Shown piece after piece: positions 1 to 64,000 of a DNA stretch of 64,000 nucleotides. The stretch's first letter is position 1, and each line of letters begins with the position of its first letter. The position numbers were made by a program, and so were the translations under genes. Source of the stretch: Halogranum gelatinilyticum (lineage in GTDB: Archaea > Halobacteriota > Halobacteria > Halobacteriales > Haloferacaceae); assembly GCF_900103715.1 (NCBI RefSeq), contig NZ_FNHL01000002.1, forward strand, positions 868,001 to 932,000, read 5' to 3'. The notes beneath the pieces were generated by a model. It had not been told where the DNA came from. It saw nothing but the letters and a program-made list of their open reading frames with translations, and did not search any database.

Positions 1-200
1 ACCCAAGAGAACTACCAGACCTTCGGGATAACGGAACGAGAGATTCATACTTCGGAATCGATGGATTGAGTCTTAACTACTTCGTCGGAGACATCTTTGC
101 TCACCTGTCTAAGGCTGTTTCAGCGGGACAGATGTCGATACAACAGGATTTCAACAGGGCAAAAAACAGTACTCGATGCCGATGCGTCACCGAAGCCGGA

Positions 201-1964
201 CTAGTCGTCGAGGACCTGCTGCATGAACAGCTCGACCGTCGTGACCTGTGCGAGGAAGCCGAGCCGGTCCGCCTTCTTGGCCATGTGTTCGGCTCTGAGC
301 GTCGTGAGCGCGTCGGCGTCGAACACGTCGCGGCTGGCGGCCGACCGGAGCACGTCGTCGAGATACCCCTGGAACGCGTCGTTCTCGCGGTACCAGTTGC
401 CGATGTCGCTCGAAGACAGCCCCCGCTGGACGACGTTCTTCGCGACGAAGCCGACGCCGTGGGCGAGGTAGGGAGACGACGTCGGGAGCTGCGTGCCCTC
501 GTACGGGATGTGCGAGAGCCGCCCGTCGCGGTCGAGTGCCCGCATCAGCTTCAGCTTCATCGGCGACGGCACGTGCGGAATCGGCATCCGTCGGTGCAAG
601 AACGGCTCCGTCCGGTACTCGACCGGGAGCTGGCCCGCGAGTTCGAGCAGGCGGTTGTTCGGCAGCTGCTCGCGGGTCCCGACGCGGGCGCGGGCGATCT
701 TGTTCGAGAGGAAATGCTTCCGCGGGGTGTAGTTGGCGTGGGTGATGCCGAGGATCTGCGCGTCGCGGCCGGTGAAGGGACTCGCGCGCACCTCGTCGAT
801 GAACGTGTCCTTCGGCTCGATATTGCTCGCCAGCACGTCCGTCACTAGCTTTCCGTCCCAGAGCGCGTGCATATCGTACAGCACGTCGCCGGGATACGCG
901 GTCCCGCCGAGTCGCGTCGACCAGACGTGTTCCCCGCAGAGGATGGCCGACCCGGAGCCTTCGCACATGACGCCGACGTCAGTCGGGTCGACGTCGAAGA
1001 CGGCCGAGAGGTTCACCATCGTGTTCCAGCCGACCAGCCCGTCGCTGATGTCGACGAGTTCGCCGATCCGGTCGGCGACGACGTCGGGCGTGTGCGAGAA
1101 GACCTTGTGCTCGACGCCCAGTGCCTCGGAGACCTCGCTCGCGATGTCGACGTCGGTGCGGAACGGGCCGAAGTCAGACCCCAGCGGGCGGTTGTACGTG
1201 TACGTCTTGAACGGTTTTCCGGCGGTGTGCAACGAGGCGGCGAGCATCCGGCTGTCGAGTCCTCCCGAGAGCCAGAGCCCGGTCGGTCCCTCAATGCTCC
1301 GTGCGATGTCGCCGACGGCGTCGTCGTACGCGTTCGCGAAGTCACCGACGAAGTCGAGACCGCGGTACGTGCCGAACGGGAACGACCAGTAGCGTCGTTC
1401 CTCCCAGTGGCCGTCCTGATACAGGACGTAACAGCCCGGCCGGAGCGACTTGACCTCGCGAACGAGCGTCTTGTCGCCCCAGACGTGCGCCATCAGCAGC
1501 ATATCGGAGACGGCCTGTTCGTCGAGCGTCGGGTTATCGACTGCCCGGACGACCGCCGAGAGTTCCGACCCGAAGGTAAAGGGGTCGTCGGCGGTGTAGT
1601 ACATCGGTCTCGTGGCGGTCTTGTCGGTCGCGATGACGATGCGTCCCGAGGCGGTGTCGATACAGGCCATCGAGAAAGGACCGTTCAGTTGGGGGAGCAC
1701 GTCGTCCGGCGTGTCGAGAATCCGGCGGACGAGCTCGGGCGTGAAGTCGATATCCTTGTTGGAGACGACACCGTAGACGACGCCAGCGACCGACCCGTCG
1801 TCGACGATGGTGTGGCCCGTGGGATCCCGCTCACCGTGGTGAATGATCCCAAACGGAACGTCGGTCGACAACCGCTCGTCGACGTGGAACGTCCGTTGAT
1901 ACGTCCCATTAGAGAGAACACTTGCATCAGGCGCGTCTTCGCTTCCGCCAAACAGCCCCGGCAT
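201..1964 (-). CDS. Asparagine-synthase-like protein, glutaminase Cys missing
   Basis: The 587-residue product has the layout of class B asparagine synthetases: an N-terminal glutaminase-like region (about 1-190) and a C-terminal ATP-pyrophosphatase domain with the PP-loop SGGLDSR at 233-239. The synthetase half activates a carboxylate with ATP for amidation. The protein begins MPGLFGG, so the nucleophilic Cys2 of active glutaminases (MCG) is absent and free ammonia or another amine donor is likely. I chose the ATG at 1964; the in-frame extension upstream is Arg-rich and not protein-like. Relatives of this type occur in haloarchaeal exopolysaccharide and glycan loci, and the sulfatase-like, beta-helix and sugar-oxidoreductase genes that follow fit that. 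A role in amidating a sugar acid is inference. Confidence 0.85.
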   Translation of the reverse strand: MPGLFGGSEDAPDASVLSNGTYQRTFHVDERLSTDVPFGIIHHGERDPTGHTIVDDGSVAGVVYGVVSNKDIDFTPELVRRILDTPDDVLPQLNGPFSMACIDTASGRIVIATDKTATRPMYYTADDPFTFGSELSAVVRAVDNPTLDEQAVSDMLLMAHVWGDKTLVREVKSLRPGCYVLYQDGHWEERRYWSFPFGTYRGLDFVGDFANAYDDAVGDIARSIEGPTGLWLSGGLDSRMLAASLHTAGKPFKTYTYNRPLGSDFGPFRTDVDIASEVSEALGVEHKVFSHTPDVVADRIGELVDISDGLVGWNTMVNLSAVFDVDPTDVGVMCEGSGSAILCGEHVWSTRLGGTAYPGDVLYDMHALWDGKLVTDVLASNIEPKDTFIDEVRASPFTGRDAQILGITHANYTPRKHFLSNKIARARVGTREQLPNNRLLELAGQLPVEYRTEPFLHRRMPIPHVPSPMKLKLMRALDRDGRLSHIPYEGTQLPTSSPYLAHGVGFVAKNVVQRGLSSSDIGNWYRENDAFQGYLDDVLRSAASRDVFDADALTTLRAEHMAKKADRLGFLAQVTTVELFMQQVLDD

Positions 1965-2130
1965 ACACCTCTCTAGTCTTACTCGGGGGATTGTTATATA
2001 CGAGCTACTGCCGGCCGGGTCTCCATACCGGCTCGGTACCAGCTCGGACGCCCGCCGTCTGCGGCGGTGCTCTCGTGTTCCGACGACTCCCCCCAAGACT
2101 CATACGACACTGACACGTCAGTGGATTTTG

Positions 2131-2481
2131 ATGAATCTCCGTGCAGTGCTGGCCGCCGTGGCTGTGTACACCGGACTCGCTGGCGCGGTCACTGTTGCGA
2201 GTGTTTACTATGCGACCCACTCCGGGCTGTTTCTCTTGGTCACGGGAGCCGTCGGCTTACTTCTCGTAGTGCTTGGTGCCGCCGACAGTAGCGCGGTGTC
2301 CACGACGAACCCCGCCGGAGGTATGGGCGAGGTAAGCACCGAGGAGATGGGTCTCCAAGACCTCCCCGTCGGCCCAACCCTGGGGACGCAGAACACGTAT
2401 CTCGTCCTCGTCTCGTACGGAGTCGGCCTGTTTCTCTGGTCCGGCGTGGCCGTCGCGTTCTTCAGATCGGGCCTACACTGA
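2131..2481 (+). CDS. Small membrane protein, unknown function
   Basis: A 116-residue protein with three hydrophobic segments, at about residues 4-24, 30-49 and 90-112. The polar loop between the second and third is Gly/Pro/Thr-rich with a short acidic stretch. The start is the ATG at 2131; a TTG directly before it is possible but less likely. The gene is transcribed away from the asparagine-synthase-like gene and followed closely by another small membrane protein on the same strand, so the two may form a unit. I do not recognise the family. Hydrophobic periodicity and GC3 bias support coding. Confidence 0.7.
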   Translation: MNLRAVLAAVAVYTGLAGAVTVASVYYATHSGLFLLVTGAVGLLLVVLGAADSSAVSTTNPAGGMGEVSTEEMGLQDLPVGPTLGTQNTYLVLVSYGVGLFLWSGVAVAFFRSGLH

Positions 2482-2567
2482 GGCCAAACAAAGCTGTCGC
2501 CGCCGACCCCGGCACCGACGGGACCGACGAACCGTTCAAGACGACGTGTGGCGAATCCCTCGACGTC

Positions 2568-2810
2568 ATGGAACCCACGGGACGCTATGGACTGGTCGCC
2601 TGCGGAATCGGACTGGGCGGGGTTTTGTTCTTGCTCTACCGAGGGACGCCACTGCTCTCTCTCCAGAACGTCAGTCGTTTCAGCTACTATCCCGCAGCGT
2701 TGGCATACGTCTTTTTCCTCGTCGTCTTCGCGGGTGGACTCGTGCTGGTCCGTCTGCAGCGTGAAGCTACTCGGGGGGCGGTCTCGGGAAGGACGAACGG
2801 AGAAAAGTAG
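2568..2810 (+). CDS. Very small two-helix membrane protein
   Basis: An 80-residue protein with two membrane segments (about residues 7-24 and 38-60) and a basic C-terminal tail. It lies 86 bp after the previous membrane protein on the same strand. The TAG stop is the beginning of a 16-bp tandem repeat that fills part of the spacer towards the convergent sulfatase-like gene. No family is recognised. Because it is short, the call rests on the clean helix pattern and on the gene order. Confidence 0.6.
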   Translation: MEPTGRYGLVACGIGLGGVLFLLYRGTPLLSLQNVSRFSYYPAALAYVFFLVVFAGGLVLVRLQREATRGAVSGRTNGEK

Positions 2811-2851
2811 GCACAAGCGATAGTAGACACAAGCGATAGAGACAAGCGACA
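2807..2851. repeat. 16-bp tandem repeat starting at a stop codon
   Basis: Two 16-bp copies of GTAG(G/A)CACAAGCGATA at 2807-2822 and 2823-2838 are followed by a degraded 13-bp copy (2839-2851). The TAG of the first copy is the stop codon of the upstream small gene. The array sits between two convergent genes. Confidence 0.8.
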
Positions 2852-2876
2852 GGAGAGAACAGTACCGCGCTCGACG

Positions 2877-3788
2877 TCAGCCGACGTAGCCGAGCTGTTC
2901 GAGCCGTTCGGTGACGACGCTGTCGTCGACGGTGTCGCGTTCGAACGTCGGCTCGTCGGCGACGATGCGTTTGCGCTTCCCGTTCGTGTACTCGTGCCAG
3001 GGCACCCGGGTCAACGACTCGTTGTAGACGCCCGGCGGGTGGCCGTAGCCGGGGACCGGGATGGGGAAGCCGCGTTCGCCCAGCATCTGTCCGTGGTCCG
3101 ACGTGACGACGGTCTTCCCCCGCAGGTCGGAGAGGAGTTCCTCGACGTGTGGGAGCACGACGTCGAGGTTCTCGCGGTAGGCGGTCCGGACGAGTTCCGG
3201 GTCGGTCGTCAGCGTGCCGGTCGTCAGATCCATCCACTGGAAGTTGAGCCGGTCGCCAGCGAAGTGTTCGCGGCCGGTCGGGCCGAGGAACGGATAATGC
3301 GGCTGGAGATAGTGGACCAAGAGCCGTTTGTCGGGATACCGCGCTGCCGCCTGGCGGGCGGCCTCGGTGACGGTCTCGGGGAGGACGGTCCGGTACGTCT
3401 CGTCCCAGCCCGCCTCCTTCCAGATGTCGACGACGGCGTGGAACTCGACGTCGACGGTATCGCGGTTCCGGTAGAGCATCGGGCTGGCCGAGACGTAGAC
3501 GGTGTCGTGGAGCGTCTGGCCGTGGAAGTTCGCTCGAATCCACTCGCTTGTCGCCGAGCCGCGGGACGTCCGACTCGTGAGCGTTCCGGGGAGCGTCGAG
3601 TGCTCCGCGAACGTGTCGTACCGGCAGGCGTCGAGAATCAGGAGGTTGTCCCAGTCGGCCGCAAAGAGGTCGATGCCGTCGGTGTTGTGGGGGCGAGTGC
3701 CGAGCCGACGGTAGTAGAGCCGATTCAGCTCCCACCAGAGCCGTCGCGGCTCCGCCACGGCTTTCTTCAGTTGAGAACGCGAGTACAT
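2877..3788 (-). CDS. Sulfatase-like protein (alkaline phosphatase superfamily)
   Basis: A 303-residue cytoplasmic-type protein with alkaline-phosphatase-superfamily features: LLILDACRYDTF near residue 50 (metal-binding Asp and a possible nucleophile region), LLVHYLQPHYPF in the middle, and the late metal-binding motif VVTSDHGQMLGERG around residue 230. Such proteins hydrolyse or transfer sulfate or phosphate esters, and haloarchaeal copies are common beside glycan genes. The ATG at 3788 is the first sensible start; the longer in-frame extension is Arg-rich and runs through the divergent promoter region. It is divergent from a second family member (3930-5327). There is no signal peptide, so an intracellular sugar or nucleotide-ester substrate is possible. 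Substrate unknown. Confidence 0.82.
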   Translation of the reverse strand: MYSRSQLKKAVAEPRRLWWELNRLYYRRLGTRPHNTDGIDLFAADWDNLLILDACRYDTFAEHSTLPGTLTSRTSRGSATSEWIRANFHGQTLHDTVYVSASPMLYRNRDTVDVEFHAVVDIWKEAGWDETYRTVLPETVTEAARQAAARYPDKRLLVHYLQPHYPFLGPTGREHFAGDRLNFQWMDLTTGTLTTDPELVRTAYRENLDVVLPHVEELLSDLRGKTVVTSDHGQMLGERGFPIPVPGYGHPPGVYNESLTRVPWHEYTNGKRKRIVADEPTFERDTVDDSVVTERLEQLGYVG

Positions 3789-3929
3789 GGGTACCGTGAG
3801 TACCGATTGGGGGGCTATTGTTATTCCGCGCTTACCCGCCTGTGAGGGCCTGCGACGGCTGCTCGGGCCGTGGCAGCGACGGAGTAGCCGACGCGTACTT
3901 AATCGGCTCCCGGGAGTCCTCTCAGTGTA

Positions 3930-5327
3930 ATGCATACCCGCGACATCGTTTGGATTACGCTCGAGAGCGTCAGGCGCGACCACACGTCACTCTCGGCACA
4001 CCGTCGCGACACGACGCCGTTCCTCCGACGCCTCGCCGACGACGGCGGCACCTGGTTCCCGAACTGCGTCTCGCACGCTCTGTGGACGAGACCATCGAGT
4101 GCCTCGATTCTGACGGGACGGGCCGCCTCCGACCACCGCGTCTGGTCGTACGACGCCGCGCTCTCAGAGGAGATCACGACGATTCCCGAACAGCTCCGCG
4201 AGCGTGGCTACCGAACCGCCGCCGTCTCACCCATCGCACAGGTGAGTCCCGCGACCGGGCTGGACAAGGGCTTCGACGACTTCCACTATCTCGGCAAGAA
4301 GCAGCTCCTCGGTGAGGCTGGCCCGCTCACGATGCTCCGGTATCTCGCGAACATCGACGAGCACTCCGCCGGCTTCACGAGAAACTCCGCGAAACACAGC
4401 CGCGGCTTCTTCACGCAGTCGGTCGCCACCCGTCACATCGACCGGGCGGCGACGGAGCGCGACCCGCTCTTTCTCTACATCCACCTCGGCGACACGCACC
4501 ACGCGTACTACCCGCCCAAACAGTGGCAGTCGACGTTCGCCGACGACCTCGATCTCCCCATCGAGGACGCACTCGCCGTCGTGCTCGATATGTCCGACCG
4601 GCTCCACGAGCATATCGCGCAGGGGCTCCCGTTCGACGAATCGGAGTGGAACGCCATCGAAGTGCTGTACGACACCTGTTTGGCGTACGTCGACTCGATT
4701 CTCGGCGGCATCGTCGAACGGGCACAGGAGAAACTCGACGACCCGCTGATCGTTGTCACCGCCGACCACGGCGAGTTCTTCGGCGAGCGCGGGCTCCTGG
4801 CGCACATGCTCGTGCCCCATCCGGCCGTCACGGACGTCCCGCTCGTCGTCTCCGGACTCGACGTCCCCGCGGGAACCGAAGACGGGATGATTCAGCCCGC
4901 GGACGTGATGGCGATGCTCTCGGCGGAGTGTGGGCTGGACCTCGACGTCCCGGTCGGCCAGGACATCCGTGACACCCCGCGGGAGTTCGCGGTGACACAA
5001 CGCGGGGCCGCCCGCGCACAGAACAACCTCGCGAAGCTCCGCGAGTACGTCCCCGAGTTCGACGTCGCCCGCTATCCCGCGGGAGAGGTAAACAGCCTCC
5101 GGACGCTGGACTACCGCTACCAGCGGAGCGACGACGGTGCGGTACTGTTCGAGCACGGTGACGAGCTGACCTCCGTGGCCGACAGCCAGCCGGACGTCGT
5201 CGCGTCGCTGGACGCTGCCCTCGACGAGTGGCTCGACGTGTACGGCCGTCCCAGCGGTGCCGACGACCGCACGGCGACGTTCTCCGACGATATGCACGCA
5301 CAGCTCCGTGACCTCGGCTACCTGTGA
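3930..5327 (+). CDS. Sulfatase family protein
   Basis: The 465-residue product opens with DIVWITLESVRRDHTS, the N-terminal metal site of sulfatases, followed by LWTRPSSASILTG where the catalytic Cys/Ser motif (C/S-x-P-S/x-R) lies. The order here is TRPSSAS, so the formylglycine Cys is replaced and any activity would be Ser-type or phosphoesterase-like. The late motif VVTADHGEFFGERG supplies the second metal ligands. No signal peptide is visible. It is divergent from the 303-residue relative and upstream of a beta-helix lipoprotein. Together these look like modification of a sulfated or phosphorylated surface polymer, but that is context, not proof. Confidence 0.85.
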   Translation: MHTRDIVWITLESVRRDHTSLSAHRRDTTPFLRRLADDGGTWFPNCVSHALWTRPSSASILTGRAASDHRVWSYDAALSEEITTIPEQLRERGYRTAAVSPIAQVSPATGLDKGFDDFHYLGKKQLLGEAGPLTMLRYLANIDEHSAGFTRNSAKHSRGFFTQSVATRHIDRAATERDPLFLYIHLGDTHHAYYPPKQWQSTFADDLDLPIEDALAVVLDMSDRLHEHIAQGLPFDESEWNAIEVLYDTCLAYVDSILGGIVERAQEKLDDPLIVVTADHGEFFGERGLLAHMLVPHPAVTDVPLVVSGLDVPAGTEDGMIQPADVMAMLSAECGLDLDVPVGQDIRDTPREFAVTQRGAARAQNNLAKLREYVPEFDVARYPAGEVNSLRTLDYRYQRSDDGAVLFEHGDELTSVADSQPDVVASLDAALDEWLDVYGRPSGADDRTATFSDDMHAQLRDLGYL

Positions 5328-5504
5328 GCGTCTGAGTCGTCGCAGTCTGAGCCGTCGCATCGACGTTGCGATGAACACCGCGCTGCCGGGACCGTACTAG
5401 CTGTCAGTGACGCCAGCAGCGTGTCGGCGGGCCGATAGGTAGGCGTCGCTACGGGGTGTAATTCTGAGCATAACTAATCCCCTCTCCCGTCTATACTCAC
5501 GCAC

Positions 5505-7139
5505 ATGATGAGGCGCCGGGATTTCATTCGCGCGAGCGCGGCGGTCGGCACAGCCGCCGCTCTCGCCGGATGCTCCTCACTCCTTGACGGTGCCGACGCC
5601 CGTGGCAGCCCGGGCAGCCCCTCTTCTCACGACCCTCCAAAACCGACTCCGGACGACGACAGGACGAGACCGGTCCCCGGAGAGCCAGCGGTCGTCCGCG
5701 GCATCACGTTCGACACGGTCTTGGACGCCGTCGACGACCTCGGGATGGACCCGACCGGCGGGACGGCCATCGACGAGGCGTTGGACGCCGCCCACGGCGA
5801 CGGCGTGCTTATCGTCTTCCCGCCGGGTGACTATCTCGCGACCGACGAACATCTGTACGACACGCCGACCCGCCGGTTCGGACTGCTCGGTCTCGGCGAG
5901 TCACACCGCGACGTGCAGTTCGTCTTCCCCGAGGGCAACGCGGGCGCGCCCAACCCCAACAACTTCCGGTTCCTCTCGTTTCTGGCCGGGTCGGACGTCG
6001 TCATCGAGAACCTGACGTTCCAGATGACCGACGACATGGTGACGGGCGTCGAGACGGTGTTCACGCTCGAGGACGGCTTCTGGATGGTCGACGTCGAGTT
6101 CGCGGGCTTCATGCCGAAAGAGGAGTTCGCTCCGGCCAACAACGTCATCGCCCACATCACCGACGTCGACGGGGTCGGTGTCATCAGACGCTTCACCAGT
6201 ACGGGCGGCGGCGTCGTCGACAGATATCCACAGCGCGGCACCCCAATCGGCGTGTTCAGAGGCCACCGTGGCGAGCTCAGAATCGAGGACGCACACATAG
6301 AAGAGAGCGGGTCGCACTCCATCTACGCCTCTCGGCCGCAGGGCTGTGTCCGGGTCGAAGGCGGTCTCTTCCGGAACAACGACAACACGAACCTCCGCAT
6401 CTCCGGCGGCGGTCATCCGACGAAACGGTCGTGGATCAAGGGCGCGCGGATCGAGGTCGACGTCGACAACGCGACGAAACTCCCCCCGGGAGAGCACTAC
6501 CAGGGCATCCGCGGCATCTGGGTCGAGGCGGGCGGGTCACACAGTCCGGGCTACAGCGGACTCCTCATCGAGGACGTCGACGCGGTCGTCCGCTCGAACG
6601 GACAGGCGAACGAGCTGCCGCTGTTACTCATCGATACGACCCACGGGTCGGTGACGGTCCGCAACTGCCGTTTCCGCAGCTTCGTCGAGAACGTCGAACC
6701 GATCGACGCACGGGCACCCGACCCGAGCATCGTCACTGGACCGAAAGAGGTCATCATCGAGGACACAGAAATCGTGACGACCGCGACGCGGGTGCTCGAC
6801 GAGGGGGCGGCACTGAGCATCACCAACCGCCCCGGCTCGCGCGTCTCGGGGACGACCATCAGGCTCCACGACGGCTGGGTGGACGGTATCAGCGTCGAGG
6901 GCTGCGACCAGTTCGCCGCCCACGACTCGGAGATCACGAGCACCGCCCGCGGCCGCTCGTCGGTCGCCGGGAGCGTCGGAGGCAACGCCTTCGGCTGGAA
7001 CAAGGGAGTCGTCATCCGGAACTCGCTCGACTGTGACCTCCGCCGGCTGGTCATCGGCGTCCCCGGCGCGCCGACCGAGTTCGAGGAGTCACAGGTGCGG
7101 ACGGAGCAGATATCGCTGTCGCGCCGGGTCGACTTGTGA
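5505..7139 (+). CDS. TAT-exported lipoprotein with right-handed beta-helix
   Basis: The 544-residue protein starts with a twin-arginine leader (MRRRDFIRAS) and a lipobox ALAGC with Cys23, so it should be exported folded and lipid-anchored outside. After a Pro/Asp-rich linker, from about residue 60 it shows short Asn/Gly/Val-rich repeats (for example FRNNDNTNLRISGGG and RNCRFRS) typical of pectate-lyase-like parallel beta-helices, which bind or cleave polysaccharides. No particular lyase active site can be named. Start: two consecutive ATGs at 5505 and 5508; an AT-rich promoter-like stretch precedes them. It lies in the surface-polymer region and is a candidate for a polymer-binding or trimming factor. 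Confidence 0.85.
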   Translation: MMRRRDFIRASAAVGTAAALAGCSSLLDGADARGSPGSPSSHDPPKPTPDDDRTRPVPGEPAVVRGITFDTVLDAVDDLGMDPTGGTAIDEALDAAHGDGVLIVFPPGDYLATDEHLYDTPTRRFGLLGLGESHRDVQFVFPEGNAGAPNPNNFRFLSFLAGSDVVIENLTFQMTDDMVTGVETVFTLEDGFWMVDVEFAGFMPKEEFAPANNVIAHITDVDGVGVIRRFTSTGGGVVDRYPQRGTPIGVFRGHRGELRIEDAHIEESGSHSIYASRPQGCVRVEGGLFRNNDNTNLRISGGGHPTKRSWIKGARIEVDVDNATKLPPGEHYQGIRGIWVEAGGSHSPGYSGLLIEDVDAVVRSNGQANELPLLLIDTTHGSVTVRNCRFRSFVENVEPIDARAPDPSIVTGPKEVIIEDTEIVTTATRVLDEGAALSITNRPGSRVSGTTIRLHDGWVDGISVEGCDQFAAHDSEITSTARGRSSVAGSVGGNAFGWNKGVVIRNSLDCDLRRLVIGVPGAPTEFEESQVRTEQISLSRRVDL

Positions 7140-7263
7140 TGGCGACCGAGCAGCCGAACCAGCCGACAACCACTAACGCTCCGGCGACCCATCCTACCGA
7201 TAGATGACGTGTCCCCGTCTGTCCCGCCGTGTCGTTCGAAGCGGTCAGCGAGCGTGGTCCTGA

Positions 7264-7842
7264 ATGTGGCCGTGGGAGCATCTCGCCGTCGGCTATATCC
7301 TCGTCAGCCTCCTCGCCCGCGTGTTCGACTGGACGCTCGACGACGTCGCCGTGCTCGCCCTCGCAGTGGGGACGCAGTTCCCCGACCTCGTCGACAAGCC
7401 GCTCGCGTGGACGTTCGCGGCACTGCCCTCGGGGACGTCGCTCGCACACTCGGTGTTCGTCGCCGTCCCGGTTGCACTGGCGGTCTGGTTCACGCTCGCC
7501 CGACTGTCTCACGGCGTCGTCGGCGTCAGCTTCGCGGTCGGCTATCTCGCACATCTCCCCGCAGACATCCTGTACGGCCCGCTCACCCGCGGTGGCGCGG
7601 TCTCGGTCGACCCGCTGCTCTGGCCGCTCGTCGAGCAGACCGTGTCGAACGGGGGTGGGCTGCTGGCGACCGTCGCCTACTACGTCGCCGCGTATCAGGA
7701 GTTTCTCACCACCCCGCGCGTGGTCGGCTATCTCGTCTTCGAGCTGTTACTGCTCGGTGTCGCGCTGTGGCTGTGGGTCGCCGACGGCACGCCCGGTCTC
7801 GGGCCGTTCCGCCGACGTCCCGATCCGGAGCGCGAGCACTGA
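7264..7842 (+). CDS. DUF457/YdjM-type membrane-bound metal-dependent hydrolase
   Basis: A 192-residue integral membrane protein with about five helices. MWPWEHLAVGYIL, GTQFPDLVDKP, LAHSVF and YLAHLPAD give the conserved His and Asp pattern of the LexA-binding/DUF457 family (inner-membrane putative metal-dependent hydrolases). The true biochemical role of this family is unsettled. It starts with ATG at 7264, 124 bp after the beta-helix lipoprotein and on the same strand. It may belong to the same surface-polymer unit, since such proteins often accompany export or glycan genes. Confidence 0.85.
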   Translation: MWPWEHLAVGYILVSLLARVFDWTLDDVAVLALAVGTQFPDLVDKPLAWTFAALPSGTSLAHSVFVAVPVALAVWFTLARLSHGVVGVSFAVGYLAHLPADILYGPLTRGGAVSVDPLLWPLVEQTVSNGGGLLATVAYYVAAYQEFLTTPRVVGYLVFELLLLGVALWLWVADGTPGLGPFRRRPDPEREH

Positions 7843-7944
7843 CCGGCCGCCCGCGCGCGTCGTCCACTGACGGCCGCTTCGCGGAGCGACGGGCGATTAT
7901 CCGGTCACTACCTTTGAGACACGCCGTCCATAGAATCCAGCAAG

Positions 7945-9096
7945 ATGGTCTATCACGTCGCAATCATCGGCACGGGTGCGAACCCCGACAATCCGAGTTC
8001 GACCGGCTACGCGATGGCGTACCGACACGCCGAGGCGTACCAGCGGCTCGACTCGTGTAAACTCGTCGCGTGTGCCGACATCGTCCCGGAAAACGCCAGA
8101 CAGTTCGCGGCCACGTTCGACATTCCCGAGGAGCACGTCTACGAGGACTACGAGCGGCTGCTCCGCGAGGTCGAACCCGACATCGTCAGCGTCTGCGTCC
8201 CGCCCGCCGTCCACGCGCCAATCGTAATCGGCTGTGCGGAGAGCGGTATCCCCGCCGCCATCCACTGCGAGAAGCCGATGGCGATGACGTGGGGCGAGGC
8301 GCGGCGGATGGCCGCGGTCGCCGAAGCCAACGGCGTCCAGCTGACGTTCAACCACCAGCGTCGCTTCGCTGGCCCGTTCCGGGTGGCGAAACGGCTCCTC
8401 GACGAGGGGCGTATCGGCACGCTCGAACGCGTCGAAATCGGCGGCGAGAACCTCTACGACTACGGGACGCATCTGTTCGACCTCGCGGGCTACATGACCG
8501 ACCAGACGCCCGTCGAGTGGGTGCTCGCGCAGATCGACTACCGGACCGAGAACGTCCTGTTCGGCGCGCACAACGAGAACCAGGCGGTCGCCCACTGGCA
8601 CTACGAGAACAGCGTCGACGGGCTCGCCTCGACCGGTGACGGCAGTATGCTGAACTGTCAGTTCCGGCTCGTCGGCAGCGACGGCATCATCGAAGTCGGC
8701 CACGAGGACGGGCCGCCGCTGCGGCTGTTGGCAGCCGATACGAACGGCTGGAAAGCGGTCGACACCGGTGGCGAGACCGTCCACGGCCCGACTCCCGCGC
8801 GGACGACGCGGCTCGCGCGGTCGGTGGCGCGACGCCTCCCCGTCGTCTCCCCGGAGTGGTTCGGGACCGACGCGCCGACGTACATCGACCGGGCCATCGC
8901 AGACGTCGTCGACGCGCTGGCGACCTCCCGAACGTCGGAGTTGGACGTCAGGAACGCGCTGCAGGCGACGGAACTCATCTTCGCCTGCTGGGAGTCCGCC
9001 AACAAGCGACAGCGTGTCGACCTCCCGCTGGAAATCGAGACCAACCCACTGGCGGAGCTGGTGGCGTCCGGTGAACTCCCCGTCTCGGCCGACTGA
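7945..9096 (+). CDS. Gfo/Idh/MocA family oxidoreductase
   Basis: A 383-residue NAD(P)-dependent sugar dehydrogenase-type enzyme. The Rossmann fold starts at VAIIGTGANPDNP, where the glycine loop carries an insertion, and HCEKPMAM supplies the EKP active-site Lys near residue 114. The C-terminal half (from about 125) is the alpha/beta substrate domain. Family members oxidise or reduce hydroxyls of free or nucleotide-linked sugars, inositol or sugar acids. It is the last gene of the 0.2-9.1 kb polymer region on this strand, which suggests synthesis or turnover of an unusual sugar. It is distinct from the Gfo/Idh enzyme at 50094-51089. Confidence 0.88.
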   Translation: MVYHVAIIGTGANPDNPSSTGYAMAYRHAEAYQRLDSCKLVACADIVPENARQFAATFDIPEEHVYEDYERLLREVEPDIVSVCVPPAVHAPIVIGCAESGIPAAIHCEKPMAMTWGEARRMAAVAEANGVQLTFNHQRRFAGPFRVAKRLLDEGRIGTLERVEIGGENLYDYGTHLFDLAGYMTDQTPVEWVLAQIDYRTENVLFGAHNENQAVAHWHYENSVDGLASTGDGSMLNCQFRLVGSDGIIEVGHEDGPPLRLLAADTNGWKAVDTGGETVHGPTPARTTRLARSVARRLPVVSPEWFGTDAPTYIDRAIADVVDALATSRTSELDVRNALQATELIFACWESANKRQRVDLPLEIETNPLAELVASGELPVSAD

Positions 9097-9342
9097 CCGC
9101 CGCTCGCGACGGTTTCTCTTTTCTCTCCGGGGGGTAGTAAGCCACTAACCGACTGCAGTCACCCATCAGCCCGATGATAACTATGTGGCTCCCTCCGCAC
9201 CTAGTACGGCATGAGAACGAGCGGCAGGCGTCACGGACGGCCGTGTGAGTCGAAGCGAGAGAATCGGGTCCGAGGACGCACCGGTATCGGTCGACAGCGA
9301 CGGGGAGAGCGGTCCACGGGCGACCGTGAGGAGCGCTGAGCC

Positions 9343-10149
9343 GTGTCGCTCGTCGCTCCCTCGCAGTTGCTCTCACTCCTCGAACCGGTGTTGTCCGTCA
9401 TCGTCCCGGCGTTCGTCGTCGGCTTCTTTCTGGTCTCGCTGGTCGCAATCGCGCTGAACAGCAACCGGACGGTGCGAAACGTCTACATCGCGGGCTTCTT
9501 CGCGCTGTTGCTCGTGGTCAACCTGGCCGCGCCGGTGACGCCAGCACCGCTCGTCAAGTGGCACAAGTTCTCGGAGGTCCGCGACACCGAGCAGACGGAG
9601 TACGTCTTCCGCGTCGTCGACGCCGACGGCGCGGAGTTGGGCTACGACGACGACGCGACCCTCGAGATGGGCAGCGTCGCACTCACGTCCATCCAGTTGC
9701 GGATGCGTACCGAGTTCACTCCCGAAAAGAACGTCGAGGTCGCCCAGTGGATGTTAGACCGGGCGGCTGTCCACCGTGCCGACGTGGAGGCGAACTCCTG
9801 GACCCGGTATCTCGCCTTCCCGAGACACGGGCTGTCGAACAGCTGGACGCCCGCGACACTCGAGGACTACGGCGAGTTCACCACGCTCCGGCTCTACCGG
9901 GTCGACTTCACGATGTCCGAAGACGGCAGCGAGGTGACGTCGTACAGCGAGACGCTCGTCTACGAGTACGACGAGACTCGCGGCGTCGTCGTCGACAACA
10001 CCGGAGCGCGCGAGAGCCGACTCGACGCGGCTCCTGTCCCGCGTGTCGGCACTGACGTCGCCGCGCGTGTCGGCACGGCCGTCGCCGCGCGCGTCGCCAC
10101 GGCCCCTGTCGCATCCGCCCTCGGAATCCACGGAGGTGTCGCAGCGTGA
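9343..10149 (+). CDS. Membrane-anchored partner of HTTM-DCC protein
   Basis: A 268-residue protein with two N-terminal membrane segments (about 10-33 and 44-60), then a predicted extracytoplasmic domain beginning PLVKWHKFSEVRDT. The C-terminal 40 residues are a repetitive Ala/Val/Arg stretch (VGTDVAARVGTAVAARVATA) that looks slippage-prone. The start is GTG at 9343. Its stop overlaps the start of the HTTM-DCC gene in GTGA, so the two are translationally coupled. In bacteria, HTTM proteins are often paired with a small membrane-anchored protein of comparable layout, and I infer that this is the haloarchaeal counterpart. No enzymatic motif seen. Confidence 0.75.
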   Translation: MSLVAPSQLLSLLEPVLSVIVPAFVVGFFLVSLVAIALNSNRTVRNVYIAGFFALLLVVNLAAPVTPAPLVKWHKFSEVRDTEQTEYVFRVVDADGAELGYDDDATLEMGSVALTSIQLRMRTEFTPEKNVEVAQWMLDRAAVHRADVEANSWTRYLAFPRHGLSNSWTPATLEDYGEFTTLRLYRVDFTMSEDGSEVTSYSETLVYEYDETRGVVVDNTGARESRLDAAPVPRVGTDVAARVGTAVAARVATAPVASALGIHGGVAA

Positions 10150-11444
10150 TCGCCGCCCGACTGCGGTCGCTCCTCTCGGCGTGCGTCAACTACGTCGCCG
10201 ACCCGAAGCGGAATTCGCCGGTCAACCTCGCGGCCGCCCGGTTCGTGCTCGCGACGTACGTCGTCTGGAAGACCGTCTGGGTCGACTGGGGCGTCTTCAT
10301 GGAGGTCCCCTTCATCGTGTTCGACGAGTACGCCTTCCTCGTCCCGTACGGCTTCCCGCAGCTGCTCGTCGTCGAGAAGTATCTCCTGCTCGTCACCGTC
10401 GTGCTCTTCGCGGTCGGCTACCGTATCCGGGCGACCGGCTTCATCTCGGGGCTTCTCTTGGGCCATCTCGGGCTGCTCCTGTTCGCGATGAACGGCTCGG
10501 GCGTGACGACTGCCATGTTCATCGCGGTCTACTTCTTGTTCTTCTTCGCGCTGTTCGCCTCGCAGGACGAGCTCTCGGCCGACGGCGTCCGGCGGACGGG
10601 CACGCGGTCGCTGGGGTCGTTGGTCTCGCGGCTCAAGTCGTCGAGCACGCCTGTGTACCGGATGGACGCGCTGAAGTACAGCCTGCTCGCCCTCGGGATC
10701 ATCTACTTCGGCTCGGCGTTCGACAAGCTGTTTCCCGACCTCCAGCAGTTCCAGCCCGAGTGGGTCATGCCGTACAACCTGGCCCGCATCGTCACCATCT
10801 TCCACTCGACGCGCGACCAGCTGTTCCCCGTCGCCCAGGAGGTCGTGAACTATCCGGCGTTGCTCTTCGTCATGTCGGCGACGGTGCTCGTGCTCGAGGC
10901 CGGGCTGCTCGTCGCGATACTGGCAAAGCGACCCGTGACGCCATTTCTCGTCGGTCTCGCCGGGTTCAAGTTCTCCTCTATCGTCCTCCTCGGCATCTTC
11001 TTCGGCGACGCCATCCTCTTCTTCGCGATGTTCGTCGCGTGGGACACCGCCTACCGGGCACTCGTCCGGAGCCGCCAGCTGGACGTGGTGTTCGACGAGC
11101 AGTGTTACTTCTGCGCGCGGAGTCTGTATCCGATCAAACTCCTCGACATCGGCGACACCATCACGTTCTACTCGCAGTCGGACCTCCCGGCGACGTATCT
11201 GGACCGGCCGGGTGTCGACTACACGACCGCGATGTACGTCTTCGACGCCGACGGAACGCCGTACCGTGGCTACTGGGCGTTCCGCGAACTGCTCCGGCAG
11301 TTCCGCGTCTTCGACCCGGTCGTCTGGGCCATGGGGACGCGGCCGGTCGCGGCGGTCGGCGAGCGCGTCTACGAGTACGTCGCCGCCAACCGGAGCCGCC
11401 ACTTCGTCTGCAGCGTCGACCTCGACACCGAGACCGAACTGTGA
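10146..11444 (+). CDS. HTTM (gamma-carboxylase-like) membrane protein fused to a DCC/DUF393 domain
   Basis: The 432-residue protein has about six to seven membrane helices in residues 20-305, the HTTM region related to vitamin-K-dependent gamma-carboxylase. The C-terminal domain begins LDVVFDEQCYFCAR and has a CYFC pair at 320/323 in the position of the CxxC of DCC/DUF393 thiol-disulfide oxidoreductase-like proteins. The usual DGDC is replaced by DEQC. The domain ends around residue 425. HTTM and DUF393 are usually separate genes, and their joint role (possibly quinone- or thiol-linked redox chemistry at the membrane) is not established. Coupled by GTGA overlap with the preceding gene. Confidence 0.85.
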   Translation: MIAARLRSLLSACVNYVADPKRNSPVNLAAARFVLATYVVWKTVWVDWGVFMEVPFIVFDEYAFLVPYGFPQLLVVEKYLLLVTVVLFAVGYRIRATGFISGLLLGHLGLLLFAMNGSGVTTAMFIAVYFLFFFALFASQDELSADGVRRTGTRSLGSLVSRLKSSSTPVYRMDALKYSLLALGIIYFGSAFDKLFPDLQQFQPEWVMPYNLARIVTIFHSTRDQLFPVAQEVVNYPALLFVMSATVLVLEAGLLVAILAKRPVTPFLVGLAGFKFSSIVLLGIFFGDAILFFAMFVAWDTAYRALVRSRQLDVVFDEQCYFCARSLYPIKLLDIGDTITFYSQSDLPATYLDRPGVDYTTAMYVFDADGTPYRGYWAFRELLRQFRVFDPVVWAMGTRPVAAVGERVYEYVAANRSRHFVCSVDLDTETEL

Positions 11445-11803
11445 GCTGACGGCCGGAAGCAACAGTGAGAGGTCGTTTCTCGCCCCCGGTACTGACCGCG
11501 TGAGCGGTGGTCGTGGCTGTCCGGAGTGCGTTATGTCAACCGGCTAAGCGACCGCTGCTCGCACAGGTCACGATACGGCAAAACCGAACGACTGGAGCCG
11601 AATCGTAGGCTGTCGTTACCGGCTGCAACAGGGGCAAGCGGTGTTCTAAGACGGCCATAGGCGGTCGGCCGGTCGCGCTTACCTATCCCCCACGCTGTCG
11701 GTGTAGAGGATGTCCTCTGTTCGGAAAGACAGGTCACACTCGGCCGTCCTGCGAGGCAGACTCGCGGGCGCGGCCGTGACCACCGAGTCGAGGTATTCAA
11801 ACC
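11445..11803. other. Intergenic, no gene seen
   Basis: A 359-bp gap between the HTTM-DCC gene and the SipW-type exported protein. I see no protein-like reading frame. It should carry the terminator of the first gene and the promoter of the second. An imperfect GGTCA/TGACC stem lies around 11731-11780. Confidence 0.5.
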
Positions 11804-13438
11804 ATGAGTAACGACAAATCGTTCCGCATCTCCCGCCGTAGCGTCCTCGCAGGTCTCGGCACCATCGGTGTCGCATCCGCGGGCGCAGGTCTCGGGACGA
11901 CCGCCTTCTTCAGCGACACAGAATCGGTCGAAGCCAGCATCGAAGCTGGCCGACTCGACCTCCTCGTCGACTTCCGTGCGACGTACAAGACCTGGCTCGG
12001 CGAGGCCAGCACGGACCTCATCGTCGACGGTCCCGTCTATCCCGTCCCGGGCGACGAGATGACCTACGTCGTCGGCCAGGCACCCGACTGGCGCGACAGC
12101 GAGGGCAACGTCCTCACCGGCGCGGCGTGGGCCGCCGCGACCAGCGCGATCGACGCCTGCCAGTACGAGAACACGACCGACATCCGGAGTGAACTCGACC
12201 AGGACCAGTACGTCGACGGCACCCCGGACGACGACAGCGACTCGTTCTACACGGGCTACGTCGACGGCGACGAGGGCCTCATGTTCTCGCTCAACGACGT
12301 GAAGCCGAAGGACGAGGGCGAGGCGACAATCAGCCTCCACCTCTGTGACAACCCCGGCTACATCGGCGTGACCGCGAACGTCCTCGAAAACAGCGAAAAC
12401 GGCATCGTCGAACCGGAAGACAGCGCGGGCGACGTGAGCAGCGACGACGGCGAACTCGCCAACTACATCTACGTTCGCGTGTGGATGGACGACGACTGCT
12501 CGAACACCCTCAACGGCGAGGAGACGGCCCTCTACCAGGGCTCGCTCGCCGGACTGGTCGAAGCGGTCAACGAGTCCGCATCGTCCCAGACGCCCGTCGA
12601 CGGGCTCCAGCTCATGGGTGCCGGAAACAACGGCTGTTTCGCCCCCGGCGTCCACTGTGTCGCCTTCGACTGGTACTTCATCTGCGAGCCGGAGGACTTC
12701 GATCTCCCCTCGGACGCCATCGCGCAAGGCACCATCGGCGACGAACTCGACGCAGCAGGCATCCCCCGCGACGTCAACGTCGCCCAGACCGACCGCCTGT
12801 CGTTCGAACTCGGCTTCAACGCGGTCCAGTGCCGCCACAACACCCCGCCCGCCTTCCGCCACGTCGTCGGTGAGGGCTTCGGCAAGAACGACGCCGGCGC
12901 GGACGGTCTCGTCGAACCCGTCGCGCTCGAAGGCAAGATCCGGAAGGGCCAGTCGCCCCAGAAGGGGACGTTCGCCTACACGCTCCAGAACAACGTGACC
13001 AACGTCTCTAACCCCCTGAACGGCACGAACGTCCCGAACGGGACGAGCCAGTCGTTCACGCTGAGCTACGACGGTACCACGGCGAACCTGAGCGTCGACG
13101 ACGTCGACGACACGGTCGACATCGACGTGGCCTCCGACATCACCGACGCGGTCGGTGTGACGGTCCGCGGTCGCGGCACCGTCTCCAATGCCGTCGTCGA
13201 GAACCTGCGCCTGCAGGTCCCCTCCAGCGGCATCGACACCACGGTCCCGACACTCAGCGCGTTCGACAACGCGAGCTACCCGGCAGACAACGAGCCGGAA
13301 CGCTACTGCGCGTTCCTCGACGTCGACGGGCTCGACCAGGGCTTCACCCTCACGGGCGATGCGACCCTGACGTGGGACGCGAACAGCTCGCAGGAACAGC
13401 CCGCAGTGTACTTCTTCGCCGGCGCGACCGGGGCATAA
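11804..13438 (+). CDS. SipW-dependent-type exported protein (TasA/camelysin-like leader)
   Basis: The 544-residue acidic protein has the leader SRRSVLAGLGTIGVASAG, then GTTAFFSDTE and VEASIEAGRLDLLVDF. This is the SipW-type signal pattern of archaeal and bacterial TasA/camelysin-like secreted proteins, here with a twin-arginine pair. The mature part is Asp/Asn/Gly-rich with several Cys (for example DDDCSNT, NNGCFAPGVHC, YFICEPE), suggesting extracellular metal-bound or disulfide-bonded beta structure. Its role is unknown; in bacteria such proteins form matrix fibres. The dedicated signal peptidase is not in the window. It stands alone, with long spacers on both sides. Confidence 0.85.
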   Translation: MSNDKSFRISRRSVLAGLGTIGVASAGAGLGTTAFFSDTESVEASIEAGRLDLLVDFRATYKTWLGEASTDLIVDGPVYPVPGDEMTYVVGQAPDWRDSEGNVLTGAAWAAATSAIDACQYENTTDIRSELDQDQYVDGTPDDDSDSFYTGYVDGDEGLMFSLNDVKPKDEGEATISLHLCDNPGYIGVTANVLENSENGIVEPEDSAGDVSSDDGELANYIYVRVWMDDDCSNTLNGEETALYQGSLAGLVEAVNESASSQTPVDGLQLMGAGNNGCFAPGVHCVAFDWYFICEPEDFDLPSDAIAQGTIGDELDAAGIPRDVNVAQTDRLSFELGFNAVQCRHNTPPAFRHVVGEGFGKNDAGADGLVEPVALEGKIRKGQSPQKGTFAYTLQNNVTNVSNPLNGTNVPNGTSQSFTLSYDGTTANLSVDDVDDTVDIDVASDITDAVGVTVRGRGTVSNAVVENLRLQVPSSGIDTTVPTLSAFDNASYPADNEPERYCAFLDVDGLDQGFTLTGDATLTWDANSSQEQPAVYFFAGATGA

Positions 13439-13553
13439 GCCCCTCGCGAGCGAGGACCCCCTTCGGCATCTCGGCGTCCCGCAACCCCGCTTTCGGCGTC
13501 CCACACCCGACCGGGTGAGTCGCTACCGACGGCAGCCTGCTGTCGTCCGTCCG

Positions 13554-13631
13554 TAACTGTTCGGCCGATTTCCCGCTTTTGTCACCCGCTCGTGACTGTT
13601 CAGCCGATTTCCCGCATTCGTTACCCGCTTG
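13554..13631. repeat. Two tandem 39-bp direct repeats
   Basis: Copies at 13554-13592 and 13593-13631 share the core ACTGTTC(G/A)GCCGATTTCCCGC and end in ACCCGCT(C/T)G, with only a few mismatches. They lie in the 3' flank of the SipW-type gene, 115 bp after its stop codon. Confidence 0.8.
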
Positions 13632-13719
13632 CCGACACCTAAACGACGTATTCACACGATTCCAATCACTAGTATGTGATTGTTTGTATTTTTGGACAGT
13701 TACCAACCATACGTTGTTC

Positions 13720-13740
13720 TAGGTAAGATTTTAGTACCTA
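13720..13740. promoter_or_regulatory. Perfect inverted repeat in an AT-rich promoter region
   Basis: TAGGTA and TACCTA flank a 9-bp AT-rich spacer, within an AT-rich island (about 13665-13745) that contrasts with the GC-rich surroundings. It is about 95 bp upstream of the GTG start of the glutamate-cysteine-ligase-like gene and could be an operator. The rest of the 13439-13834 gap holds no gene that I can see. Confidence 0.4.
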
Positions 13741-13834
13741 CTCCCAAATCGCGGAATGTGGGAGCAACAGCGACCGGGAGTGCCTGGAAGCGACCACGCG
13801 GCCAGCGGCGTGAGAGCGTCACAGTGAGGCATAC

Positions 13835-14947
13835 GTGCCACCACACCAATCAGAGCCGATACGACGGAGTATCGAAGTAGAGTACTGGGTTGTCGACGAC
13901 CGTGGGAAACTCGTCGAGCCCGGTGAGATCATCGATGCAGCCGAGGGTGTCGAACGCGAGTTCGTCGAACCGATGGTCGAGATCAAGACGACACCGTGCG
14001 AGACGACGGCCGAGTTGCGGGCGGAGCTGTTCGACCGGGTCGGGACGGCGGTCGAGCGGGCCGACGGCCTCGGGAAGCGGCTCGTCCCGCTCGCGACGCC
14101 GGTGAACCACGAGGAGATCCGAGAGATCGAGAGCGACCGGACACGGATTCAGAACCAAGTCGTCGGCGACGCGTTCCAGTACGTTCGCCACTGCGCCGGG
14201 ACACACATCCACGTCGAGCAGCAGCCGGGCCGTGCGGCCGACCAGTTGAACACGCTCGTCGCGCTCGACCCGGCACTGGCACTCGTCAACTCGTCGCGCT
14301 ACTTCCGCGGCGGGCGGCTGGCGGCCGGTGCCCGCTCGAAACTCTACCGGTGGATGGCCTACGACGACGTGCCTCACCAGGGACGCCTCTGGCCGTACAT
14401 CGACGACACCGAGGAGTGGACCCGCCGACTCGAACGGCGGTACGAGGACTTCACCACGGCCGCGCTGGACGCCGGTGTCGGTCGGCGTGCACTGCAGTCG
14501 GCGTTCGACGCGGAGAGTGCCGTGTGGACCCCGGTCCAGCTCCGGTCGGAGTTCGGGACCGTCGAGTGGCGTTCGCCCGATACGGCCCTGCCGAGTCAAG
14601 TCGCCCAACTCGCCGACGACGTAGTGGACGTCGTCGAACACGCCTGCGACACGAGCGTGCGTATCGACGGACAGACCGGCGGGCGCGTCAACGACGAGGT
14701 CGTACTCCCCGAGTTCGCGACGGTGGTCGACCACGTCGACAGCGCCATCCGTGATGGCCTGTCCTCGGAACAGGTCCGGGCGTATCTCGACCGGATGGGA
14801 TTCGACGTCGACGCCTACAGCCCCCTCGCACCCGAGATCGACCGCGAGGGACGGGTCTCGGCCGAGGAGGCCAGAGAGATCCGGCTCGAATACGCCGACC
14901 GACTGTCGGCCGAGGTGCGGCAGAAGGAGCCACTCGCGGCCGACTGA
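13835..14947 (+). CDS. Glutamate-cysteine ligase family protein (carboxylate-amine ligase, GCS2 type)
   Basis: A 370-residue enzyme of the GCS2/YbdK-type ATP-dependent carboxylate-amine ligases. The family start is RRSIEVEYWVVDD, a relative of the GVEEEYWL signature. EPMVEIKTTPCET supplies acidic metal and ATP ligands, GTHIHVEQ is the conserved His motif, and EFGTVEWRSPDT lies near the end of the fold. True gamma-glutamylcysteine synthetase makes the thiol of haloarchaea, but this sequence diverges at the signature (a single E in IEVEYW) and may be a paralogue joining other substrates. No ATG precedes the conserved region, so the GTG at 13835 is taken. It is convergent with the HAD gene. Confidence 0.8.
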   Translation: MPPHQSEPIRRSIEVEYWVVDDRGKLVEPGEIIDAAEGVEREFVEPMVEIKTTPCETTAELRAELFDRVGTAVERADGLGKRLVPLATPVNHEEIREIESDRTRIQNQVVGDAFQYVRHCAGTHIHVEQQPGRAADQLNTLVALDPALALVNSSRYFRGGRLAAGARSKLYRWMAYDDVPHQGRLWPYIDDTEEWTRRLERRYEDFTTAALDAGVGRRALQSAFDAESAVWTPVQLRSEFGTVEWRSPDTALPSQVAQLADDVVDVVEHACDTSVRIDGQTGGRVNDEVVLPEFATVVDHVDSAIRDGLSSEQVRAYLDRMGFDVDAYSPLAPEIDREGRVSAEEAREIRLEYADRLSAEVRQKEPLAAD

Positions 14948-14989
14948 CGGCGCTCGGGCTGACTGGTCGACAGAAGACCGACAGTCAAG

Positions 14990-15673
14990 TCAGACACCGA
15001 GTGCCTCGGCCAGGTCGTCGAAGGTCTCGACCGTCAGGTCCGGGTCGTCGCCGAACGTCTCGTAGGGCGTCCCCTTCCGATCGACCCAGACGGCCTGCAT
15101 TCCGGCGTGTTGAGCACCCATGACGTCGAACCAGCCCGCGGTGACGTGGGCGATCTCGCCGATGGGGGTTCCCGTCCGCGCGGCGGCGTGGCGGTACAGT
15201 TCCGCGTCGGGTTTGAACGTCTCCACCTCGTCGGCACTGATCGTATCCTCTATGAGGTCGCCGATGTCGGCGTGGTCAACCATCGACGCCAGCATCTCGG
15301 GATTGCCGTTCGAGACGACGTAGCAGTCGTAGCCAGCGTCGCGCAGGCGTTCGATGCCGTCACGCACGTCGTCGAAGACGTCGAGTTCGTGGTAGACGGC
15401 CAGAATCTCGTCGCGTTCCTCCTCGCTGATGTCGACTCCGTGAACGTCCAGCGCGTACTGGAGCGCGTCGCGGTTGATCTCGTAGAACGGCTGATAGCGG
15501 TCGATCTGGTTGCCGACGAAGGTGTACTCCAAGGAGCGCGCCCGCCACAGTTTCGAGACGGGTTCGGGGTCGTCGACGCGCGCCGCGAGTGCCTGTTCGG
15601 CGGCGTCGACGTCGACGAGCGTGCTGTAGGAGTCGAACGTGAGCGTCGAGACGGCGTCGGGGGTGAACGGCAT
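14990..15673 (-). CDS. Haloacid dehalogenase type II (HAD hydrolase)
   Basis: A 227-residue HAD-superfamily enzyme. The nucleophile Asp14 is in LTFDSYSTL, the second-motif Ser is in YVVSNGNPEML, the third-motif Lys is in ETFKPDAELYRHA, and the late region HVTAGWFDVMGAQ replaces the acidic motif IV with the form seen in L-2-haloacid dehalogenases. These release halide from short 2-haloacids, although many annotated members act on phosphates. The length matches the family. It is convergent with the ligase-like gene and 50 bp from the stop of the binding-protein gene, on the same strand. Substrate not predictable. Confidence 0.85.
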   Translation of the reverse strand: MPFTPDAVSTLTFDSYSTLVDVDAAEQALAARVDDPEPVSKLWRARSLEYTFVGNQIDRYQPFYEINRDALQYALDVHGVDISEEERDEILAVYHELDVFDDVRDGIERLRDAGYDCYVVSNGNPEMLASMVDHADIGDLIEDTISADEVETFKPDAELYRHAAARTGTPIGEIAHVTAGWFDVMGAQHAGMQAVWVDRKGTPYETFGDDPDLTVETFDDLAEALGV

Positions 15674-15723
15674 GGTCGCCCTTCGGACGGCAGGGGGTTA
15701 ACCGCTCGGCGGCCGCGGGGGCG

Positions 15724-16578
15724 TCAGTCGGAGCGGCCGCCCGGTGGCGTTCGAGCCGAGGCCGGATACGATTCGGGGACGGTGAAGCCGTGTTCGCGGA
15801 GCCGGTCGGTGTCGGAGACCAGCGCGTCGAGCCACGACTCGCCCGCGTCGGTCAACGCCGTCGCCCCGTAGCGGATCGGCGCGCCGCGGACCGTCCGGCC
15901 GGGAAGGTCGAGACTCGCCTGCGCGTACTCGTCGGCGAACGCAGGGTCCGAGAAGTCGAGTTCCGGCGGAAGCTCGACGAAGGGGAGGTCGTGTTCGACG
16001 GCCATGTTGCGGTAGACGAACGCGGCGTCGAGTTTGCCGGTCTCCAGCGTCTGCATCAGTGCCGTCTCCGGGAATATCGAGGAGTGTTCGAGGAGATCCG
16101 GCCGGTCGGCGAGGTCCAGCGCGAAGACGGTGCGGTAGCCGAGCGGGTCGGCTTTCGGGTCCGTGCGGCCGATGCGGACGTCGTCGCGGGCGAGTGCCTC
16201 GCGCCAGTCCGTCGCGATGGCGTCGGCGGCGGCGGAGTCGGGATTGTAGGCGATGACGAGCGCGTTCGTCGCGAAGAGCGTCACCTCGTCGGCGATGCCC
16301 TCGAAGAGCGTCGGGTCGGCGAGCGCGAGCACGTCGGGGTCGCGCGCGCCGTCGACGACGAGGTTGCGGACGGTCAGACTGCCGTGGGCCTCGACGGTCG
16401 CGCCGGGGACGCTGTCGGCGAGGACGAGCAGGCTCCCGGCGACGAGCGCGTCGACGTCGTCGGCAGCGGTATCGCCGGTCGCGTCGCCACGAGTCGCCCG
16501 GAATCCCACGGCTCCGGCCGCGGTGAGGCCGAGACCGCCGCCTGCGACCCGGAGGATCTGTCGTCTCGTTCGCGCCAC
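15724..16578 (-). CDS. Tungstate/molybdate-type ABC substrate-binding protein, orphan
   Basis: A 284-residue exported binding protein. The twin-arginine leader TRRQILRVAGG is followed by DALVAGSLLVLAD and VEAHGSLTVRNL, the oxyanion-binding pattern of WtpA/ModA proteins, then DVLALADPTLF and LFATNALVIAYNP, also typical. I start at GTG 16578 just before the leader; the in-frame upstream extension would bury the leader. No permease or ATPase gene is adjacent, unlike usual wtpABC operons, so it must use a transporter encoded elsewhere or act as a sensor or scavenger. An 18-bp inverted repeat lies 38 bp upstream. Specificity (W versus Mo) is inference. Confidence 0.8.
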   Translation of the reverse strand: MARTRRQILRVAGGGLGLTAAGAVGFRATRGDATGDTAADDVDALVAGSLLVLADSVPGATVEAHGSLTVRNLVVDGARDPDVLALADPTLFEGIADEVTLFATNALVIAYNPDSAAADAIATDWREALARDDVRIGRTDPKADPLGYRTVFALDLADRPDLLEHSSIFPETALMQTLETGKLDAAFVYRNMAVEHDLPFVELPPELDFSDPAFADEYAQASLDLPGRTVRGAPIRYGATALTDAGESWLDALVSDTDRLREHGFTVPESYPASARTPPGGRSD

Positions 16579-16615
16579 TAAACGAAACCAGTGGTGACGA
16601 CAGTAAAGAGATTTC

Positions 16616-16633
16616 GTAACCGACACTGGTTAC
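16616..16633. promoter_or_regulatory. Inverted repeat upstream of the oxyanion-binding protein gene
   Basis: GTAACC and GGTTAC, perfect complements, are separated by six bases. The element is 38 bp upstream of the binding-protein start and 22 bp past the stop of the gene at 16655. It could be an operator for a metal-responsive repressor or, less likely, a terminator stem. Confidence 0.4.
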
Positions 16634-16654
16634 CTCAGGCGGGCGGTCGCGGCG

Positions 16655-17572
16655 TCACCAGTTGCCGGGGCTGTACTCGAACTCGTAGCCGTCGACGGCG
16701 TCGGGCGGTAAGCCGACCGTCTCGAACAGCTCGCGGAAGGTCGCCCGGTAGTTCGCCTCGTCGATTTCCTCGCCCGGCGGCAGGCGGATTTCGAGGCGGA
16801 CGCCGCCCAGTTGGTCCACGTAGGCGATATACCGGACGTCGCCGTCGCGGAGCGTCACGGCCGCGTTCGGAACGAGGTAGGTGACGGTGCCGACGTTCTC
16901 GCCGACGACGTAGGTCTCGCGGAACGTCCCTTCGCCGACCGACGGCTCGAAGCCCGTCGTCTCGCTCTCGGCTCGGAGGAACGCGCGCGCGCCGGTCGGG
17001 TCGGGGCGGGCGTCGACCTCGAAGGTCGGAAGGTCCGGGTTCGTCTCGGCGACCCGCATCTCGAACCGGGCAGCGTGTTCGGCGGCGGTGGCCTCGTCCA
17101 TCTCGAAGGAGGCGGCGAGTCGTGTCGCGACCCACTCGCGGGGCGGGAGGTCCGCGACAGTGTAACGGTCGCCGGTCCGCGACCAGTTCGAGAAGACGAC
17201 CCGCGAGGGTTCGTCGGGGGCCGTCGGATAGGTGAGTTCTACCGTCGACAGATTGCCGTACTGGTAGGTGACGTACCAGACGCGCACGTCGTCGCCGTAC
17301 AGGGCTTCCAGTTCGGGCGTGTCGCCGTCGTAAGCCCGCGGCGACCGCGCGTTGACGTACCGGGGTTCCTCGACCCGGTAGCCCGCCGCGCGGGCGTCGC
17401 CGACGACGGCGTCGTAGTCGACGTCGCCGAGGTTCTGTCCCGGCGCGTAGTACGTCGCGTGGTCGGACACGACGAGCAGGGCACCGAAGCCCACGTAGAC
17501 CGCACCGACGACGAGGAGGAGGGCGAGGACGACGGCCACGACACCGACCAGCCACTTGGTCGAACGGTTCAT
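16655..17572 (-). CDS. Signal-anchored protein of unknown function
   Basis: A 305-residue protein with one N-terminal membrane anchor (about residues 8-34, Val/Leu-rich) followed by an acidic extracytoplasmic domain. No catalytic motif is evident. The domain has alternating YRVEEPRYVN and VTYQYGN strands that look like a small beta-rich fold. It is on the same strand as the site-2 protease gene, 45 bp downstream of it, so the two may be co-transcribed and it could be a membrane-associated partner or substrate of that protease (inference). No family recognised. Confidence 0.7.
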   Translation of the reverse strand: MNRSTKWLVGVVAVVLALLLVVGAVYVGFGALLVVSDHATYYAPGQNLGDVDYDAVVGDARAAGYRVEEPRYVNARSPRAYDGDTPELEALYGDDVRVWYVTYQYGNLSTVELTYPTAPDEPSRVVFSNWSRTGDRYTVADLPPREWVATRLAASFEMDEATAAEHAARFEMRVAETNPDLPTFEVDARPDPTGARAFLRAESETTGFEPSVGEGTFRETYVVGENVGTVTYLVPNAAVTLRDGDVRYIAYVDQLGGVRLEIRLPPGEEIDEANYRATFRELFETVGLPPDAVDGYEFEYSPGNW

Positions 17573-17617
17573 AGCCGTAGTGACGCTTCAAGAACACAAA
17601 AGCGGCACCGTCGTGGG

Positions 17618-18763
17618 TCACACCGACCGACGGAGTTCGCGCTGAATCTCGATTGCGGCGAAGAACGAGCCTTGCGAGACGGTGCCGACGACCTCGCCCC
17701 CCGACTCGACGAGCGCGTCGTCGACACCGCGCTGCCCGAGGTCGACGAGCGTCTCGAAGGCGTCGGCCGCGGCGTCGACGCGGACGGGGGGTTCGGCGAC
17801 GACGAGGTCGTCGAGGCGGGTCGTCTCGTACGCGTCCCGCGGCAGGTCCCGGAGGTCCTCGAGGCGGACGACGCCGACGACCCCCGTGTCGTCGACGACT
17901 GGCACCGAGAGTCGGTGGCGGCTGAGCATCGTCGTCACGAGCGTCGCCACCGTGTCGTCGGGACCGAGCGTCGTCGTCACGGGGTCCATCACGTCGGCGA
18001 CGGACAGCCCGTCGAGCAGGTCGTCGAGGACGGTCACCCGCGCCTCGCTCTTGGCCGCGCTGTAGACGAACAGCGCGACGAGGATGAGCACCGGATTGAA
18101 CAGGAGGACGCCGAGGACGGCGAAGACGAGCGCGAAGGTGACGCCGAGGCTGGCGGCGATGCGGGTGGCGACGCCGTAGGGGCGGTTCCGGGCGAGGAGT
18201 GCCCGCAGCACCCGCCCGCCGTCCATCGGAAACGCGGGCAGGAGGTTGAACAGCGCGAGCGTCACGTTGACGACGGCGAGCCAGCCCGCGACGAAGACGG
18301 CCACCGGAAACCGCCCGGGGACGACCTGGACGAGACCGGCGCAAGCGACACCCACGAGGACGCTCGTGGCCGGGCCGGCCAGTGCGATCCAGAACTCGCG
18401 GTCCCACTCGCGGGGGATGCGGTCGAAGCGGGCCAACCCCCCGAATATCCAGAGCGTGATCGACTCGGTGTGGAGACCGTAGCGACGCGCGACCAGCGCG
18501 TGGCCGAGTTCGTGGACCGTGACGCCCGCGAAGAGACCGAGCGCGGCGAGCGAGCCGACGAGCCACGGTGTCCAGCCGACAGTGAGTGCCGCGACGTCGA
18601 CGGGCTGGGGGGCGAACCGGTCGATGACACTCGCATAGAGGGCGATCTGCCCGCCACTGCCGACGAGCCACGCGAGGACCGGGAGGAAGACGACGAGCGA
18701 GAGGTTGACCCGGATGGGGATCCCCCACAGCCGCACGACCGTGAAACTCCGCATAGTCGACAT
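17618..18763 (-). CDS. Site-2 protease family (M50) metalloprotease with CBS domains
   Basis: A 381-residue integral membrane zinc protease. HELGH at 84-88 gives the zinc and catalytic residues and LLPAFPMDGG near 175-183 gives the third ligand Asp181. About six membrane helices fill residues 18-235, followed by two CBS motifs (about 255-375: VADVMDPVTTTLGPDD, GVVRLEDLRDL, VSQGSFFAAIE). Family members cut membrane segments of regulators within the membrane. The CBS pair, which binds adenosine-type nucleotides in many proteins, suggests energy-state control. Start is ATG 18763; a second ATG three codons on is possible. Likely in an operon with the anchored protein downstream. Confidence 0.9.
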   Translation of the reverse strand: MSTMRSFTVVRLWGIPIRVNLSLVVFLPVLAWLVGSGGQIALYASVIDRFAPQPVDVAALTVGWTPWLVGSLAALGLFAGVTVHELGHALVARRYGLHTESITLWIFGGLARFDRIPREWDREFWIALAGPATSVLVGVACAGLVQVVPGRFPVAVFVAGWLAVVNVTLALFNLLPAFPMDGGRVLRALLARNRPYGVATRIAASLGVTFALVFAVLGVLLFNPVLILVALFVYSAAKSEARVTVLDDLLDGLSVADVMDPVTTTLGPDDTVATLVTTMLSRHRLSVPVVDDTGVVGVVRLEDLRDLPRDAYETTRLDDLVVAEPPVRVDAAADAFETLVDLGQRGVDDALVESGGEVVGTVSQGSFFAAIEIQRELRRSV

Positions 18764-18836
18764 AGGTACTCAGGGGAGATAACGGCAGAGGCGGTCGGCG
18801 GGCCTCTCGGGAGTGGTCAGGACCCCGAGACAGCCG

Positions 18837-19523
18837 CTACAGCCGCTTGCTCCGCGAGGTAACCACGTCGAGACCGGGGCTGTAGTGGTAGACCGGGTCG
18901 GCGTCCGGCGTGCGAAAGCCGTGGGAGGCGAGCAGCGTGTCCGTCGTCACGTCGGCGGCTGCCAGATACAGCGTCCACGGCTCGTGGTCGACGTCGGTGT
19001 ACCGCATCGAACCGTCCTGTGCCTCCGTGTAGAAGCGGTAGCGTTCGACGAGAAACTCGGTGAAGGGGTCGTCGGGGGCGGCGACCGGCGCGCCTGTCGG
19101 CCAGTAGGTCGCCTCGTAGTGGGCGGGCCGCGAGCCGGGGTGGAGCCGTCGGCTGCGGAACCGGACGCGGTCCGCTTCGACTTGCAATGAGATGCGGGCG
19201 TAGTAGTACGGCAGATGGTGGAACAGCCGCGCGCCGACGACGCTCGACACGCCCTGGGCGTCGAGACTGAAGAAGTAGACGCTGGGGACGCCGTCGCGGG
19301 TGACGTACGTCCGGACGTTGAGTTCGGGGAGCCGGATACCGAACGCCTCGGGGACGCCCTTCGGCCGGACGGCGACGTTGGTGAAGGGGACGACCGAGAG
19401 CCACGCCGACCCGTCGTACGTGTCGGCGTCGAGTCCCGGCGGGAGATGGGCGTCCATCACGTCGGGGTCGACCGGCCAATTCTCGAACAGGAGGTGTCGC
19501 CACCCCATCTCCAGCGGGACCAT
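18837..19523 (-). CDS. YqjF/DUF2071 family protein
   Basis: A 228-residue soluble protein matching the DUF2071 (YqjF-like) family. FENWPVDPDVMDAHLPPGL, ELNVRTYVTRDG and GVYFFSLDA-like strands (here SVYFFSLDAQ) are the recognisable blocks, and the fold resembles acetoacetate-decarboxylase-like beta cones. Biochemical function unknown. It is divergent from the ZIP transporter gene at 19645 with a 121-bp shared promoter region, and 73 bp upstream of the site-2 protease gene on the same strand. Start ATG 19523; an internal ATG at codon 6 would remove only MVPLE. Confidence 0.85.
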   Translation of the reverse strand: MVPLEMGWRHLLFENWPVDPDVMDAHLPPGLDADTYDGSAWLSVVPFTNVAVRPKGVPEAFGIRLPELNVRTYVTRDGVPSVYFFSLDAQGVSSVVGARLFHHLPYYYARISLQVEADRVRFRSRRLHPGSRPAHYEATYWPTGAPVAAPDDPFTEFLVERYRFYTEAQDGSMRYTDVDHEPWTLYLAAADVTTDTLLASHGFRTPDADPVYHYSPGLDVVTSRSKRL

Positions 19524-19644
19524 GCAGAGGCTCCGTCGGTGAGCGGCAAAGCCCTTTGGTCGGTGTGGGAGGTCGCCAACTCAACATTGATACGGCTGGG
19601 TAGTGTCGGGATTCTGTACGACAGATGAGACGTGACCAGACGAG

Positions 19645-20481
19645 GTGGCTTCGGTGGTAGTCGAGGAGTTCATGCGACTGTTCGGCTCGAACCCGGTCGT
19701 CCACGGACTGGTCGGTGGGGTCGTCATCGCGCTGCTCAACCTCCTGGGCGCGTCGCTGGTCTTCGTCTGGCGGAATCCCTCGGCGCGGGCGATGGACGGG
19801 ACGCTCGGCTTCGCCGCCGGGGTGATGCTCGCCGCGAGCTTCACGAGCCTCATCATCCCCGGCATCGAGACGTACTCCAACGGCAACCCGCTCCCGGTCC
19901 TCTTCGGGGTCGCACTCGGCGCGCTCTTCTTGGACCGCTCGGACAAGCTCGTGCCGCACGCGCACTATCTGCTCTCGGGACGGCGTCGGGCGGACGCCGC
20001 GAACCCCGATACCGACCTCCCGGTCGACGACGAGCGGCTCGCCGGCGTCGTGCTGTTCATCCTCGCCATCACGCTCCACAACATGCCCGAAGGGCTGGCC
20101 GTCGGCGTCGGCTTCGGCAGCGGCGACCTGGAGACGGCCATCCCGCTCATGCTCGCCATCGGTATCCAGAACATCCCTGAGGGATTGGCCGTCTCGGTGG
20201 CGGCCATCAACGCCGGACTGGACAAGCGGTTCTACGCCGCGTTCGCGGGCATCCGGTCGGGCGTCGTCGAGATTCCGCTCGCCGTGCTCGGCGCGTACGC
20301 GGTCCAGACCGTGTCGGCACTCCTGCCCTACGCGATGGGGTTCGCCGCGGGCGCGATGCTGTTCGTCATCAGCGACGAGATCGTCCCCGAGACCCACGCG
20401 AAGGGCCACGAACGCGTCGCGACGCTCGGGACCATCTTCGGCGTCATCGTGATGCTCTATCTCGACATCTCGCTCGGCTAA
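19645..20481 (+). CDS. ZIP family metal transporter
   Basis: A 278-residue membrane protein with about eight helices. HNMPEG and QNIPEG, in the fourth and fifth helices, are the paired metal-site motifs of ZIP (zinc/iron-regulated) transporters; the second has Gln instead of His. The large cytoplasmic loop around residues 100-135 is Asp/Arg-rich. Members import Zn2+, Fe2+ or Mn2+ into the cytoplasm. Start taken as GTG 19645; ATG 19672 would also leave the first helix intact. No regulator is adjacent, and it stands between the divergent DUF2071 gene and aglF. Confidence 0.88.
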   Translation: MASVVVEEFMRLFGSNPVVHGLVGGVVIALLNLLGASLVFVWRNPSARAMDGTLGFAAGVMLAASFTSLIIPGIETYSNGNPLPVLFGVALGALFLDRSDKLVPHAHYLLSGRRRADAANPDTDLPVDDERLAGVVLFILAITLHNMPEGLAVGVGFGSGDLETAIPLMLAIGIQNIPEGLAVSVAAINAGLDKRFYAAFAGIRSGVVEIPLAVLGAYAVQTVSALLPYAMGFAAGAMLFVISDEIVPETHAKGHERVATLGTIFGVIVMLYLDISLG

Positions 20482-20578
20482 TACCCGACGAGTGTCGCGA
20501 CGAGGACGCTGCGGACGACCCGTTCGGCGGTTATCCACCGTGTAACGAAACCCGTGTCTCGCGTCCGCTAGGGCATCT

Positions 20579-21328
20579 ATGAAAGCCGTCGTGCTCGCAG
20601 CAGGAGAGGGAACCCGACTCCGACCCCTGACAGAAGACAGACCGAAGGCACTCGTCGAAGTCGACGGCGACCCGCTTCTCACCCACTGTTTCGAGGAGCT
20701 TCGGGCACTCGGTGCCGAGGAGTTCGTCGTCGTCGTCGGCTACCGCGCCGAACAGATCATCGAACACTACGGTGACGAGTTCAGGGGAATCCCCATCACC
20801 TACACCCACCAGCGCGAGCAACTCGGTCTCGCGCACGCCCTGTTGACCGTCGAACCCCACATCGACGATGAGTTCATGCTGATGCTCGGCGACAACGTCT
20901 TCCGGGCGAACCTCGACGCCGTCGTCGCGGTCCAGACGGAGTCGGACGTCGACGCCGCCTTCCTCGTCGAGGAGGTCCCGTTCTCGGAGGCCTCGCGCTA
21001 CGGCGTCTGCGTCACCAACGACGCGGGCGAAATCGTCGACGTGGTCGAGAAGCCCGAGGAGCCGCCGTCGAATCTCGTGATGACGGGGTTCTACACCTTC
21101 TCACCGGCTATCTTCCACGCCTGCCATCTCGTCCAGCCCTCCGACCGCGGCGAGTACGAACTGCCGGACGCCATCGACCTCCTGATTCGCAGTGGTCGGT
21201 CGATCCGCGCCATCCCGCTGGACGGCTGGCGGATCGACGTGGGCTACCCCGAGAACCGTGACGAGGCCGAACGCCGGGTTCGTGCCGAACGGCCCACAAC
21301 GCGGCAGGCCGAAGCGATAGAGGACTGA
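20579..21328 (+). CDS. aglF: Glucose-1-phosphate uridylyltransferase-type AglF
   Basis: A 249-residue nucleotidyltransferase. GEGTRLRPLT at the N terminus is the nucleotide-binding loop, PKALVEVDG holds the Lys, MLGDNVF carries the metal Asp, and VVEKPEEPPSNL and DVGYPENRDE are conserved. The sequence is recognisably the haloarchaeal AglF type (UTP plus glucose-1-phosphate to UDP-glucose for S-layer N-glycosylation in Haloferax volcanii). No hexapeptide tail is present, unlike the GlmU-like genes here. It is upstream of glmM on the opposite strand and, with aglM at 23874, supplies UDP-glucuronate precursors. Sugar specificity could differ. Confidence 0.85.
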   Translation: MKAVVLAAGEGTRLRPLTEDRPKALVEVDGDPLLTHCFEELRALGAEEFVVVVGYRAEQIIEHYGDEFRGIPITYTHQREQLGLAHALLTVEPHIDDEFMLMLGDNVFRANLDAVVAVQTESDVDAAFLVEEVPFSEASRYGVCVTNDAGEIVDVVEKPEEPPSNLVMTGFYTFSPAIFHACHLVQPSDRGEYELPDAIDLLIRSGRSIRAIPLDGWRIDVGYPENRDEAERRVRAERPTTRQAEAIED

Positions 21329-21422
21329 CGACGCCTGCGGGACAGCTGCTGCGACGACCCGACTCCTTCTCTCCCCACTAGTACGGTGGATTCGTATTTC
21401 TACGTGCGAGACCCGCTGCGTC

Positions 21423-21491
21423 CCCACGCACGAGACACAGTGGTCCCACACACGAGACACGCAGCATTCCCACGCACGAAGCACCCACACA
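21423..21491. repeat. Imperfect 22-24-bp repeats in a convergent spacer
   Basis: Three related copies begin CCCAC(G/A)CACGA at 21423, 21445 and 21469, with GACAC or GCAC shared after them. They lie in the 361-bp convergent gap between aglF and glmM. No credible gene is seen in this gap. Confidence 0.55.
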
Positions 21492-21689
21492 CGCCGCACA
21501 GGCCACGCTATCCGGGATACCCTTCTGGTGTCTCCGCTGTCCGGGGCACTAACGACAGCCGTGGCTCTGCGAGAAGTAAGGGTTCCGGGGTGACTGCCGT
21601 TCGTTATGGCACGCGAACCGGTCAGTCGCGGGGCCCGGAACAAGTAAGATTACCCATCGAAAGAATATAAAGTCTCTCCCGTCAGGGGG

Positions 21690-23006
21690 TTAGACTCGGA
21701 CCCGCGCCGTGCTGACGAGCGAGCGCGCCTCCTCTAAGAGTTCCGTCGCCCGCTCCGGGTCTTGAGCCTCCGCAGTCAGTCGAATCAACGGCTCCGTCCC
21801 GCTGGCGCGGACGAGGAACCAGCCGTCGTCGGTGTCGACGCGGACGCCGTCGGTCGCCGTCACCGTGTCGTACTCCGAGAGCACGCGGCCGACGACGCCG
21901 TCCATCACACGGTCGGGGTTGTCGAGGCGGAGGTTCTCACGTTTCGTCGTGTAGCCGTCGAAGCCCGCCAGGAGCCCGGAGAGCGACCCCTCACAGGAGA
22001 CGAGACTGGCGAGCTTGCAGGCCGCGTAGTGGCCGTCGGGGCAGAGCGTCTCGTGGGGCCAGATCCACGCGCCGCTGGGTTCGCCGCCGAAGACGACGTC
22101 CGGGTCGGTCGCACGCGCGGCGATGTGGACATCGCCGACGGGCGTGTAGACGACCTCGCCGCCGACGCCGCTGACGATGTCGCTGACGAGCAGGCTGGTG
22201 TCGATGGGGACGGCGACGAGGTCGCCCTCCGAGACCGCCTCGCGGCCGAACAGCGCGAGGAGCGCGTCGCCGGGGACGAACGTGCCGTCGTCGGTCACGG
22301 CGACCATCCGGTCGGAGTCGCCGTCGTGGGCGATGCCGAAGAGGGCGTCGGTGGCGGCGACTGTCTCGCGGAGCCGGTGGCAGGTCTCGGCGGTCGGCTC
22401 GCTCCTGCGGGAGGGGAACCGGCCGTCGGGCTGGGCGTTCAGCGTGTCGACGGTGCAGCCGAGTTCGTACAGCGCGTCGACCGTGACGCGGCCCGTGCCG
22501 TTACCGAGGTCGACGACCACTGGCACGTCCATCGGCTCGAAGCTGTCGACGAGATGGGCGACGTGGCGGTCGGCGGCGTCGTCGACGACGCGTTCGGTGC
22601 CGAAGGCGTCCCAGTCGGCGACGCGGTGGCCGTTTCCGATGACGTCGGTGACGATCTTTCGACTCTGTGCCCGGTCGAACGCCTGCCCGGAGGGGTTCCA
22701 GAACTTCAGCCCGTTGTCGGGCGCGGGGTTGTGCGAGGCGGTGACGGCGATGCCGAGGTCCGCGTCCAGCCAGCCGACGCTGCGGGCGATAGTGGGCGTG
22801 GAGGCGACACCGAGTCGAATCACGTCGACGCCGCACTCCCGCAGGCCGACGCTGACGGCGTCGGCGAGGAGGCCGCCGCTCGTCCGGACGTCCTGGCCGA
22901 TGACGACGGTATCAGCACCGTTGGCGACGGCGCGGCCGATACGGAGGGCTAGCTCAGCGGTGACGGTCGTTCCGACGGGACCCCTGATCCCGCTCGTTCC
23001 AAACAT
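21690..23006 (-). CDS. glmM: Phosphoglucosamine mutase / phosphohexomutase GlmM
   Basis: A 438-residue alpha-D-phosphohexomutase. MFGTSGIRG begins the fold, TASHNP with phospho-Ser91 is the active-site loop, DGDSDR is the metal loop, GGEPSGAWI the sugar-binding loop and RASGTEPLIR the phosphate-binding loop. It interconverts glucosamine-6-P and glucosamine-1-P (or Glc/Man phosphates), between GlmS and GlmU in UDP-GlcNAc synthesis. glmS and two GlmU-like genes are in the same window. It lies convergent to aglF and upstream of the HalOD1 gene's strand neighbour. GlmM versus phosphomannomutase is not separable from sequence alone, but the short loop is GlmM-like. Confidence 0.82.
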   Translation of the reverse strand: MFGTSGIRGPVGTTVTAELALRIGRAVANGADTVVIGQDVRTSGGLLADAVSVGLRECGVDVIRLGVASTPTIARSVGWLDADLGIAVTASHNPAPDNGLKFWNPSGQAFDRAQSRKIVTDVIGNGHRVADWDAFGTERVVDDAADRHVAHLVDSFEPMDVPVVVDLGNGTGRVTVDALYELGCTVDTLNAQPDGRFPSRRSEPTAETCHRLRETVAATDALFGIAHDGDSDRMVAVTDDGTFVPGDALLALFGREAVSEGDLVAVPIDTSLLVSDIVSGVGGEVVYTPVGDVHIAARATDPDVVFGGEPSGAWIWPHETLCPDGHYAACKLASLVSCEGSLSGLLAGFDGYTTKRENLRLDNPDRVMDGVVGRVLSEYDTVTATDGVRVDTDDGWFLVRASGTEPLIRLTAEAQDPERATELLEEARSLVSTARVRV

Positions 23007-23083
23007 GGCTCACGTAGCCGGGCAGAAGCGATTAGTATAGGCGGCATAACCGGACTGTCCGGGTCAGTCCGAGTCAATCCGGG

Positions 23084-23413
23084 TTAGTCCGTGTGGGCCA
23101 CGCCCCGTACTTCTTCGACGAGTGTGATCGAGAGGCAGCCGTCGCCGCCGACGGTCACCGTACAGCCCGCATACCGGAAAGTCAGCAGACGGGGCGTCGT
23201 CCCGTCCGGCGGTGACCCGAAGAGCGCGTCAAGTGCGTCCGTCTCGATACAGTCCGCCAGCGGGGGCAGGGCGGTCGGTTGACGGCCCGTGACGGCCGCG
23301 ACCGCGTCGACGACGGCGAGGCTCACCGACTCGCTCCACTCGTACGCCGTTTCGTGCGTTGAGCGGCTGCTCGTCGCGTCACCGTCGTCCCAGTCGTCGC
23401 TGAATCCTCCCAT
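23084..23413 (-). CDS. Stand-alone HalOD1 output-domain protein
   Basis: A 109-residue acidic protein made of little more than one HalOD1 domain: YEWSESVSLAVVDAVA at its start, PPLADCIETDALDALF in the middle and LTFRYAGCTVTVGGDG near the end. HalOD1 is a haloarchaeal output domain normally found at the C terminus of response regulators, but small single-domain versions are frequent. The biochemical output is unknown. It sits 78 bp upstream of glmM on the same strand, so the two may be co-transcribed. Start ATG at 23413. Confidence 0.8.
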   Translation of the reverse strand: MGGFSDDWDDGDATSSRSTHETAYEWSESVSLAVVDAVAAVTGRQPTALPPLADCIETDALDALFGSPPDGTTPRLLTFRYAGCTVTVGGDGCLSITLVEEVRGVAHTD

Positions 23414-23707
23414 GAGTTCGTCTCGTCACCCCTCCGAGAGATGTCGCGATATCGACCGACGGAGGGTTGTAGGCATAAGTACGGGGTACCACGTTATCGT
23501 TCGGCACTCCCTATGATATAGCGTCTCCCCCGTCTCTCGGTTTTCACCGAACGTATATCCGGACGGTCGTGCCGAGAAACAGATCGCCGAAACCCGCAGA
23601 CGAGAGCCAGTGCCGCGGGGAAACGTCGCGATGCGTCACCGGGAGGGTGTGGCTGCCGTCGTGAACGATCTCCCACTGGTATATCCTCTCGCTACGTGTA
23701 GTGCACA

Positions 23708-23869
23708 ATGAGTACCGGCATCCGTGTTCCGCGACAGCCTCCCCGCCGGCAGTCGCTCTCGACTGTCTTTCCGGGGTTCGCCCCGAACGCCCCGAAGCGG
23801 AACGTTCTCGTCCTCCTCGGCTACCTCTTCGGCCTCTTGCTCGCCGTGAACCTCCTCGCGCTCTTGTAG
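23708..23869 (+). CDS. 53-residue membrane miniprotein
   Basis: An ATG frame with a TAG stop encodes 53 residues. A basic, Pro/Arg-rich cytoplasmic head (about 1-31, including FPGFAPNAPKRN) is followed by one hydrophobic helix, VLVLLGYLFGLLLAVNLLA. It ends 4 bp before the convergent stop of aglM. I believe similar miniproteins recur in haloarchaea next to this gene but cannot confirm it. The 23414-23707 stretch holds an AT-rich promoter region for it and no other gene. Confidence 0.6.
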   Translation: MSTGIRVPRQPPRRQSLSTVFPGFAPNAPKRNVLVLLGYLFGLLLAVNLLALL

Positions 23870-23873
23870 CGGC

Positions 23874-25166
23874 TTACCAGGTCAACCCCTCGTACGTCAG
23901 TCCCTCGCGACGCCCGACAACGTGGCGGCCGTCGACGACCACGGGTCGCGCCATGGTGTCGAACTCCTCGTCCAACGCCGCGAACTCGTCCCAGTCGGTG
24001 ACGACGACGGCCCCGTGGGCGTCCCGCAACGCCTCGGCCGCGCTGTCGGCGTACGTGATGTCGGGGAACCGCTCGCGCATCCGGTCGGCCGCGACGGGGT
24101 CGTAGCCGACGACGTCGGCACCGCGGTCGAGCAGTCCCTGGATGACCGGGATGGCTCGCGACTCGCGGATGTCGTCGGTGCCGGGCTTGAACGACAGGCC
24201 GAGCACCGCCACGCGCTGCCCCGCGACGTCGCCATGGTCGTCGAGCAGGGAGAGGAGCCGCTCGGGCTGGCGGTCGTTGACGGCGACGGCGGCCTTCAGC
24301 AGTTGGGCGTCGTAGCCGACCTCGTCTGCGGCGGCGATCAGTGCCGCGACGTCCTTCGGGAAGCACGACCCGCCCCAGCCCACACCGGAGTTCAGGAACT
24401 GCGAGCCGATGCGGTCGTCGAGTCCGATGGCGTCGGCGACCTCGTAGGCGTCGATGCCGTACTCCTTGCAGATGTTGCCCAACTCGTTCATCAGGCTGAT
24501 CTTCGCCGCGAGGAAGGCGTTGTTGGCGTATTTGATGATCTCCGCTTCGTTCAAGCCTGTTTCGACGACGTGAGTGTCCGTCGTCTCCGTCAGCGGGCGG
24601 TAGAGTTCTCGGAGCGTGGCGAACGCCGCCTCGCGCTCCGCCCCGAAGACGATCTTGTCGGGATCGAGGAAGTCAGAGACGGCGTGGCCCTCTCGCAGAA
24701 ATTCGGGGTTCATCGCGACATCGATTCCCTCGCCCAACTGCTTGCCGCTGGCTTCGACCAGGACGGGCGCGACCCGCTCGGCGGTCGTTCCGGGGACGAC
24801 GGTACTCTTGACGACGACGAGATGTTCGCCGTCCTTCTCGCGGAGTGCCTCCCCGAGCGACTCCGTCCCCATCTCGACGAGGCTCGTGTCGATGCTGCCG
24901 TCCTTGCGGGAGGGCGTCGGCAGCGCGATGAACGTCACGTCGGTGTCGCGGACGGCCGCGTAGTCCGTCGTCGCGCGGAGCCGGTTGCCCGCGTGTTCGG
25001 CGACGAGGTCGGCGAGACCGGGTTCGTGGATGGGGGCCTCGCCGGCGTTGATTCGGTCGACGACCGACTCGTCGACGTCGATTGCGGTGACCGTGTGGCC
25101 GAGGTCCGCCAGACACGCCGCGAGCGTCGTGCCGACGTAGCCACTGCCGATGATGCTGACCTTCAC
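23874..25166 (-). CDS. aglM: UDP-glucose 6-dehydrogenase AglM
   Basis: A 430-residue UDP-sugar dehydrogenase. The Rossmann NAD loop is [12 protein letters not shown] at the N terminus, the conserved [15 protein letters not shown] follows near 80-95, [10 protein letters not shown] and [13 protein letters not shown] are the substrate-domain signatures, and the catalytic Cys lies in [10 protein letters not shown] near residue 257. [17 protein letters not shown] opens the C-terminal domain. It oxidises UDP-glucose to UDP-glucuronate; AglM does this for the Haloferax N-glycan. Aligning with the aglF gene 2.5 kb away, the two form a route from glucose-1-P to UDP-GlcA. A different UDP-sugar dehydrogenase is at 48688-50097. 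Confidence 0.88.
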
Positions 25167-25314
25167 TGTCGGAGAATGACACCGTCCGCTCGGTTGAAGC
25201 TTTCGTCAGTTCGGCGTCGCCGGCGGGCGGTAGTCACCGAATAACCCCCGACCACCGGCTTCTTTACCTCGCCGACCGCCGAGTGAACCGACGCGTCGGC
25301 GACACGAATCCACC

Positions 25315-25476
25315 ATGAACCTCCTCGACCGCTACCCCGTCTTCCTCGCGACCGTCCTCGCGGGGGTGCTCTACGGTCTCGGCCAGCTGGCCGCCCGCGA
25401 GCTGGGGCTGGACCCGGTCGTCGGCTTCGTTCTGGCTGGACTCGCCATCCTCGTCGCGTGGCAGGTCAGCCAGTGA
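25315..25476 (+). CDS. 53-residue two-helix membrane miniprotein
   Basis: ATG frame of 53 residues with TGA stop. Hydrophobic segments VFLATVLAGVLYGL (about 9-22) and VVGFVLAGLAILVAW (about 35-49) are separated by a short loop AARELGLDP, with no charged tail. It starts 148 bp from the divergent aglM gene. I judge it a real gene from the amphipathic, codon-periodic composition and the clean start, but the function is unknown. Confidence 0.6.
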   Translation: MNLLDRYPVFLATVLAGVLYGLGQLAARELGLDPVVGFVLAGLAILVAWQVSQ

Positions 25477-25526
25477 CGTCGGCGCGCTTGAACAGTACCG
25501 CCTTCGTGGCCGTCGTCGCCAGCGTG

Positions 25527-25598
25527 ACGTTCGAGGCGTTCGGGGTGTTCGAGGCGTTCGAAGCGTTCGGGGCGTTCGAGGCGTTCGGGGCGTTCGGA
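25527..25598. repeat. 9-bp tandem array (GCGTTCGRG), 8 units
   Basis: Eight contiguous 9-bp units of GCGTTCG(A/G)(G/A), mostly alternating GCGTTCGAG and GCGTTCGGG, lie in the convergent spacer between the 53-residue miniprotein and the GMP-reductase-like gene. The remaining bases of this 204-bp spacer hold nothing recognisable. Confidence 0.85.
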
Positions 25599-25680
25599 GG
25601 GGCTGATGGTGAATTCGACAGTAGGTGGCTGGCGAACCGCACACTCCCCCGTCAGGGGGAAGCAGGCGTCCGAGAGCGAC

Positions 25681-26757
25681 TTACTGCAGAATAGGTGCTT
25701 CTTCTTGCTCGTCTGTCTCGACATCGTCGCCGCCGAGGAAGACCTGGTGTGCGCCCTCGCGTTCTTGGGCACTCGCGGCGACGCGGATGAACTCTGCCTT
25801 CTCGCGGGCCTCGGCGACCGTGTGGCCGCCGCAGTAGCTGACGCCCGAGCGGATGCCAGCGAGGAACTCCTCGACGAGCGGCGCGACGGGACCCTTGTAC
25901 GGCGTCAGGCCTTCGACGCCCTCGTCGGCGTCGGGGGTGAGGTCCTTGTCCGTCCGGTTCTCGTTGGCCGCCGTGGAGGCCATGCCGCGCGAGTGCTTGA
26001 ACTGCTCTTCGCCCACGTCGACGACCGCGCCGGGTGCCTCGTCGGTGCCGGCGAAGAAACTGCCCATCATCACGGTGTCGGCACCGGCCATCAGTGCCTT
26101 CGCGGCGTCGCCGGAGGTCCGAATCCCGCCGTCGGCGACGACGGTGATTCCGAGGTCGTGAGCGGTGGTCGAACAGTCGTCGACCGCCGTGAGTTGGGGC
26201 GTGCCCGCGCCAGCGACCTGCCGGGTCGTGCAGTGCGAGCCGGGACCGACGCCGACCTTGACGGCGTCAGCACCCGCCGCGTAGAGGTCTTCGACCGCCT
26301 GCGGTGTGACGACGTTGCCGACGACGAGATCCGTCGAAAACTCGCTGTCGAGCGTCTCGACGGCGTCGAGACAGGCCTCCATGTGGCCGTGGGCGACGTC
26401 GACGGTGAGCGCGTCGACACCCGCGTCGACGAGCGCGGCGGCTCGCTCGCGGTAGTCCTCGTTGATGCCGACGGCCGCGGTGACCTGCTCGCCCGCTTGC
26501 TCGACGCGACGGACCTGCGCGGCCTGTTCTTCGATGCTCAGAAAGCGGTGGATAGTGCCGATGCCGCCGAGTTCCGAGAGCGTGGTTGCCAACTCGGCCT
26601 CGGTCACGGTGTCCATCGCCGCGCTCACGAGCGGCGTGTCGAGTTCGACGCTCGGCGTGAGCTGGCTCGTCAGATCCACGTCGCTCCGGCTGTCGACCGG
26701 GGAGCGTTGCGGTATCAACAGTACGTCGCCGTACGAGAGTCCGGTTCTTACGTCCAT
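25681..26757 (-). CDS. GMP reductase-like / IMPDH-family oxidoreductase without CBS
   Basis: A 358-residue TIM-barrel enzyme of the IMP dehydrogenase/GMP reductase family. [12 protein letters not shown] near 46-57 is typical. [11 protein letters not shown] at 169-179 holds the catalytic Cys176. The next segments [27 protein letters not shown] and [11 protein letters not shown] match the family. It lacks the CBS pair of canonical IMPDH, so GMP reductase (GMP to IMP) is more likely, but not certain. The residue before Cys is His where Ile or Val is common. Divergent from hpt, 163 bp apart; together they would handle purine salvage. Confidence 0.82.
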
Positions 26758-26920
26758 GATGACCCCTTCTCTCGAAACTGGAGCGGAGACTTATCGCTAC
26801 CGATTCGTTCCGACGCCACCGCGTCCCGTCTCTCGCGCTCGGTGTCTCGTTCTCCGTGGGCGGTGTTCGAAGCGACGGACGACCCCACGACGTTTTACTC
26901 ACTCCTCGTGAACGGCCCAC

Positions 26921-27493
26921 ATGGAACGTCTCCGCCAGTCGTTCGCCGACGCGCCGGTCATCGAGAAGGCCGACGGCTACCAGTACGTCGTCCATCCGAT
27001 GAGCAACGGCGTGCCGATGCTCGAACCCCAACTGTTGCGCGAGGTCGCCGTCGGCATCACGCGCGTCGCGGAGTTGGAGACCGTCGACAAGATCGTCACG
27101 CCGGAAGCGATGGGTATCCACATCTCCACGGCCGTCTCGCTCGTGACAGACATCCCGCTCGTCGTCGTCCGAAAACGCCAGTACGGTCTCGACGGCGAGG
27201 TGTCGCTCCACCAGGAGACGGGCTACTCCGAGTCCGAGATGTACATCAACGACGTCGAGGCGGGCGACCGCGTCCTCGTCCTCGACGACCTGCTGTCGAC
27301 CGGCGGGACGCTCGCGGCCATCACCGAGGCACTGGACGCCATCGGTGCCGAGGTCGTCGACGTGGTTGTCGCGATTCGGAAGGCTGCGACCGACAGCGCG
27401 ATGGACGAGTCGCCGCACGACGTGCAGTCGCTTGTCGACATCGAGATGCGCGACGGCGAGGTCGTCGTGGTCGGCGAGTACGGCGAGCAGTAG
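26921..27493 (+). CDS. hpt: Hypoxanthine/guanine phosphoribosyltransferase
   Basis: A 190-residue PRTase. [13 protein letters not shown] at about 122-134 is the PRPP-binding motif, and [16 protein letters not shown] and [14 protein letters not shown] are the flanking conserved segments of the archaeal HGPRTase/APRT-like type. It condenses a purine base with PRPP to give IMP or GMP (the Hpt_Halobacteria family). Start ATG at 26921, preceded by an AT-containing promoter region shared with the divergent GMP-reductase-like gene. Base preference cannot be told from the sequence. Confidence 0.88.
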
Positions 27494-27592
27494 CTGACGA
27501 GAGCGCTCGCTGTTCGCTCGGAGTTCACGTTAAAATCGAAATCGGGTCGGGTCGGTTCGGAGAGACACAATCCGCTCTCCGGTCGGATATCC

Positions 27593-28114
27593 CTACGGGA
27601 GCAACACGCCGTTGATGACGTGGACGACGCCGTTCGACGCCTCGATGTCCACGAGGTCGAGGTCGAACAAGGTGGCCTGACCGCCGTTCAGGGAGGTCCC
27701 GTCGACGTCGACGAACTGGCCGTTCAACATGCGGATTTTCGGGGCGTTCACGACGGACGGCGAGTAGCGTCGCCCGGGCGTCACGTGGTAGAGGAGGACG
27801 TCGAGGAGGAACTCGTCGTCCAGCTCGTCGACGTTGTCGACGGTGATGCCTGCCTCGTTGAACGCCTCGTCCGTCGGTGCGAAGACGGTGAACTGTCTGT
27901 TACCGCTGAGCGTCTCGACGAGTCCTGCCTCGGTCACTGCAGCGGCAAGCACGTTGAAGCCGTTCGCGATGGCGATGTCGACGATGGTCATGTCGCCGGA
28001 CGCTCCCGTATTCTTTCCTTCGCGGGCCGACGCCGTGCCGACGCCACCGACTGCCAGAATCGCGCCTGCTGCACCCGCAGTCCGTAAGAATTTCCGCCGC
28101 TGCTGGTCGATCAT
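27593..28114 (-). CDS. TAT-exported fasciclin (FAS1) domain protein
   Basis: A 173-residue secreted protein. The twin-arginine leader QQRRKFLRTAGAAGA ends near VGTASA, and one FAS1 domain follows: DIAIANGFNVLAAAVTEAGL, QFTVFAPTDEAFN (H1 motif), LLDVLLYHVTPG (YH motif) and VVHVINGVLLP (H2 motif) at the C-terminal end. FAS1 domains bind other surface molecules and mediate adhesion. It is a single-domain form with no obvious membrane anchor. Convergent with hpt (99 bp) and divergent from the LOV regulator. Confidence 0.9.
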   Translation of the reverse strand: MIDQQRRKFLRTAGAAGAILAVGGVGTASAREGKNTGASGDMTIVDIAIANGFNVLAAAVTEAGLVETLSGNRQFTVFAPTDEAFNEAGITVDNVDELDDEFLLDVLLYHVTPGRRYSPSVVNAPKIRMLNGQFVDVDGTSLNGGQATLFDLDLVDIEASNGVVHVINGVLLP

Positions 28115-28286
28115 TGGATAACTCCGATATATTAGAAGAACGGTACAGTCATAGCCAGATTACCTTACCAGTCCGGTCGCCGTGGAACGCCTCGGGCTGC
28201 TGACCGTCCTGTTGACTGTCGCGAGGTGTAGCATTCGTGAGTCATCCCGCGACGTCGGGCGCAGGAGGACGTCAATCGGAGTCGGA

Positions 28287-28294
28287 GATATATA
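28287..28294 (+). promoter_or_regulatory. Probable TATA box of the LOV regulator gene
   Basis: GATATATA, 28 bp before the ATG at 28322, is at the spacing expected for a (near-)leaderless archaeal transcript. The preceding 28140-28286 stretch has no gene. Confidence 0.45.
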
Positions 28295-28321
28295 GCAGCC
28301 ACTCGTCCTACTACCCGACTC

Positions 28322-29911
28322 ATGGGCGAATCCGAGGGAGAACCCGGGGTGGACTTCGAGCTCAAGGAGCGTGCGATGGACAAGGCACCCGTCGGAATCA
28401 CCATCTCCGATCCCAGCCGCGAAGACAACCCGATGATCTACGCCAACGAGGCCTTCGAACGGCTGACCGGCTACCCACGGACAGAGGTCCTCGGCCGCAA
28501 CTGTCGGTTTCTCCAGGGTGCGGCGTCCGCACCAGAGGCCATCCGACAGATGTCCGAAGCGATTGCCGCGGACGAGGAGACGACGGCCGAGTTGGTGAAC
28601 TACCGGGCGAACGGTGAGGCCTTCTGGAACGAGGTGACGATCGCTCCACTTCGTGACGAGGATGGGACGGTGACCCACTACGTCGGCTTCCAGAACGACG
28701 TCACGGCTCGCAAAGAGGCAGAGTTCGAGGTCATCCAACGCACCGAAGACCTCGAACATCTCGTCCGTCGCATCAACGGTCTGATGAAGGACGTCACGGA
28801 GCGGTTGATGCAATCGACCTCCACGGAGGAGGACCTACGGAAGGTGACCGAACGGATTGCTGCGGCCGACCCGTACGTGTTCGCCTGGTTCGGTGAGCCG
28901 GACCTGCTCTCGGAGACGGTCGTGCCGTCCTCGTGGGCGGGCGAGGGCGACTCACTCGAGGGTATCGAGGTCGCAATCACCGACGACGACCCGACAGCCC
29001 GAGCCTTCGACACGCGGTCGGTCCAGACCGCCCCCGTCGACGGGACGGTCTGCTCGGACTCGCTTCCCAGCGCACGGTCGCTGGCTGCCGTTCCAGTCAC
29101 CTACCGGGAGACCGTCTACGGTGTTCTGACCGTCTACTCCGACACGGACGACGTGTTCGACGAGCGCGAGACGGTCGTCCTCGAGGCACTCGGTCGGACG
29201 ATTGGGACGGCCATCAACGCCAGAGAGAGTCGACGGATTCTCACGGCCGACAACATCGTCGTCCTGGAGTTCGAGGTGAGCGACCCGGCACTGTTCGTCG
29301 TCGACCTCTCGGCCCGAGAGGACTGTCGACTCGAATATCACGGGTCGATCGACCCCGAGAACGACGCACTGTCGATGTTCTTCTCTACGGATGCACCGCG
29401 CACGAGACTCGTCGACCTCGCCGAGGAGGCCGCCGAGGTCGACCGTGCGACGGTAATCAGCGGCGACGACGAGGCGAACCTCGTCGAATTCCGGATGGCA
29501 GAGACCTCGGTCGTTGCCGAGCTGGCGGAACGCGGCGTCATCACACGTTCGATTGTGGCGGCCGACGGGCGGGCCCACATCACTCTGGAACTCCCGTCGG
29601 CGGTCGACGCGCGAACGATTGCGACACTACTCCGGGACCGCTATACCGGGACCGAACTCGTCGCGTCACGGACACGCGACCGCCCGGCGACGACGAAACA
29701 GGAGTTCATCGCCGGTGTGGAGGCGCAACTCACCGACCGTCAGGTGACGGCCCTTCAGAAGGCATATCTCAGTGGGTACTACGCCCCGAACCGTTCCACG
29801 ACTGGCGACGAACTGGCCGAGTCGATGGGCATCTCGCGCGCAACGTTCCACCAACATCTCCGAGCGGCGGAACAGAAACTGATGGCAGAGTTCTTCGACG
29901 CGAGAACCTGA
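28322..29911 (+). CDS. LOV-GAF-HTH_10 regulator (bacterio-opsin activator type)
   Basis: A 529-residue regulator. The N-terminal PAS is a complete LOV domain: GRNCRFLQG with photoactive Cys61, flavin contacts Asn60, Asn93 and Asn103, and the signal Gln124 in YVGFQNDVT. A coiled-coil-like linker, a GAF-type region (about 165-305), a bacterio-opsin-activator-type middle domain and a C-terminal HTH_10 (about 470-529: LTDRQVTALQKAYLSGYY and MGISRATFHQHLRAAE) follow. Bat-type proteins activate transcription, classically the bop genes under low oxygen and light. Here no rhodopsin gene is nearby. Blue-light sensing is inferred from the intact Cys. Confidence 0.88.
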   Translation: MGESEGEPGVDFELKERAMDKAPVGITISDPSREDNPMIYANEAFERLTGYPRTEVLGRNCRFLQGAASAPEAIRQMSEAIAADEETTAELVNYRANGEAFWNEVTIAPLRDEDGTVTHYVGFQNDVTARKEAEFEVIQRTEDLEHLVRRINGLMKDVTERLMQSTSTEEDLRKVTERIAAADPYVFAWFGEPDLLSETVVPSSWAGEGDSLEGIEVAITDDDPTARAFDTRSVQTAPVDGTVCSDSLPSARSLAAVPVTYRETVYGVLTVYSDTDDVFDERETVVLEALGRTIGTAINARESRRILTADNIVVLEFEVSDPALFVVDLSAREDCRLEYHGSIDPENDALSMFFSTDAPRTRLVDLAEEAAEVDRATVISGDDEANLVEFRMAETSVVAELAERGVITRSIVAADGRAHITLELPSAVDARTIATLLRDRYTGTELVASRTRDRPATTKQEFIAGVEAQLTDRQVTALQKAYLSGYYAPNRSTTGDELAESMGISRATFHQHLRAAEQKLMAEFFDART

Positions 29912-30008
29912 CCAGTAAGGTATCGCCGTTTGGGCAGTGGGTCTCGTCGGTGTATGTACAAGGTCGCACTCACGGAGCAGAGAGAGTCGACGACCGACGA
30001 GAGAAAAC

Positions 30009-30188
30009 ATGACAGAGTGTAATTACTGTGGAAGTAACGTTTCGCACGACTTTGCCCGTGTCTTCGCCGATACGAACGGACGCATCCTCGCGTGTCCTTC
30101 CTGTTCGGCGAATGCAGGCATTGCGGATGTGGCGGTGCAGAGAGCCGAGCAGTTGGCGCAGGCAGGTCAGGAGCCGGCCGAACTGTAA
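30009..30188 (+). CDS. Small zinc-finger protein
   Basis: A 59-residue protein with two Cys pairs, CNYC at 4-7 and CPSC near 33-36, a typical small haloarchaeal zinc finger (CxxC-CPxC). The segment HDFARVFADTNGRILACPSC is the conserved core; I believe the family is DUF7563. The C-terminal 20 residues are Gln/Glu-rich. Start is the ATG at 30009; the longer in-frame extension is Arg/Ser-rich and not protein-like. It lies 97 bp after the LOV regulator and may be co-transcribed. Such proteins are probably regulatory or nucleic-acid binding. Confidence 0.8.
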   Translation: MTECNYCGSNVSHDFARVFADTNGRILACPSCSANAGIADVAVQRAEQLAQAGQEPAEL

Positions 30189-30320
30189 CTCGCACGTCCC
30201 ACACAGGGGAGACAGCCACGAATCCGACCGACAGCCACTCCACCGCGAATCGACCTCGGACGAACAGGAGTCGAACGTTTCAGGCAAGCTGTCAAGCAGG
30301 TTGACTGCGTTCTAGGAGGT

Positions 30321-31205
30321 ATGTACGACCGAATCCTGGTACCCACAGACGGCAGCGACTGGGCGATGGCAGCCGCGAACCACGCCTTCGCGCTGGCCAA
30401 ATTGGGTGATGCGACGGTCCACGCGCTGTCGGTCGTCGACCTCAGGCATTTCGAGGACGACGTGGTCGGCTCGGCCAGCGAAGACCTCTCTATCGCCGAA
30501 CAGGCCGCCAAGGCTGCCGTCGAGCGCGTCCAGCAGGTCGGCGAGGAGAGTGGCTGTCGCGTCCGGACCCACGTCGAACGTGGAATCCCCCACGAGACGG
30601 TGCTCCGGTTCGTCGCCGACCACGACGTCGACCTCGTCGTCATGGGCACCCACGGCCGGACGGGGCTGGAGCGGTTCCTGCTCGGCAGCGTCACCGAGCG
30701 CGTCCTCCGCGGGTCGCCCGTGCCGGTGCTCACTACGCATCTCGACGGCGACGGCGGGACGCTGCCGACCTACGAACATCTGCTCGTCCCGACCGACGGC
30801 AGCGAGGGCGCGCGCGACGCGCTGGACCGCGCCGTCGCGGTCGCCACGGCTGCCGGGGCACGGCTGACGGTGCTCTCGGTCGTCGATTCGCGGGCGTTCA
30901 CCGGCGGCTTCGAAACCGGCCCGACGCTGCCGAACATCCGCGAACAGCTCCAGCAGTACGCCGAGGACGCCGCGGACGCACTCGTCAGGCGGGCGGCGGA
31001 CGCTGGCGTCGACGCCGACAGCGTCGTCACGGTCGGGCTTCCGGCGACCGAGATCACGGCGTACGCCGAGAGCAACGACGTCGACCTCGTCGTCATGGGC
31101 ACCCACGGCCGCAGTGGGCTGGAACGGCTCATCCTGGGGAGTGTCACCGAGCGAGTGGTCCGCACGTCGGAGACACCCGTCTTGGCCGTCACGCCGACCG
31201 AATAA
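30321..31205 (+). CDS. Universal stress protein, two tandem UspA domains
   Basis: A 294-residue protein containing two UspA domains in tandem: YDRILVPTDGSDWA with GTHGRTGLERFLLGSVTERV, and YEHLLVPTDGSEGA with GTHGRSGLERLILGSVTERV. The latter blocks contain the G-x2-G-x9-G-S/T ATP-binding pattern, intact in both halves. Haloarchaea have many such proteins, acting in stress tolerance; the ligand is ATP or related nucleotides. The two halves are clearly homologous, which indicates an internal duplication. Start ATG 30321. Confidence 0.9.
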   Translation: MYDRILVPTDGSDWAMAAANHAFALAKLGDATVHALSVVDLRHFEDDVVGSASEDLSIAEQAAKAAVERVQQVGEESGCRVRTHVERGIPHETVLRFVADHDVDLVVMGTHGRTGLERFLLGSVTERVLRGSPVPVLTTHLDGDGGTLPTYEHLLVPTDGSEGARDALDRAVAVATAAGARLTVLSVVDSRAFTGGFETGPTLPNIREQLQQYAEDAADALVRRAADAGVDADSVVTVGLPATEITAYAESNDVDLVVMGTHGRSGLERLILGSVTERVVRTSETPVLAVTPTE

Positions 31206-31563
31206 CCCCGTCCGGTGTGGTGGGATGGTCGATTTCTGATACGTGTGGCGTGCTGAATTTAGAGGGTGCGTTCACCATTCCCTCAGCCGTCGATAGTGCA
31301 ATGAAGTTCCGGTTTCTCTGGTATCAATACGAGCGAAGAGCAGGCACGTGCTCTCGGCATCCTTGGCATCCTCTTGTCCGTTCTGACGTTGAGCGATACC
31401 GTTCTCTGGTTCGCTGGAATCGTTTGAACTCTCTGACCGACTCGCGCACTATATCCAGCACGACACTGAAACCCCACGACTCACTGTCAGGAGTCGCGTG
31501 TGGGACTTAGAGGATGTCTGTAGCACCCTCGTCCCGGTCTCGTCTATTCTGTCGTTCGCGGAG
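31206..31563. other. Intergenic, perhaps a gene remnant
   Basis: A 358-bp convergent gap between the universal stress protein and the DUF4386-like gene, with GC lower than the surrounding genes. One short stretch around 31330-31430 reads as a hydrophobic peptide (ALGILGILLSVLTL) but has no start codon in frame, so it may be a decayed membrane gene. No tRNA and no tandem repeat found. Confidence 0.35.
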
Positions 31564-32298
31564 TCACTCGCCGTGAAGAGGGGCGGATGCCTTGCGGCGA
31601 CTTGCGCGTAACAGGAGGATTCCGAGAGCGACGAACCAGACGATCTGGGTAAGGCCGAAGATACCACCGCCGATCTCACCGAACGCTGGAACGGCCGAGA
31701 GGATACCTGCCGCTCCCACGACGAATCCAAGGTAGTTGACTAATCTGTGGAGTGCCCCTGCACGGAGGGCTACTACACTCACAAGCAGCGTCCAGAGCCC
31801 ACCGACGACCTCGTTGCCGCCGCCCAGTCCATCGACGACCGGACTGATGGCCAGCCAGACCGTCGTCGCCTGCGCCGGGTCGGTGTTGTAGAGGTCGACG
31901 ACCACGCCCGTCGCGAGCGTGGCGACCATCCCGCTGGCGATGACGAGGCCAGCCCAGATCAGCCCGAAGGCAGTTGTCGCCCGCATCAACATCGGTGCGT
32001 CGGTCGCAAGCCGCTCGTGGAGTGCCAGCACGAGTCCCACCAGCACGATGCCGAACACCACGTAGATGAGCAGATACATCGCCGACAGACTGGCCTCGTT
32101 CGCGACGAACAGCTCGACCTGCTGGAGTGCCCCGCTGACGCTCGCGAAGTCGAGAATGACGAGGAAATAGACGATGCCAGCCACGTAGATAGCCGCCTCC
32201 GTCAGCGCGGCGAGTCCACCGACCAGCAGATAGTTCCAGTACCCCGTCGTGGGCGACTGCTCGATATCATCCACTGCTTGTCCGGTCGTTGTTGCCAT
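31564..32298 (-). CDS. DUF4386-like polytopic membrane protein
   Basis: A 244-residue protein with about seven membrane helices (from residue 22 to 232) and a short Arg/Lys-rich C-terminal tail. The pattern of YWNYLLVGGLAALTEAAIY, LHERLATDAP and LGFVVGAAGILS resembles the DUF4386 family of bacterial and archaeal membrane proteins with unknown function. Lower GC than many neighbours. Start ATG 32298; two AT-rich stretches upstream (32321-32395) may hold its promoter. Confidence 0.75.
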   Translation of the reverse strand: MATTTGQAVDDIEQSPTTGYWNYLLVGGLAALTEAAIYVAGIVYFLVILDFASVSGALQQVELFVANEASLSAMYLLIYVVFGIVLVGLVLALHERLATDAPMLMRATTAFGLIWAGLVIASGMVATLATGVVVDLYNTDPAQATTVWLAISPVVDGLGGGNEVVGGLWTLLVSVVALRAGALHRLVNYLGFVVGAAGILSAVPAFGEIGGGIFGLTQIVWFVALGILLLRASRRKASAPLHGE

Positions 32299-32464
32299 AC
32301 GGGATCAACCCACATACCTTGACGGCTGAGGAAATAATCGTTTCTAGAACGGCGTTATTCGGCCTCTAGATGTCGATATTCGGCTTTTGTGGAAATTACC
32401 TGCCGCTGTCCTCGGTGGCGGTAAGCGGATGTTTCACTGTAGCTGTGGCGCGACGAGACGGCGA

Positions 32465-33043
32465 CTACTTGAGGGGGTCCCGACCCAGCCTCCTCGCGAT
32501 GCCAGCGAGTGCGCGTAGGAGGGGCCGCTGAACTAACCACGGGAGGCCCGAGAGACGGATGTCTGCCCGAAACTGAAAGAGCACCGCCGCCACTGCGAGA
32601 ACGTCCGGCCGTCCCCCTGCACCGGCTGCATAGAGTGCCCGAGTCGCGGCTTCGAACTCGCCGGGCGGGCGCAACGTCGTCCGAATACGTAGCGTGTCGT
32701 CGCCACCGTTCCGGATGCTGTGAGCCTCGCCGGCAGCGATGGTCAGCGAGTCGCCGGGACGCACGACACGGCGTTCACCACGAACCGTCACCTCGGCCTG
32801 GCCCGCGATCACCTCCGAGCGTGCTTCCGCCTGCGGGTGAAGCCGGGCGGGGCCACTGTTGATTCCGACCGGGAGGACACCGTCCATCAGCAGGTACGCA
32901 CCTTGCTCGTCAACACCGCGTTCGAGGAATGTGATGGACGCCCCTGTTGACAGGTCTTCGATAGTGTTCGGGTAGCCACGTGTGTCGCCTCTCGGGGAGT
33001 GTCCCGCTCCCGTCGACAGACGCTCGTCCGGACCAGTATCCAT
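32465..33043 (-). CDS. Cupin domain protein
   Basis: A roughly 192-residue protein with a single cupin barrel (about residues 40-130). HPQAEARSEVIAGQAEVTV is cupin motif 1 (here HPQAE replaces the H-x-H ligands) and PGDSLTIAAGEAHSIRN is motif 2 with the third His. Since motif 1 keeps only one His, metal binding may be reduced. The C-terminal hydrophobic segment (LAVAAVLFQF, LPWLVQRPLLRALAGI) could contact the membrane. I prefer the ATG at 33043, but in-frame starts up to 33094 are possible. Stands alone; function unknown. Confidence 0.75.
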   Translation of the reverse strand: MDTGPDERLSTGAGHSPRGDTRGYPNTIEDLSTGASITFLERGVDEQGAYLLMDGVLPVGINSGPARLHPQAEARSEVIAGQAEVTVRGERRVVRPGDSLTIAAGEAHSIRNGGDDTLRIRTTLRPPGEFEAATRALYAAGAGGRPDVLAVAAVLFQFRADIRLSGLPWLVQRPLLRALAGIARRLGRDPLK

Positions 33044-33201
33044 TCGCGCCAGAAGCCTTCGAGTGACCATAACCATTCTGCACATCTTGTCCACGGTTGG
33101 ACAAGAACGCAGCTCCCCCGGTCGCTTCGACGTTCGACATCTCGCTACGCTCCCTCAAAATCATCAACACCGCGAGGTCAAACGGAGCCTCGTCTCACCG
33201 T

Positions 33202-36072
33202 TCAGTGGGTGGCCGACCGTGGTGCGACCCGTCGGACGACGGCCGACAGCGTGAGGCTCAGGACGACGAACACGGCCGTCGCCGCGGCGAGGAGCCCCCA
33301 GTCAGCGAGGTCGAGCGCGACGACGCGGAAGACCGCCGCGAGCGGCGTGTAGAGCACCGCAAGCTGGAGTGCGAACGACGTGGCGACCGCGCCAGCCAGC
33401 CAGCGGTTCGAGGTGACCCGGAGACCGTGGTGGCGACGGACGAGATACGCCCGCGCCAGCTCCGCAAGCACGAGGAACGTAAAGAGGAGCGTCTGGGCGA
33501 ACGGGAGACTGCCCGTCCGGTCCAGTGCCCCGAAGAAGAGCCACAGCCCGACGACGGTCATGAAGATACCCGTCGCCAGCACCGAGCCGACGAGTCGGGC
33601 GTCGATGACGGCGGCGTCGCGGTCCCGCGGCGGCCGGTCCAGCACGTCGTCGCGCTTGGGGTCGACACCGAGCGCGAGCGCGGGCAGGCCGTCGGTGACG
33701 AGGTTCATCCAGAGGATCATCGCCGGGGTGAGCACGAGCGCTTCTTCGGTCCCCGCGAAGGTCTCGGGGAAGAGCAGCGTCCCCAGCAGGACTCCGGCGA
33801 AGACGACGAGGACTTCTCCCATGTTCGCCGACAGCAGGAAGTTGACGAAGGTACGGATGTTGTCGAAGATGCCCCGACCCTCGGCGACGGCGTCGCGGAT
33901 GGTCGCGAAGTTGTCGTCGCGGAGCACCATGTCGGAGGCCTGCTGGGCGACCTGCGTCCCCCTGATGCCCATCGAGACACCGACGTCGGCGTTTCTGAGC
34001 GCGGGCGCGTCGTTGACGCCGTCCCCGGTCATCGCGACGATGTTGCCGCGCGCCTGCAGAGCCTGGAGGACCGCGACCTTGTGGGCGGGGTCGACGCGGG
34101 CGAACACCTCCACGTCGGCGACGCTGTCTCGGAGTTCCTCGTCGCCCATCGCCGCCACGTCCGCCCCGGTCAGGACCTCGTCGGTGGCGAAGCCCAACTG
34201 CTCGCCGATTGCGGCCGCCGTCTTCGGGTTGTCGCCGGTCGCCATCACGACGCGAATCCCCGCTCGCCGACAGTCGGCCAGCGCGCCTTCGACCTCCGGC
34301 CGCGGCGGGTCGAGCATCCCCTGGAGACCGAGAAAGACCATCCCCGACTCGATCTCGTCCTCGTCGGCCTCGGCGGAGACGGCCTCGCGACGGGCAAAGC
34401 CCAGGACGCGGAGCGCGTCGGCCGCGAAGGCGTCGACCCGGTCGGCGAGTTCCGCACGCCGCTCGTCGGTCATTTCGACGACCTCGCCGTCGAGCAGGAG
34501 GCGGTCACAGCGGTCCAAGACGACTCGCGGCGCGCCCTTCATGTACGCCGTCGGTCCGTCGCCGCTGCTGCCGTCGACGTCGGCGTCGGTGGCAGAGCCG
34601 CTGTCGACGTCGCTCCCCACTGCCGCCTCGGCGTCAGCGACGCCGTCGACGACGACGGTCATCCGCTTGCGCTCGGCGTCGAAGGGAAGCTCGCGCAGCC
34701 GCTCTCCCGTCGGTTCGACCCCAGCCCGTCGGGCCGCGCGGAGGAGCGCCACCTCGGTCGGGTCGCCGCGGAAGCCGTCCTCGGTCTCTGTGTCCAACTC
34801 GGCGTTGTTGCAAAAGACCCCGCAGGTGAGCAGTGCCTCGACGGCCGCCCGGTCCGGTGTTCCCCGCTCCCCGCCGTCACTGGCCCCTTCGCCGTCACTC
34901 GACCCCTCACTGCCACTCCCCCCTTCACTGCCACTCGCTCCCTCGCCGTCGGCGACGAGGCTCTCCGCGTCGGCTGCGTCGGTCGCGTCGGCCCCGTCGC
35001 TCTCCATCTCGTGGACACGGCCACCGGCGAGGAGCCGCGTCACCGTCATGCGGTTCTCCGTGAGCGTGCCGGTCTTGTCGGTGACGATGGTGTCGACGGA
35101 GCCGAGGCTCTCGACGACCGGCAGCGTCCGCACGAGCGCGTTGCGCGCGAGCATCCGCTGGGAGCCGAGCGCGAGCGTCAGCGTCACGACCGCGGGCAAC
35201 CCCTCGGGGACGGCGGCGACCGCGAGCGTGACGGCCACGAGAACCACGAGCGTCGGCGGGGTGGCGGTGAGGGCCAACTGGGCCGCCGCGACGACGGCGA
35301 TGAGCACGACGATACCCAGCCCGACGCGCTTGCCGAGGCGACCGACCTCGCGCTGGAAGGGCGTGTCGGGCGACGTCCCCGTCGCCAGCTGGGTGGCGAT
35401 GGCTCCGACTTCCGTGTCCATCCCGGTCTCGACGACGACGGCTCTGGCCCGTCCGCGGACGACCGTCGTGTTCATGAAGACCATGTTGTCCCGCTCGGCG
35501 AGCGGCGTCTCCGGGTCGAGTGGGTCGACCGACTTCGTGGCACTCACACTCTCGCCGGTCAGCGCCGACTCGTCGGTCTCGAAGCTGGCCGTCTCCAACA
35601 GCCGGGCGTCGGCGGGCACCGCGTCACCCGCTTCCAGTTCGACGATGTCGCCGGGGACGACCTCGGTGGAGGAGATTTCGACCGTCTTGCCGTCCCGGTG
35701 GACCGCGGCCGTCGGCGTCGCGAGCGACCGCAGAGCCTCGATGGAGCGTTCGGCGCGGTAGTCCTGGACGAAGCCGAAGACGCCGTTGGCGAGTAGGATT
35801 GCCAGGATGAGCGTCGCGTCGAGATACTCGGGTTCGCGCCCCGGCAGGAAGCCCACCGCGAGCGAGAGTGCCGCCGCGAAGACGAGTAAGTAGATGAGTG
35901 CGTCCTGAAACTGCGAGACGAAGAGCGTGAGCGGCGAGACGCTTCCGTCGCGTTCGAGCTCGTTCGGACCCTGCTCGTCGAGCCGACGGGCTGCCTCGGC
36001 CGCCGACAGCCCCGAACGGTCCGTCTCGAGGTCGTCGACGACCGCCTCGGCCGACTCGCTGTGCCAGTTCAT
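33202..36072 (-). CDS. P-type Ca2+/cation-transporting ATPase (P2 type)
   Basis: A 956-residue pump. The actuator loop is in [11 protein letters not shown] (171-181), the phosphorylated Asp332 is in DKTGTLT, PEGLP at 289-293 is in the M4 ion site, and [10 protein letters not shown] marks the P domain. Ten membrane helices fit the SERCA/PMR1 subgroup, exporting Ca2+ (or Mn2+) from the cytoplasm. An acidic, Ser/Gly/Asp/Glu low-complexity insert at about 354-408 and a smaller one further on interrupt the nucleotide-binding domain. It is transcribed towards the cupin gene and 68 bp after phaB ends. Ion specificity is by family, not measured. Confidence 0.9.
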
Positions 36073-36140
36073 GTTCGATGACCTACGACTTCGGGGGTCT
36101 TAGGCGTGCTCTCGGCTGCGGCCACCGAACGGCCGCCGTC

Positions 36141-36884
36141 TCACCACTCCATGCCGCCGTTGACGCCGAGGATCTGGCCGGTCATGTAGGCCGACTCCTC
36201 GCTGGCGACGAACCGGACGATGCCGGAGATGTCCTCGACGGTGGCGAAGCGGTCCAACGGGATGCGGCTGAGAATCTTCTCTTGGACGCGCTCGGGAACC
36301 TTTTCGAGCATGTCGGTCTTGACGAAGCCGGGCGAGACACAGTTGGCCGTGGTGTTGTGCCGCGCGAGTTCGAGCGCGACCGTCCGGGTGAAGCCGAAGA
36401 GACCGCTCTTGGTGGTGGCGTAGTTGGCCTGACCGTAGTTGCCCTGTTGGCCGACGACGCTGGAGATGTTGATGAGCCGACCGTGGTCGGCGTCCTTCAG
36501 GTCGTCGAAGAAGGCGTGCGTGCAGTTGTAGACGCCGCCGAGGTTGACGTCCATGACCTGATCCCAGTCCTCGCGGCTCATGTTCTCGAACTTCTTGTCG
36601 ACAGTGATGCCCGCGTTGTTGACCAACACGTCCGTGCCCCCGAAGGCGTCGGCGACGCGGTCGGCCATCGCTTCGACCTCGTCCTCGTCGCAGACGTCGG
36701 CCTGGACGGCGATTGCCGTTCCACCGTCCTCCTCGATGGCGTCGACGACCTCGTGGGCCTCACCCTCCGAGGAGCGGTAGTTGACGACGACGTTCGCGCC
36801 GTGTGCGCCGAGGTCCTCTGCGATTCCGCGACCGATACCACGCGACGAGCCTGTAACGACACAGGTGCGATCTTGGAGATTCAT
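36141..36884 (-). CDS. phaB: 3-oxoacyl-CoA/ACP reductase PhaB type
   Basis: A 247-residue short-chain dehydrogenase. TGSSRGIGRGIA is the NADP-binding loop, VNNAGIT follows, and the Ser-Tyr-Lys triad lies in INISSVVGQQGNYGQANYATTKSG. It reduces acetoacetyl-CoA (and related 3-oxoacyl-CoA) to the R-3-hydroxyacyl-CoA monomer of PHA. Start ATG 36884; the earlier in-frame ATG gives an Ala/Pro/Gln-rich extension and I reject it. It follows phaC on the same strand after a 154-bp spacer, so it may be a separate transcript. PhaB is inferred from location; FabG activity cannot be excluded. Confidence 0.82.
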   Translation of the reverse strand: MNLQDRTCVVTGSSRGIGRGIAEDLGAHGANVVVNYRSSEGEAHEVVDAIEEDGGTAIAVQADVCDEDEVEAMADRVADAFGGTDVLVNNAGITVDKKFENMSREDWDQVMDVNLGGVYNCTHAFFDDLKDADHGRLINISSVVGQQGNYGQANYATTKSGLFGFTRTVALELARHNTTANCVSPGFVKTDMLEKVPERVQEKILSRIPLDRFATVEDISGIVRFVASEESAYMTGQILGVNGGMEW

Positions 36885-37038
36885 TGGTTGGGGCTGGCCC
36901 ACGGCGGATGCAACCGGGGAACCGACTGCCCGCTCCGGGTCCTGCTGGGCCAATTACATCTAGAAGCTCACGAATCCCTAATGAACGTTTCTCCGGAAAT
37001 CTGCCACGACGGTGTCGGCCGACCGTCAGGATATCCAA

Positions 37039-38499
37039 CTACTCCGAGAGCAGGTCGCGGGCCTGTGCTATCCAGTCCTCGACGCGCTCGGGCGAGACGT
37101 CGATGGCCTCAGCGACCGCCTCGACGTCGGCGTCGGCGAGGTCCGCGAGGCTGTCGATACCGCTCTCGTGCAGCCGCTCGGCGCGTTTCGGGCCGATACC
37201 GTTGACAGCTTCGACCGTCAGCTCGGTCTCGTCGGCCTCGACCGCCTCATCGGTGTCGGTAGCGTCGTCGGTGTCGGCTGCCTCGTCGCTCTCCATCTCT
37301 GCCTCAGCCTCGACGGACTCCTCAACCTCGACAGCCTCGTCTGCGACGGCTCCGTCGGCGTCGCTGTCGTCGCTTTCGGTCGACGGCAGCTCCGTCTGCT
37401 CGGATTCGTCGCTCACCTGCGACCGCTCCTCGAACCACTCACAGACCTGCGGCCACAGTTCGGCGTGGGACTTCGAGGAGACCGAGAGGCCGATGTGGCC
37501 CGTCGGGAACTCCATCGTCGTCACCTCGGTGTCGAGCACCTCGTTGAAGCCCTTGGAGGCCTCCGGCGGGATGAGATGGTCGTACTCGCCGATGATCTGG
37601 ACGACCGGCATATCGATGTTCGCGAGGTCGACGTGTTTGCCGTCCAGATGGAGGTCGTTCGTCATCAGGTTGTTCTGCTGGTAGATCTCTTCGAGGAACT
37701 GCTTGTAGGTCGTCCCCGCGACGTCGATGCCGTCGCCGATCCACTGCTCCATGCGCGCGAAGTTCTCGACGAACTCCTCGCGTTCGAGGTTGTCGTAGAG
37801 CCTGAGATACTTCGTGACGAAGTTGTCGACGGGGTCCATCAGCGCGAAGCCGATGTCGAGGAAGTCCGCGGGCACGTTGCCGAAGGCGTCGACGACCGCA
37901 CCGGGCGTGTAGTAGTCGTCGTCACCCCAGAGTTCCAAGACGCCGCCCTCGCCGGTGAAACAGAGGCCGGCGGCCATCAGCCCGAGGTTTCGGACCTTCT
38001 CGGGATGGAGCGCGCTGTACATAACGCTCATCGTCCCGCCCATGCAGTAGCCGAGCAGATTGATCGAGTCCTGGCCCGAACGGTCGCGGACGACGTCGAC
38101 GCAGTTGTCGACGTAGCGGTTGACGTAGTCGTCGAGTGTCAGCGACTGGTCGAGGTTCGACGGCTCGCCCCAGTCGATGAGGTAGACGTCGAAGCCGTTC
38201 TCCAGCAGGGTGCGGACGACGCTGCGGTCCGGCTGGAGGTCGAGGATGTACGGCCGGTTGATGAGCGCGTAGACGATGAGGATGGGAACGCTGTGCTGTT
38301 CCTCCGTCATCGACTCGTAGTGGAGGAGTTTGAGCTTGTTCTCCTCGTAGACGACCTCGCTCGGGGTCTGGCCGACCTCGACTTCCGCCATCGTCTCCGC
38401 GCGGTCGGGAGCCGCCGAGGCCTTGTCGATGAGTTCCGTCGAGCGTTCCCACTGCTTGCGCTGCATGTCCAGCGCGCGGACGAACGGGTTCATGCTCAT
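37039..38499 (-). CDS. phaC: Class III PHA synthase PhaC with C-terminal HhH extension
   Basis: A 486-residue polymerase. The lipase-like box GYCMGG holds catalytic Cys152; Asp307 (GEYDHLIPP) and His335 (PTGHIGL) complete the triad, all at class III positions. It polymerises R-3-hydroxyacyl-CoA into PHA on the granule surface, as a complex with PhaE. After the catalytic domain (to about 360) comes a very acidic linker (about 362-428) and a helix-hairpin-helix-like domain (429-486: [16 protein letters not shown] and [12 protein letters not shown]). HhH motifs normally bind DNA. The gene overlaps phaE by ATGA, so synthesis of the two subunits is coupled. Confidence 0.9.
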
Positions 38500-39047
38500 T
38501 CTTCTATCGCCGCGAGGACACGGTCGAGCTTCTGCTCGACGGCGTGCTGGCGGCGTTCGAGTTCGACGAGCCGTTCGCCCACCTCGACGACGTCGCCCTC
38601 GGTGGCGAAGCCGAGCTGGTGGAGCGTGTCTTCGGCCTGTTTGTCGACCTCCTGTTGGAGTTCGAGGACGTCCTCGACGGTCTGGCCGGTCGCGGCAGCG
38701 AACGCGGAGGTGCTCATGACCTCCTTGAACGACTCGTTGGCGGCGTTGAGCCAGATGTCACGGAACTCCTCCGGCGAGACGTCCTCGCCCTCGATGACGT
38801 CGCTCGCGCGCTCGAACTGGGTCTCGGCGGCGTTCATCCACACCTCGTAGGCGCGGGCGTAGCCCTCGAGTCCCTCGGTGAGCCGCTCTTCGTCCGCCGA
38901 TTCGTCGACGGCGTCCATCCACGACTCGACGAACTTCGCCTGTGCCTCGACGTTCTGTTCCAACTGGTCGAGGAACGTCTCGTTCATGTTCTCCATGAAC
39001 GCACTCCACTTCTCGGGGGCGTACATCTCTGACGGATAGTTTGACAT
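38496..39047 (-). CDS. phaE: PHA synthase subunit PhaE
   Basis: A 183-residue, highly acidic, mostly alpha-helical protein ([18 protein letters not shown] at the start). Family members pair with class III PhaC and are needed for its activity; no catalytic residues exist in PhaE. The C-terminal third ([14 protein letters not shown] then [20 protein letters not shown]) is predicted coiled coil, a plausible PhaC contact. I chose the ATG at 39047. Its end overlaps phaC by 4 bp. It starts 42 bp after phaP and forms the synthase pair of the operon. Confidence 0.85.
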
Positions 39048-39089
39048 ATCTGGAGCCTCGCGGGAGGGGTACAAAAGATTACTCGGGGG

Positions 39090-39554
39090 TTACTCGTCGA
39101 GTTCGATGGTCGCCGCCTCGGTCTGGTCTTCGACCTGACCGAGCGTCTCCAGGTAGGCGTCGATGGAGTCGTCGAAGTACTCGCCGTACTGGTCGACGAA
39201 GTCATCGAAGGCGTGACCGTTCTCTTCGAGGGTCTCCTCGAAGGCGGCCCACGTCTCCTCGTTGGCACCGTGGAGTGCCTCGAACTGGTCGGCGACGGCC
39301 TCGTGCATACTGTCGTAGGCGGTCTCGTCGCCGGGGACGGTCGCCTCGAACATGTCGAGGTAGGCCTCGACAGCAGTCTGGGAGACGTCCATGCTCGTCT
39401 CTTGGACCGCCTTCCCGGAGTGGAGGCTGTCGCGGACGGTCTTGGCCATCTGCTTCTGGAAGTTCAGGCTCTGATGGACAGCCTTCTGGGACTGTTCCAT
39501 CGAACGGCGTTGCATCTCGAACATTGCTGCGAAGGGGTTGGAAGTCTCACTCAT
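39090..39554 (-). CDS. phaP: PHA granule phasin PhaP
   Basis: A 154-residue protein rich in helical, amphipathic stretches (FAAMFEMQRRSMEQSQKAVHQ and YLDMFEATVPGDETAYDSM) with an acidic tail, the composition of haloarchaeal phasins. Phasins coat PHA granules and control number and size. The MSETSNPF start at 39554 overlaps the phaR stop by 8 bp. An upstream MVIP start is possible. It sits between phaR and phaE in the pha operon, the order known from Haloferax mediterranei. Confidence 0.82.
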   Translation of the reverse strand: MSETSNPFAAMFEMQRRSMEQSQKAVHQSLNFQKQMAKTVRDSLHSGKAVQETSMDVSQTAVEAYLDMFEATVPGDETAYDSMHEAVADQFEALHGANEETWAAFEETLEENGHAFDDFVDQYGEYFDDSIDAYLETLGQVEDQTEAATIELDE

Positions 39555-39873
39555 TGGAATCACCACGGGTCCGCTTGATCGGGATGACGAACGTCTGGAC
39601 GAGATCGCCCTCGTCGATGTCGAGCGCCTCGCGCTCGGCGTCTGGGATGCTGATACGACCCCCGCTCTGCACGCGGGTCTTGAACACGGCGGCGTTCATG
39701 GGGTCGACGTCGCCGACGCTCTGTTTCGTCGAACGGCCGGCCCCGTTGGCCATCCCGCCCGCCGAGAGCATCTGTTCGAACAACTCCATCTGCTGGTCGC
39801 TGAACTCCTCGCTCGCGCGTTGGAACTGGCTCGCGAAGGCGGCGGGCGACCACGGCATCTCGTCGTTCGTCAT
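39547..39873 (-). CDS. phaR: AbrB-type regulator PhaR
   Basis: A 108-residue protein whose C-terminal half carries an AbrB/SpoVT swapped-hairpin DNA-binding domain (FKTRVQSGGRISIPDAERE, then LDIDEGDLVQTFVIPIKR). In Haloferax mediterranei PhaR is the AbrB-like repressor and granule-associated regulator of the pha operon, and order (phaR first, phaP next) is the same here. The N-terminal region is Gln/Glu/Met-rich and probably binds granules or PhaP. An inverted repeat upstream (39920-39944) is a candidate operator. Start ATG 39873; an earlier start would add nine residues. Confidence 0.85.
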   Translation of the reverse strand: MTNDEMPWSPAAFASQFQRASEEFSDQQMELFEQMLSAGGMANGAGRSTKQSVGDVDPMNAAVFKTRVQSGGRISIPDAEREALDIDEGDLVQTFVIPIKRTRGDSNE

Positions 39874-39898
39874 CTCGACTAGGTGTAACCGCCGCCAC

Positions 39899-39910
39899 AT
39901 ACAAATATCT
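39899..39910 (-). promoter_or_regulatory. Probable TATA element of the pha operon
   Basis: On the minus strand the sequence reads GATATTTGTATG, about 30 bp before the phaR ATG. This is the position for a (near-)leaderless haloarchaeal promoter. Confidence 0.45.
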
Positions 39911-39919
39911 TCCTCTCGT

Positions 39920-39944
39920 TACCATCTATTGGTGAGAGATGGTA
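39920..39944. promoter_or_regulatory. 8-9-8 inverted repeat in the phaR/phaJ intergenic region
   Basis: TACCATCT and AGATGGTA, perfect complements around a 9-bp spacer. The element adjoins the pha-operon TATA/BRE region and lies between divergent phaR and phaJ, so it could be a PhaR or other operator controlling both directions. Confidence 0.45.
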
Positions 39945-40068
39945 GTGAATGGTTTCGGGCGGTTGGAACGGTGGTCTCCCGGCAGCTCGCGACGACATCG
40001 AACAAAAATGTATCGCAAGCCATATTACGTGATGTTACCGAGGGACATGGGTACGAGATCCTTCAACG

Positions 40069-40698
40069 ATGAGTAACCGACAATCGAGTGCGACAGAGGG
40101 TGTATCGAACGTGACGCAGGCGTGGCTTCGGGCGTCGAGTCATCTGATGAACAGTGCCGTCGAGGCGAACCGGGCGACACTCGCCGCCTTCGGTCTCGTC
40201 GACCGCGACGGCGAGGAAGACACTCGGGCCGACGCCGGGACGCCCTCGGTCGCCTACAACCGCGAGGACTGGGTGACAGAGCGGACCGTCGACCGGCCCG
40301 AACACATCACCGTCGGCGACCACGTCGCGTTTACGAAGACCATCTCGCAGGACGACGTGGCGGTCTTCGCGGAGGCGAGCGGCGACACCAACCGCCTGCA
40401 TCTGGACCCCGAGTTCGCCGAGGACACGCGGTTCGGCCGCAACATCGCCCACGGGACGCTCGTCTCGGGACTCATCAGTGCCGCGCTCGCACGGCTCCCC
40501 GGCCTGACCATCTATCTCTCGCAGGACGTCGAGTTCACCGGACCCGTCGACATCGGCGACCGGCTGACGGCCACCGTCGAGATCGTCGAAGACCTCGGCA
40601 ACAACCGGTATCTGCTCTCGACCGACGTCCACAAGGAGGACGGGAAACAGATCATCGAAGGTGAGGCCGTCGTCCTCATCGACGACGTGCCGGAGTAG
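40069..40698 (+). CDS. phaJ: MaoC-type (R)-specific enoyl-CoA hydratase PhaJ
   Basis: A 209-residue hot-dog-fold enzyme. The catalytic Asp and His are in AEASGDTNRLHLD (D-x4-H), and NIAHGTLVSGLISAALA is the family-typical helix. The N-terminal 75 residues, absent from classic short PhaJ, are charged and alpha-helical, resembling phasin-like granule targeting (inference). It hydrates trans-2-enoyl-CoA to R-3-hydroxyacyl-CoA, feeding PHA monomer from beta-oxidation. Divergent from phaR, it completes the locus and supplies a second monomer route beside phaB. Start ATG 40069. Confidence 0.85.
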   Translation: MSNRQSSATEGVSNVTQAWLRASSHLMNSAVEANRATLAAFGLVDRDGEEDTRADAGTPSVAYNREDWVTERTVDRPEHITVGDHVAFTKTISQDDVAVFAEASGDTNRLHLDPEFAEDTRFGRNIAHGTLVSGLISAALARLPGLTIYLSQDVEFTGPVDIGDRLTATVEIVEDLGNNRYLLSTDVHKEDGKQIIEGEAVVLIDDVPE

Positions 40699-41012
40699 TC
40701 TTACCCCGGGCGCGCTCGACCCACAGTCGGTGTCGACTCTATAGCCGTAGAACCCCGTTCGTACCGATATATACCGCCCCTAGCAACGCTTTTCGCTGTT
40801 CTCCACGTCACTGTGAACTGAGACGTTCACGACGAGAGACATTTTTGTTTTAGGTACCTTATATTCGTAAATCTGCGTAATAGGTGAGTTATATATGTTA
40901 TCGGCAAGATGTTCCTGGTAACGCGAGGAGGTACAGACCGACGCCGTGTCGTGCGGCCCGCGAGGGTCGCTCCGACGTGTCCCCGCCGTGGCCTCACTCG
41001 CCGGACAAAACC
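40699..41012. other. Intergenic with AT-rich promoter region
   Basis: A 314-bp gap between phaJ and the small HTH gene. Positions 40841-40905 are AT-rich; AGGTACCT (40852-40859) is palindromic and TTATATATGT (40889-40898) looks like a TATA box, but it lies more than 110 bp before the next start, so a leader would be long. No other gene is seen. Confidence 0.45.
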
Positions 41013-41282
41013 ATGAAGCCCCAGACCATCAACACCAGCCCGGAACAGAGTACCGAGACGCCGACCGCTCCCAGCTTCGCCGACTTCACGCTCCCGTCGA
41101 GTCTCGACTCGACGGGGACGAAGCTCGTCTACCTGTATCTCGACGCGACCAACGGCGGCGACATCGCCGACCTCCGCGCGTCGCTCGGCATGAAGACCAT
41201 CACGCTGTACCCCATCCTCCAGACGCTAGAGACGAACGGTCTCGTCAAGCGCGACGGCGACGAATACCACATCGCATCGTAG
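41013..41282 (+). CDS. Small MarR/TrmB-like winged-helix protein
   Basis: An 89-residue protein with one winged helix (SLDSTGTKLVYLYLDATNGG, then DLRASLGMKTITLYPILQTL and GLVKRDGDEYHIAS at the wing). The short acidic/Thr-rich N-terminus is unstructured. Such small wHTH proteins regulate transcription in haloarchaea; targets unknown. Start ATG 41013. No partner gene lies in the same unit; it is 153 bp before a hypothetical protein gene. Confidence 0.8.
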   Translation: MKPQTINTSPEQSTETPTAPSFADFTLPSSLDSTGTKLVYLYLDATNGGDIADLRASLGMKTITLYPILQTLETNGLVKRDGDEYHIAS

Positions 41283-41434
41283 ACGGATTCTCCTGCTATT
41301 TTCACCGACCGCCAGCCGCAGCTCCACCCGGCGATTTCCGGATTGTGGTGCCGCCTCGTCCGTCCGGGTCGTGGCTGCCGCGCGTGGTGCTCCACCGGCG
41401 GTAAGGTCATTCCACTCCCGACCCAACCACGGCC

Positions 41435-42052
41435 ATGGACGGACAGTTTCCGTCGCTCCCCGCGACGCTCGACGACGAGTGGACCCTGTACGAACGGACC
41501 TCCGGTGTCGTGTTCAGCCTCCCGAATGCCGAAATCAGCGAACACACGCTCGTCTACGAGGACGCGACGCTCCGGGGCGACATCTGCACAGCCACCGACG
41601 GCGCGCTCGACCGCGTCTGGCGGTTCTTCTTCGCGACGCGGCTGACCGTCTCGCCGCCGCCACCCCCCGGCGTCGGCACGGCGAGTTGGTATCCCACCGT
41701 CGCCTCGGAGGCGCGCGACGCCTTCGCCGACGACCTCCGCGAGCGCGGCTTCCGAAACGTCGAGCGTCACCGCGGCCAGCGGATGCGGACCCGAGGTGGA
41801 AAACGTGCCCGACTGACGAAGTTCACCGCAGACTATCCGGTCGCCCGCGATGGCGACGAGACCGAGGAGACGAGCCTGCCGACGGAGGGGTTTCTCGCGA
41901 TCTGGGCCGACGGCAGGGAGTTTCGGCTCGCGGGCGGCGCGCATCCCACGAGCTTCGACGGCGCGCTCGACGCGGCCGAACGCGACGCGCTCGGCGTCCA
42001 TCCGTCGGGCTACCGCAACGAACTGCTGGAACTGATCCGCGAGGTCGAGTGA
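41435..42052 (+). CDS. Hypothetical haloarchaeal protein
   Basis: A 205-residue acidic, soluble protein without signal or membrane segment. It has a conserved-looking block WTLYERTSGVVFSLPNAEI and SSRL-type strands, and a Pro-rich loop VSPPPPPGVG. No family is recognised. It ends 9 bp before the convergent end of the lactate-dehydrogenase-type gene. The coding signal is clean (strong GC3 bias, single ATG start). Confidence 0.7.
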   Translation: MDGQFPSLPATLDDEWTLYERTSGVVFSLPNAEISEHTLVYEDATLRGDICTATDGALDRVWRFFFATRLTVSPPPPPGVGTASWYPTVASEARDAFADDLRERGFRNVERHRGQRMRTRGGKRARLTKFTADYPVARDGDETEETSLPTEGFLAIWADGREFRLAGGAHPTSFDGALDAAERDALGVHPSGYRNELLELIREVE

Positions 42053-42060
42053 GGCTACTC

Positions 42061-43014
42061 CTACTCCTCCAGTGCCGCCCGGCTCTCCCGTAGCACCGCC
42101 GCGGACTCCTCCAGTGCATCCCGCTCGGACGCGGACAGCGTCGGCTCGATGACTTCACGCACGCCGCCGCGGTCGAGCACGCACGGCAGGCTCAAGAAGA
42201 CGTCTTCGAGCCCGTACTGGCCGGTCATGCGCGTCGACACGGGTAGCACTACCTCCTCGTCGCGGACGACCGCCTCCACGATGTCGGTCGCGGCGAGCGC
42301 GATGGCGTAGTTGGTCGCGCCCTTCCGGTCGATGACTTCGTAGGCCGCGTTGCGGACCGTCTCGGCGATGTCGGCCTTCTCGCCCTCGGCGAACGGCTCG
42401 CCGTGCTGTGCGAGATAGTCGTCGACCGGCAGCCCGGCGACGGTGGTCGAACTCCACAGTGGGACCTCGCTGTCACCGTGTTCGCCGACGACGTAGCCGT
42501 GGATGTGGTTCGCGTCGACGTCACACCGCTCGCCGAGGACGTGCCGGAACCGCGAGGTGTCCAGTGTCGTCCCCGAGCCGATGACCTGCTCGGCCGGCAG
42601 TTCCGACAGCTCCCACGTCAGCTGTGTGAGTACGTCGACCGGGTTGGTGACGACGAGGAGCACGCCGTCGTCGGCCATCCCCTCCGTAATCGCGGGGATC
42701 ATCTCTTCGAAGATGTCGGCGTTTCGTTCGAGGAGATCGAGCCGCGTCTCGCCGTCTTGCTGTGACGCTCCGGCGGTGACGACGACGACGTCGGCGTCCC
42801 AACAGTCCTCGTAGTCGCCCGTCCGAACGTCGACGGGCGGCGCGAAGTACGCGCCGTGGTTCAGATCCATCGCCTCGCCGGTCGCACGTGCCTCGTCGAC
42901 GTCGACGAGAATCAGCTCGGAGGCGACGCCGTGGGTCACGAGTGAGAACGCGGTGGTCGACCCGACCGCACCGACACCGACGACGGCGACGGTCGTGTGG
43001 TCGTTGGCTGGCAT
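42061..43014 (-). CDS. L-lactate dehydrogenase-type (LDH/MDH family) enzyme
   Basis: A 317-residue NAD-dependent hydroxyacid dehydrogenase. VVGVGAVGSTTAF is the NAD loop. Residues 83-91 are ASQQDGETR: Gln85 occupies the position of LDH Gln102, where malate dehydrogenase has Arg, so L-lactate rather than malate is predicted. Arg91 (Arg109), Asp152/Arg155 in LDTSRFR, and His179 in GEHGDSEVPLW complete the catalytic set. I start at ATG 43014; an upstream ATG would add a basic stretch. Often annotated malate dehydrogenase in haloarchaea. Stands alone between unrelated genes. Confidence 0.85.
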   Translation of the reverse strand: MPANDHTTVAVVGVGAVGSTTAFSLVTHGVASELILVDVDEARATGEAMDLNHGAYFAPPVDVRTGDYEDCWDADVVVVTAGASQQDGETRLDLLERNADIFEEMIPAITEGMADDGVLLVVTNPVDVLTQLTWELSELPAEQVIGSGTTLDTSRFRHVLGERCDVDANHIHGYVVGEHGDSEVPLWSSTTVAGLPVDDYLAQHGEPFAEGEKADIAETVRNAAYEVIDRKGATNYAIALAATDIVEAVVRDEEVVLPVSTRMTGQYGLEDVFLSLPCVLDRGGVREVIEPTLSASERDALEESAAVLRESRAALEE

Positions 43015-43122
43015 CGTCCGTCGGTTCGGGCGGCGGGAGCATAACAGTTCGACTGCGCGCAACGGGGTCGAGCCGCCAAAACCGCCACAAGCGACTTATT
43101 ATCCGCGTGTTAACACCGGACA

Positions 43123-43407
43123 ATGCCTTCCAAGAACGCCCTCGGAATCGCCCCCCTGGTCTGCGGGGCCGTCCTGCTCTCGGGGACGATGGCACGTCTC
43201 GGCGGGGATCCCGTCGGGACGGTTTCGTCCGTCGCGCTCGCTGCACAGTTCCTCGGCGGTGTTGCCGCCATCGTCGTCGGTGTCGGTATCCTCAGCGGCT
43301 GGCGGTCCTTCGGGAGCGACGACACGGACGCCTCGACCGAAACCGCCCTCGCCACCGTCACCGCCGTCGCGCTCGCGCTCGGCGTGGTCGGGGTCGTCTT
43401 CGGCTGA
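43123..43407 (+). CDS. Small membrane protein
   Basis: A 94-residue protein with three hydrophobic segments (about residues 5-23, 35-57 and 72-93) and a polar Asp/Thr loop between the last two. No family is recognised. It is followed 4 bp later by another small membrane gene (43412-43606), so the two are likely co-expressed. Divergent from the LDH-type gene, with a TATTAT-containing region between them. Confidence 0.65.
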   Translation: MPSKNALGIAPLVCGAVLLSGTMARLGGDPVGTVSSVALAAQFLGGVAAIVVGVGILSGWRSFGSDDTDASTETALATVTAVALALGVVGVVFG

Positions 43408-43411
43408 GTCG

Positions 43412-43606
43412 ATGATCTCGCGCCAAAAGCTTCGGAACGCCGTCGCGGCTGACCGCGGCGCGCTGGTCGTCGTCGCGGTCGTCGTCGCCGTCACGACGTG
43501 GTTCGCCGCCCCCGCTCCCGACGCGACGACGCGGGCCGCAAACACGGTGTTGGGCGGGACGCTCGCGTTCCTCGCCGCCGCCGTCGGTCTCGCAGTCTTC
43601 GAGTAG
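43412..43606 (+). CDS. 64-residue two-helix membrane protein
   Basis: An ATG frame of 64 residues (MISRQKLRNAVAADRG...). A basic N-terminus is followed by helix VVVAVVVAVTTWFAA (about 19-34) and a second helix TLAFLAAAVGLAVF near the C-terminus. It starts 4 bp after the preceding membrane protein stop, consistent with co-translation. Unknown function; short, hence moderate confidence. Confidence 0.6.
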   Translation: MISRQKLRNAVAADRGALVVVAVVVAVTTWFAAPAPDATTRAANTVLGGTLAFLAAAVGLAVFE

Positions 43607-43715
43607 CACTCGCAGGGACCCGTTTCTACTGTCACCACCGCCCCCAGCCGTGGCACTGTCGCGCGCGACGTCGCCCGGACGCGCGTCAGTCCTCCGAGTC
43701 GGCACCACTGGTCGG

Positions 43716-45842
43716 CTAGGGTCGCCGCCACTGGTCGGCCATGGCCGACGGCTCCGACGCGGTCGGCGGATGGTGGTCTCCCTCGGCCGTCGTCGACCGC
43801 CGGAGCCGGACCGTGACGACGCTGCCGCGTGGGTCGTTCTCGTCGATGTGGAGTTCGCCGTCGGCCGCGGAGACGATCCAGTGGACCAGCCACAGTCCGA
43901 GACCGTTGGCGTGTTCCAGTTGGGACTCGCCGCCGCGCTGGAAGATGTGCCTGTCGTAGTCGGGGATGCCGGGACCGTTGTCGACGATGCGTATCTCGAC
44001 GGCGTCGGTGGGGTCGTCCGCGACGGTCGCGACCGAGACAGTCACTGTGGGGTCGTCGGCGTCGTTGTGTTCGACGGCGTTCGTCACCAGCTGTTCGATG
44101 GCGACTTCGAGCAGGTTGGTGGCGTCCGCCCACGCGTCGTCTTGCACGTCGAGGTCGACCGTGGCGTCCGGACGCTCTTCGGTGACGGTGCGAACCGCGG
44201 CGTCGACACAGTCTGCGATCCGCTGGGGGCGGAGGTCGGCCTCGCGGTCGAGTCCGGCGTCGACGTACCGGGATTTTTGACTCGCAGCGAGGAGCTTCTC
44301 GCCGGAGCGGTGTGCCGTCTCGAGCCAGCCTCGAACCTCGTCGTCGTCGGTCGCGTCGATGGCCATCGACACGAAGCCCTGGACGGCGGTCATCTTGTTG
44401 CGGACGTCGTGGCGGAGGACGCGGTTGAGCACCTGGAGCCGCTGTTCGTACTGGCGGTGTTCGGTCACGTCGTGGGCGGTCCAGAGGACGCCGTCGAGAG
44501 CCGGATTGTCGAGGAGCCGTTCGCTCTTCGCCTCGAAGACGTGCCACGAGCCGTCGACGTGTTCGACGCGGACGTCGGCCCAATCGGTGGAGCCGCCCCC
44601 GTCGGTGGCGTCGAACGCCTCACGCGCCGCCTCGCGGTCGTCGGGGTGAACGAGTTCGAACAGCGGCTCCCCGTGGAGCGCGTCGGGCGAATAGCCGAGC
44701 GTGCGCTCGAACGACGGCGTCGCATACTGCAGACTGCCGTCGGTGTCGACGAGCGCGACGATGGTCGACGCCTGTTCGACGATGGTCCGGTAGCGCTGTT
44801 CGACCTGGCGGCGGTCGGTGATGTCGCGAAGGCTGAGAACGAGACCGCTCGTTGCCCCTGACGGCTCGTCGAGCCGGGTGACGGTGACGTCGTAGTACTT
44901 CCGGCTCCCGTCGCAGTCGACGACGAGGTCCTCGGAACTGTCGGTCCCCGTGAGGTGAGCGAGCAGCGTGGGGTAGTCCGCGAGTGCCGTCTCGGCGGGC
45001 TGGCCGACGAGCCGGTTCGCGTCCTCGAAGAGGGTTCGGGCGGTCGAGTTGAGGTCGGCGACCTGCTCGTCGCCGTCGAGGATGATGACTCCGTCCGTCA
45101 TCTCGTCGATGAGCTGGGTGCGGGCGACGGGGACGACGTCCAGCATCTGATACCGAGAGAGCACGTACGCGACGACCAGAATGGTCACGCCGAACGTGAT
45201 CGGCGTCAGGTCGAGATACGGCATCGGGAGCAGCTGTGCGACGCTGAGGAGGCTTCCGGTCAGGGGAATCGTTCCGGCGACGGCCAGAAGCGTGCTCTGT
45301 CGCCGCCGGACCCCGTGGTGGCTGTAAGCGTCGTACGCCAGCACGCCCAGCGTGACGAGGTCGACGAGATACGTGTAGAGCAGGAAGACCAAGAACAGTA
45401 TTCCCGGCTCGATAGCGAGCATGACGCCCTGCGAGACGGTCACGAGTCCGTCGGGCGTGGCGACGAGACCGCGGTACTGGGGGGTCAAGACGGCGAGAAG
45501 CGTCAGCAGCGGGACCGCTCCGAGCGCGAGAATCCCGGCAGGCCCGGTCCAACGGTGTCGTTCCGCGTAGGTGAAGACGAAGACCGGCCACGCGACCGCC
45601 ATCAGCGTGACGCCGACCCAGACAAAGCGGTTCCAGAACAGCTTGCCCGCCAGCGTCGTCGACGAGAGCTGGAACCAGTAGGCCGTCGACCAGAGGACGA
45701 CGGCGGAGGAGGTCGCCACGAACGCCCACGTCCGCTTCCGGTCGAGTCGGTCGCGGTGACCCAAGACGTAGACAGTGGTGAGTAAGGCGATACCGCTGGC
45801 AAGCAACAAGGGGAGCGTGTACGGAATCGCCTGCCAGCCCAT
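43716..45842 (-). CDS. Membrane sensor histidine kinase with PAS domains
   Basis: A 708-residue sensor kinase. Seven membrane helices (about 1-225, the N-terminal 7TM region of archaeal kinases) are followed by two PAS domains (about 235-350 and 355-470). The phosphoacceptor region RVLRHDVRNKMTAV and an ATPase domain (NAVEHN, DNGPGIPDYDR and GLGLWLVHWIV) complete it. The H-box has His-Asp-Val-Arg-Asn, the form common in haloarchaeal kinases. Signal and partner response regulator are unknown; none is adjacent. ATG at 45842 preferred to the upstream GTG. Confidence 0.9.
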   Translation of the reverse strand: MGWQAIPYTLPLLLASGIALLTTVYVLGHRDRLDRKRTWAFVATSSAVVLWSTAYWFQLSSTTLAGKLFWNRFVWVGVTLMAVAWPVFVFTYAERHRWTGPAGILALGAVPLLTLLAVLTPQYRGLVATPDGLVTVSQGVMLAIEPGILFLVFLLYTYLVDLVTLGVLAYDAYSHHGVRRRQSTLLAVAGTIPLTGSLLSVAQLLPMPYLDLTPITFGVTILVVAYVLSRYQMLDVVPVARTQLIDEMTDGVIILDGDEQVADLNSTARTLFEDANRLVGQPAETALADYPTLLAHLTGTDSSEDLVVDCDGSRKYYDVTVTRLDEPSGATSGLVLSLRDITDRRQVEQRYRTIVEQASTIVALVDTDGSLQYATPSFERTLGYSPDALHGEPLFELVHPDDREAAREAFDATDGGGSTDWADVRVEHVDGSWHVFEAKSERLLDNPALDGVLWTAHDVTEHRQYEQRLQVLNRVLRHDVRNKMTAVQGFVSMAIDATDDDEVRGWLETAHRSGEKLLAASQKSRYVDAGLDREADLRPQRIADCVDAAVRTVTEERPDATVDLDVQDDAWADATNLLEVAIEQLVTNAVEHNDADDPTVTVSVATVADDPTDAVEIRIVDNGPGIPDYDRHIFQRGGESQLEHANGLGLWLVHWIVSAADGELHIDENDPRGSVVTVRLRRSTTAEGDHHPPTASEPSAMADQWRRP

Positions 45843-46016
45843 CTCTGTATCCCTCCTCACTGGCGCGTTATAATATCATGGTACTGATACGTGCAGACGA
45901 ATTGACACGAACACGCCGCCCGCGTCGGGACGAGAGTCGCCAACCGACGTGTTCGTCCCGCCTCGACGGCCGATACACGGAGACGCGCGTCACCTGCGCG
46001 GTCCGCCGGCGAGGCT

Positions 46017-46030
46017 TTAGGCACACCTAA
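46017..46030. promoter_or_regulatory. Iron-box-like palindrome TTAGG-n4-CCTAA
   Basis: TTAGGCACACCTAA is a TTAGG/CCTAA inverted repeat. It is the core of the DtxR/IdeR family box and resembles haloarchaeal Idr/SirR iron-responsive sites. It lies 40 bp upstream of the siderophore-binding protein start. Confidence 0.55.
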
Positions 46031-46051
46031 CTTTCGAAACGCTCTTCACTG

Positions 46052-46067
46052 TTTAGGCGAGCCAAAA
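46052..46067. promoter_or_regulatory. Second iron-box-like element overlapping the predicted start site
   Basis: TTTAGGCGAGCCAAAA is a near-palindrome of TTTAGGC and GCC(T)AAA, missing one T. It abuts the ATG at 46071, so a bound repressor would block initiation. Confidence 0.5.
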
Positions 46068-46070
46068 CCC

Positions 46071-47306
46071 ATGGAACGCGATTCGCAGCCGACACCGACG
46101 CGCAGACGACTTCTGGCAGCCAGCGCGGGTCTCACCGCTGGCGGGCTGCTCGCTGGCTGTGCGGGCCAGTCGCCGGAGTCGACAGCCGAGTCGACATCGG
46201 ACGGGACGACGACTGCCGAGCCGACGACCGAGTCGACCGATACCGAGACGACACCGGAACCGGGCTACACGGCGGAGCTGTCGCCGGTCGGAACCGTGAG
46301 CCTCGACGAGCCGCCGACGGACGTCTTCGCGCATTTCCCGTGGTTCGCGGACATGGCGAGCGCGCTCGGCCACGGCGAGAGCATCAACAACGTCTGGTGG
46401 GACGGGACCGCCTCGACGCTGGACTACTTCACGGCCGGATTCGACGACTTCGACATCCCCTGGCGCGACAAGACGGGGTCGTACGGCTTCTCGAAGGAGC
46501 AGCTGTACGAACTCGATAGCGACCTCCATCTCGTCGACCCGGCGTGGGTGACGACGCAGGACAACTGGGACCGCTCCGACATCGACGAGATCGCGGACAC
46601 TCTCGGCCCGTGGCTCGGCAACTACTACAGCAACTTCAACGCGACGCCGCCCGAGACGTGGGCCGACGGCTACCAGTATTACACGCTCTGGGAACTGTTC
46701 GAGCAGGTCGCCGCGCTGTACGGCGAGCGAGAACGGTACGAGGCACTCGCGTCGGTCCACGACGACCTCCTCGGGACGGTCGAGGAGGGACTCCCCGCGG
46801 AGTCCGAGCGGCCGACCGTGGCCTATCTCTCGGTCTCGACGGATCTCTCGGCCATCTATCTGCTCCGGCTGAACGCCCCCGGCTACTTCAACGCCCACAC
46901 CCGACCGCTCGGCGCGGTCGACGCCTTCGGCGGCGAGGAGTGGGACGGTGCGTTCAAACAGGTCGACATGGAGGCACTGCTGGAGGCCGACCCGGACGCC
47001 ATCCTCGCGCTGTGGACGGTCACGGACGCCGTCGACTTCGAGGCGATGACGCAGAACCTCCGCGACGACCCCGTCGGGAGCGAGCTCACCGCCGTCCAAA
47101 ACGACCGCGTGTACGCTCAGGGAACGCGCTGGCAGGGACCGCTGATGAACCTCTTTCAGACCGAGATGACGGCGAAGCAGCTCTATCCCGACGAGTTCGG
47201 CGCGTGGCCGGGCTACGAGAACGGCGACGTCTATCCCGAGTTCGAGTCCGACGAGCAGCTGTTCGACCACGGGCAGGTCGCGGACATCATCGCGGGAGAG
47301 TTCTGA
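46071..47306 (+). CDS. Iron-siderophore-type ABC substrate-binding lipoprotein
   Basis: A 411-residue exported binding protein. TAT leader PTRRRLLAAS, lipobox LLAGC with Cys30, and a Thr/Glu-rich linker precede a type III (BtuF/FecB/FhuD-like) bilobal domain from about residue 70: VGTVSLDEPPTDVFAHFPW, then ALWTVTDAVDF and VYAQGTRWQGP. It would present ferric siderophore or haem to a permease not encoded nearby. Two iron-box-like palindromes lie directly upstream, so iron repression is predicted. The next genes are a tandem-repeat array and then the wec/wbp operon on the opposite strand. Confidence 0.85.
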   Translation: MERDSQPTPTRRRLLAASAGLTAGGLLAGCAGQSPESTAESTSDGTTTAEPTTESTDTETTPEPGYTAELSPVGTVSLDEPPTDVFAHFPWFADMASALGHGESINNVWWDGTASTLDYFTAGFDDFDIPWRDKTGSYGFSKEQLYELDSDLHLVDPAWVTTQDNWDRSDIDEIADTLGPWLGNYYSNFNATPPETWADGYQYYTLWELFEQVAALYGERERYEALASVHDDLLGTVEEGLPAESERPTVAYLSVSTDLSAIYLLRLNAPGYFNAHTRPLGAVDAFGGEEWDGAFKQVDMEALLEADPDAILALWTVTDAVDFEAMTQNLRDDPVGSELTAVQNDRVYAQGTRWQGPLMNLFQTEMTAKQLYPDEFGAWPGYENGDVYPEFESDEQLFDHGQVADIIAGEF

Positions 47307-47446
47307 CCTGCGGTTCGTCTCTGCCGTGCGGTATCGTGGCTGCCGATGAACGGCCGCTCCGACGGTGGCGACGAGACGCCACCGACGGGGCGGGGCACGC
47401 TTGTCGCTCTTCTCGCGTTCGCTCGACGAGTTCGAGACTGCCGAGC

Positions 47447-47599
47447 GCGAAGAATGCGAAGAACGCGAAGAATGCGAAGAATGCGAAGAACGCGAAGAAT
47501 GCGAAGAAAGCGAAGAATGCGAAGAATGCGAAGAACGCGAAGAACGCGAAGAATGCGAAGAATGCGAAGAATGCGAAGAATGCGAAGGACGTGAAGAGC
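47447..47599. repeat. 9-bp tandem array (GCGAAGAAY), 15 perfect-register units plus 2 degraded
   Basis: Fifteen contiguous units GCGAAGAA(T/C/A) (47447-47581) and two decayed ones. Only the ninth base varies among the first fifteen, 14 times T or C and once A. The array lies in the convergent spacer between the binding-protein gene and wecB. Any frame reads as simple repeats (EEC/EER, AKN, RRM), so I do not call a protein. Confidence 0.92.
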
Positions 47600-47632
47600 G
47601 TGTTTCCGTTGTAACTGTCGTCGCCCAGCGGA

Positions 47633-48691
47633 CTACCCGCGAAGTGCCTCCGCGATCCGCTCCGCGGCGTGGCCGTCGCCGTACAGCGACGGCTTCGGCG
47701 GGAGCGGCTCGTCGTCGCGGAGTGCCCGTGCGATGGCGTCGGCGTCGGCACCGACGAGGACGTTCCAGCCAGCCTCGACCGTCTCGACCCATTCGGTCTC
47801 CTCTCGGAGCGTCACGCACCGGCGGTCGAGATAGAGTGCCTCCTTCTGGACGCCCCCGGAGTCGGTAGCGACGCGCTCGGCTCCGTCGAGCAGGCAGACG
47901 AAGTCGAGATAGCCCACCGGGTCGACGACGTGGAGCGCGTCGGTCGCGCGGTCCCACAGCCCGTGGGTCTTCAACGCGGCTTCGGTCCGCGGATGGAGCG
48001 GCAGGACGACCGGCAGCGGCGACTCGGCGAGCCCGTCGATGACGGCGGCCAGCCGGGCCGGGTCGTCGGTGTTGCCCGCGCGGTGGACCGTCGCCAGCAC
48101 GTACTCGCCCGCATCGAGTTCGAGGCGGTCCAGCACCGTCGACCCCTCGACCGCCCGGTCGCGGACCCGCAGGATTGCGTCGAAGCCGACGTCGCCCGTG
48201 ACGTGGACGCCCGACGTGATTCCTTCCCTGCGGAGGGTCTCGGCCGCGCTCTCGGCGGGTGCAAAGAGGAAGTCCGAGCAGTGGTCGGTCAGGACTCTGT
48301 TGACCTCCTCGGGCATCGACCAGTTGCCGCTGCGGAGACCGGCCTCGACGTGCGCCAACGCGGGGTCGCGCTTGGCGGCGACGAGCGCGGCCGCGAGCGT
48401 CGAGTTCGTGTCGCCGTAGACGAGCACGAGATCCGGAGCCTCGGCCTCGACGACCTCGTCCAGCCGGACCAGCATCTCGGCGGTCTGTGCCGCGTGGCCG
48501 CCGGAGCCGACGCCGAGGTTGTAGTCCGGTTCCGGAATCCCGAGTTCGGTGAAGAAGACGTCCGACAGCTCGGCGTCGTAGTGTTGTCCCGTGTGGACGA
48601 GCACCTCCTCGTGTTCGCGACGGAGGGCGTCCGAGACGGGGAACGCCTTGATGAACTGCGGCCGCGCACCGACGACGGAGAGGATCTTCAT
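47633..48691 (-). CDS. wecB: UDP-GlcNAc (UDP-GlcNAc3NAcA) 2-epimerase
   Basis: A 352-residue non-hydrolysing UDP-GlcNAc 2-epimerase-type enzyme. VGARPQFIKA begins the GT-B fold, TGQHYDAELSD, YGDTNSTLA and HVEAGLRSGNWSMPEE carry the catalytic acids, and TDSGGVQKEA is the late UDP-binding loop. It inverts C2 (GlcNAc to ManNAc series). Last gene of a five-gene overlapping operon. In that setting it resembles WbpI, which acts on UDP-GlcNAc3NAcA; with the preceding dehydrogenase alone it would act as WecB. Overlaps the dehydrogenase by 4 bp (ATGA). Confidence 0.85.
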   Translation of the reverse strand: MKILSVVGARPQFIKAFPVSDALRREHEEVLVHTGQHYDAELSDVFFTELGIPEPDYNLGVGSGGHAAQTAEMLVRLDEVVEAEAPDLVLVYGDTNSTLAAALVAAKRDPALAHVEAGLRSGNWSMPEEVNRVLTDHCSDFLFAPAESAAETLRREGITSGVHVTGDVGFDAILRVRDRAVEGSTVLDRLELDAGEYVLATVHRAGNTDDPARLAAVIDGLAESPLPVVLPLHPRTEAALKTHGLWDRATDALHVVDPVGYLDFVCLLDGAERVATDSGGVQKEALYLDRRCVTLREETEWVETVEAGWNVLVGADADAIARALRDDEPLPPKPSLYGDGHAAERIAEALRG

Positions 48692-50097
48692 CGGTCGCCT
48701 CCGGCAACCGTGTTCGCGTCCCCGCCGTCGGTCGCGGCGGTCCGCTCTACCGACCCGACGCGCCGCCCGCCGCCGATGCGGTAGACCGGGTGGCGCGTCT
48801 CGCCGACGCTGCCGCGGCCGTCGACGACGACCACGTCCTCGAAGGCGTCCCAGTCGATAGCGTCGAACTCGGCGTGGGGTGTGACGACGACGACCGCGTC
48901 CGGGTCCGTCGTGAGCAGGTCGTCCACGTCGACGCGCTCGCCCGCGAAGTCGCTCGTGTCGTCGAGCACCGGGTCACAGACGAGGACGCGCGCGCCGAGT
49001 TCGGCCAGCCGCTCGACGAGCGGCTTTGCGGGCGTCGCGCGAATCTCGGCCACGCCGGGGCGGTAAGTCAGCCCGAGGACGAGCACGGTCGCGTCGGCGA
49101 CGTGTTTCCCCACCGCGGCGAGTTCGTCCTCGACCTTCTCGGCGGTGAACCGCGGCATCGAGTCGTTGACCTGCCGTGCGGTCCGGAGGAGTGGGGTGTC
49201 CCGCTCCACACGGTCCATGACGAAGTACGGATAGTACGGGATGCAGTGGCCGCCGACGCCCGGTCCGGGCGTGTGGATGTCACAGAAGGGCTGGCTGTTG
49301 GCCGCGTCGATGGTCTCGACGACGTCGATGCCGAGTTCGTCGGTCAGCGTCGCCAGCTCGTTCGCGAGTGCGATGTTGACGTCGCGGTACAGCCCCTCGA
49401 ACAGCTTGACGCACTCGGCGGTCGTCGCGTCCGCGACGGGGATGACGTCGTTCGTCGTCAGCGACTCGTAGACCAGCCGCGCGACGCGGGTGCTCTCGGC
49501 GTCGACGCCGCCGACGATCTTCGGATGGCCGCCGCGGACGTCCGACAGTGCCCGACCGCTCAGGGTGCGCTCGGGGCAGACCGCGACGCCGAACGCCGCC
49601 TCGTCCAGCCCGCTCACTTCGGCGACGAGCGGCCGGACGAGGTCGCGTGCGGTGCCCGGCGGGACCGTACACTCGACGACGACAAGGTCGCCCGCGGTGA
49701 CGTTCGCGCCGAGCGCGCGGCACGCCGACTCCAGTATCGAGAGGTCGGTCCGGTGGTCGTCGGTGACGAGCGTCGGCACGATGACGACGTGGACGGTCGC
49801 CGCCGCATCGCTCGCATCAACCGTCGCACGGAACGCCCCGCGAGTGACCTGCTCGGCGACCGCCTCGGGGAGTCCGGGTTCGCCCGTGACGTGACACTCG
49901 CCGGCGTTGAGCGTGTCGACGACTCCCTGGTCGACGTCGACGCCGACGACGTTCCCCGTCGTCTCGGCGTAGACCATCGCCAGCGGCAGCCCCATCTTCC
50001 CGAGTCCGTAGACGGCGACCGGCACGTCGCCGCCCTCGAACGCCCGACGCTGTGCGGCGGGCGAGAGCGACGAACCGTAGAGCGAGACGGGGGTCAC
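48688..50097 (-). CDS. wecC: UDP-N-acetyl-hexosamine 6-dehydrogenase (WbpA/WecC type)
   Basis: A 469-residue UDP-sugar dehydrogenase. VAVYGLGKMGLPLA is the NAD loop, CPERTLSGRAL and PGPGVGGHCIPYYPYF contain the family signatures and the catalytic Cys. The C-terminal domain starts LVLGLTYRPGVAE. GGHCI with PGPG is the WecC/WbpA type acting on UDP-HexNAc, unlike aglM (GGSCFPKD). It makes the C6 carboxylate (UDP-GlcNAcA or UDP-ManNAcA). The GTG at 50097 overlaps the stop of the oxidoreductase gene (GTGA), and its own end overlaps wecB by 4 bp. Substrate by context. Confidence 0.85.
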   Translation of the reverse strand: MTPVSLYGSSLSPAAQRRAFEGGDVPVAVYGLGKMGLPLAMVYAETTGNVVGVDVDQGVVDTLNAGECHVTGEPGLPEAVAEQVTRGAFRATVDASDAAATVHVVIVPTLVTDDHRTDLSILESACRALGANVTAGDLVVVECTVPPGTARDLVRPLVAEVSGLDEAAFGVAVCPERTLSGRALSDVRGGHPKIVGGVDAESTRVARLVYESLTTNDVIPVADATTAECVKLFEGLYRDVNIALANELATLTDELGIDVVETIDAANSQPFCDIHTPGPGVGGHCIPYYPYFVMDRVERDTPLLRTARQVNDSMPRFTAEKVEDELAAVGKHVADATVLVLGLTYRPGVAEIRATPAKPLVERLAELGARVLVCDPVLDDTSDFAGERVDVDDLLTTDPDAVVVVTPHAEFDAIDWDAFEDVVVVDGRGSVGETRHPVYRIGGGRRVGSVERTAATDGGDANTVAGGDR

Positions 50098-51089
50098 TCG
50101 GCCACCTCCGAGAGCGGCGTCCCTCCGACTGCCCCCGTCGGGCCGTCCCCGACCCGCTCGGTGACGAGCATCGCGAGCGCGAGTGCTCGGAGGCCGTCGT
50201 CGATGCCGACCACGGGTTCCGAGCCGGTGGTCGCCGCCTTGACGAACGCCGCGAGTTCGAGCTTCAGCGGTTCGCCCGCCGAGAGCATCGGCTGTTCGAT
50301 GACGCTCTCGTTGCGGTAGCTGACCTCGCCGCCCTGCCGACGGTACTCGGGGTGGGAGTGGCGGTGGATGCGCAGCGACTGGTCGATGTAGTCGACGGTG
50401 ACGAAACACTCCTCGGCCGTGACTTCAAGGGTTCGGACCTTCTTCTGGGTGCGGCGGCTGGCGGTCAGCGTCGCGAGCGTCCCGTCGGCGAAGCCGAGAT
50501 GGGCCGTCGCGTGCTGGCCGTCGGCCGTCCCGAAGCCGTGGACCGACTCGACGCCGCTCCCGGCGAGCGCGCAGACGACGTCGAGGTCGTGAATCATCAG
50601 GTCGAGGACGACGCCGTCGTCGATGCGACGCGCTGGCGGCGGCCCGAGCCGGTGGGCTTCGAACGCGACCGGGGTGAGGTCGGCCATCACGTCGAACAGT
50701 GCCGTGACCGCCGGGTTGAACCGCTCGACGTGGCCGACCTGGACGACGACGTCGTGGGCGTCGGCGAGGGCAGCCAACTCGCGTCCCTCTTCGACGGTCG
50801 CCGTGACGGGCTTCTCGACGAGGACGTGGACGCCAGCCTCGATGGCCTGGCGGGCGACGTCGAAGTGAAAGCGGGTCGGCACGGCGATAGAGACCACGTC
50901 GGCGCGAGCGAGCAGTTCGGCGAGGTCGTAGGCGACCGTGTCGAACTCGTCGGCGACCTCACGGGCGAGCGCGTCGTCGACGTCACTGACGCCGACGAGG
51001 TCGACGCCGGGGAGTTCCGCGTAGACGCGTGCGTGGTTCCGCCCCATCGCGCCGACGCCGATGACACCCGCTGCAACAGTCGCGCTCAT
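50094..51089 (-). CDS. Gfo/Idh/MocA oxidoreductase, UDP-GlcNAcA 3-dehydrogenase type (WbpB)
   Basis: A 331-residue NAD-dependent oxidoreductase. GVIGVGAMGRNHARVYA is the dinucleotide loop, LVEKPVTATVEEG has the EKP active site, QVGHVERFNPAV and LDLMIHDLDVV are the substrate-domain signatures. This is the WbpB/WlbA group that oxidises C3 of UDP-GlcNAcA before transamination. It overlaps its aminotransferase neighbour by 4 bp and the downstream dehydrogenase by 4 bp (GTGA). Role assigned mainly from operon context, since Gfo/Idh enzymes vary widely. Confidence 0.8.
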   Translation of the reverse strand: MSATVAAGVIGVGAMGRNHARVYAELPGVDLVGVSDVDDALAREVADEFDTVAYDLAELLARADVVSIAVPTRFHFDVARQAIEAGVHVLVEKPVTATVEEGRELAALADAHDVVVQVGHVERFNPAVTALFDVMADLTPVAFEAHRLGPPPARRIDDGVVLDLMIHDLDVVCALAGSGVESVHGFGTADGQHATAHLGFADGTLATLTASRRTQKKVRTLEVTAEECFVTVDYIDQSLRIHRHSHPEYRRQGGEVSYRNESVIEQPMLSAGEPLKLELAAFVKAATTGSEPVVGIDDGLRALALAMLVTERVGDGPTGAVGGTPLSEVAE

Positions 51090-52261
51090 CGGTTCGCCTC
51101 CACGTACGCGTGAATCGCGTCGGCGACGCGCTCGACGTCGACCGGTGAGACGCCCGGATGCACGGGCAGCGAGAGCACTTCGTCGGCTGCGCGTTCGGCG
51201 ATGGGTGCGCGGACGTCGAGTCCGGCGTAGGGTCGCTGGCGGTGGATGGGGATGGGATAGTAGACGCCCGTCCCGATCTCTTCGGCGGCGAGATGGGCGG
51301 CTAGGCCGTCGCGGTCGGCGGAGCGCACCGTATACTGGTGGTAGACGTGGCGGAAGCCGTCCGGCTCCATCGGCGTGACGAGCGGCGTGTCGGCGAGCAG
51401 GTCGTCGTAGCGCGCGGCGTTCTCGCGGCGGCGGTCGTTGAACCCGGGGAGTCGCGTCAGCTGCACTCGGCCGATGGCCGCCGCGAGGTCGGTCAGCCGG
51501 TAGTTGTGGCCGACGGTCGCGTGCTCGTAGCCCGAGACGCGGCCGTGGTCGATGAACCGGCCTGCAGCTTCGGTCAGTTCGGCGGAGTCGGTCGTGATCA
51601 TCCCGCCCTCGCCCGTGGTCATGTTCTTCGTCGGGTAGAACGAGAAGCAGGCGACGTCGCCGAAGCTCCCGACTCGCTGGCCGTCGACGGCCGCGCCGTG
51701 GGCCTGTGCGGCGTCCTCGACGAGCGCGAAGTCGAACTCGTCTGCGAGTTCCTGGAGATGGGCCACGTCGGCCGGGAGACCGAAGAGATGGACCGCGACG
51801 ACCGCGTCGACCTGCTCGCCCGCGCGGAGCGCGGCTTCGAGCGCGTCGACGTCGAGGTTGTAGGTGAGGGGGTCGATGTCGACGAAGCCCACCTCGGCCC
51901 CGCAGAGCGCGGCGGCGTTCGCGCTGGCGACGAACGAGAAGGGCGTCGTCACGACGCGCGAGCCGGGACCGACGCCGAGTGCGACGAGCGCGGCGTGGAG
52001 TGCCGTGGTGCCGTTGGAGGTGGCGACGGCGTGGTCGACGCCGCAGAACTCGGCGAACTCGCTCTCGAAGGCCTCGACCTCCGTGCCGTGGGCGAGCTGG
52101 CCGCTGCGGACGACGGCGTCGACGCGGGCGCGCTCCTCGTCGCCGAGCGCGGGCGCGGCGATGGCGATGGGTCGGGTGCGGCGGGTGACCGCCTGTGGTC
52201 GGCTCGGGCTATCGACGGCCGCGGTGTCGACGCCGCCGTCGGTCGGGATGTCCGAGCTCAT
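51086..52261 (-). CDS. DegT/DnrJ/EryC1 sugar aminotransferase (WbpE type)
   Basis: A 391-residue PLP enzyme. The PLP Lys212 is in FYPTKNMTTGEGG, Asp183 contacts the pyridine N in VEDAAQAHGA, and the Ser/Thr ligands are in SNGTTALHA. These enzymes use Glu to aminate keto-sugar nucleotides. With the 3-dehydrogenase and acetyltransferase neighbours, transamination of UDP-3-keto-GlcNAcA to UDP-GlcNAc3NA (WbpE) is predicted. The N-terminal 30 residues are Pro/Arg/Thr-rich and outside the fold; an internal start is possible. ATGA overlap with the acetyltransferase. Confidence 0.85.
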   Translation of the reverse strand: MSSDIPTDGGVDTAAVDSPSRPQAVTRRTRPIAIAAPALGDEERARVDAVVRSGQLAHGTEVEAFESEFAEFCGVDHAVATSNGTTALHAALVALGVGPGSRVVTTPFSFVASANAAALCGAEVGFVDIDPLTYNLDVDALEAALRAGEQVDAVVAVHLFGLPADVAHLQELADEFDFALVEDAAQAHGAAVDGQRVGSFGDVACFSFYPTKNMTTGEGGMITTDSAELTEAAGRFIDHGRVSGYEHATVGHNYRLTDLAAAIGRVQLTRLPGFNDRRRENAARYDDLLADTPLVTPMEPDGFRHVYHQYTVRSADRDGLAAHLAAEEIGTGVYYPIPIHRQRPYAGLDVRAPIAERAADEVLSLPVHPGVSPVDVERVADAIHAYVEANR

Positions 52262-52842
52262 CGGATGTGGTTCCCCCCTTTGAGCGACTCGGGCAGCGGT
52301 CGGTGGACCGCGGGCGAGCCGACCGCGAGCGTCCGCGGTGGGACGTCGCGCGTGACGACCGCGCCCGCGGCGACGAACGCGCCTTCACCGATGGTGACAC
52401 CGGGAAGAATGGTCGCGTTCGCGCCGATGGAGACGTGGTCCTCGATGGTCGCGCCGACGAGACCGACGTCCTGTCTGACTGGGTAGGGGTCGTTCGTCAG
52501 GACCGCCCCCGGTCCGACGAAGACGTCGTCGCCGATGACCGTCTCGGGCGGGATGTAGACGCCCGTCTGGAGACTGACGCCGGAGCCGACGACGACGCGG
52601 CCGTCGACGACGGTGTTCGTGCCGACGAGCACGTCGTCGCCGATGACCGTCTCCGCGCGGATCAGGACGTTGTGGCCGGTGGTGAAGTCGTCGCCGACGA
52701 CGACGTCGCCGTAGAGGATCGACCCCGAACGGATGGTCGCGCGGTCGCCGACGACCGTCGGGTGCTCCCCGCCGCCGACGCCGAGTTGGACGTCGGGGTC
52801 GACAGCCGGGTCGTCGCCGAGTTGATGAAGTATCGTTGTCAT
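52258..52842 (-). CDS. Left-handed beta-helix N-acetyltransferase (WbpD type)
   Basis: A 194-residue hexapeptide-repeat acyltransferase (VVVGDDFTTGHNVLIRAET, GANATILPGVTIGEGAFVAAG, VGSPAVHRPL). It is expected to N-acetylate the 3-amino group on the product of the aminotransferase. Start ATG 52842 (MTTILHQLG). First gene of the operon, divergent to none; a 493-bp non-coding stretch lies upstream. Similar proteins are also maltose or galactoside acetyltransferases, so the assignment rests on gene order. Confidence 0.82.
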   Translation of the reverse strand: MTTILHQLGDDPAVDPDVQLGVGGGEHPTVVGDRATIRSGSILYGDVVVGDDFTTGHNVLIRAETVIGDDVLVGTNTVVDGRVVVGSGVSLQTGVYIPPETVIGDDVFVGPGAVLTNDPYPVRQDVGLVGATIEDHVSIGANATILPGVTIGEGAFVAAGAVVTRDVPPRTLAVGSPAVHRPLPESLKGGNHIR

Positions 52843-53335
52843 AATCGTCTCGTGGTGGTCCCCCACGACGGGGGAGTAGCCTCGACCCAGAGGAGGTGTC
52901 TGTGTGGCTTTGTTAGTCGGCCCCTGTGAGCCTCGTAGGGCGGTTCAGCCGACGAAGAATGTGGGTCGCGTGTGGCCCGCGGTCTCGCAAACGGACGGAC
53001 TCGCGGACGAACGAGTTCAGGTAGTGGGAGTGTCGGGCACGTGCGTCGAGTGCGGATGGGAGAGTGGCAGTAGTGAGTGGCGGGTCCGTGCGTTGGGTCC
53101 AGATGGGAGCGCGGCGGGTCCAGGTGCGAGAGCCGCAGAGAGTGACGGACGCATGCGTGAGGTCCAAGTGAAAGCGGCGGATTCGCCCGAAGTGACGGGT
53201 GCGTGTTGGGGTAACGGGCAAGAAAAACGGCGGCGGAGTCGTCGGCTACCGACCGGCTGCGACCGGTCTGTGTTCACCGACGCGGGGTCTGTCGGACCGG
53301 GATGGGCATCGGGCTGCGTTTATCCGAGCAGTCGT
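52843..53335. other. Intergenic, operon promoter region
   Basis: A 493-bp gap. It must contain the promoter of the five-gene operon on the minus strand and the terminator of the PadR gene. I found no convincing frame: long candidates are Arg/Gly/Trp-rich. No tandem repeats or stable stems are obvious. Confidence 0.5.
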
Positions 53336-53617
53336 TCACTCGGCGTCGAGAAACTGGCTCTCCCACGCCTGCCGCTGTTGGAGCGCTTGAATCCCTGCTT
53401 CCGAGATCTGGTAGTAGTTCGTTCGGCGGTCGTGCTGCCCCTTGGTGACGAAACCGCGGTCGACGAGCGTATCCAGGTTTGGATACAGCCGTCCGTGTTT
53501 GACTTCGCCGATATCTCGCTCGATGCGCTCTTTCACCATCTGCCCAGAGGGTTTGTCCAGGCCAGCGATGACGTACAAGAGGTCACGCTGGAAGCCGGTC
53601 AGTTCGAACAGACTCAT
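53336..53617 (-). CDS. PadR family transcriptional regulator
   Basis: A 93-residue winged-helix regulator: LTGFQRDLLYVIAGLDKPSGQ, ERDIGEVKHGRLYPNLDTL (the recognition region of PadR proteins), and RRTNYYQISEAGIQAL at the wing. Most haloarchaeal PadR-type small proteins lack the long C-terminal helix, as here. Targets unknown. The wbp/wec operon lies downstream on the same strand and might be regulated by it, but that is only proximity. Confidence 0.87.
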   Translation of the reverse strand: MSLFELTGFQRDLLYVIAGLDKPSGQMVKERIERDIGEVKHGRLYPNLDTLVDRGFVTKGQHDRRTNYYQISEAGIQALQQRQAWESQFLDAE

Positions 53618-53906
53618 CGTGGCTCCAGATTACACGCCATTGGATATTGTTAGCCACCGACGAACGGGGGAGAGAGCCGCTGTCACCGTACTTCGCTCGC
53701 GGGAACACATCGGTAACCGGGAAGACCGGCCTACGACGGGGGTCGCGCCGGGGCGGTACGGCCAGCCAACCGGGTACATTCAGTCCTACCGAACCGTCCG
53801 ATAGTCCGGGAATAACCAAGTCACTAGGTGGTTTTCACAGGTGTATGAGATACCAGGCGTACCGGCAGTGGCCGCAACAGTCTACCGCCCGACTGTACGG
53901 TGCCGG

Positions 53907-54440
53907 ATGACCCCGGACGGTGGGCAACTCTCGACGGACGCGCTGTTTCAGATTCTGGGCAACTCTCGGCGGCGCTTCATCATCCGCCAGCTCTACCGGA
54001 CGGACCGCGACCTCGACTTGAAGGAACTCGCCGCCCAGATCGCGGCGGTCGAGGAGGGGATCGCGCCCGAGGCGGTCACGAACGAGGAACGGCAACGCGT
54101 GTACGTCTCGCTCTACCAGACGCATCTGCCGACGCTCACCGAGAGTGGACTCATCGACTACGACGAGGACCGACGGACGCTCTCGCTCAGACGCAACGCG
54201 CTCGAAGGCCACTGCGTGACGCCGTCGTCGACGCCGTGGCTGACGGGCTACGCGGTCGTCGCCGCCGCTGGTCTGCTGGTCGGTCTCGCGTTCTCGTTCG
54301 GACTGCTCGGCCTGCCACCGTCGGCCGCCGGGACCGCCCTGACCGGGTTGGGAGTCGTCCTCGGCGCGCTCGTCGCCGCCCAGTACGCCCGAGAGCGACG
54401 GCTCGCCGCGAAAGAGTGTCTCCTGTCGCTGGTGGAGTAA
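53907..54440 (+). CDS. HTH-plus-two-helix membrane protein (DUF7344-like)
   Basis: A 177-residue protein: a winged-helix domain (about 10-95: SRRRFIIRQLYRTDR, RVYVSLYQTHLPTL, LIDYDEDRRTLSL) joined to two membrane helices (about 118-138 and 142-165). Proteins of this plan (DUF7344-like) are common in haloarchaea and probably membrane-tethered regulators. A close relative is at 55398. The ATG at 53907 is preferred; an in-frame ATG at 53841 would prepend a basic stretch. The stop codon lies inside the first unit of a 37-bp tandem array. Confidence 0.8.
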   Translation: MTPDGGQLSTDALFQILGNSRRRFIIRQLYRTDRDLDLKELAAQIAAVEEGIAPEAVTNEERQRVYVSLYQTHLPTLTESGLIDYDEDRRTLSLRRNALEGHCVTPSSTPWLTGYAVVAAAGLLVGLAFSFGLLGLPPSAAGTALTGLGVVLGALVAAQYARERRLAAKECLLSLVE

Positions 54441-54565
54441 CGTGAGCGACGGCGAGTGTCTGGCGTCGGTCGAGTAGCGTGAGCGACGGCGTGCGTCTGG
54501 CGTCGGTCGAGTAGCGTGACCGACGGCGAGTGTCTGGCGTCGGTCGAGTAGCGTGACCGACGGCG
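54435..54565. repeat. 37-bp tandem array beginning at a stop codon
   Basis: Units start GAGTAA or GAGTAG at 54435, 54472, 54509 and 54546 (the last partial). Each continues CGTGA(G/C)CGACGGCG(A/T) and ends TCTGGCGTCGGTC. The first GAGTAA is the Glu codon and stop of the HTH-membrane gene. No spacers separate the units, so it is not CRISPR. Confidence 0.92.
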
Positions 54566-54658
54566 CGCCCCCCTGCCACCCCTTGCGTTCCTCCGGTGTC
54601 CCACAGTATCCGGTAGTCCGAGGATAACTTTGCAGGCAGACGGGCTAGAACAACACGT

Positions 54659-55081
54659 ATGTCCCTCCAGCAACCCACACTCGTGCCGAAGGCCTGTGCC
54701 TACATCACGCGCAACGGCGGCCGGGAGCTGCTGGTGTTCCACGGGCCGGGACACGACGGCTTGCAGATACCGAAGGGCACAGTCGAGCCGGACGAGTCGC
54801 CGCGGCGGGCGGTCTACCGCGAGGTCACAGAGGAGTCGGGCTTGACCGACCTCGGCCGACCCGAACCGGTCGCTGCCGACGTATGGAAACGGCGCCGCGC
54901 TCGGCTGTATCTCCGGCACTTCTATCACTTCGCCGTCGAGGAACCCCGCGACACGTGGACGCACGTCGTGACGGGGACGGGCGAGGAGGTCGGCGACCGG
55001 TTTCACTTCTTCTGGGTCGACCTCCCGACCGACGAACCATTCGCGCTCGGACTCGACGACTATCTCTCGCGGTTAGACTGA
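54659..55081 (+). CDS. NUDIX hydrolase
   Basis: A 140-residue enzyme with a complete Nudix box from Gly40 to Leu62: G-x5-E46-x7-R54-E-V-T-E-E59-S-G-L. It hydrolyses a nucleoside diphosphate linked to another moiety, Mg2+-dependent; substrate unknown. The rest (FYHFAVEEPRDTWTHVVTG) is consistent with a one-domain protein. It lies between two HTH-membrane paralogues, on the same strand, 94 bp after the end of the 37-bp array. Confidence 0.9.
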   Translation: MSLQQPTLVPKACAYITRNGGRELLVFHGPGHDGLQIPKGTVEPDESPRRAVYREVTEESGLTDLGRPEPVAADVWKRRRARLYLRHFYHFAVEEPRDTWTHVVTGTGEEVGDRFHFFWVDLPTDEPFALGLDDYLSRLD

Positions 55082-55397
55082 CCGACGCGACACCGTCGAA
55101 GGGCGTGTCGGCTACCGAATATTCACCCTTACACTGACAGTCAACCACGGCCCACAGTCTTTCAGACGAACTTGATAGTTGCAAAATTTGCGCCTACTAA
55201 ATTGAGAAAATCACGCTGTGCGACTAACAGTCAATGATTTAATTATGTATGTCGAATAGAGAAGGTAGCTGTTGGGAGACGACCCAGGCATCCGATGCGA
55301 CCCCCGCAAAACAGGATGTTAATACGGTCTCTCGCCGGTTATCGGCGACGAAACCCACATCAGACAGCACTGCGGCTACGGCCCAGGGGAAGGGAAC
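55082..55397. other. AT-rich promoter region
   Basis: A 316-bp gap with a low-GC stretch (about 55170-55250). It includes the palindrome GCAAAATTTGC (55181-55191) and TTTAATTATGTATG (about 55235-55248). This is a likely promoter for the DUF7344-like gene, though distant from its ATG. No gene is seen. Confidence 0.45.
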
Positions 55398-55949
55398 ATG
55401 GAACTTCAAACGCTCCACACAGATACCGTCAGCGGACGCACTAAACAGCGTCCCACAGAACCGCTCCTCTCGAAAGACGAACTCTTCGAGATCCTAAAGA
55501 ACCAGCGTCGTCGCGACGCGCTTCGCTACCTGAAAGCGAACGACGGAACGGCGAAGCTCAGCGACATGGCAGAGTATATCGCGGCTAAGGAGAACGGCAT
55601 CGACGTCGCCGCGCTCTCCTCCAGCCAGCGGAAACGCGTCTACATCGGGCTGTACCAGTGCCATCTGCCGAAGATGGCGAGCTTCGGTGTCATCGACTTC
55701 GACAAGGACCGCGGCACCATCGCCCTCTTACCGACGGCGTCGGTGCTCGACAGCTACCTCGAAGACGAGATCCCGACCGTCGGCTCGGTGTCGAGACTCC
55801 CAATCGCGGCCGCGGCCGCTGTCGCCGCCGTCGTCGGCGCGGGTCTCCTCGGCGTGCCGGTGCTCTCGGCCCTTCCTGCGACCGGTTGGGCCGTCGTCAG
55901 CACCATCGCCCTGCTCGTCCTCGCAGTGAGCGAGACGCTCTCCGAGTGA
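55398..55949 (+). CDS. HTH-plus-membrane protein, paralogue of 53907 gene
   Basis: A 183-residue protein with the same plan as the gene at 53907: winged helix (QRRRDALRYLKANDGT, RVYIGLYQCHLPKM, VIDFDKDRGTIAL) followed by two membrane helices (about 135-155 and 160-180). The shared block RVY-(V/I)-(S/G)-LYQ-x-HLP suggests duplication across the Nudix gene or a shared ancestor. Regulatory role inferred from the HTH; membrane-tethered. Start ATG 55398. Confidence 0.82.
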   Translation: MELQTLHTDTVSGRTKQRPTEPLLSKDELFEILKNQRRRDALRYLKANDGTAKLSDMAEYIAAKENGIDVAALSSSQRKRVYIGLYQCHLPKMASFGVIDFDKDRGTIALLPTASVLDSYLEDEIPTVGSVSRLPIAAAAAVAAVVGAGLLGVPVLSALPATGWAVVSTIALLVLAVSETLSE

Positions 55950-56267
55950 CTTTGGCCAACAGGTCGGTAGTTCTTCTTCGATTTCTTCGATTATTGTGAC
56001 CCACACCCAGCGACCGCCACTGCCGAGCAGGGTGACAGGCAGGTCCGACGCCAGAACACGAAGCACCGGGGAGGTCACCGTGGGTGACTGTGGAAGTCGC
56101 CGCCTGCCGCTGTTGAATTCGACCGACGGAGTGGCTGACTACCGCCGGTTTGGCACACCCTGACACGCCGCAAGCCGCCCTATAACAAAGCGACTTGCCG
56201 ACCTGCGGTGCGATATGACTGTTCGACTCTTTCACAGGTCGACTGACGTCGTCGGCGGAGGCCGCCG
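55950..56267. other. Intergenic with terminator-like and promoter elements
   Basis: A 318-bp gap. A T-rich run with TTCTTCTTCGATTTCTTCGATT (about 55971-55991) fits a terminator of the upstream gene. GTCACC-GTG-GGTGAC (56074-56088) is an inverted repeat. CTATAAC near 56180 is a weak TATA candidate, 88 bp before the GlmU-like start. No gene seen. Confidence 0.4.
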
Positions 56268-57443
56268 ATGACCGTCGACGACGCAGTTGTCATCAGCGAC
56301 GCAGTGGTTCTCGCCGGCGGCGAAGGGCGACGGCTCAGACCGCTGACGACCTACCAGCCGAAACCGATGCTGCCCGTAGCGAACCGGCCGGTGCTATCGT
56401 ACGTCCTCGACGCGCTCGTCGAGAACGGTATCGAGCGCGCGACGGTCGTCGTCGGCCACGGCAGCGACCGCATCCAAACGCAGTTCGCCGACGACTACCG
56501 CGGTCTCGCGCTCTCGTACGTCCACCAACGGCTGCGCCTCGGCAGCGGCCACGCGCTGGCGCAGGCCGTCGGCCGTGTCGACGGGCCGTTCCTCGTAGTC
56601 AACGGCGATACCGTCGTCGACGCCGCCGTCGTCCGGCAGACGATCGAACGCTACCGCGCCACCGACGCGGTCGCCACGCTCGCGGTGGCACACTCCGATA
56701 CGCCCGAGGAGTACGGCGTCGTCATCACCGACCACGGGGTCATCGCCGACATCGACGAACATCCGACGGAGACGCGCGGCTACCTCGTCAACGTCGGCGT
56801 CTACGTCTTCTCGCCCGCCATCTTCGAGGCGTTGGACCAGCTGTCGCCGCGGAACGGCGAACTCCAGTTGACCGACGCCGTGGAGAAACTCGGCGGGCCG
56901 GTCACCAGCGTCCTCGTCACCGAGGGCTGGCTCGACCCGACGACGCCCTGGCAGCTCCTGGCCGTGACGGAGGCGTTGCTCGCGGGCGATGAGGTCGTCG
57001 TCGCCGACTCCGCGAACGTCCACGAGTCGGTCGTCATCGACGGTCCCGCGCTCATCGGCCCGGGCTGTGAACTCGCCGCGGGCGTCGTCGTCTGCGGCGG
57101 CACCTGTCTGCAGGCGAACGTCCACGTCGGTCCCGGAACGGTGCTCGACCGGACGCTCGTCTTCACCGACGCCCGCATCGGCGGCGGCGCGTGTCTCCGC
57201 GACTCCGTCGTCGGCACGGGCTGTGAGATCGGCGCGGGCACCGTCTCGCCCGGCGGCCGGGCGGACGTCGCTGGCGACGCTGGCTCACAGGACCGCCGGA
57301 CCGGCGGCGTCGTCGCCGACCGCGCGGTCGTCGGCCCGAACGCGACGCTGTTGCCCGGCAGCAGCGTCGGTGCGTACGCCCGGGTGGGTCCGGCTGTGGT
57401 CGTCGACGGGGCGGTCAGCCAGGGAATGGAGGTGGCGTGCTGA
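56268..57443 (+). CDS. GlmU-like sugar-1-phosphate nucleotidyltransferase with beta-helix
   Basis: A 391-residue bifunctional-type protein. VLAGGEGRRLRPLT opens the nucleotidyltransferase domain (1-230). NGDTVVD and EGWLDPTTPWQL follow, and the C-terminal part has hexapeptide repeats (VVIDGPALIGPG, VHVGPGTVLDRT). It may add UMP to GlcNAc-1-P and acetylate GlcN-1-P (UDP-GlcNAc), or serve another sugar. The stop overlaps glmS in TGATG, so the two are co-translated, which supports an amino-sugar role. The glmU-like gene at 62855 is a second, more typical copy. Confidence 0.82.
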   Translation: MTVDDAVVISDAVVLAGGEGRRLRPLTTYQPKPMLPVANRPVLSYVLDALVENGIERATVVVGHGSDRIQTQFADDYRGLALSYVHQRLRLGSGHALAQAVGRVDGPFLVVNGDTVVDAAVVRQTIERYRATDAVATLAVAHSDTPEEYGVVITDHGVIADIDEHPTETRGYLVNVGVYVFSPAIFEALDQLSPRNGELQLTDAVEKLGGPVTSVLVTEGWLDPTTPWQLLAVTEALLAGDEVVVADSANVHESVVIDGPALIGPGCELAAGVVVCGGTCLQANVHVGPGTVLDRTLVFTDARIGGGACLRDSVVGTGCEIGAGTVSPGGRADVAGDAGSQDRRTGGVVADRAVVGPNATLLPGSSVGAYARVGPAVVVDGAVSQGMEVAC

Positions 57444-59260
57444 TGTGCGGCATCACCGCCTGTCTCCGCGCGGAAGGGAGCTTGGAGCCGATTCTCACCG
57501 GACTCAAGCGGCTGGAGTACCGCGGCTACGACTCCGCGGGACTCGCGGTCGTCAACGACAACCGTATCGGCCTGGTCAAACAGGCCGGCGAGGTCGACCT
57601 GCTCTCTAAACTCGTCGAATCGAAGGACATCGAGGGGACCGTCGGCATCGGCCACACCCGCTGGAGCACCCACGGGCCGCCGACGGATCTCAACGCCCAC
57701 CCCCACACCGACGAACGCGGCTCGGTCGCCGTCGTCCACAACGGCATCATCGACAACTACGCCGCGCTGAAGTCGCATCTCGAACGCCGCGGCCACCGCT
57801 TCGCCAGCGACACCGATACCGAGGTCATCCCGCATCTCATCGAGGAGGAGCTGGACCAGGGGGCGTCCAATATGGAGGCGTTCCGGGCCGCCATCTCGGT
57901 GCTCGACGGCACCTACGCCGTCGCCGCGGTCTTCAGCGACGAACACGCCATCTACGCGACGCGCCACGGCTCGCCGCTGGTGTTCGGCGAGGGCGACGAC
58001 GAGTGGTTCGTCGCCAGCGACGTGCCCGCCTTCGTCGAGTACACCAACCGCGTCCGCTATCTCCACGACGGCGACTACATCTACATCTCGGCCGACGGGT
58101 TCGAGATCACCGACGCCGACGGCGACGCCGTCGACCGACCCCTCGAAGAGATCGACTGGGACCCCGAGACAGCGGGGAAGTCGGGCTACGCCCACTTCAT
58201 GCACAAGGAGATCCACGAGCAGCCCGAGTCGCTGCGCCGGACCATCCAGGGGCGGGTCAACAGTCTCACGGGCACCGTCGCGCTCGACGAGTTCCCGACC
58301 GATGCCTTCGCCGACGTCGAGCAGGTCCATCTCGTCGCGATGGGAACGTCTCATCACGCGGCGATGTACGCGGCGACGCTGTTGGCGGCACGGGGCATCC
58401 CGGCCTACGCCTTCATGGCCGGTGAGTACAGCCTCGCCCGGCCGCCGGTGACCGACCGGACGCTCGTCGTCGCCGTCTCCCAGAGCGGCGAGACGGCCGA
58501 CACGCTCGACGCCGTCCGCCGGGCGCGGAGTGCGGGCGCGCGGACGCTGGCACTGACAAACGTCGTCGCCTCGTCGCTGACGCGGGAGTGTGACGACACG
58601 CTCCTCATCCGGGCCGGACCCGAGATCGGCGTCGCCGCGACGAAGACGTTCACCTCGCAGGTGACCGCGCTCGTACTCCTCTGTGAGCGGATCGTCGCCG
58701 ACGCGACCGGGGCGTCGAGCCGCGAGAGCCGCGACCTCCTGGAGTCGCTGTCGCGGCTCCCCGGCGACGTGCAGGCCGTCCTCGACACCTCGACGGCCGA
58801 GGCGGTCGCCCGCGCCTACGCCGGGAGCGATGCGTACTTCTTCATCGGCCGGGGAATCGCCCACTCGGTTGCACTGGAAGGCGCGCTGAAGTTCAAGGAG
58901 ATCTCCTACGAACACGCCGAGGGCTTTGCGGCCTCCGAGCTGAAACACGGGCCGCTCGCGCTCGTCACCGAACAGACGCCAGTCTTCGTGGTCTTCAGCG
59001 GCCGCCACGACGAGATGACGCTCAACAACGCGAAGGAGGTGCAGGCCCGCGGCGCGCCCGTCGTCGCGGTCACGAGCCGTACCGACGGCGAGATCGCCGA
59101 ACTCGCCGACCACGTGCTCTCGATTCCGGAGACGCATCCGGATCTCGCGGGCGTCGCGGCCAACGTCCAGCTCCAACTCGTCGCGTACCACGCGGCGAAC
59201 CTGCTCGGACGACCCATCGACAAGCCACGGAACCTCGCGAAGTGCGTGACCGTCGAGTGA
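57443..59260 (+). CDS. glmS: Glutamine-fructose-6-phosphate aminotransferase GlmS
   Basis: A 605-residue enzyme. MCGITACL places the catalytic Cys at position 2 after Met removal; HTRWSTHGPP and HNGIIDNY are glutaminase motifs (1-215), and two SIS domains (about 285-420 and 455-595) bind sugar phosphate: AMGTSHHAAMYAA, VSQSGETADTLD, IGRGIAHSVALEG, ELKHGPLALV. It converts fructose-6-P plus Gln to glucosamine-6-P, the entry to UDP-GlcNAc. It ends NLAKCVTVE, the canonical C-terminus. The stop is inside the first unit of a 36-bp hairpin array. Overlaps the GlmU-like gene by TGATG. Confidence 0.92.
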   Translation: MCGITACLRAEGSLEPILTGLKRLEYRGYDSAGLAVVNDNRIGLVKQAGEVDLLSKLVESKDIEGTVGIGHTRWSTHGPPTDLNAHPHTDERGSVAVVHNGIIDNYAALKSHLERRGHRFASDTDTEVIPHLIEEELDQGASNMEAFRAAISVLDGTYAVAAVFSDEHAIYATRHGSPLVFGEGDDEWFVASDVPAFVEYTNRVRYLHDGDYIYISADGFEITDADGDAVDRPLEEIDWDPETAGKSGYAHFMHKEIHEQPESLRRTIQGRVNSLTGTVALDEFPTDAFADVEQVHLVAMGTSHHAAMYAATLLAARGIPAYAFMAGEYSLARPPVTDRTLVVAVSQSGETADTLDAVRRARSAGARTLALTNVVASSLTRECDDTLLIRAGPEIGVAATKTFTSQVTALVLLCERIVADATGASSRESRDLLESLSRLPGDVQAVLDTSTAEAVARAYAGSDAYFFIGRGIAHSVALEGALKFKEISYEHAEGFAASELKHGPLALVTEQTPVFVVFSGRHDEMTLNNAKEVQARGAPVVAVTSRTDGEIAELADHVLSIPETHPDLAGVAANVQLQLVAYHAANLLGRPIDKPRNLAKCVTVE

Positions 59261-59395
59261 CGGCTGAACGTACCGTCACGCACCCTTGTCGAGCGATGAC
59301 AGAGGTGCCATCACTCACTCTTGGCGAGTGACAGCCAAGTGTGCCGTCACGCACCGCTGTCGAGTGACGGCTGAACGTGCCGTCATTCACCCCCT
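59252..59395. repeat. Four 36-bp hairpin repeats beginning at the glmS stop codon
   Basis: Units begin at 59252, 59288, 59323 and 59359 (spacing 36, 35, 36 bp) with GTCGAG or variants. The first includes the last Glu codon and TGA stop of glmS (GTCGAGTGA). Units contain inverted repeats, such as GTGACGG to CCGTCAC in the first. A short fifth remnant (ATCGAGG) follows. The 59261-59557 gap has no gene. Confidence 0.88.
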
Positions 59396-59557
59396 ATCGA
59401 GGGGAAAAATGTCACTGGGTTGCCTGGTATGGTGTGTAGACTCCTCGTTGAGCGCGGTTGTGACGTTCTTTAAAAATGACAAGCGTTCAAAATAAACGTC
59501 GTGTTAATGCAGAATAGGCAGTGATTGCCTAAGGACCTCGAAGCAGTAACTGGGTGT

Positions 59558-60037
59558 ATGTTTACGACTTCCGGCCCGAGCGACAACAAGGGGTCGGAGG
59601 CTGATAGGACCGCACCCCTCCTCGACGTCCTCGGTGACGACGTTGCGCGGGAAATCCTACGGCTCGGTAACGGCCAGGTGATGACCGTCGAAACCCTCGC
59701 CGAGCACTGCAACGTCTCGGAGGCGACGGTCTACCGACGGCTCCGACAGCTCCACGACCTCGGCTTGGTCGAGAAATGCGCACAGTTCGAGGCAGGCGTC
59801 GTCACGCAAGGTGCGTACCGGACCACGATGGACAGCCTCGCAATCCGGATGACCGAGAACGGCCTCAGCGTCGAAACCGGCCCGCAGGACGAACTCGCCG
59901 AGGCGGTCGAGACCGTCCGCAACGCGATCGACATCGACGCCGTCAACTACGACCCGAAGGCGGACACCGTCCAGATCACCATCCGGCTCGACGGTGACGA
60001 CCGCCTCAAGGCCTGCCTCGGCCGCTATCTCAAGTAA
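59558..60037 (+). CDS. Winged-helix DNA-binding protein
   Basis: A 159-residue acidic protein with an N-terminal ArsR/TrmB-type winged helix (about 20-85: LLDVLGDDVAREILRLGNG, LAEHCNVSEATVYRRLRQL). The C-terminal part (DTVQITIRLDGDDRLKACLG) is a small alpha/beta domain, possibly ligand-binding. Start ATG 59558 is chosen over upstream GTG/TTG. Followed by a repeat-filled 54-bp spacer and a small acidic protein gene, likely an operon. Target unknown. Confidence 0.82.
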   Translation: MFTTSGPSDNKGSEADRTAPLLDVLGDDVAREILRLGNGQVMTVETLAEHCNVSEATVYRRLRQLHDLGLVEKCAQFEAGVVTQGAYRTTMDSLAIRMTENGLSVETGPQDELAEAVETVRNAIDIDAVNYDPKADTVQITIRLDGDDRLKACLGRYLK

Positions 60038-60099
60038 CACGACGAACACGAGAACACGACGAACGCCACGAATACGACGAATACGACAAACATGACGAA
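60038..60099. repeat. 9-bp tandem array filling the spacer and crossing the next start codon
   Basis: Seven units of about 9 bp (consensus CACGACGAA, one 8-bp unit) begin directly after the TAA of the winged-helix gene. The last unit, CATGACGAA, contains the ATG of the following gene at 60092. The array thus spans the whole 54-bp intergenic space. Confidence 0.88.
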
Positions 60100-60343
60100 G
60101 AGACCCCCACAGAAAGCGGACCAGTATCGATACGACAACGGGACCGTCGAGGTCGTCTTCGCGGTCGAAGACGGCCGCGTCCTCACCTTCCGAGAGTATC
60201 CCGACACCGACAGCTTCCAAGCCGCCGTCGGCGACGGCGAGTTCGACGGCGTCCATCCGGGCGTCGAGGAACTGCCGGGCGTCGAGGCGTTCCGTGACGA
60301 CGACCCGGCCGAGGACGGCGAGTTCGCGAACGACAACGAGTGA
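60092..60343 (+). CDS. Small acidic protein, unknown
   Basis: An 83-residue very acidic protein (TVEVVFAVEDGRVLTFREYP at the core, many Asp/Glu in the C-terminal half). It looks like a small beta-rich haloarchaeal protein with no membrane segment. Its ATG is embedded in the 9-bp repeat array, so translation probably depends on the upstream winged-helix gene. No family recognised. Confidence 0.65.
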   Translation: MTKRPPQKADQYRYDNGTVEVVFAVEDGRVLTFREYPDTDSFQAAVGDGEFDGVHPGVEELPGVEAFRDDDPAEDGEFANDNE

Positions 60344-60486
60344 GCCGCTCGGAGCGAGGGCGGTCACGACCCTCCGAGCGACGACAGGTGCGACACTCCG
60401 AACGATAGCGGTCGCTCCCGTCGAGCCGGTCCCCCGCGCGGTTCGGCAGAAACCGTGATAAGGCAGGGGTTCCTTTTTGAAACGAA

Positions 60487-61419
60487 TTGACCGACCTGTT
60501 CGTCCCTGCACTGCTGTTCGCCGTCAGCATCCTCGGTCTCTGGCTCGGCGCGGAGTGGCTCGTGAGCGGTGCTGCGGCCATCGCTCGTCGCTTCGGGATC
60601 TCGGAACTGGTCATCGGTCTCACGGTCGTCGCCTTCGGGACCGGTCTGCCCGAGGCCGTCGTGACCATCGACGCGGCCATCACGGGTCGCCCGGACATCG
60701 CCGTCGGCAACGTCGTCGGGAGCAACATCGTCAACATCGCGGTCGTTCTCGGCGTCGTCGCGATCATCCGCGCCGCACCCGTCTCGCGTTCGCTCGTCCG
60801 CCGTGACGGGACCGCGCTCGTCGCGACGACCGTCCTCGCCGTCATCGCCGCGGCCGACGGCAGCTTCTCGCGGCTGGAGGGCGGTCTCCTCCTCACGCTG
60901 TGGCTGGGCTATCTCTGGTGGCTCTTCCGCAACCACGGCGGAAGCTCGGCACGCAAACGGGGGCCGAGCGACACCCGCGCACTCGCGCTCGCCGCCGCCA
61001 AGCTCGTCGTCGGTCTCGTCGTCGTCGTCGGCAGCGGCGCGGTCCTCGTCGACGCCGCGACGACGCTCGCGCGGAGCTTCGGAATCTCCGAGTGGACCAT
61101 CGGCGCGACGGTCGTCGCCGTCGGCACGTCGACGCCGGAACTCGTCGTCTCGTTGCTCGCGCTGTACCGCGGCCGTACCGGTCTCTCGCTCGGCAACGTC
61201 ATCGGGAGTAACATCGTCAACCTCTTCGGCGTCCTCGGCGTCGCCGCCGCCATCCAGCCCATCACGGTCAACCCGGCCGCCTTCAGCGGGATGCTGTGGC
61301 TGCTCGCGCTCGTCGGCGTCTTCGTCGTCGCGCTGTGGACCGGCCACCGACTCTCGCGAGTCGAGGGGGGCGCGCTGTTGAGTTCCGAGGTCGTCCGATG
61401 GGTGCTCGGCTTCGGGTGA
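60487..61419 (+). CDS. Sodium/calcium (K+-dependent type) exchanger family protein
   Basis: A 310-residue membrane protein with two homologous alpha repeats. VAFGTGLPEAVV with GNVVGSNIVNIAVVLG and VAVGTSTPELVVS with GNVIGSNIVNLFGVLG are the ion-binding repeats; the first has GTGLPEA in place of the usual GTSLPE. About ten helices. Exports Ca2+ for Na+ (or the like). Start TTG at 60487 with the first helix right after; no upstream alternative starts. It stands alone. Confidence 0.88.
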   Translation: MTDLFVPALLFAVSILGLWLGAEWLVSGAAAIARRFGISELVIGLTVVAFGTGLPEAVVTIDAAITGRPDIAVGNVVGSNIVNIAVVLGVVAIIRAAPVSRSLVRRDGTALVATTVLAVIAAADGSFSRLEGGLLLTLWLGYLWWLFRNHGGSSARKRGPSDTRALALAAAKLVVGLVVVVGSGAVLVDAATTLARSFGISEWTIGATVVAVGTSTPELVVSLLALYRGRTGLSLGNVIGSNIVNLFGVLGVAAAIQPITVNPAAFSGMLWLLALVGVFVVALWTGHRLSRVEGGALLSSEVVRWVLGFG

Positions 61420-61545
61420 CTGGCGTCGGTTCCACGTCGGCTCCCGCCGTTGGCGACGCCGAGTTCGACGGCTACTTCTTACCGTGTGAGAACCGTCTGT
61501 GGCCGTTATCGCCGATGCGAGCCAACTGATACTGAGGTGTTTACC

Positions 61546-62256
61546 ATGTCTACGACCACTCGTCGACGCGGAGAGTACAGCCTCCGAACACGGCTCGCGG
61601 GAGTCGACAGCAGCTTCGTTGCGGGCGCGTTGTTCTTCGGTTTCGCCGTCGTCGCCATGATGGGAATCATCACCGCCGAGGCGTTCTATCCGGGATACAA
61701 CGCCGGTGTGCAGGAGATCAGCGACCTCGGTGCGACGCGGCCGCCGGACAGCGTCATCCTCCAGCCCTCGGCGACCATCTTCAACACGACGATGCTCGTT
61801 TCGGGGCTGCTCGTGGTCGGTGGGACCTACTTCGTCCACCGGGCGTTCGGTGACCGAGCGATGACCGCGGTTCTCGCGCTCCTCGGTATCGGTCTCCTCG
61901 GTGTCGGCGTCTTCGACGGCAGTGAGGCCCCGATGCACGGGCTGGCCGCCATGCTCACGTTCGTCGCCGGAGGAGCCTCCGCCATCATCGCCGCGCGTCT
62001 CATCCGGACGCCGTTCCGGTACGTCTCGGTCGCCATCGGCGCGTTCGTCCTGCTACTCATCGCGAGTCTCATCGGCTTCGGCGTCGCGGGCGTCGTCCAT
62101 CCGATGGCACCGCTCGGCGCGGGTGGAATCGAACGCTACGTCGCGTATCCGACGCTCCTGTGGTTCCTCGGCTTCGCTGGCTACCTGATGGCTCCGTCGG
62201 CCGAGTTGGAGCCAGCGACGGCCGAACCGACGTCGGCGACGGCCGACGGAGAGTGA
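61546..62256 (+). CDS. DUF998-type membrane protein
   Basis: A 236-residue membrane protein with six helices in the pattern of DUF998 proteins (QEISDLGATRPPDSVILQP is the conserved extracytoplasmic block after helix 1). The N-terminal 25 residues are basic and cytoplasmic, the C-terminal tail acidic and Thr-rich. Function unknown; members may be transporters or sensors. Start ATG 61546. Convergent with the CopD-like gene, 25 bp apart. Confidence 0.82.
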   Translation: MSTTTRRRGEYSLRTRLAGVDSSFVAGALFFGFAVVAMMGIITAEAFYPGYNAGVQEISDLGATRPPDSVILQPSATIFNTTMLVSGLLVVGGTYFVHRAFGDRAMTAVLALLGIGLLGVGVFDGSEAPMHGLAAMLTFVAGGASAIIAARLIRTPFRYVSVAIGAFVLLLIASLIGFGVAGVVHPMAPLGAGGIERYVAYPTLLWFLGFAGYLMAPSAELEPATAEPTSATADGE

Positions 62257-62281
62257 GAAGTCGGCTGGAAGCGGGCCGCAG

Positions 62282-62740
62282 CTAGAACGGCAGGCCGCCG
62301 AGCAGCAGTCCGGCGTCGACGAGCAGCAAGAGCGCGACGACGGCCGCGGCGGTGAAGAAGGGCTTGGCGTCGTGGGCGGGCGTGCGGACCTTGTTCTGGT
62401 CGAGACCGTCGGTCAGCTTGCTCGACCCGATCTCGACGAGCGCGGCGAGGACGAACCACAGCGCGACCATCGCGAGGACGAGATAGCCGCGCGGCGTGCC
62501 GAACAGCGACTCGGCGGTGTAGCGCGTCCCGGCGAGATGGCCGCCCGAGAGGAGCAAGAACAGCGCGCTGGCTCGTGAGACAATCGTGAGTTTACCGACG
62601 ATGGCACCCAGTGGACCGGCGTTGACCTCCCCGGAGACGGCCGTCGGGAGGACGGCGTAGGCGGTGAACAACACGCTTCCGGTCCAGAGTCCCGCGAAGA
62701 GCAGGTGGGCACTGGCCATGACCGAGTCGATGACTGACAT
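62282..62740 (-). CDS. CopD-like four-helix membrane protein
   Basis: A 152-residue membrane protein with four helices (about 7-30, 48-70, 84-106 and 129-147). The FAGLWTGSVLFTAYAVLP stretch and HLAGTRYTAESLFG resemble CopD/DUF2269-type proteins, which are linked to haem or copper handling. No metal-ligand His array is complete, so the role is uncertain. Start ATG 62740; neighbour of the GlmU-like gene with a 114-bp spacer. Confidence 0.7.
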   Translation of the reverse strand: MSVIDSVMASAHLLFAGLWTGSVLFTAYAVLPTAVSGEVNAGPLGAIVGKLTIVSRASALFLLLSGGHLAGTRYTAESLFGTPRGYLVLAMVALWFVLAALVEIGSSKLTDGLDQNKVRTPAHDAKPFFTAAAVVALLLLVDAGLLLGGLPF

Positions 62741-62854
62741 ACGCTGGCTTCGGATGGCCGTGACTTAGAAGGGGCGATACCGGCCCACGGCGTGGTGGTC
62801 CGCGCCAGCGCGACCCGGATTCGATCTCGCTCCAACGCGCCCGGTACGGTCGCC

Positions 62855-64000
62855 CTACCGGTCGCGTGTGACGACTTCGCCCGGCGCGACGCGAGCGTCC
62901 GTCGAGAGGACGACCCCGGCGTTGAGACTCACGTTGATCCCGGTTTTCGCGCCGTCGCCGACGACGACGCCGAACTTCCGGCGACCCGTCGAGACGCGCT
63001 CGCCCTTCACGGTCAGCTTCACCGGCTGGTCGTCGTGCCGGAGGTTCGCGACCTTCGTGCCCGCGCCGAAGTTGACGTCCCGACCGAGGATGCTGTCGCC
63101 AACGTAGCCGAGATGGCCGACCGTCGCGCCCTCCATGAGGACGCTGTTCTTGACCTCGACGGCGTGGCCGACTTTCGCGCCCGCGCCGACGACGGTCGCC
63201 CCTCGGACGTAGGCGTTCGGGCCGACCGAGGCCCCCTCGCGAATCAGGGCCGGGCCTTCGACGACGACGCCCGCGTCGACCGTCGCGCCCTCCTCGACGA
63301 CGACATCCCCTCGGAGGTCGGCGTCCGCGTGGACGTCGCCGCTAATGTCGCGCTCCAGTTCCTCGACCTTCCACTCGTTGGCTTCGAGGAGTTCCCACGG
63401 ACGGCCGACGTCCAGCCAGCGCGAGAAGGGGACGGACTCGACGCTGTACTCGTTGCAGGTGCGTTCGAGGACGTCCGTCAGTTCGAGTTCGCCGCGCTCG
63501 CTCTCGCCGACGGCGAGCCAGTCCTGTGCCTCGGCGGGGAAGACGTACGCGCCGGTGTTGATGAGGTTCGACGGCGGATCCGGGGGTTTCTCGACGACGC
63601 CCGTGACGCGTCCCGACTCCGTGGTCTCCAAGACGCCGTAGTTCGAGGGGTTGTCGACGCGGTAGGAGCCGACGGCGGCGTCCGCGTCGTAGAGCGTCGA
63701 CAGCGACTCGTGGTCGTAGAGCGCGTCGCCGTTGAGGACGACGAACGGTTCGTCGCTCGCGAGGTCGTCGGCCGCGGCGCGGACCGCGTCGGCCGTCCCG
63801 CGCTGTTCCGCTTGGACGGCGTAGCTGATGGCGGTGTCCTCGAACTCGTCGCCGAAGTAGTCGCGCACGTCATCGGCCTCGTAGCCGACGACGAGGGCGA
63901 TGGAGGACGCGCCTGCCGCGATGGCGGCCGAGACGGTGTGGCCGACGAGCGGCCGGTCGGCGACCGGCAACATCGGTTTCGGACGACGCGCGGTCAGCGG
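62855..64000 (-). CDS. glmU: GlmU-like bifunctional enzyme, 5' end cut by window edge
   Basis: The visible part is about 381 codons. It starts inside the nucleotidyltransferase domain (PKPMLPVADRP), with LNGDALYDHESLS, VVEKPPDPPSNL and RWLDVGRPWELL. The C-terminal hexapeptide domain ends with NLRHDDQPVK and GRRKFGVVVGDG, typical of archaeal GlmU. It acetylates GlcN-1-P and uridylylates GlcNAc-1-P to UDP-GlcNAc. The N-terminal loop (GxGTRLRPL) is expected just past 64000. A second family member lies at 56268. Confidence 0.87.
   Translation of the reverse strand, partial: PLTARRPKPMLPVADRPLVGHTVSAAIAAGASSIALVVGYEADDVRDYFGDEFEDTAISYAVQAEQRGTADAVRAAADDLASDEPFVVLNGDALYDHESLSTLYDADAAVGSYRVDNPSNYGVLETTESGRVTGVVEKPPDPPSNLINTGAYVFPAEAQDWLAVGESERGELELTDVLERTCNEYSVESVPFSRWLDVGRPWELLEANEWKVEELERDISGDVHADADLRGDVVVEEGATVDAGVVVEGPALIREGASVGPNAYVRGATVVGAGAKVGHAVEVKNSVLMEGATVGHLGYVGDSILGRDVNFGAGTKVANLRHDDQPVKLTVKGERVSTGRRKFGVVVGDGAKTGINVSLNAGVVLSTDARVAPGEVVTRDR

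Follow-up and report, generated by a model that had tools for sequence, protein, structure and literature searches.

Archaeal proteins that combine a LOV domain with an HTH domain have been listed since 2014, without a proposed DNA site or target in the literature that we reached. The locus described here, from the archaeon Halogranum gelatinilyticum, raises the question of what such a regulator might control in a genome that lacks rhodopsin. We analysed a 64,000-nucleotide stretch of contig NZ_FNHL01000002.1 (positions 868,001 to 932,000), referred to as the window, and positions given below are those of the window unless another location is named. The gene at issue, here termed LOV-Bat, occupies 28322-29911 on the forward strand, starts with ATG and encodes 529 amino acids.

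Pfam analysis of LOV-Bat returned four domains, all above cut-off and in the Bat-type order: PAS_9 (residues 23-129), GAF_2 (167-298), BAT (PF15915; 310-462) and HTH_10 (470-522). The PAS_9 match is the LOV domain (28388-28708, forward strand), which carries GRNCRFLQG at residues 58-66, corresponding to the GXNCRFLQG motif with the adduct cysteine Cys61, as well as the flavin-contact residues Asn93, Asn103 and Gln124. The original prediction, made from the sequence, had named these four residues together with Asn60, and its numbering proved exact when checked in the translation. The GAF and HTH_10 domains that it listed were also recovered by Pfam; the BAT domain had been overlooked there, and its presence makes the assignment to the Bat type firmer. 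The top matches of the PAS domain among solved structures are LOV photoreceptors, namely 6hmj (2e-32), 9vf7 and the YtvA-derived 4gcz, and superposition of the predicted LOV core on 3t50, a LOV domain from Brucella, gives an rmsd of 0.7, indicating a LOV/PAS fold. The fold prediction has a mean pLDDT of 85.7 and a pTM of 0.46, and because of the latter value the placement of the domains in the model is unsure. In this model one long helix, residues 128-164, joins the LOV core to GAF. The HTH_10 DNA-binding domain (29729-29887, forward strand) has Gln511 in its recognition helix. Sequence, predicted fold and the conservation described below support the identification of LOV-Bat as a LOV-controlled Bat-type transcription factor, which would undergo LOV photochemistry, bind DNA and respond to light. 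The blue-light transcription factor originally proposed fits this description.

A profile search for rhodopsin (PF01036) gave no match anywhere in the query genome, a 3.77-Mb assembly that is 99.7% complete. The search works, since it detected rhodopsin in 272 of the 392 genomes of the order. The earlier remark that no rhodopsin gene is nearby thus holds genome-wide; for this reason we class LOV-Bat as Bat-type and not as Bat proper, and control of a rhodopsin by LOV-Bat in this genome was rejected. The search for brp/blh (PF15461) also gave no match, and its control search was equally silent. The genome has 29 HTH_10 matches. It also encodes a second canonical LOV protein (G000:C2:710198-710557, minus strand), with a 618-amino-acid open frame, the motif GRNCRYLQG and an architecture read by eye as receiver, LOV, PAS and histidine kinase. 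A short LOV-like protein (G000:C5:167348-167683, plus strand), in which Pro replaces the adduct Cys (GENPRLLQG), lies ∼1.6 kb from an HTH_10 match.

Matches to LOV-Bat at E ≤ 1e-60 were present in 309 of the 392 genomes. For comparison we used 141 relatives, made up of 140 regions taken from the best listed matches downwards and of L001 from Halorarius litoreus (68% identity to LOV-Bat); the last nine listed matches and the unlisted ones fell outside the set. Asn60, Cys61, Gln65, Asn93, Asn103 and Gln124 are kept in all 141 relatives, which belong to several families, although the set leans towards LOV since its members are the top scorers to a LOV-bearing query and Cys-less Bats are therefore under-represented. 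A 142-row tree, built by a quick method and containing several long branches, joined the query to L001 (SH-aLRT 99), then to L045-L048 (99), with L049 as sister (98).

Comparison of the ends of the LOV-Bat genes in close relatives first revealed a palindromic motif in the query clade. In its exact 16-bp form, ACCNNACYRGTNNGGT, it has two copies in the 3.77-Mb genome, and both flank LOV-Bat. Places with one mismatch say little, since there are 35 of them versus 17 for the reversed pattern. Candidate operator 1 (ACCTTACCAGTCCGGT, 28162-28177, no strand assigned) lies 47 bp before the ATG of a divergent gene for a fasciclin-domain protein and 144 bp before that of LOV-Bat. Candidate operator 2 (ACCTGACCAGTAAGGT, 29906-29921, likewise without strand) overlaps the LOV-Bat stop codon and is 87 bp before the ATG of a small zinc ribbon gene, DUF7563. 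With a position weight matrix (PWM) built from 26 sites, none of them in the query clade, candidate operator 2 ranked first in the window (score 21.8) and candidate operator 1 second (17.4). Across 30 Markov windows the mean maximum was 9.3, the highest maximum 18.8 and the highest second match 12.7; one of the 30, that with 18.8, topped the score of candidate operator 1. A third, weak site in the window (21371-21388, CCCCACTAGTACGG core), which scored 12.4 and lies between ORFs, after one that looks nucleotidyltransferase-like by eye, was not counted, as the Markov windows reach that score. What we take to be the form of the bop UAS, ACCcnactagTTnGG, has a spacing equal to that of the palindrome; a text search of the literature for a UAS string matched no paper. 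In L001 the upstream site is again found with fasciclin, ∼42-48 bp before its ATG. No exact upstream site was found in the relatives that lack fasciclin there (L045-L049), L048 having a one-mismatch place. The downstream site has two mismatches in L001 and one each in L045, L046 and L048.

Over the 1.50 Mb of sequence from the 141 relatives there are 24 exact sites, of which 17 are at the LOV-Bat stop, one is upstream (L001) and six are elsewhere; four of these six sit in loci with an adjacent rhodopsin, and in L096, L102 and L129 the site just precedes the rhodopsin start. We compared the frequency at the stop with random placement of the 225-bp stretch (2000 draws): an exact site occurs at the stop in 17/141 relatives (random mean 0.55, maximum 4), and one with no more than a single mismatch in 31/141 (random mean 1.06, maximum 5). 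Among 1991 further plus-strand ORFs, of which many are spurious, the stops yielded no exact and five one-mismatch sites, and twenty permuted palindromes gave six sites altogether. The genes that follow the sites are mostly those for rhodopsin, phytoene synthase, exported DUF4397 proteins and DUF7563. Further exact 16-mers are present in the genomes of eight relatives. The top k-mers downstream of a large group of relatives, f7 (CAGTACAGGA and similar), were rejected as candidate sites, since they resemble part of the coding region of a conserved gene that comes next.

We also scanned the 392 genomes with a strict 18-mer, TACCNNACTAGTNNGGTA, irrespective of the presence of LOV-Bat. This gave 21 sites in 21 genomes, with none for the reversed-pattern control and none in the query genome. 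Twenty of the 21 adjoin rhodopsin, crtB, DUF4397, DUF7563 or a Bat gene. Seven of the sites precede a rhodopsin gene, whose ATG is 25-40 bp away. Six precede, at 45-46 bp, a gene for a DUF4397 protein that has a twin-Arg type leader, and a contig end beside a LOV-Bat truncates a seventh such case. DUF7563 follows in three, crtB in two and a soluble transducer in one, where the neighbouring Bat has a PAS that is not LOV. The single unexplained site (L227 / L242 site 6020, in G319) has no recognised Bat gene or target adjoining. Seventeen of the strict sites are within ∼1.8 kb of a Bat-type gene, and 16 of these genes are canonical LOV-Bats. The three before DUF7563 (G346, G239 and G379) come from the query's own family and are ∼64-66 bp before this gene: the distance to the ATG is 64 and 66 bp in L236 and L237, and L235 has an earlier ATG at 33. 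Because the Bat with a non-LOV PAS (L239) has the same operator, use of this operator is not confined to light sensors. At that locus (site 5098, G137) the palindrome is found shortly before a gene for a soluble transducer of the chemotaxis type. In G136 (L243, site 5001; L204) it also shortly precedes a soluble transducer, and the genome holds a close LOV-Bat relative.

The neighbours named in the original prediction, a fasciclin, a zinc finger and a universal stress protein, were confirmed by Pfam. The fasciclin-domain protein (27593-28114, reverse strand; PF02469), a proposed target, carries a twin-Arg type leader as read by eye from the ORF. It is shared as a neighbour by the query and L001 only (1/141 relatives). 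The DUF7563 protein (30009-30188, forward strand; PF24444), a proposed target and possible partner, is a 59-amino-acid zinc ribbon with CNYCG and CPSC. It falls within the definition of CPxCG-related small zinc finger proteins, given in PMC2253796 as two Cys/His patterns 7-40 residues apart, one of them CPxCG-like, in fewer than 100 amino acids. DUF7563 stands beside LOV-Bat in five of the six closest relatives (L001 and L045-L048, absent at L049). Over all 141 it is found within 500 bp downstream in eight, with two more ∼1.1-1.2 kb upstream; three of the relatives with this neighbour, L061, L062 and L065, are placed elsewhere in the tree. The query genome has 10 copies of DUF7563. Recurrence in the six closest relatives was limited to the zinc ribbon, the fasciclin (L001) and one UGDH match (L047), so that the universal stress protein Usp (30321-31205, forward strand; PF00582) and the other window genes tested were rejected as conserved neighbours. 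Rhodopsin lies less than 3 kb from LOV-Bat in 18/141 relatives, none of which has DUF7563 there. DUF4397 lies within 3.5 kb of LOV-Bat in 9/141, a label that, like crtB, was assigned by eye from the sequences of the relatives, the Pfam check being confined to the PF00494 matches of the query. In eight of the relatives (L076, L078, L083, L084, L088, L097, L101 and L123) the DUF4397-type proteins behind LOV-Bat have twin-Arg leaders and look exported, and the palindrome lies 46-47 bp before their starts. The 47-bp spacing from candidate operator 1 to fasciclin matches this DUF4397 spacing, as counted from the 16-mer. LOV-Bats of another family (L071, L077 and L080-L082) have a different zinc ribbon of 63-67 amino acids directly upstream on the opposite strand; a Pfam search with one of these gave ribbon matches that were all sub-threshold.

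The recognition helix offers a further line of comparison. Within the HTH_10 domain Thr508, His510 and His512 are found in 141/141 relatives and Arg506 in 140, and residue 511 is either Gln (64 relatives) or Glu (77). When up to one mismatch is allowed, 31/64 Gln511 and 0/77 Glu511 proteins have a site at the stop, and 37/64 and 1/77, respectively, have one within 3 kb. The 77 Glu511 relatives, all of which lack such a site at the stop, belong mostly to one clade. As judged from sequence, this supports recognition of the palindrome by LOV-Bat; the split at residue 511 follows clades, and the correlation is in line with such recognition rather than proof of it.

These observations bear on two other accounts of the palindromes, each of which we regard as unlikely. 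One is that an unrelated factor or another HTH_10 protein binds them, LOV-Bat being regulated and not a regulator. There is no shortage of HTH_10 proteins in the query genome, as the matches counted above show, and the strict sites of G346, G239 and G379 are 7-8 kb from LOV-Bat; against this, most strict sites are close to a Bat-type gene, usually a canonical LOV-Bat, and the presence of the site tracks residue 511 of the LOV-Bat recognition helix. The other, about equally improbable, is that the main target is crtB, so that blue light would control protective carotenoids in trans and the two flanking sites would be autoregulatory only. Phytoene synthase (crtB) does lie within 3.5 kb downstream of LOV-Bat in 21/141 relatives and is preceded by the palindrome; L049 is among them, as are L045-L048, where the zinc ribbon comes first. 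Furthermore, crtB1 is among the genes on which Halobacterium Bat acts (PMC1502140, PMC1885257). However, the crtB-like gene of the query is ∼36 kb before the start of the window, no site with two or fewer mismatches occurs near its start, and the best PWM score there is 5.0.

An alternative of a different kind concerns the signal. The main task of the LOV domain could be to sense oxygen or the redox state of the flavin, as has been proposed for a Cys-less Bat, with the photo-cysteine secondary. PMC4682037 and PMC3184054 describe, respectively, signalling by Cys-less LOV through flavin photoreduction, the Pro-bearing BAT-LOV* being readily reduced, and a response of Halobacterium Bat to low oxygen as well as light. 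Against this, every relative retains the Cys together with the complete adduct pocket, for which a purely redox function would create no need, and we consider this explanation slightly less likely than either of the preceding two.

Our favoured and probable interpretation is that the locus represents an offshoot of the Bat regulon without rhodopsin, with an exported adhesion-type protein and a zinc co-regulator as its new targets. LOV-Bat, with flavin bound and a functional photocycle, would bind ACCNNACYRGTNNGGT and control fasciclin and DUF7563 in response to light. Blue light would produce a Cys61-flavin adduct in the LOV domain of this one-component Bat-type regulator, and the signal may pass through the continuous helix 128-164 of the model to GAF, BAT and HTH_10. 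A dimer of HTH_10 would then bind both palindromes, the one at 28162-28177 ahead of the exported fasciclin and the one at 29906-29921, on the LOV-Bat stop codon, ahead of DUF7563, and may regulate the LOV-Bat gene as well. Fasciclin and DUF7563 are our choice of local targets because a palindrome precedes each of them, as one precedes DUF4397 or DUF7563 genes in relatives. The original prediction had left the target open; on present sequence evidence the conserved palindromes narrow it to these two candidates. The zinc ribbon may be a Brz-like partner, and a co-regulator role is plausible by analogy, because H. salinarum Bat works with Brz and Bat homologues lie near zinc-finger genes. More broadly, one operator could drive different genes in different lineages. 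Our tentative extension is that of a portable light regulon, in which the operator, often at the LOV-Bat stop, would drive whichever gene adjoins it, be it for rhodopsin, phytoene synthase, exported DUF4397, a zinc co-regulator or an exported fasciclin; if true, a surface protein of the adhesion type and a Brz-like partner would be switched directly by blue light in this rhodopsin-free archaeon. The conserved palindrome beside LOV-Bat makes the question of regulation answerable by a binding assay and transcript measurement.

Several known systems invite comparison. Halobacterium Bat uses a UAS to act on bop, brp, bat and crtB1 (PMC1502140, PMC1885257). Light induction of a bop reporter in H. 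salinarum required Bat, the small zinc finger Brz, and Brb (PMC3184054), and both Bat homologues of this organism have small zinc-finger genes adjoining or one gene away (PMC2253796). LOV-Bat resembles H. salinarum Bat in its PAS-GAF-HTH organisation and, if our reading is correct, in acting through an upstream site, perhaps with a small zinc finger partner (PMC3184054, PMC2253796, PMC1502140). It differs in that the H. salinarum PAS is without the adduct Cys (PMC4844311) and the protein serves bacteriorhodopsin, whereas no rhodopsin was found in the query genome. BAT-LOV*, with Pro for Cys (Yee et al. 2015, PMC4682037), likewise combines a LOV-like domain, GAF and HTH, but has an N-terminal REC, no adduct Cys and poor photoreduction, while LOV-Bat has the Cys and no room for a REC. 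ALovD-1 from Lake Diamante shares a canonical archaeal LOV domain with LOV-Bat and gave, in 2025, the first photocycle of this kind of domain, which is slow and works in 3 M salt (PMC12202551); the measurement was made on the isolated LOV domain, and most architectures in that paper end in histidine kinases. What is familiar as the purple-membrane regulon of Bat may be a broader system of light response that persists after rhodopsin is lost. The LOV-Bat class is itself already in print: HTH domains are present in about 30% of the 167 archaeal LOV proteins counted by Losi, Mandalari and Gaertner (2014, PMC4844311), some of these being Bat-like, and LOV-Bat matches this class in having LOV, GAF and a C-terminal HTH in Halobacteria. 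No operator for LOV-bearing Bats came to light in the literature searched, which mostly excluded subscription journals, and the available text of PMC4844311 proposes no operator, target or neighbourhood. To that class the present analysis adds a candidate operator, in the form of two palindromes, and candidate targets in the genes downstream of them.
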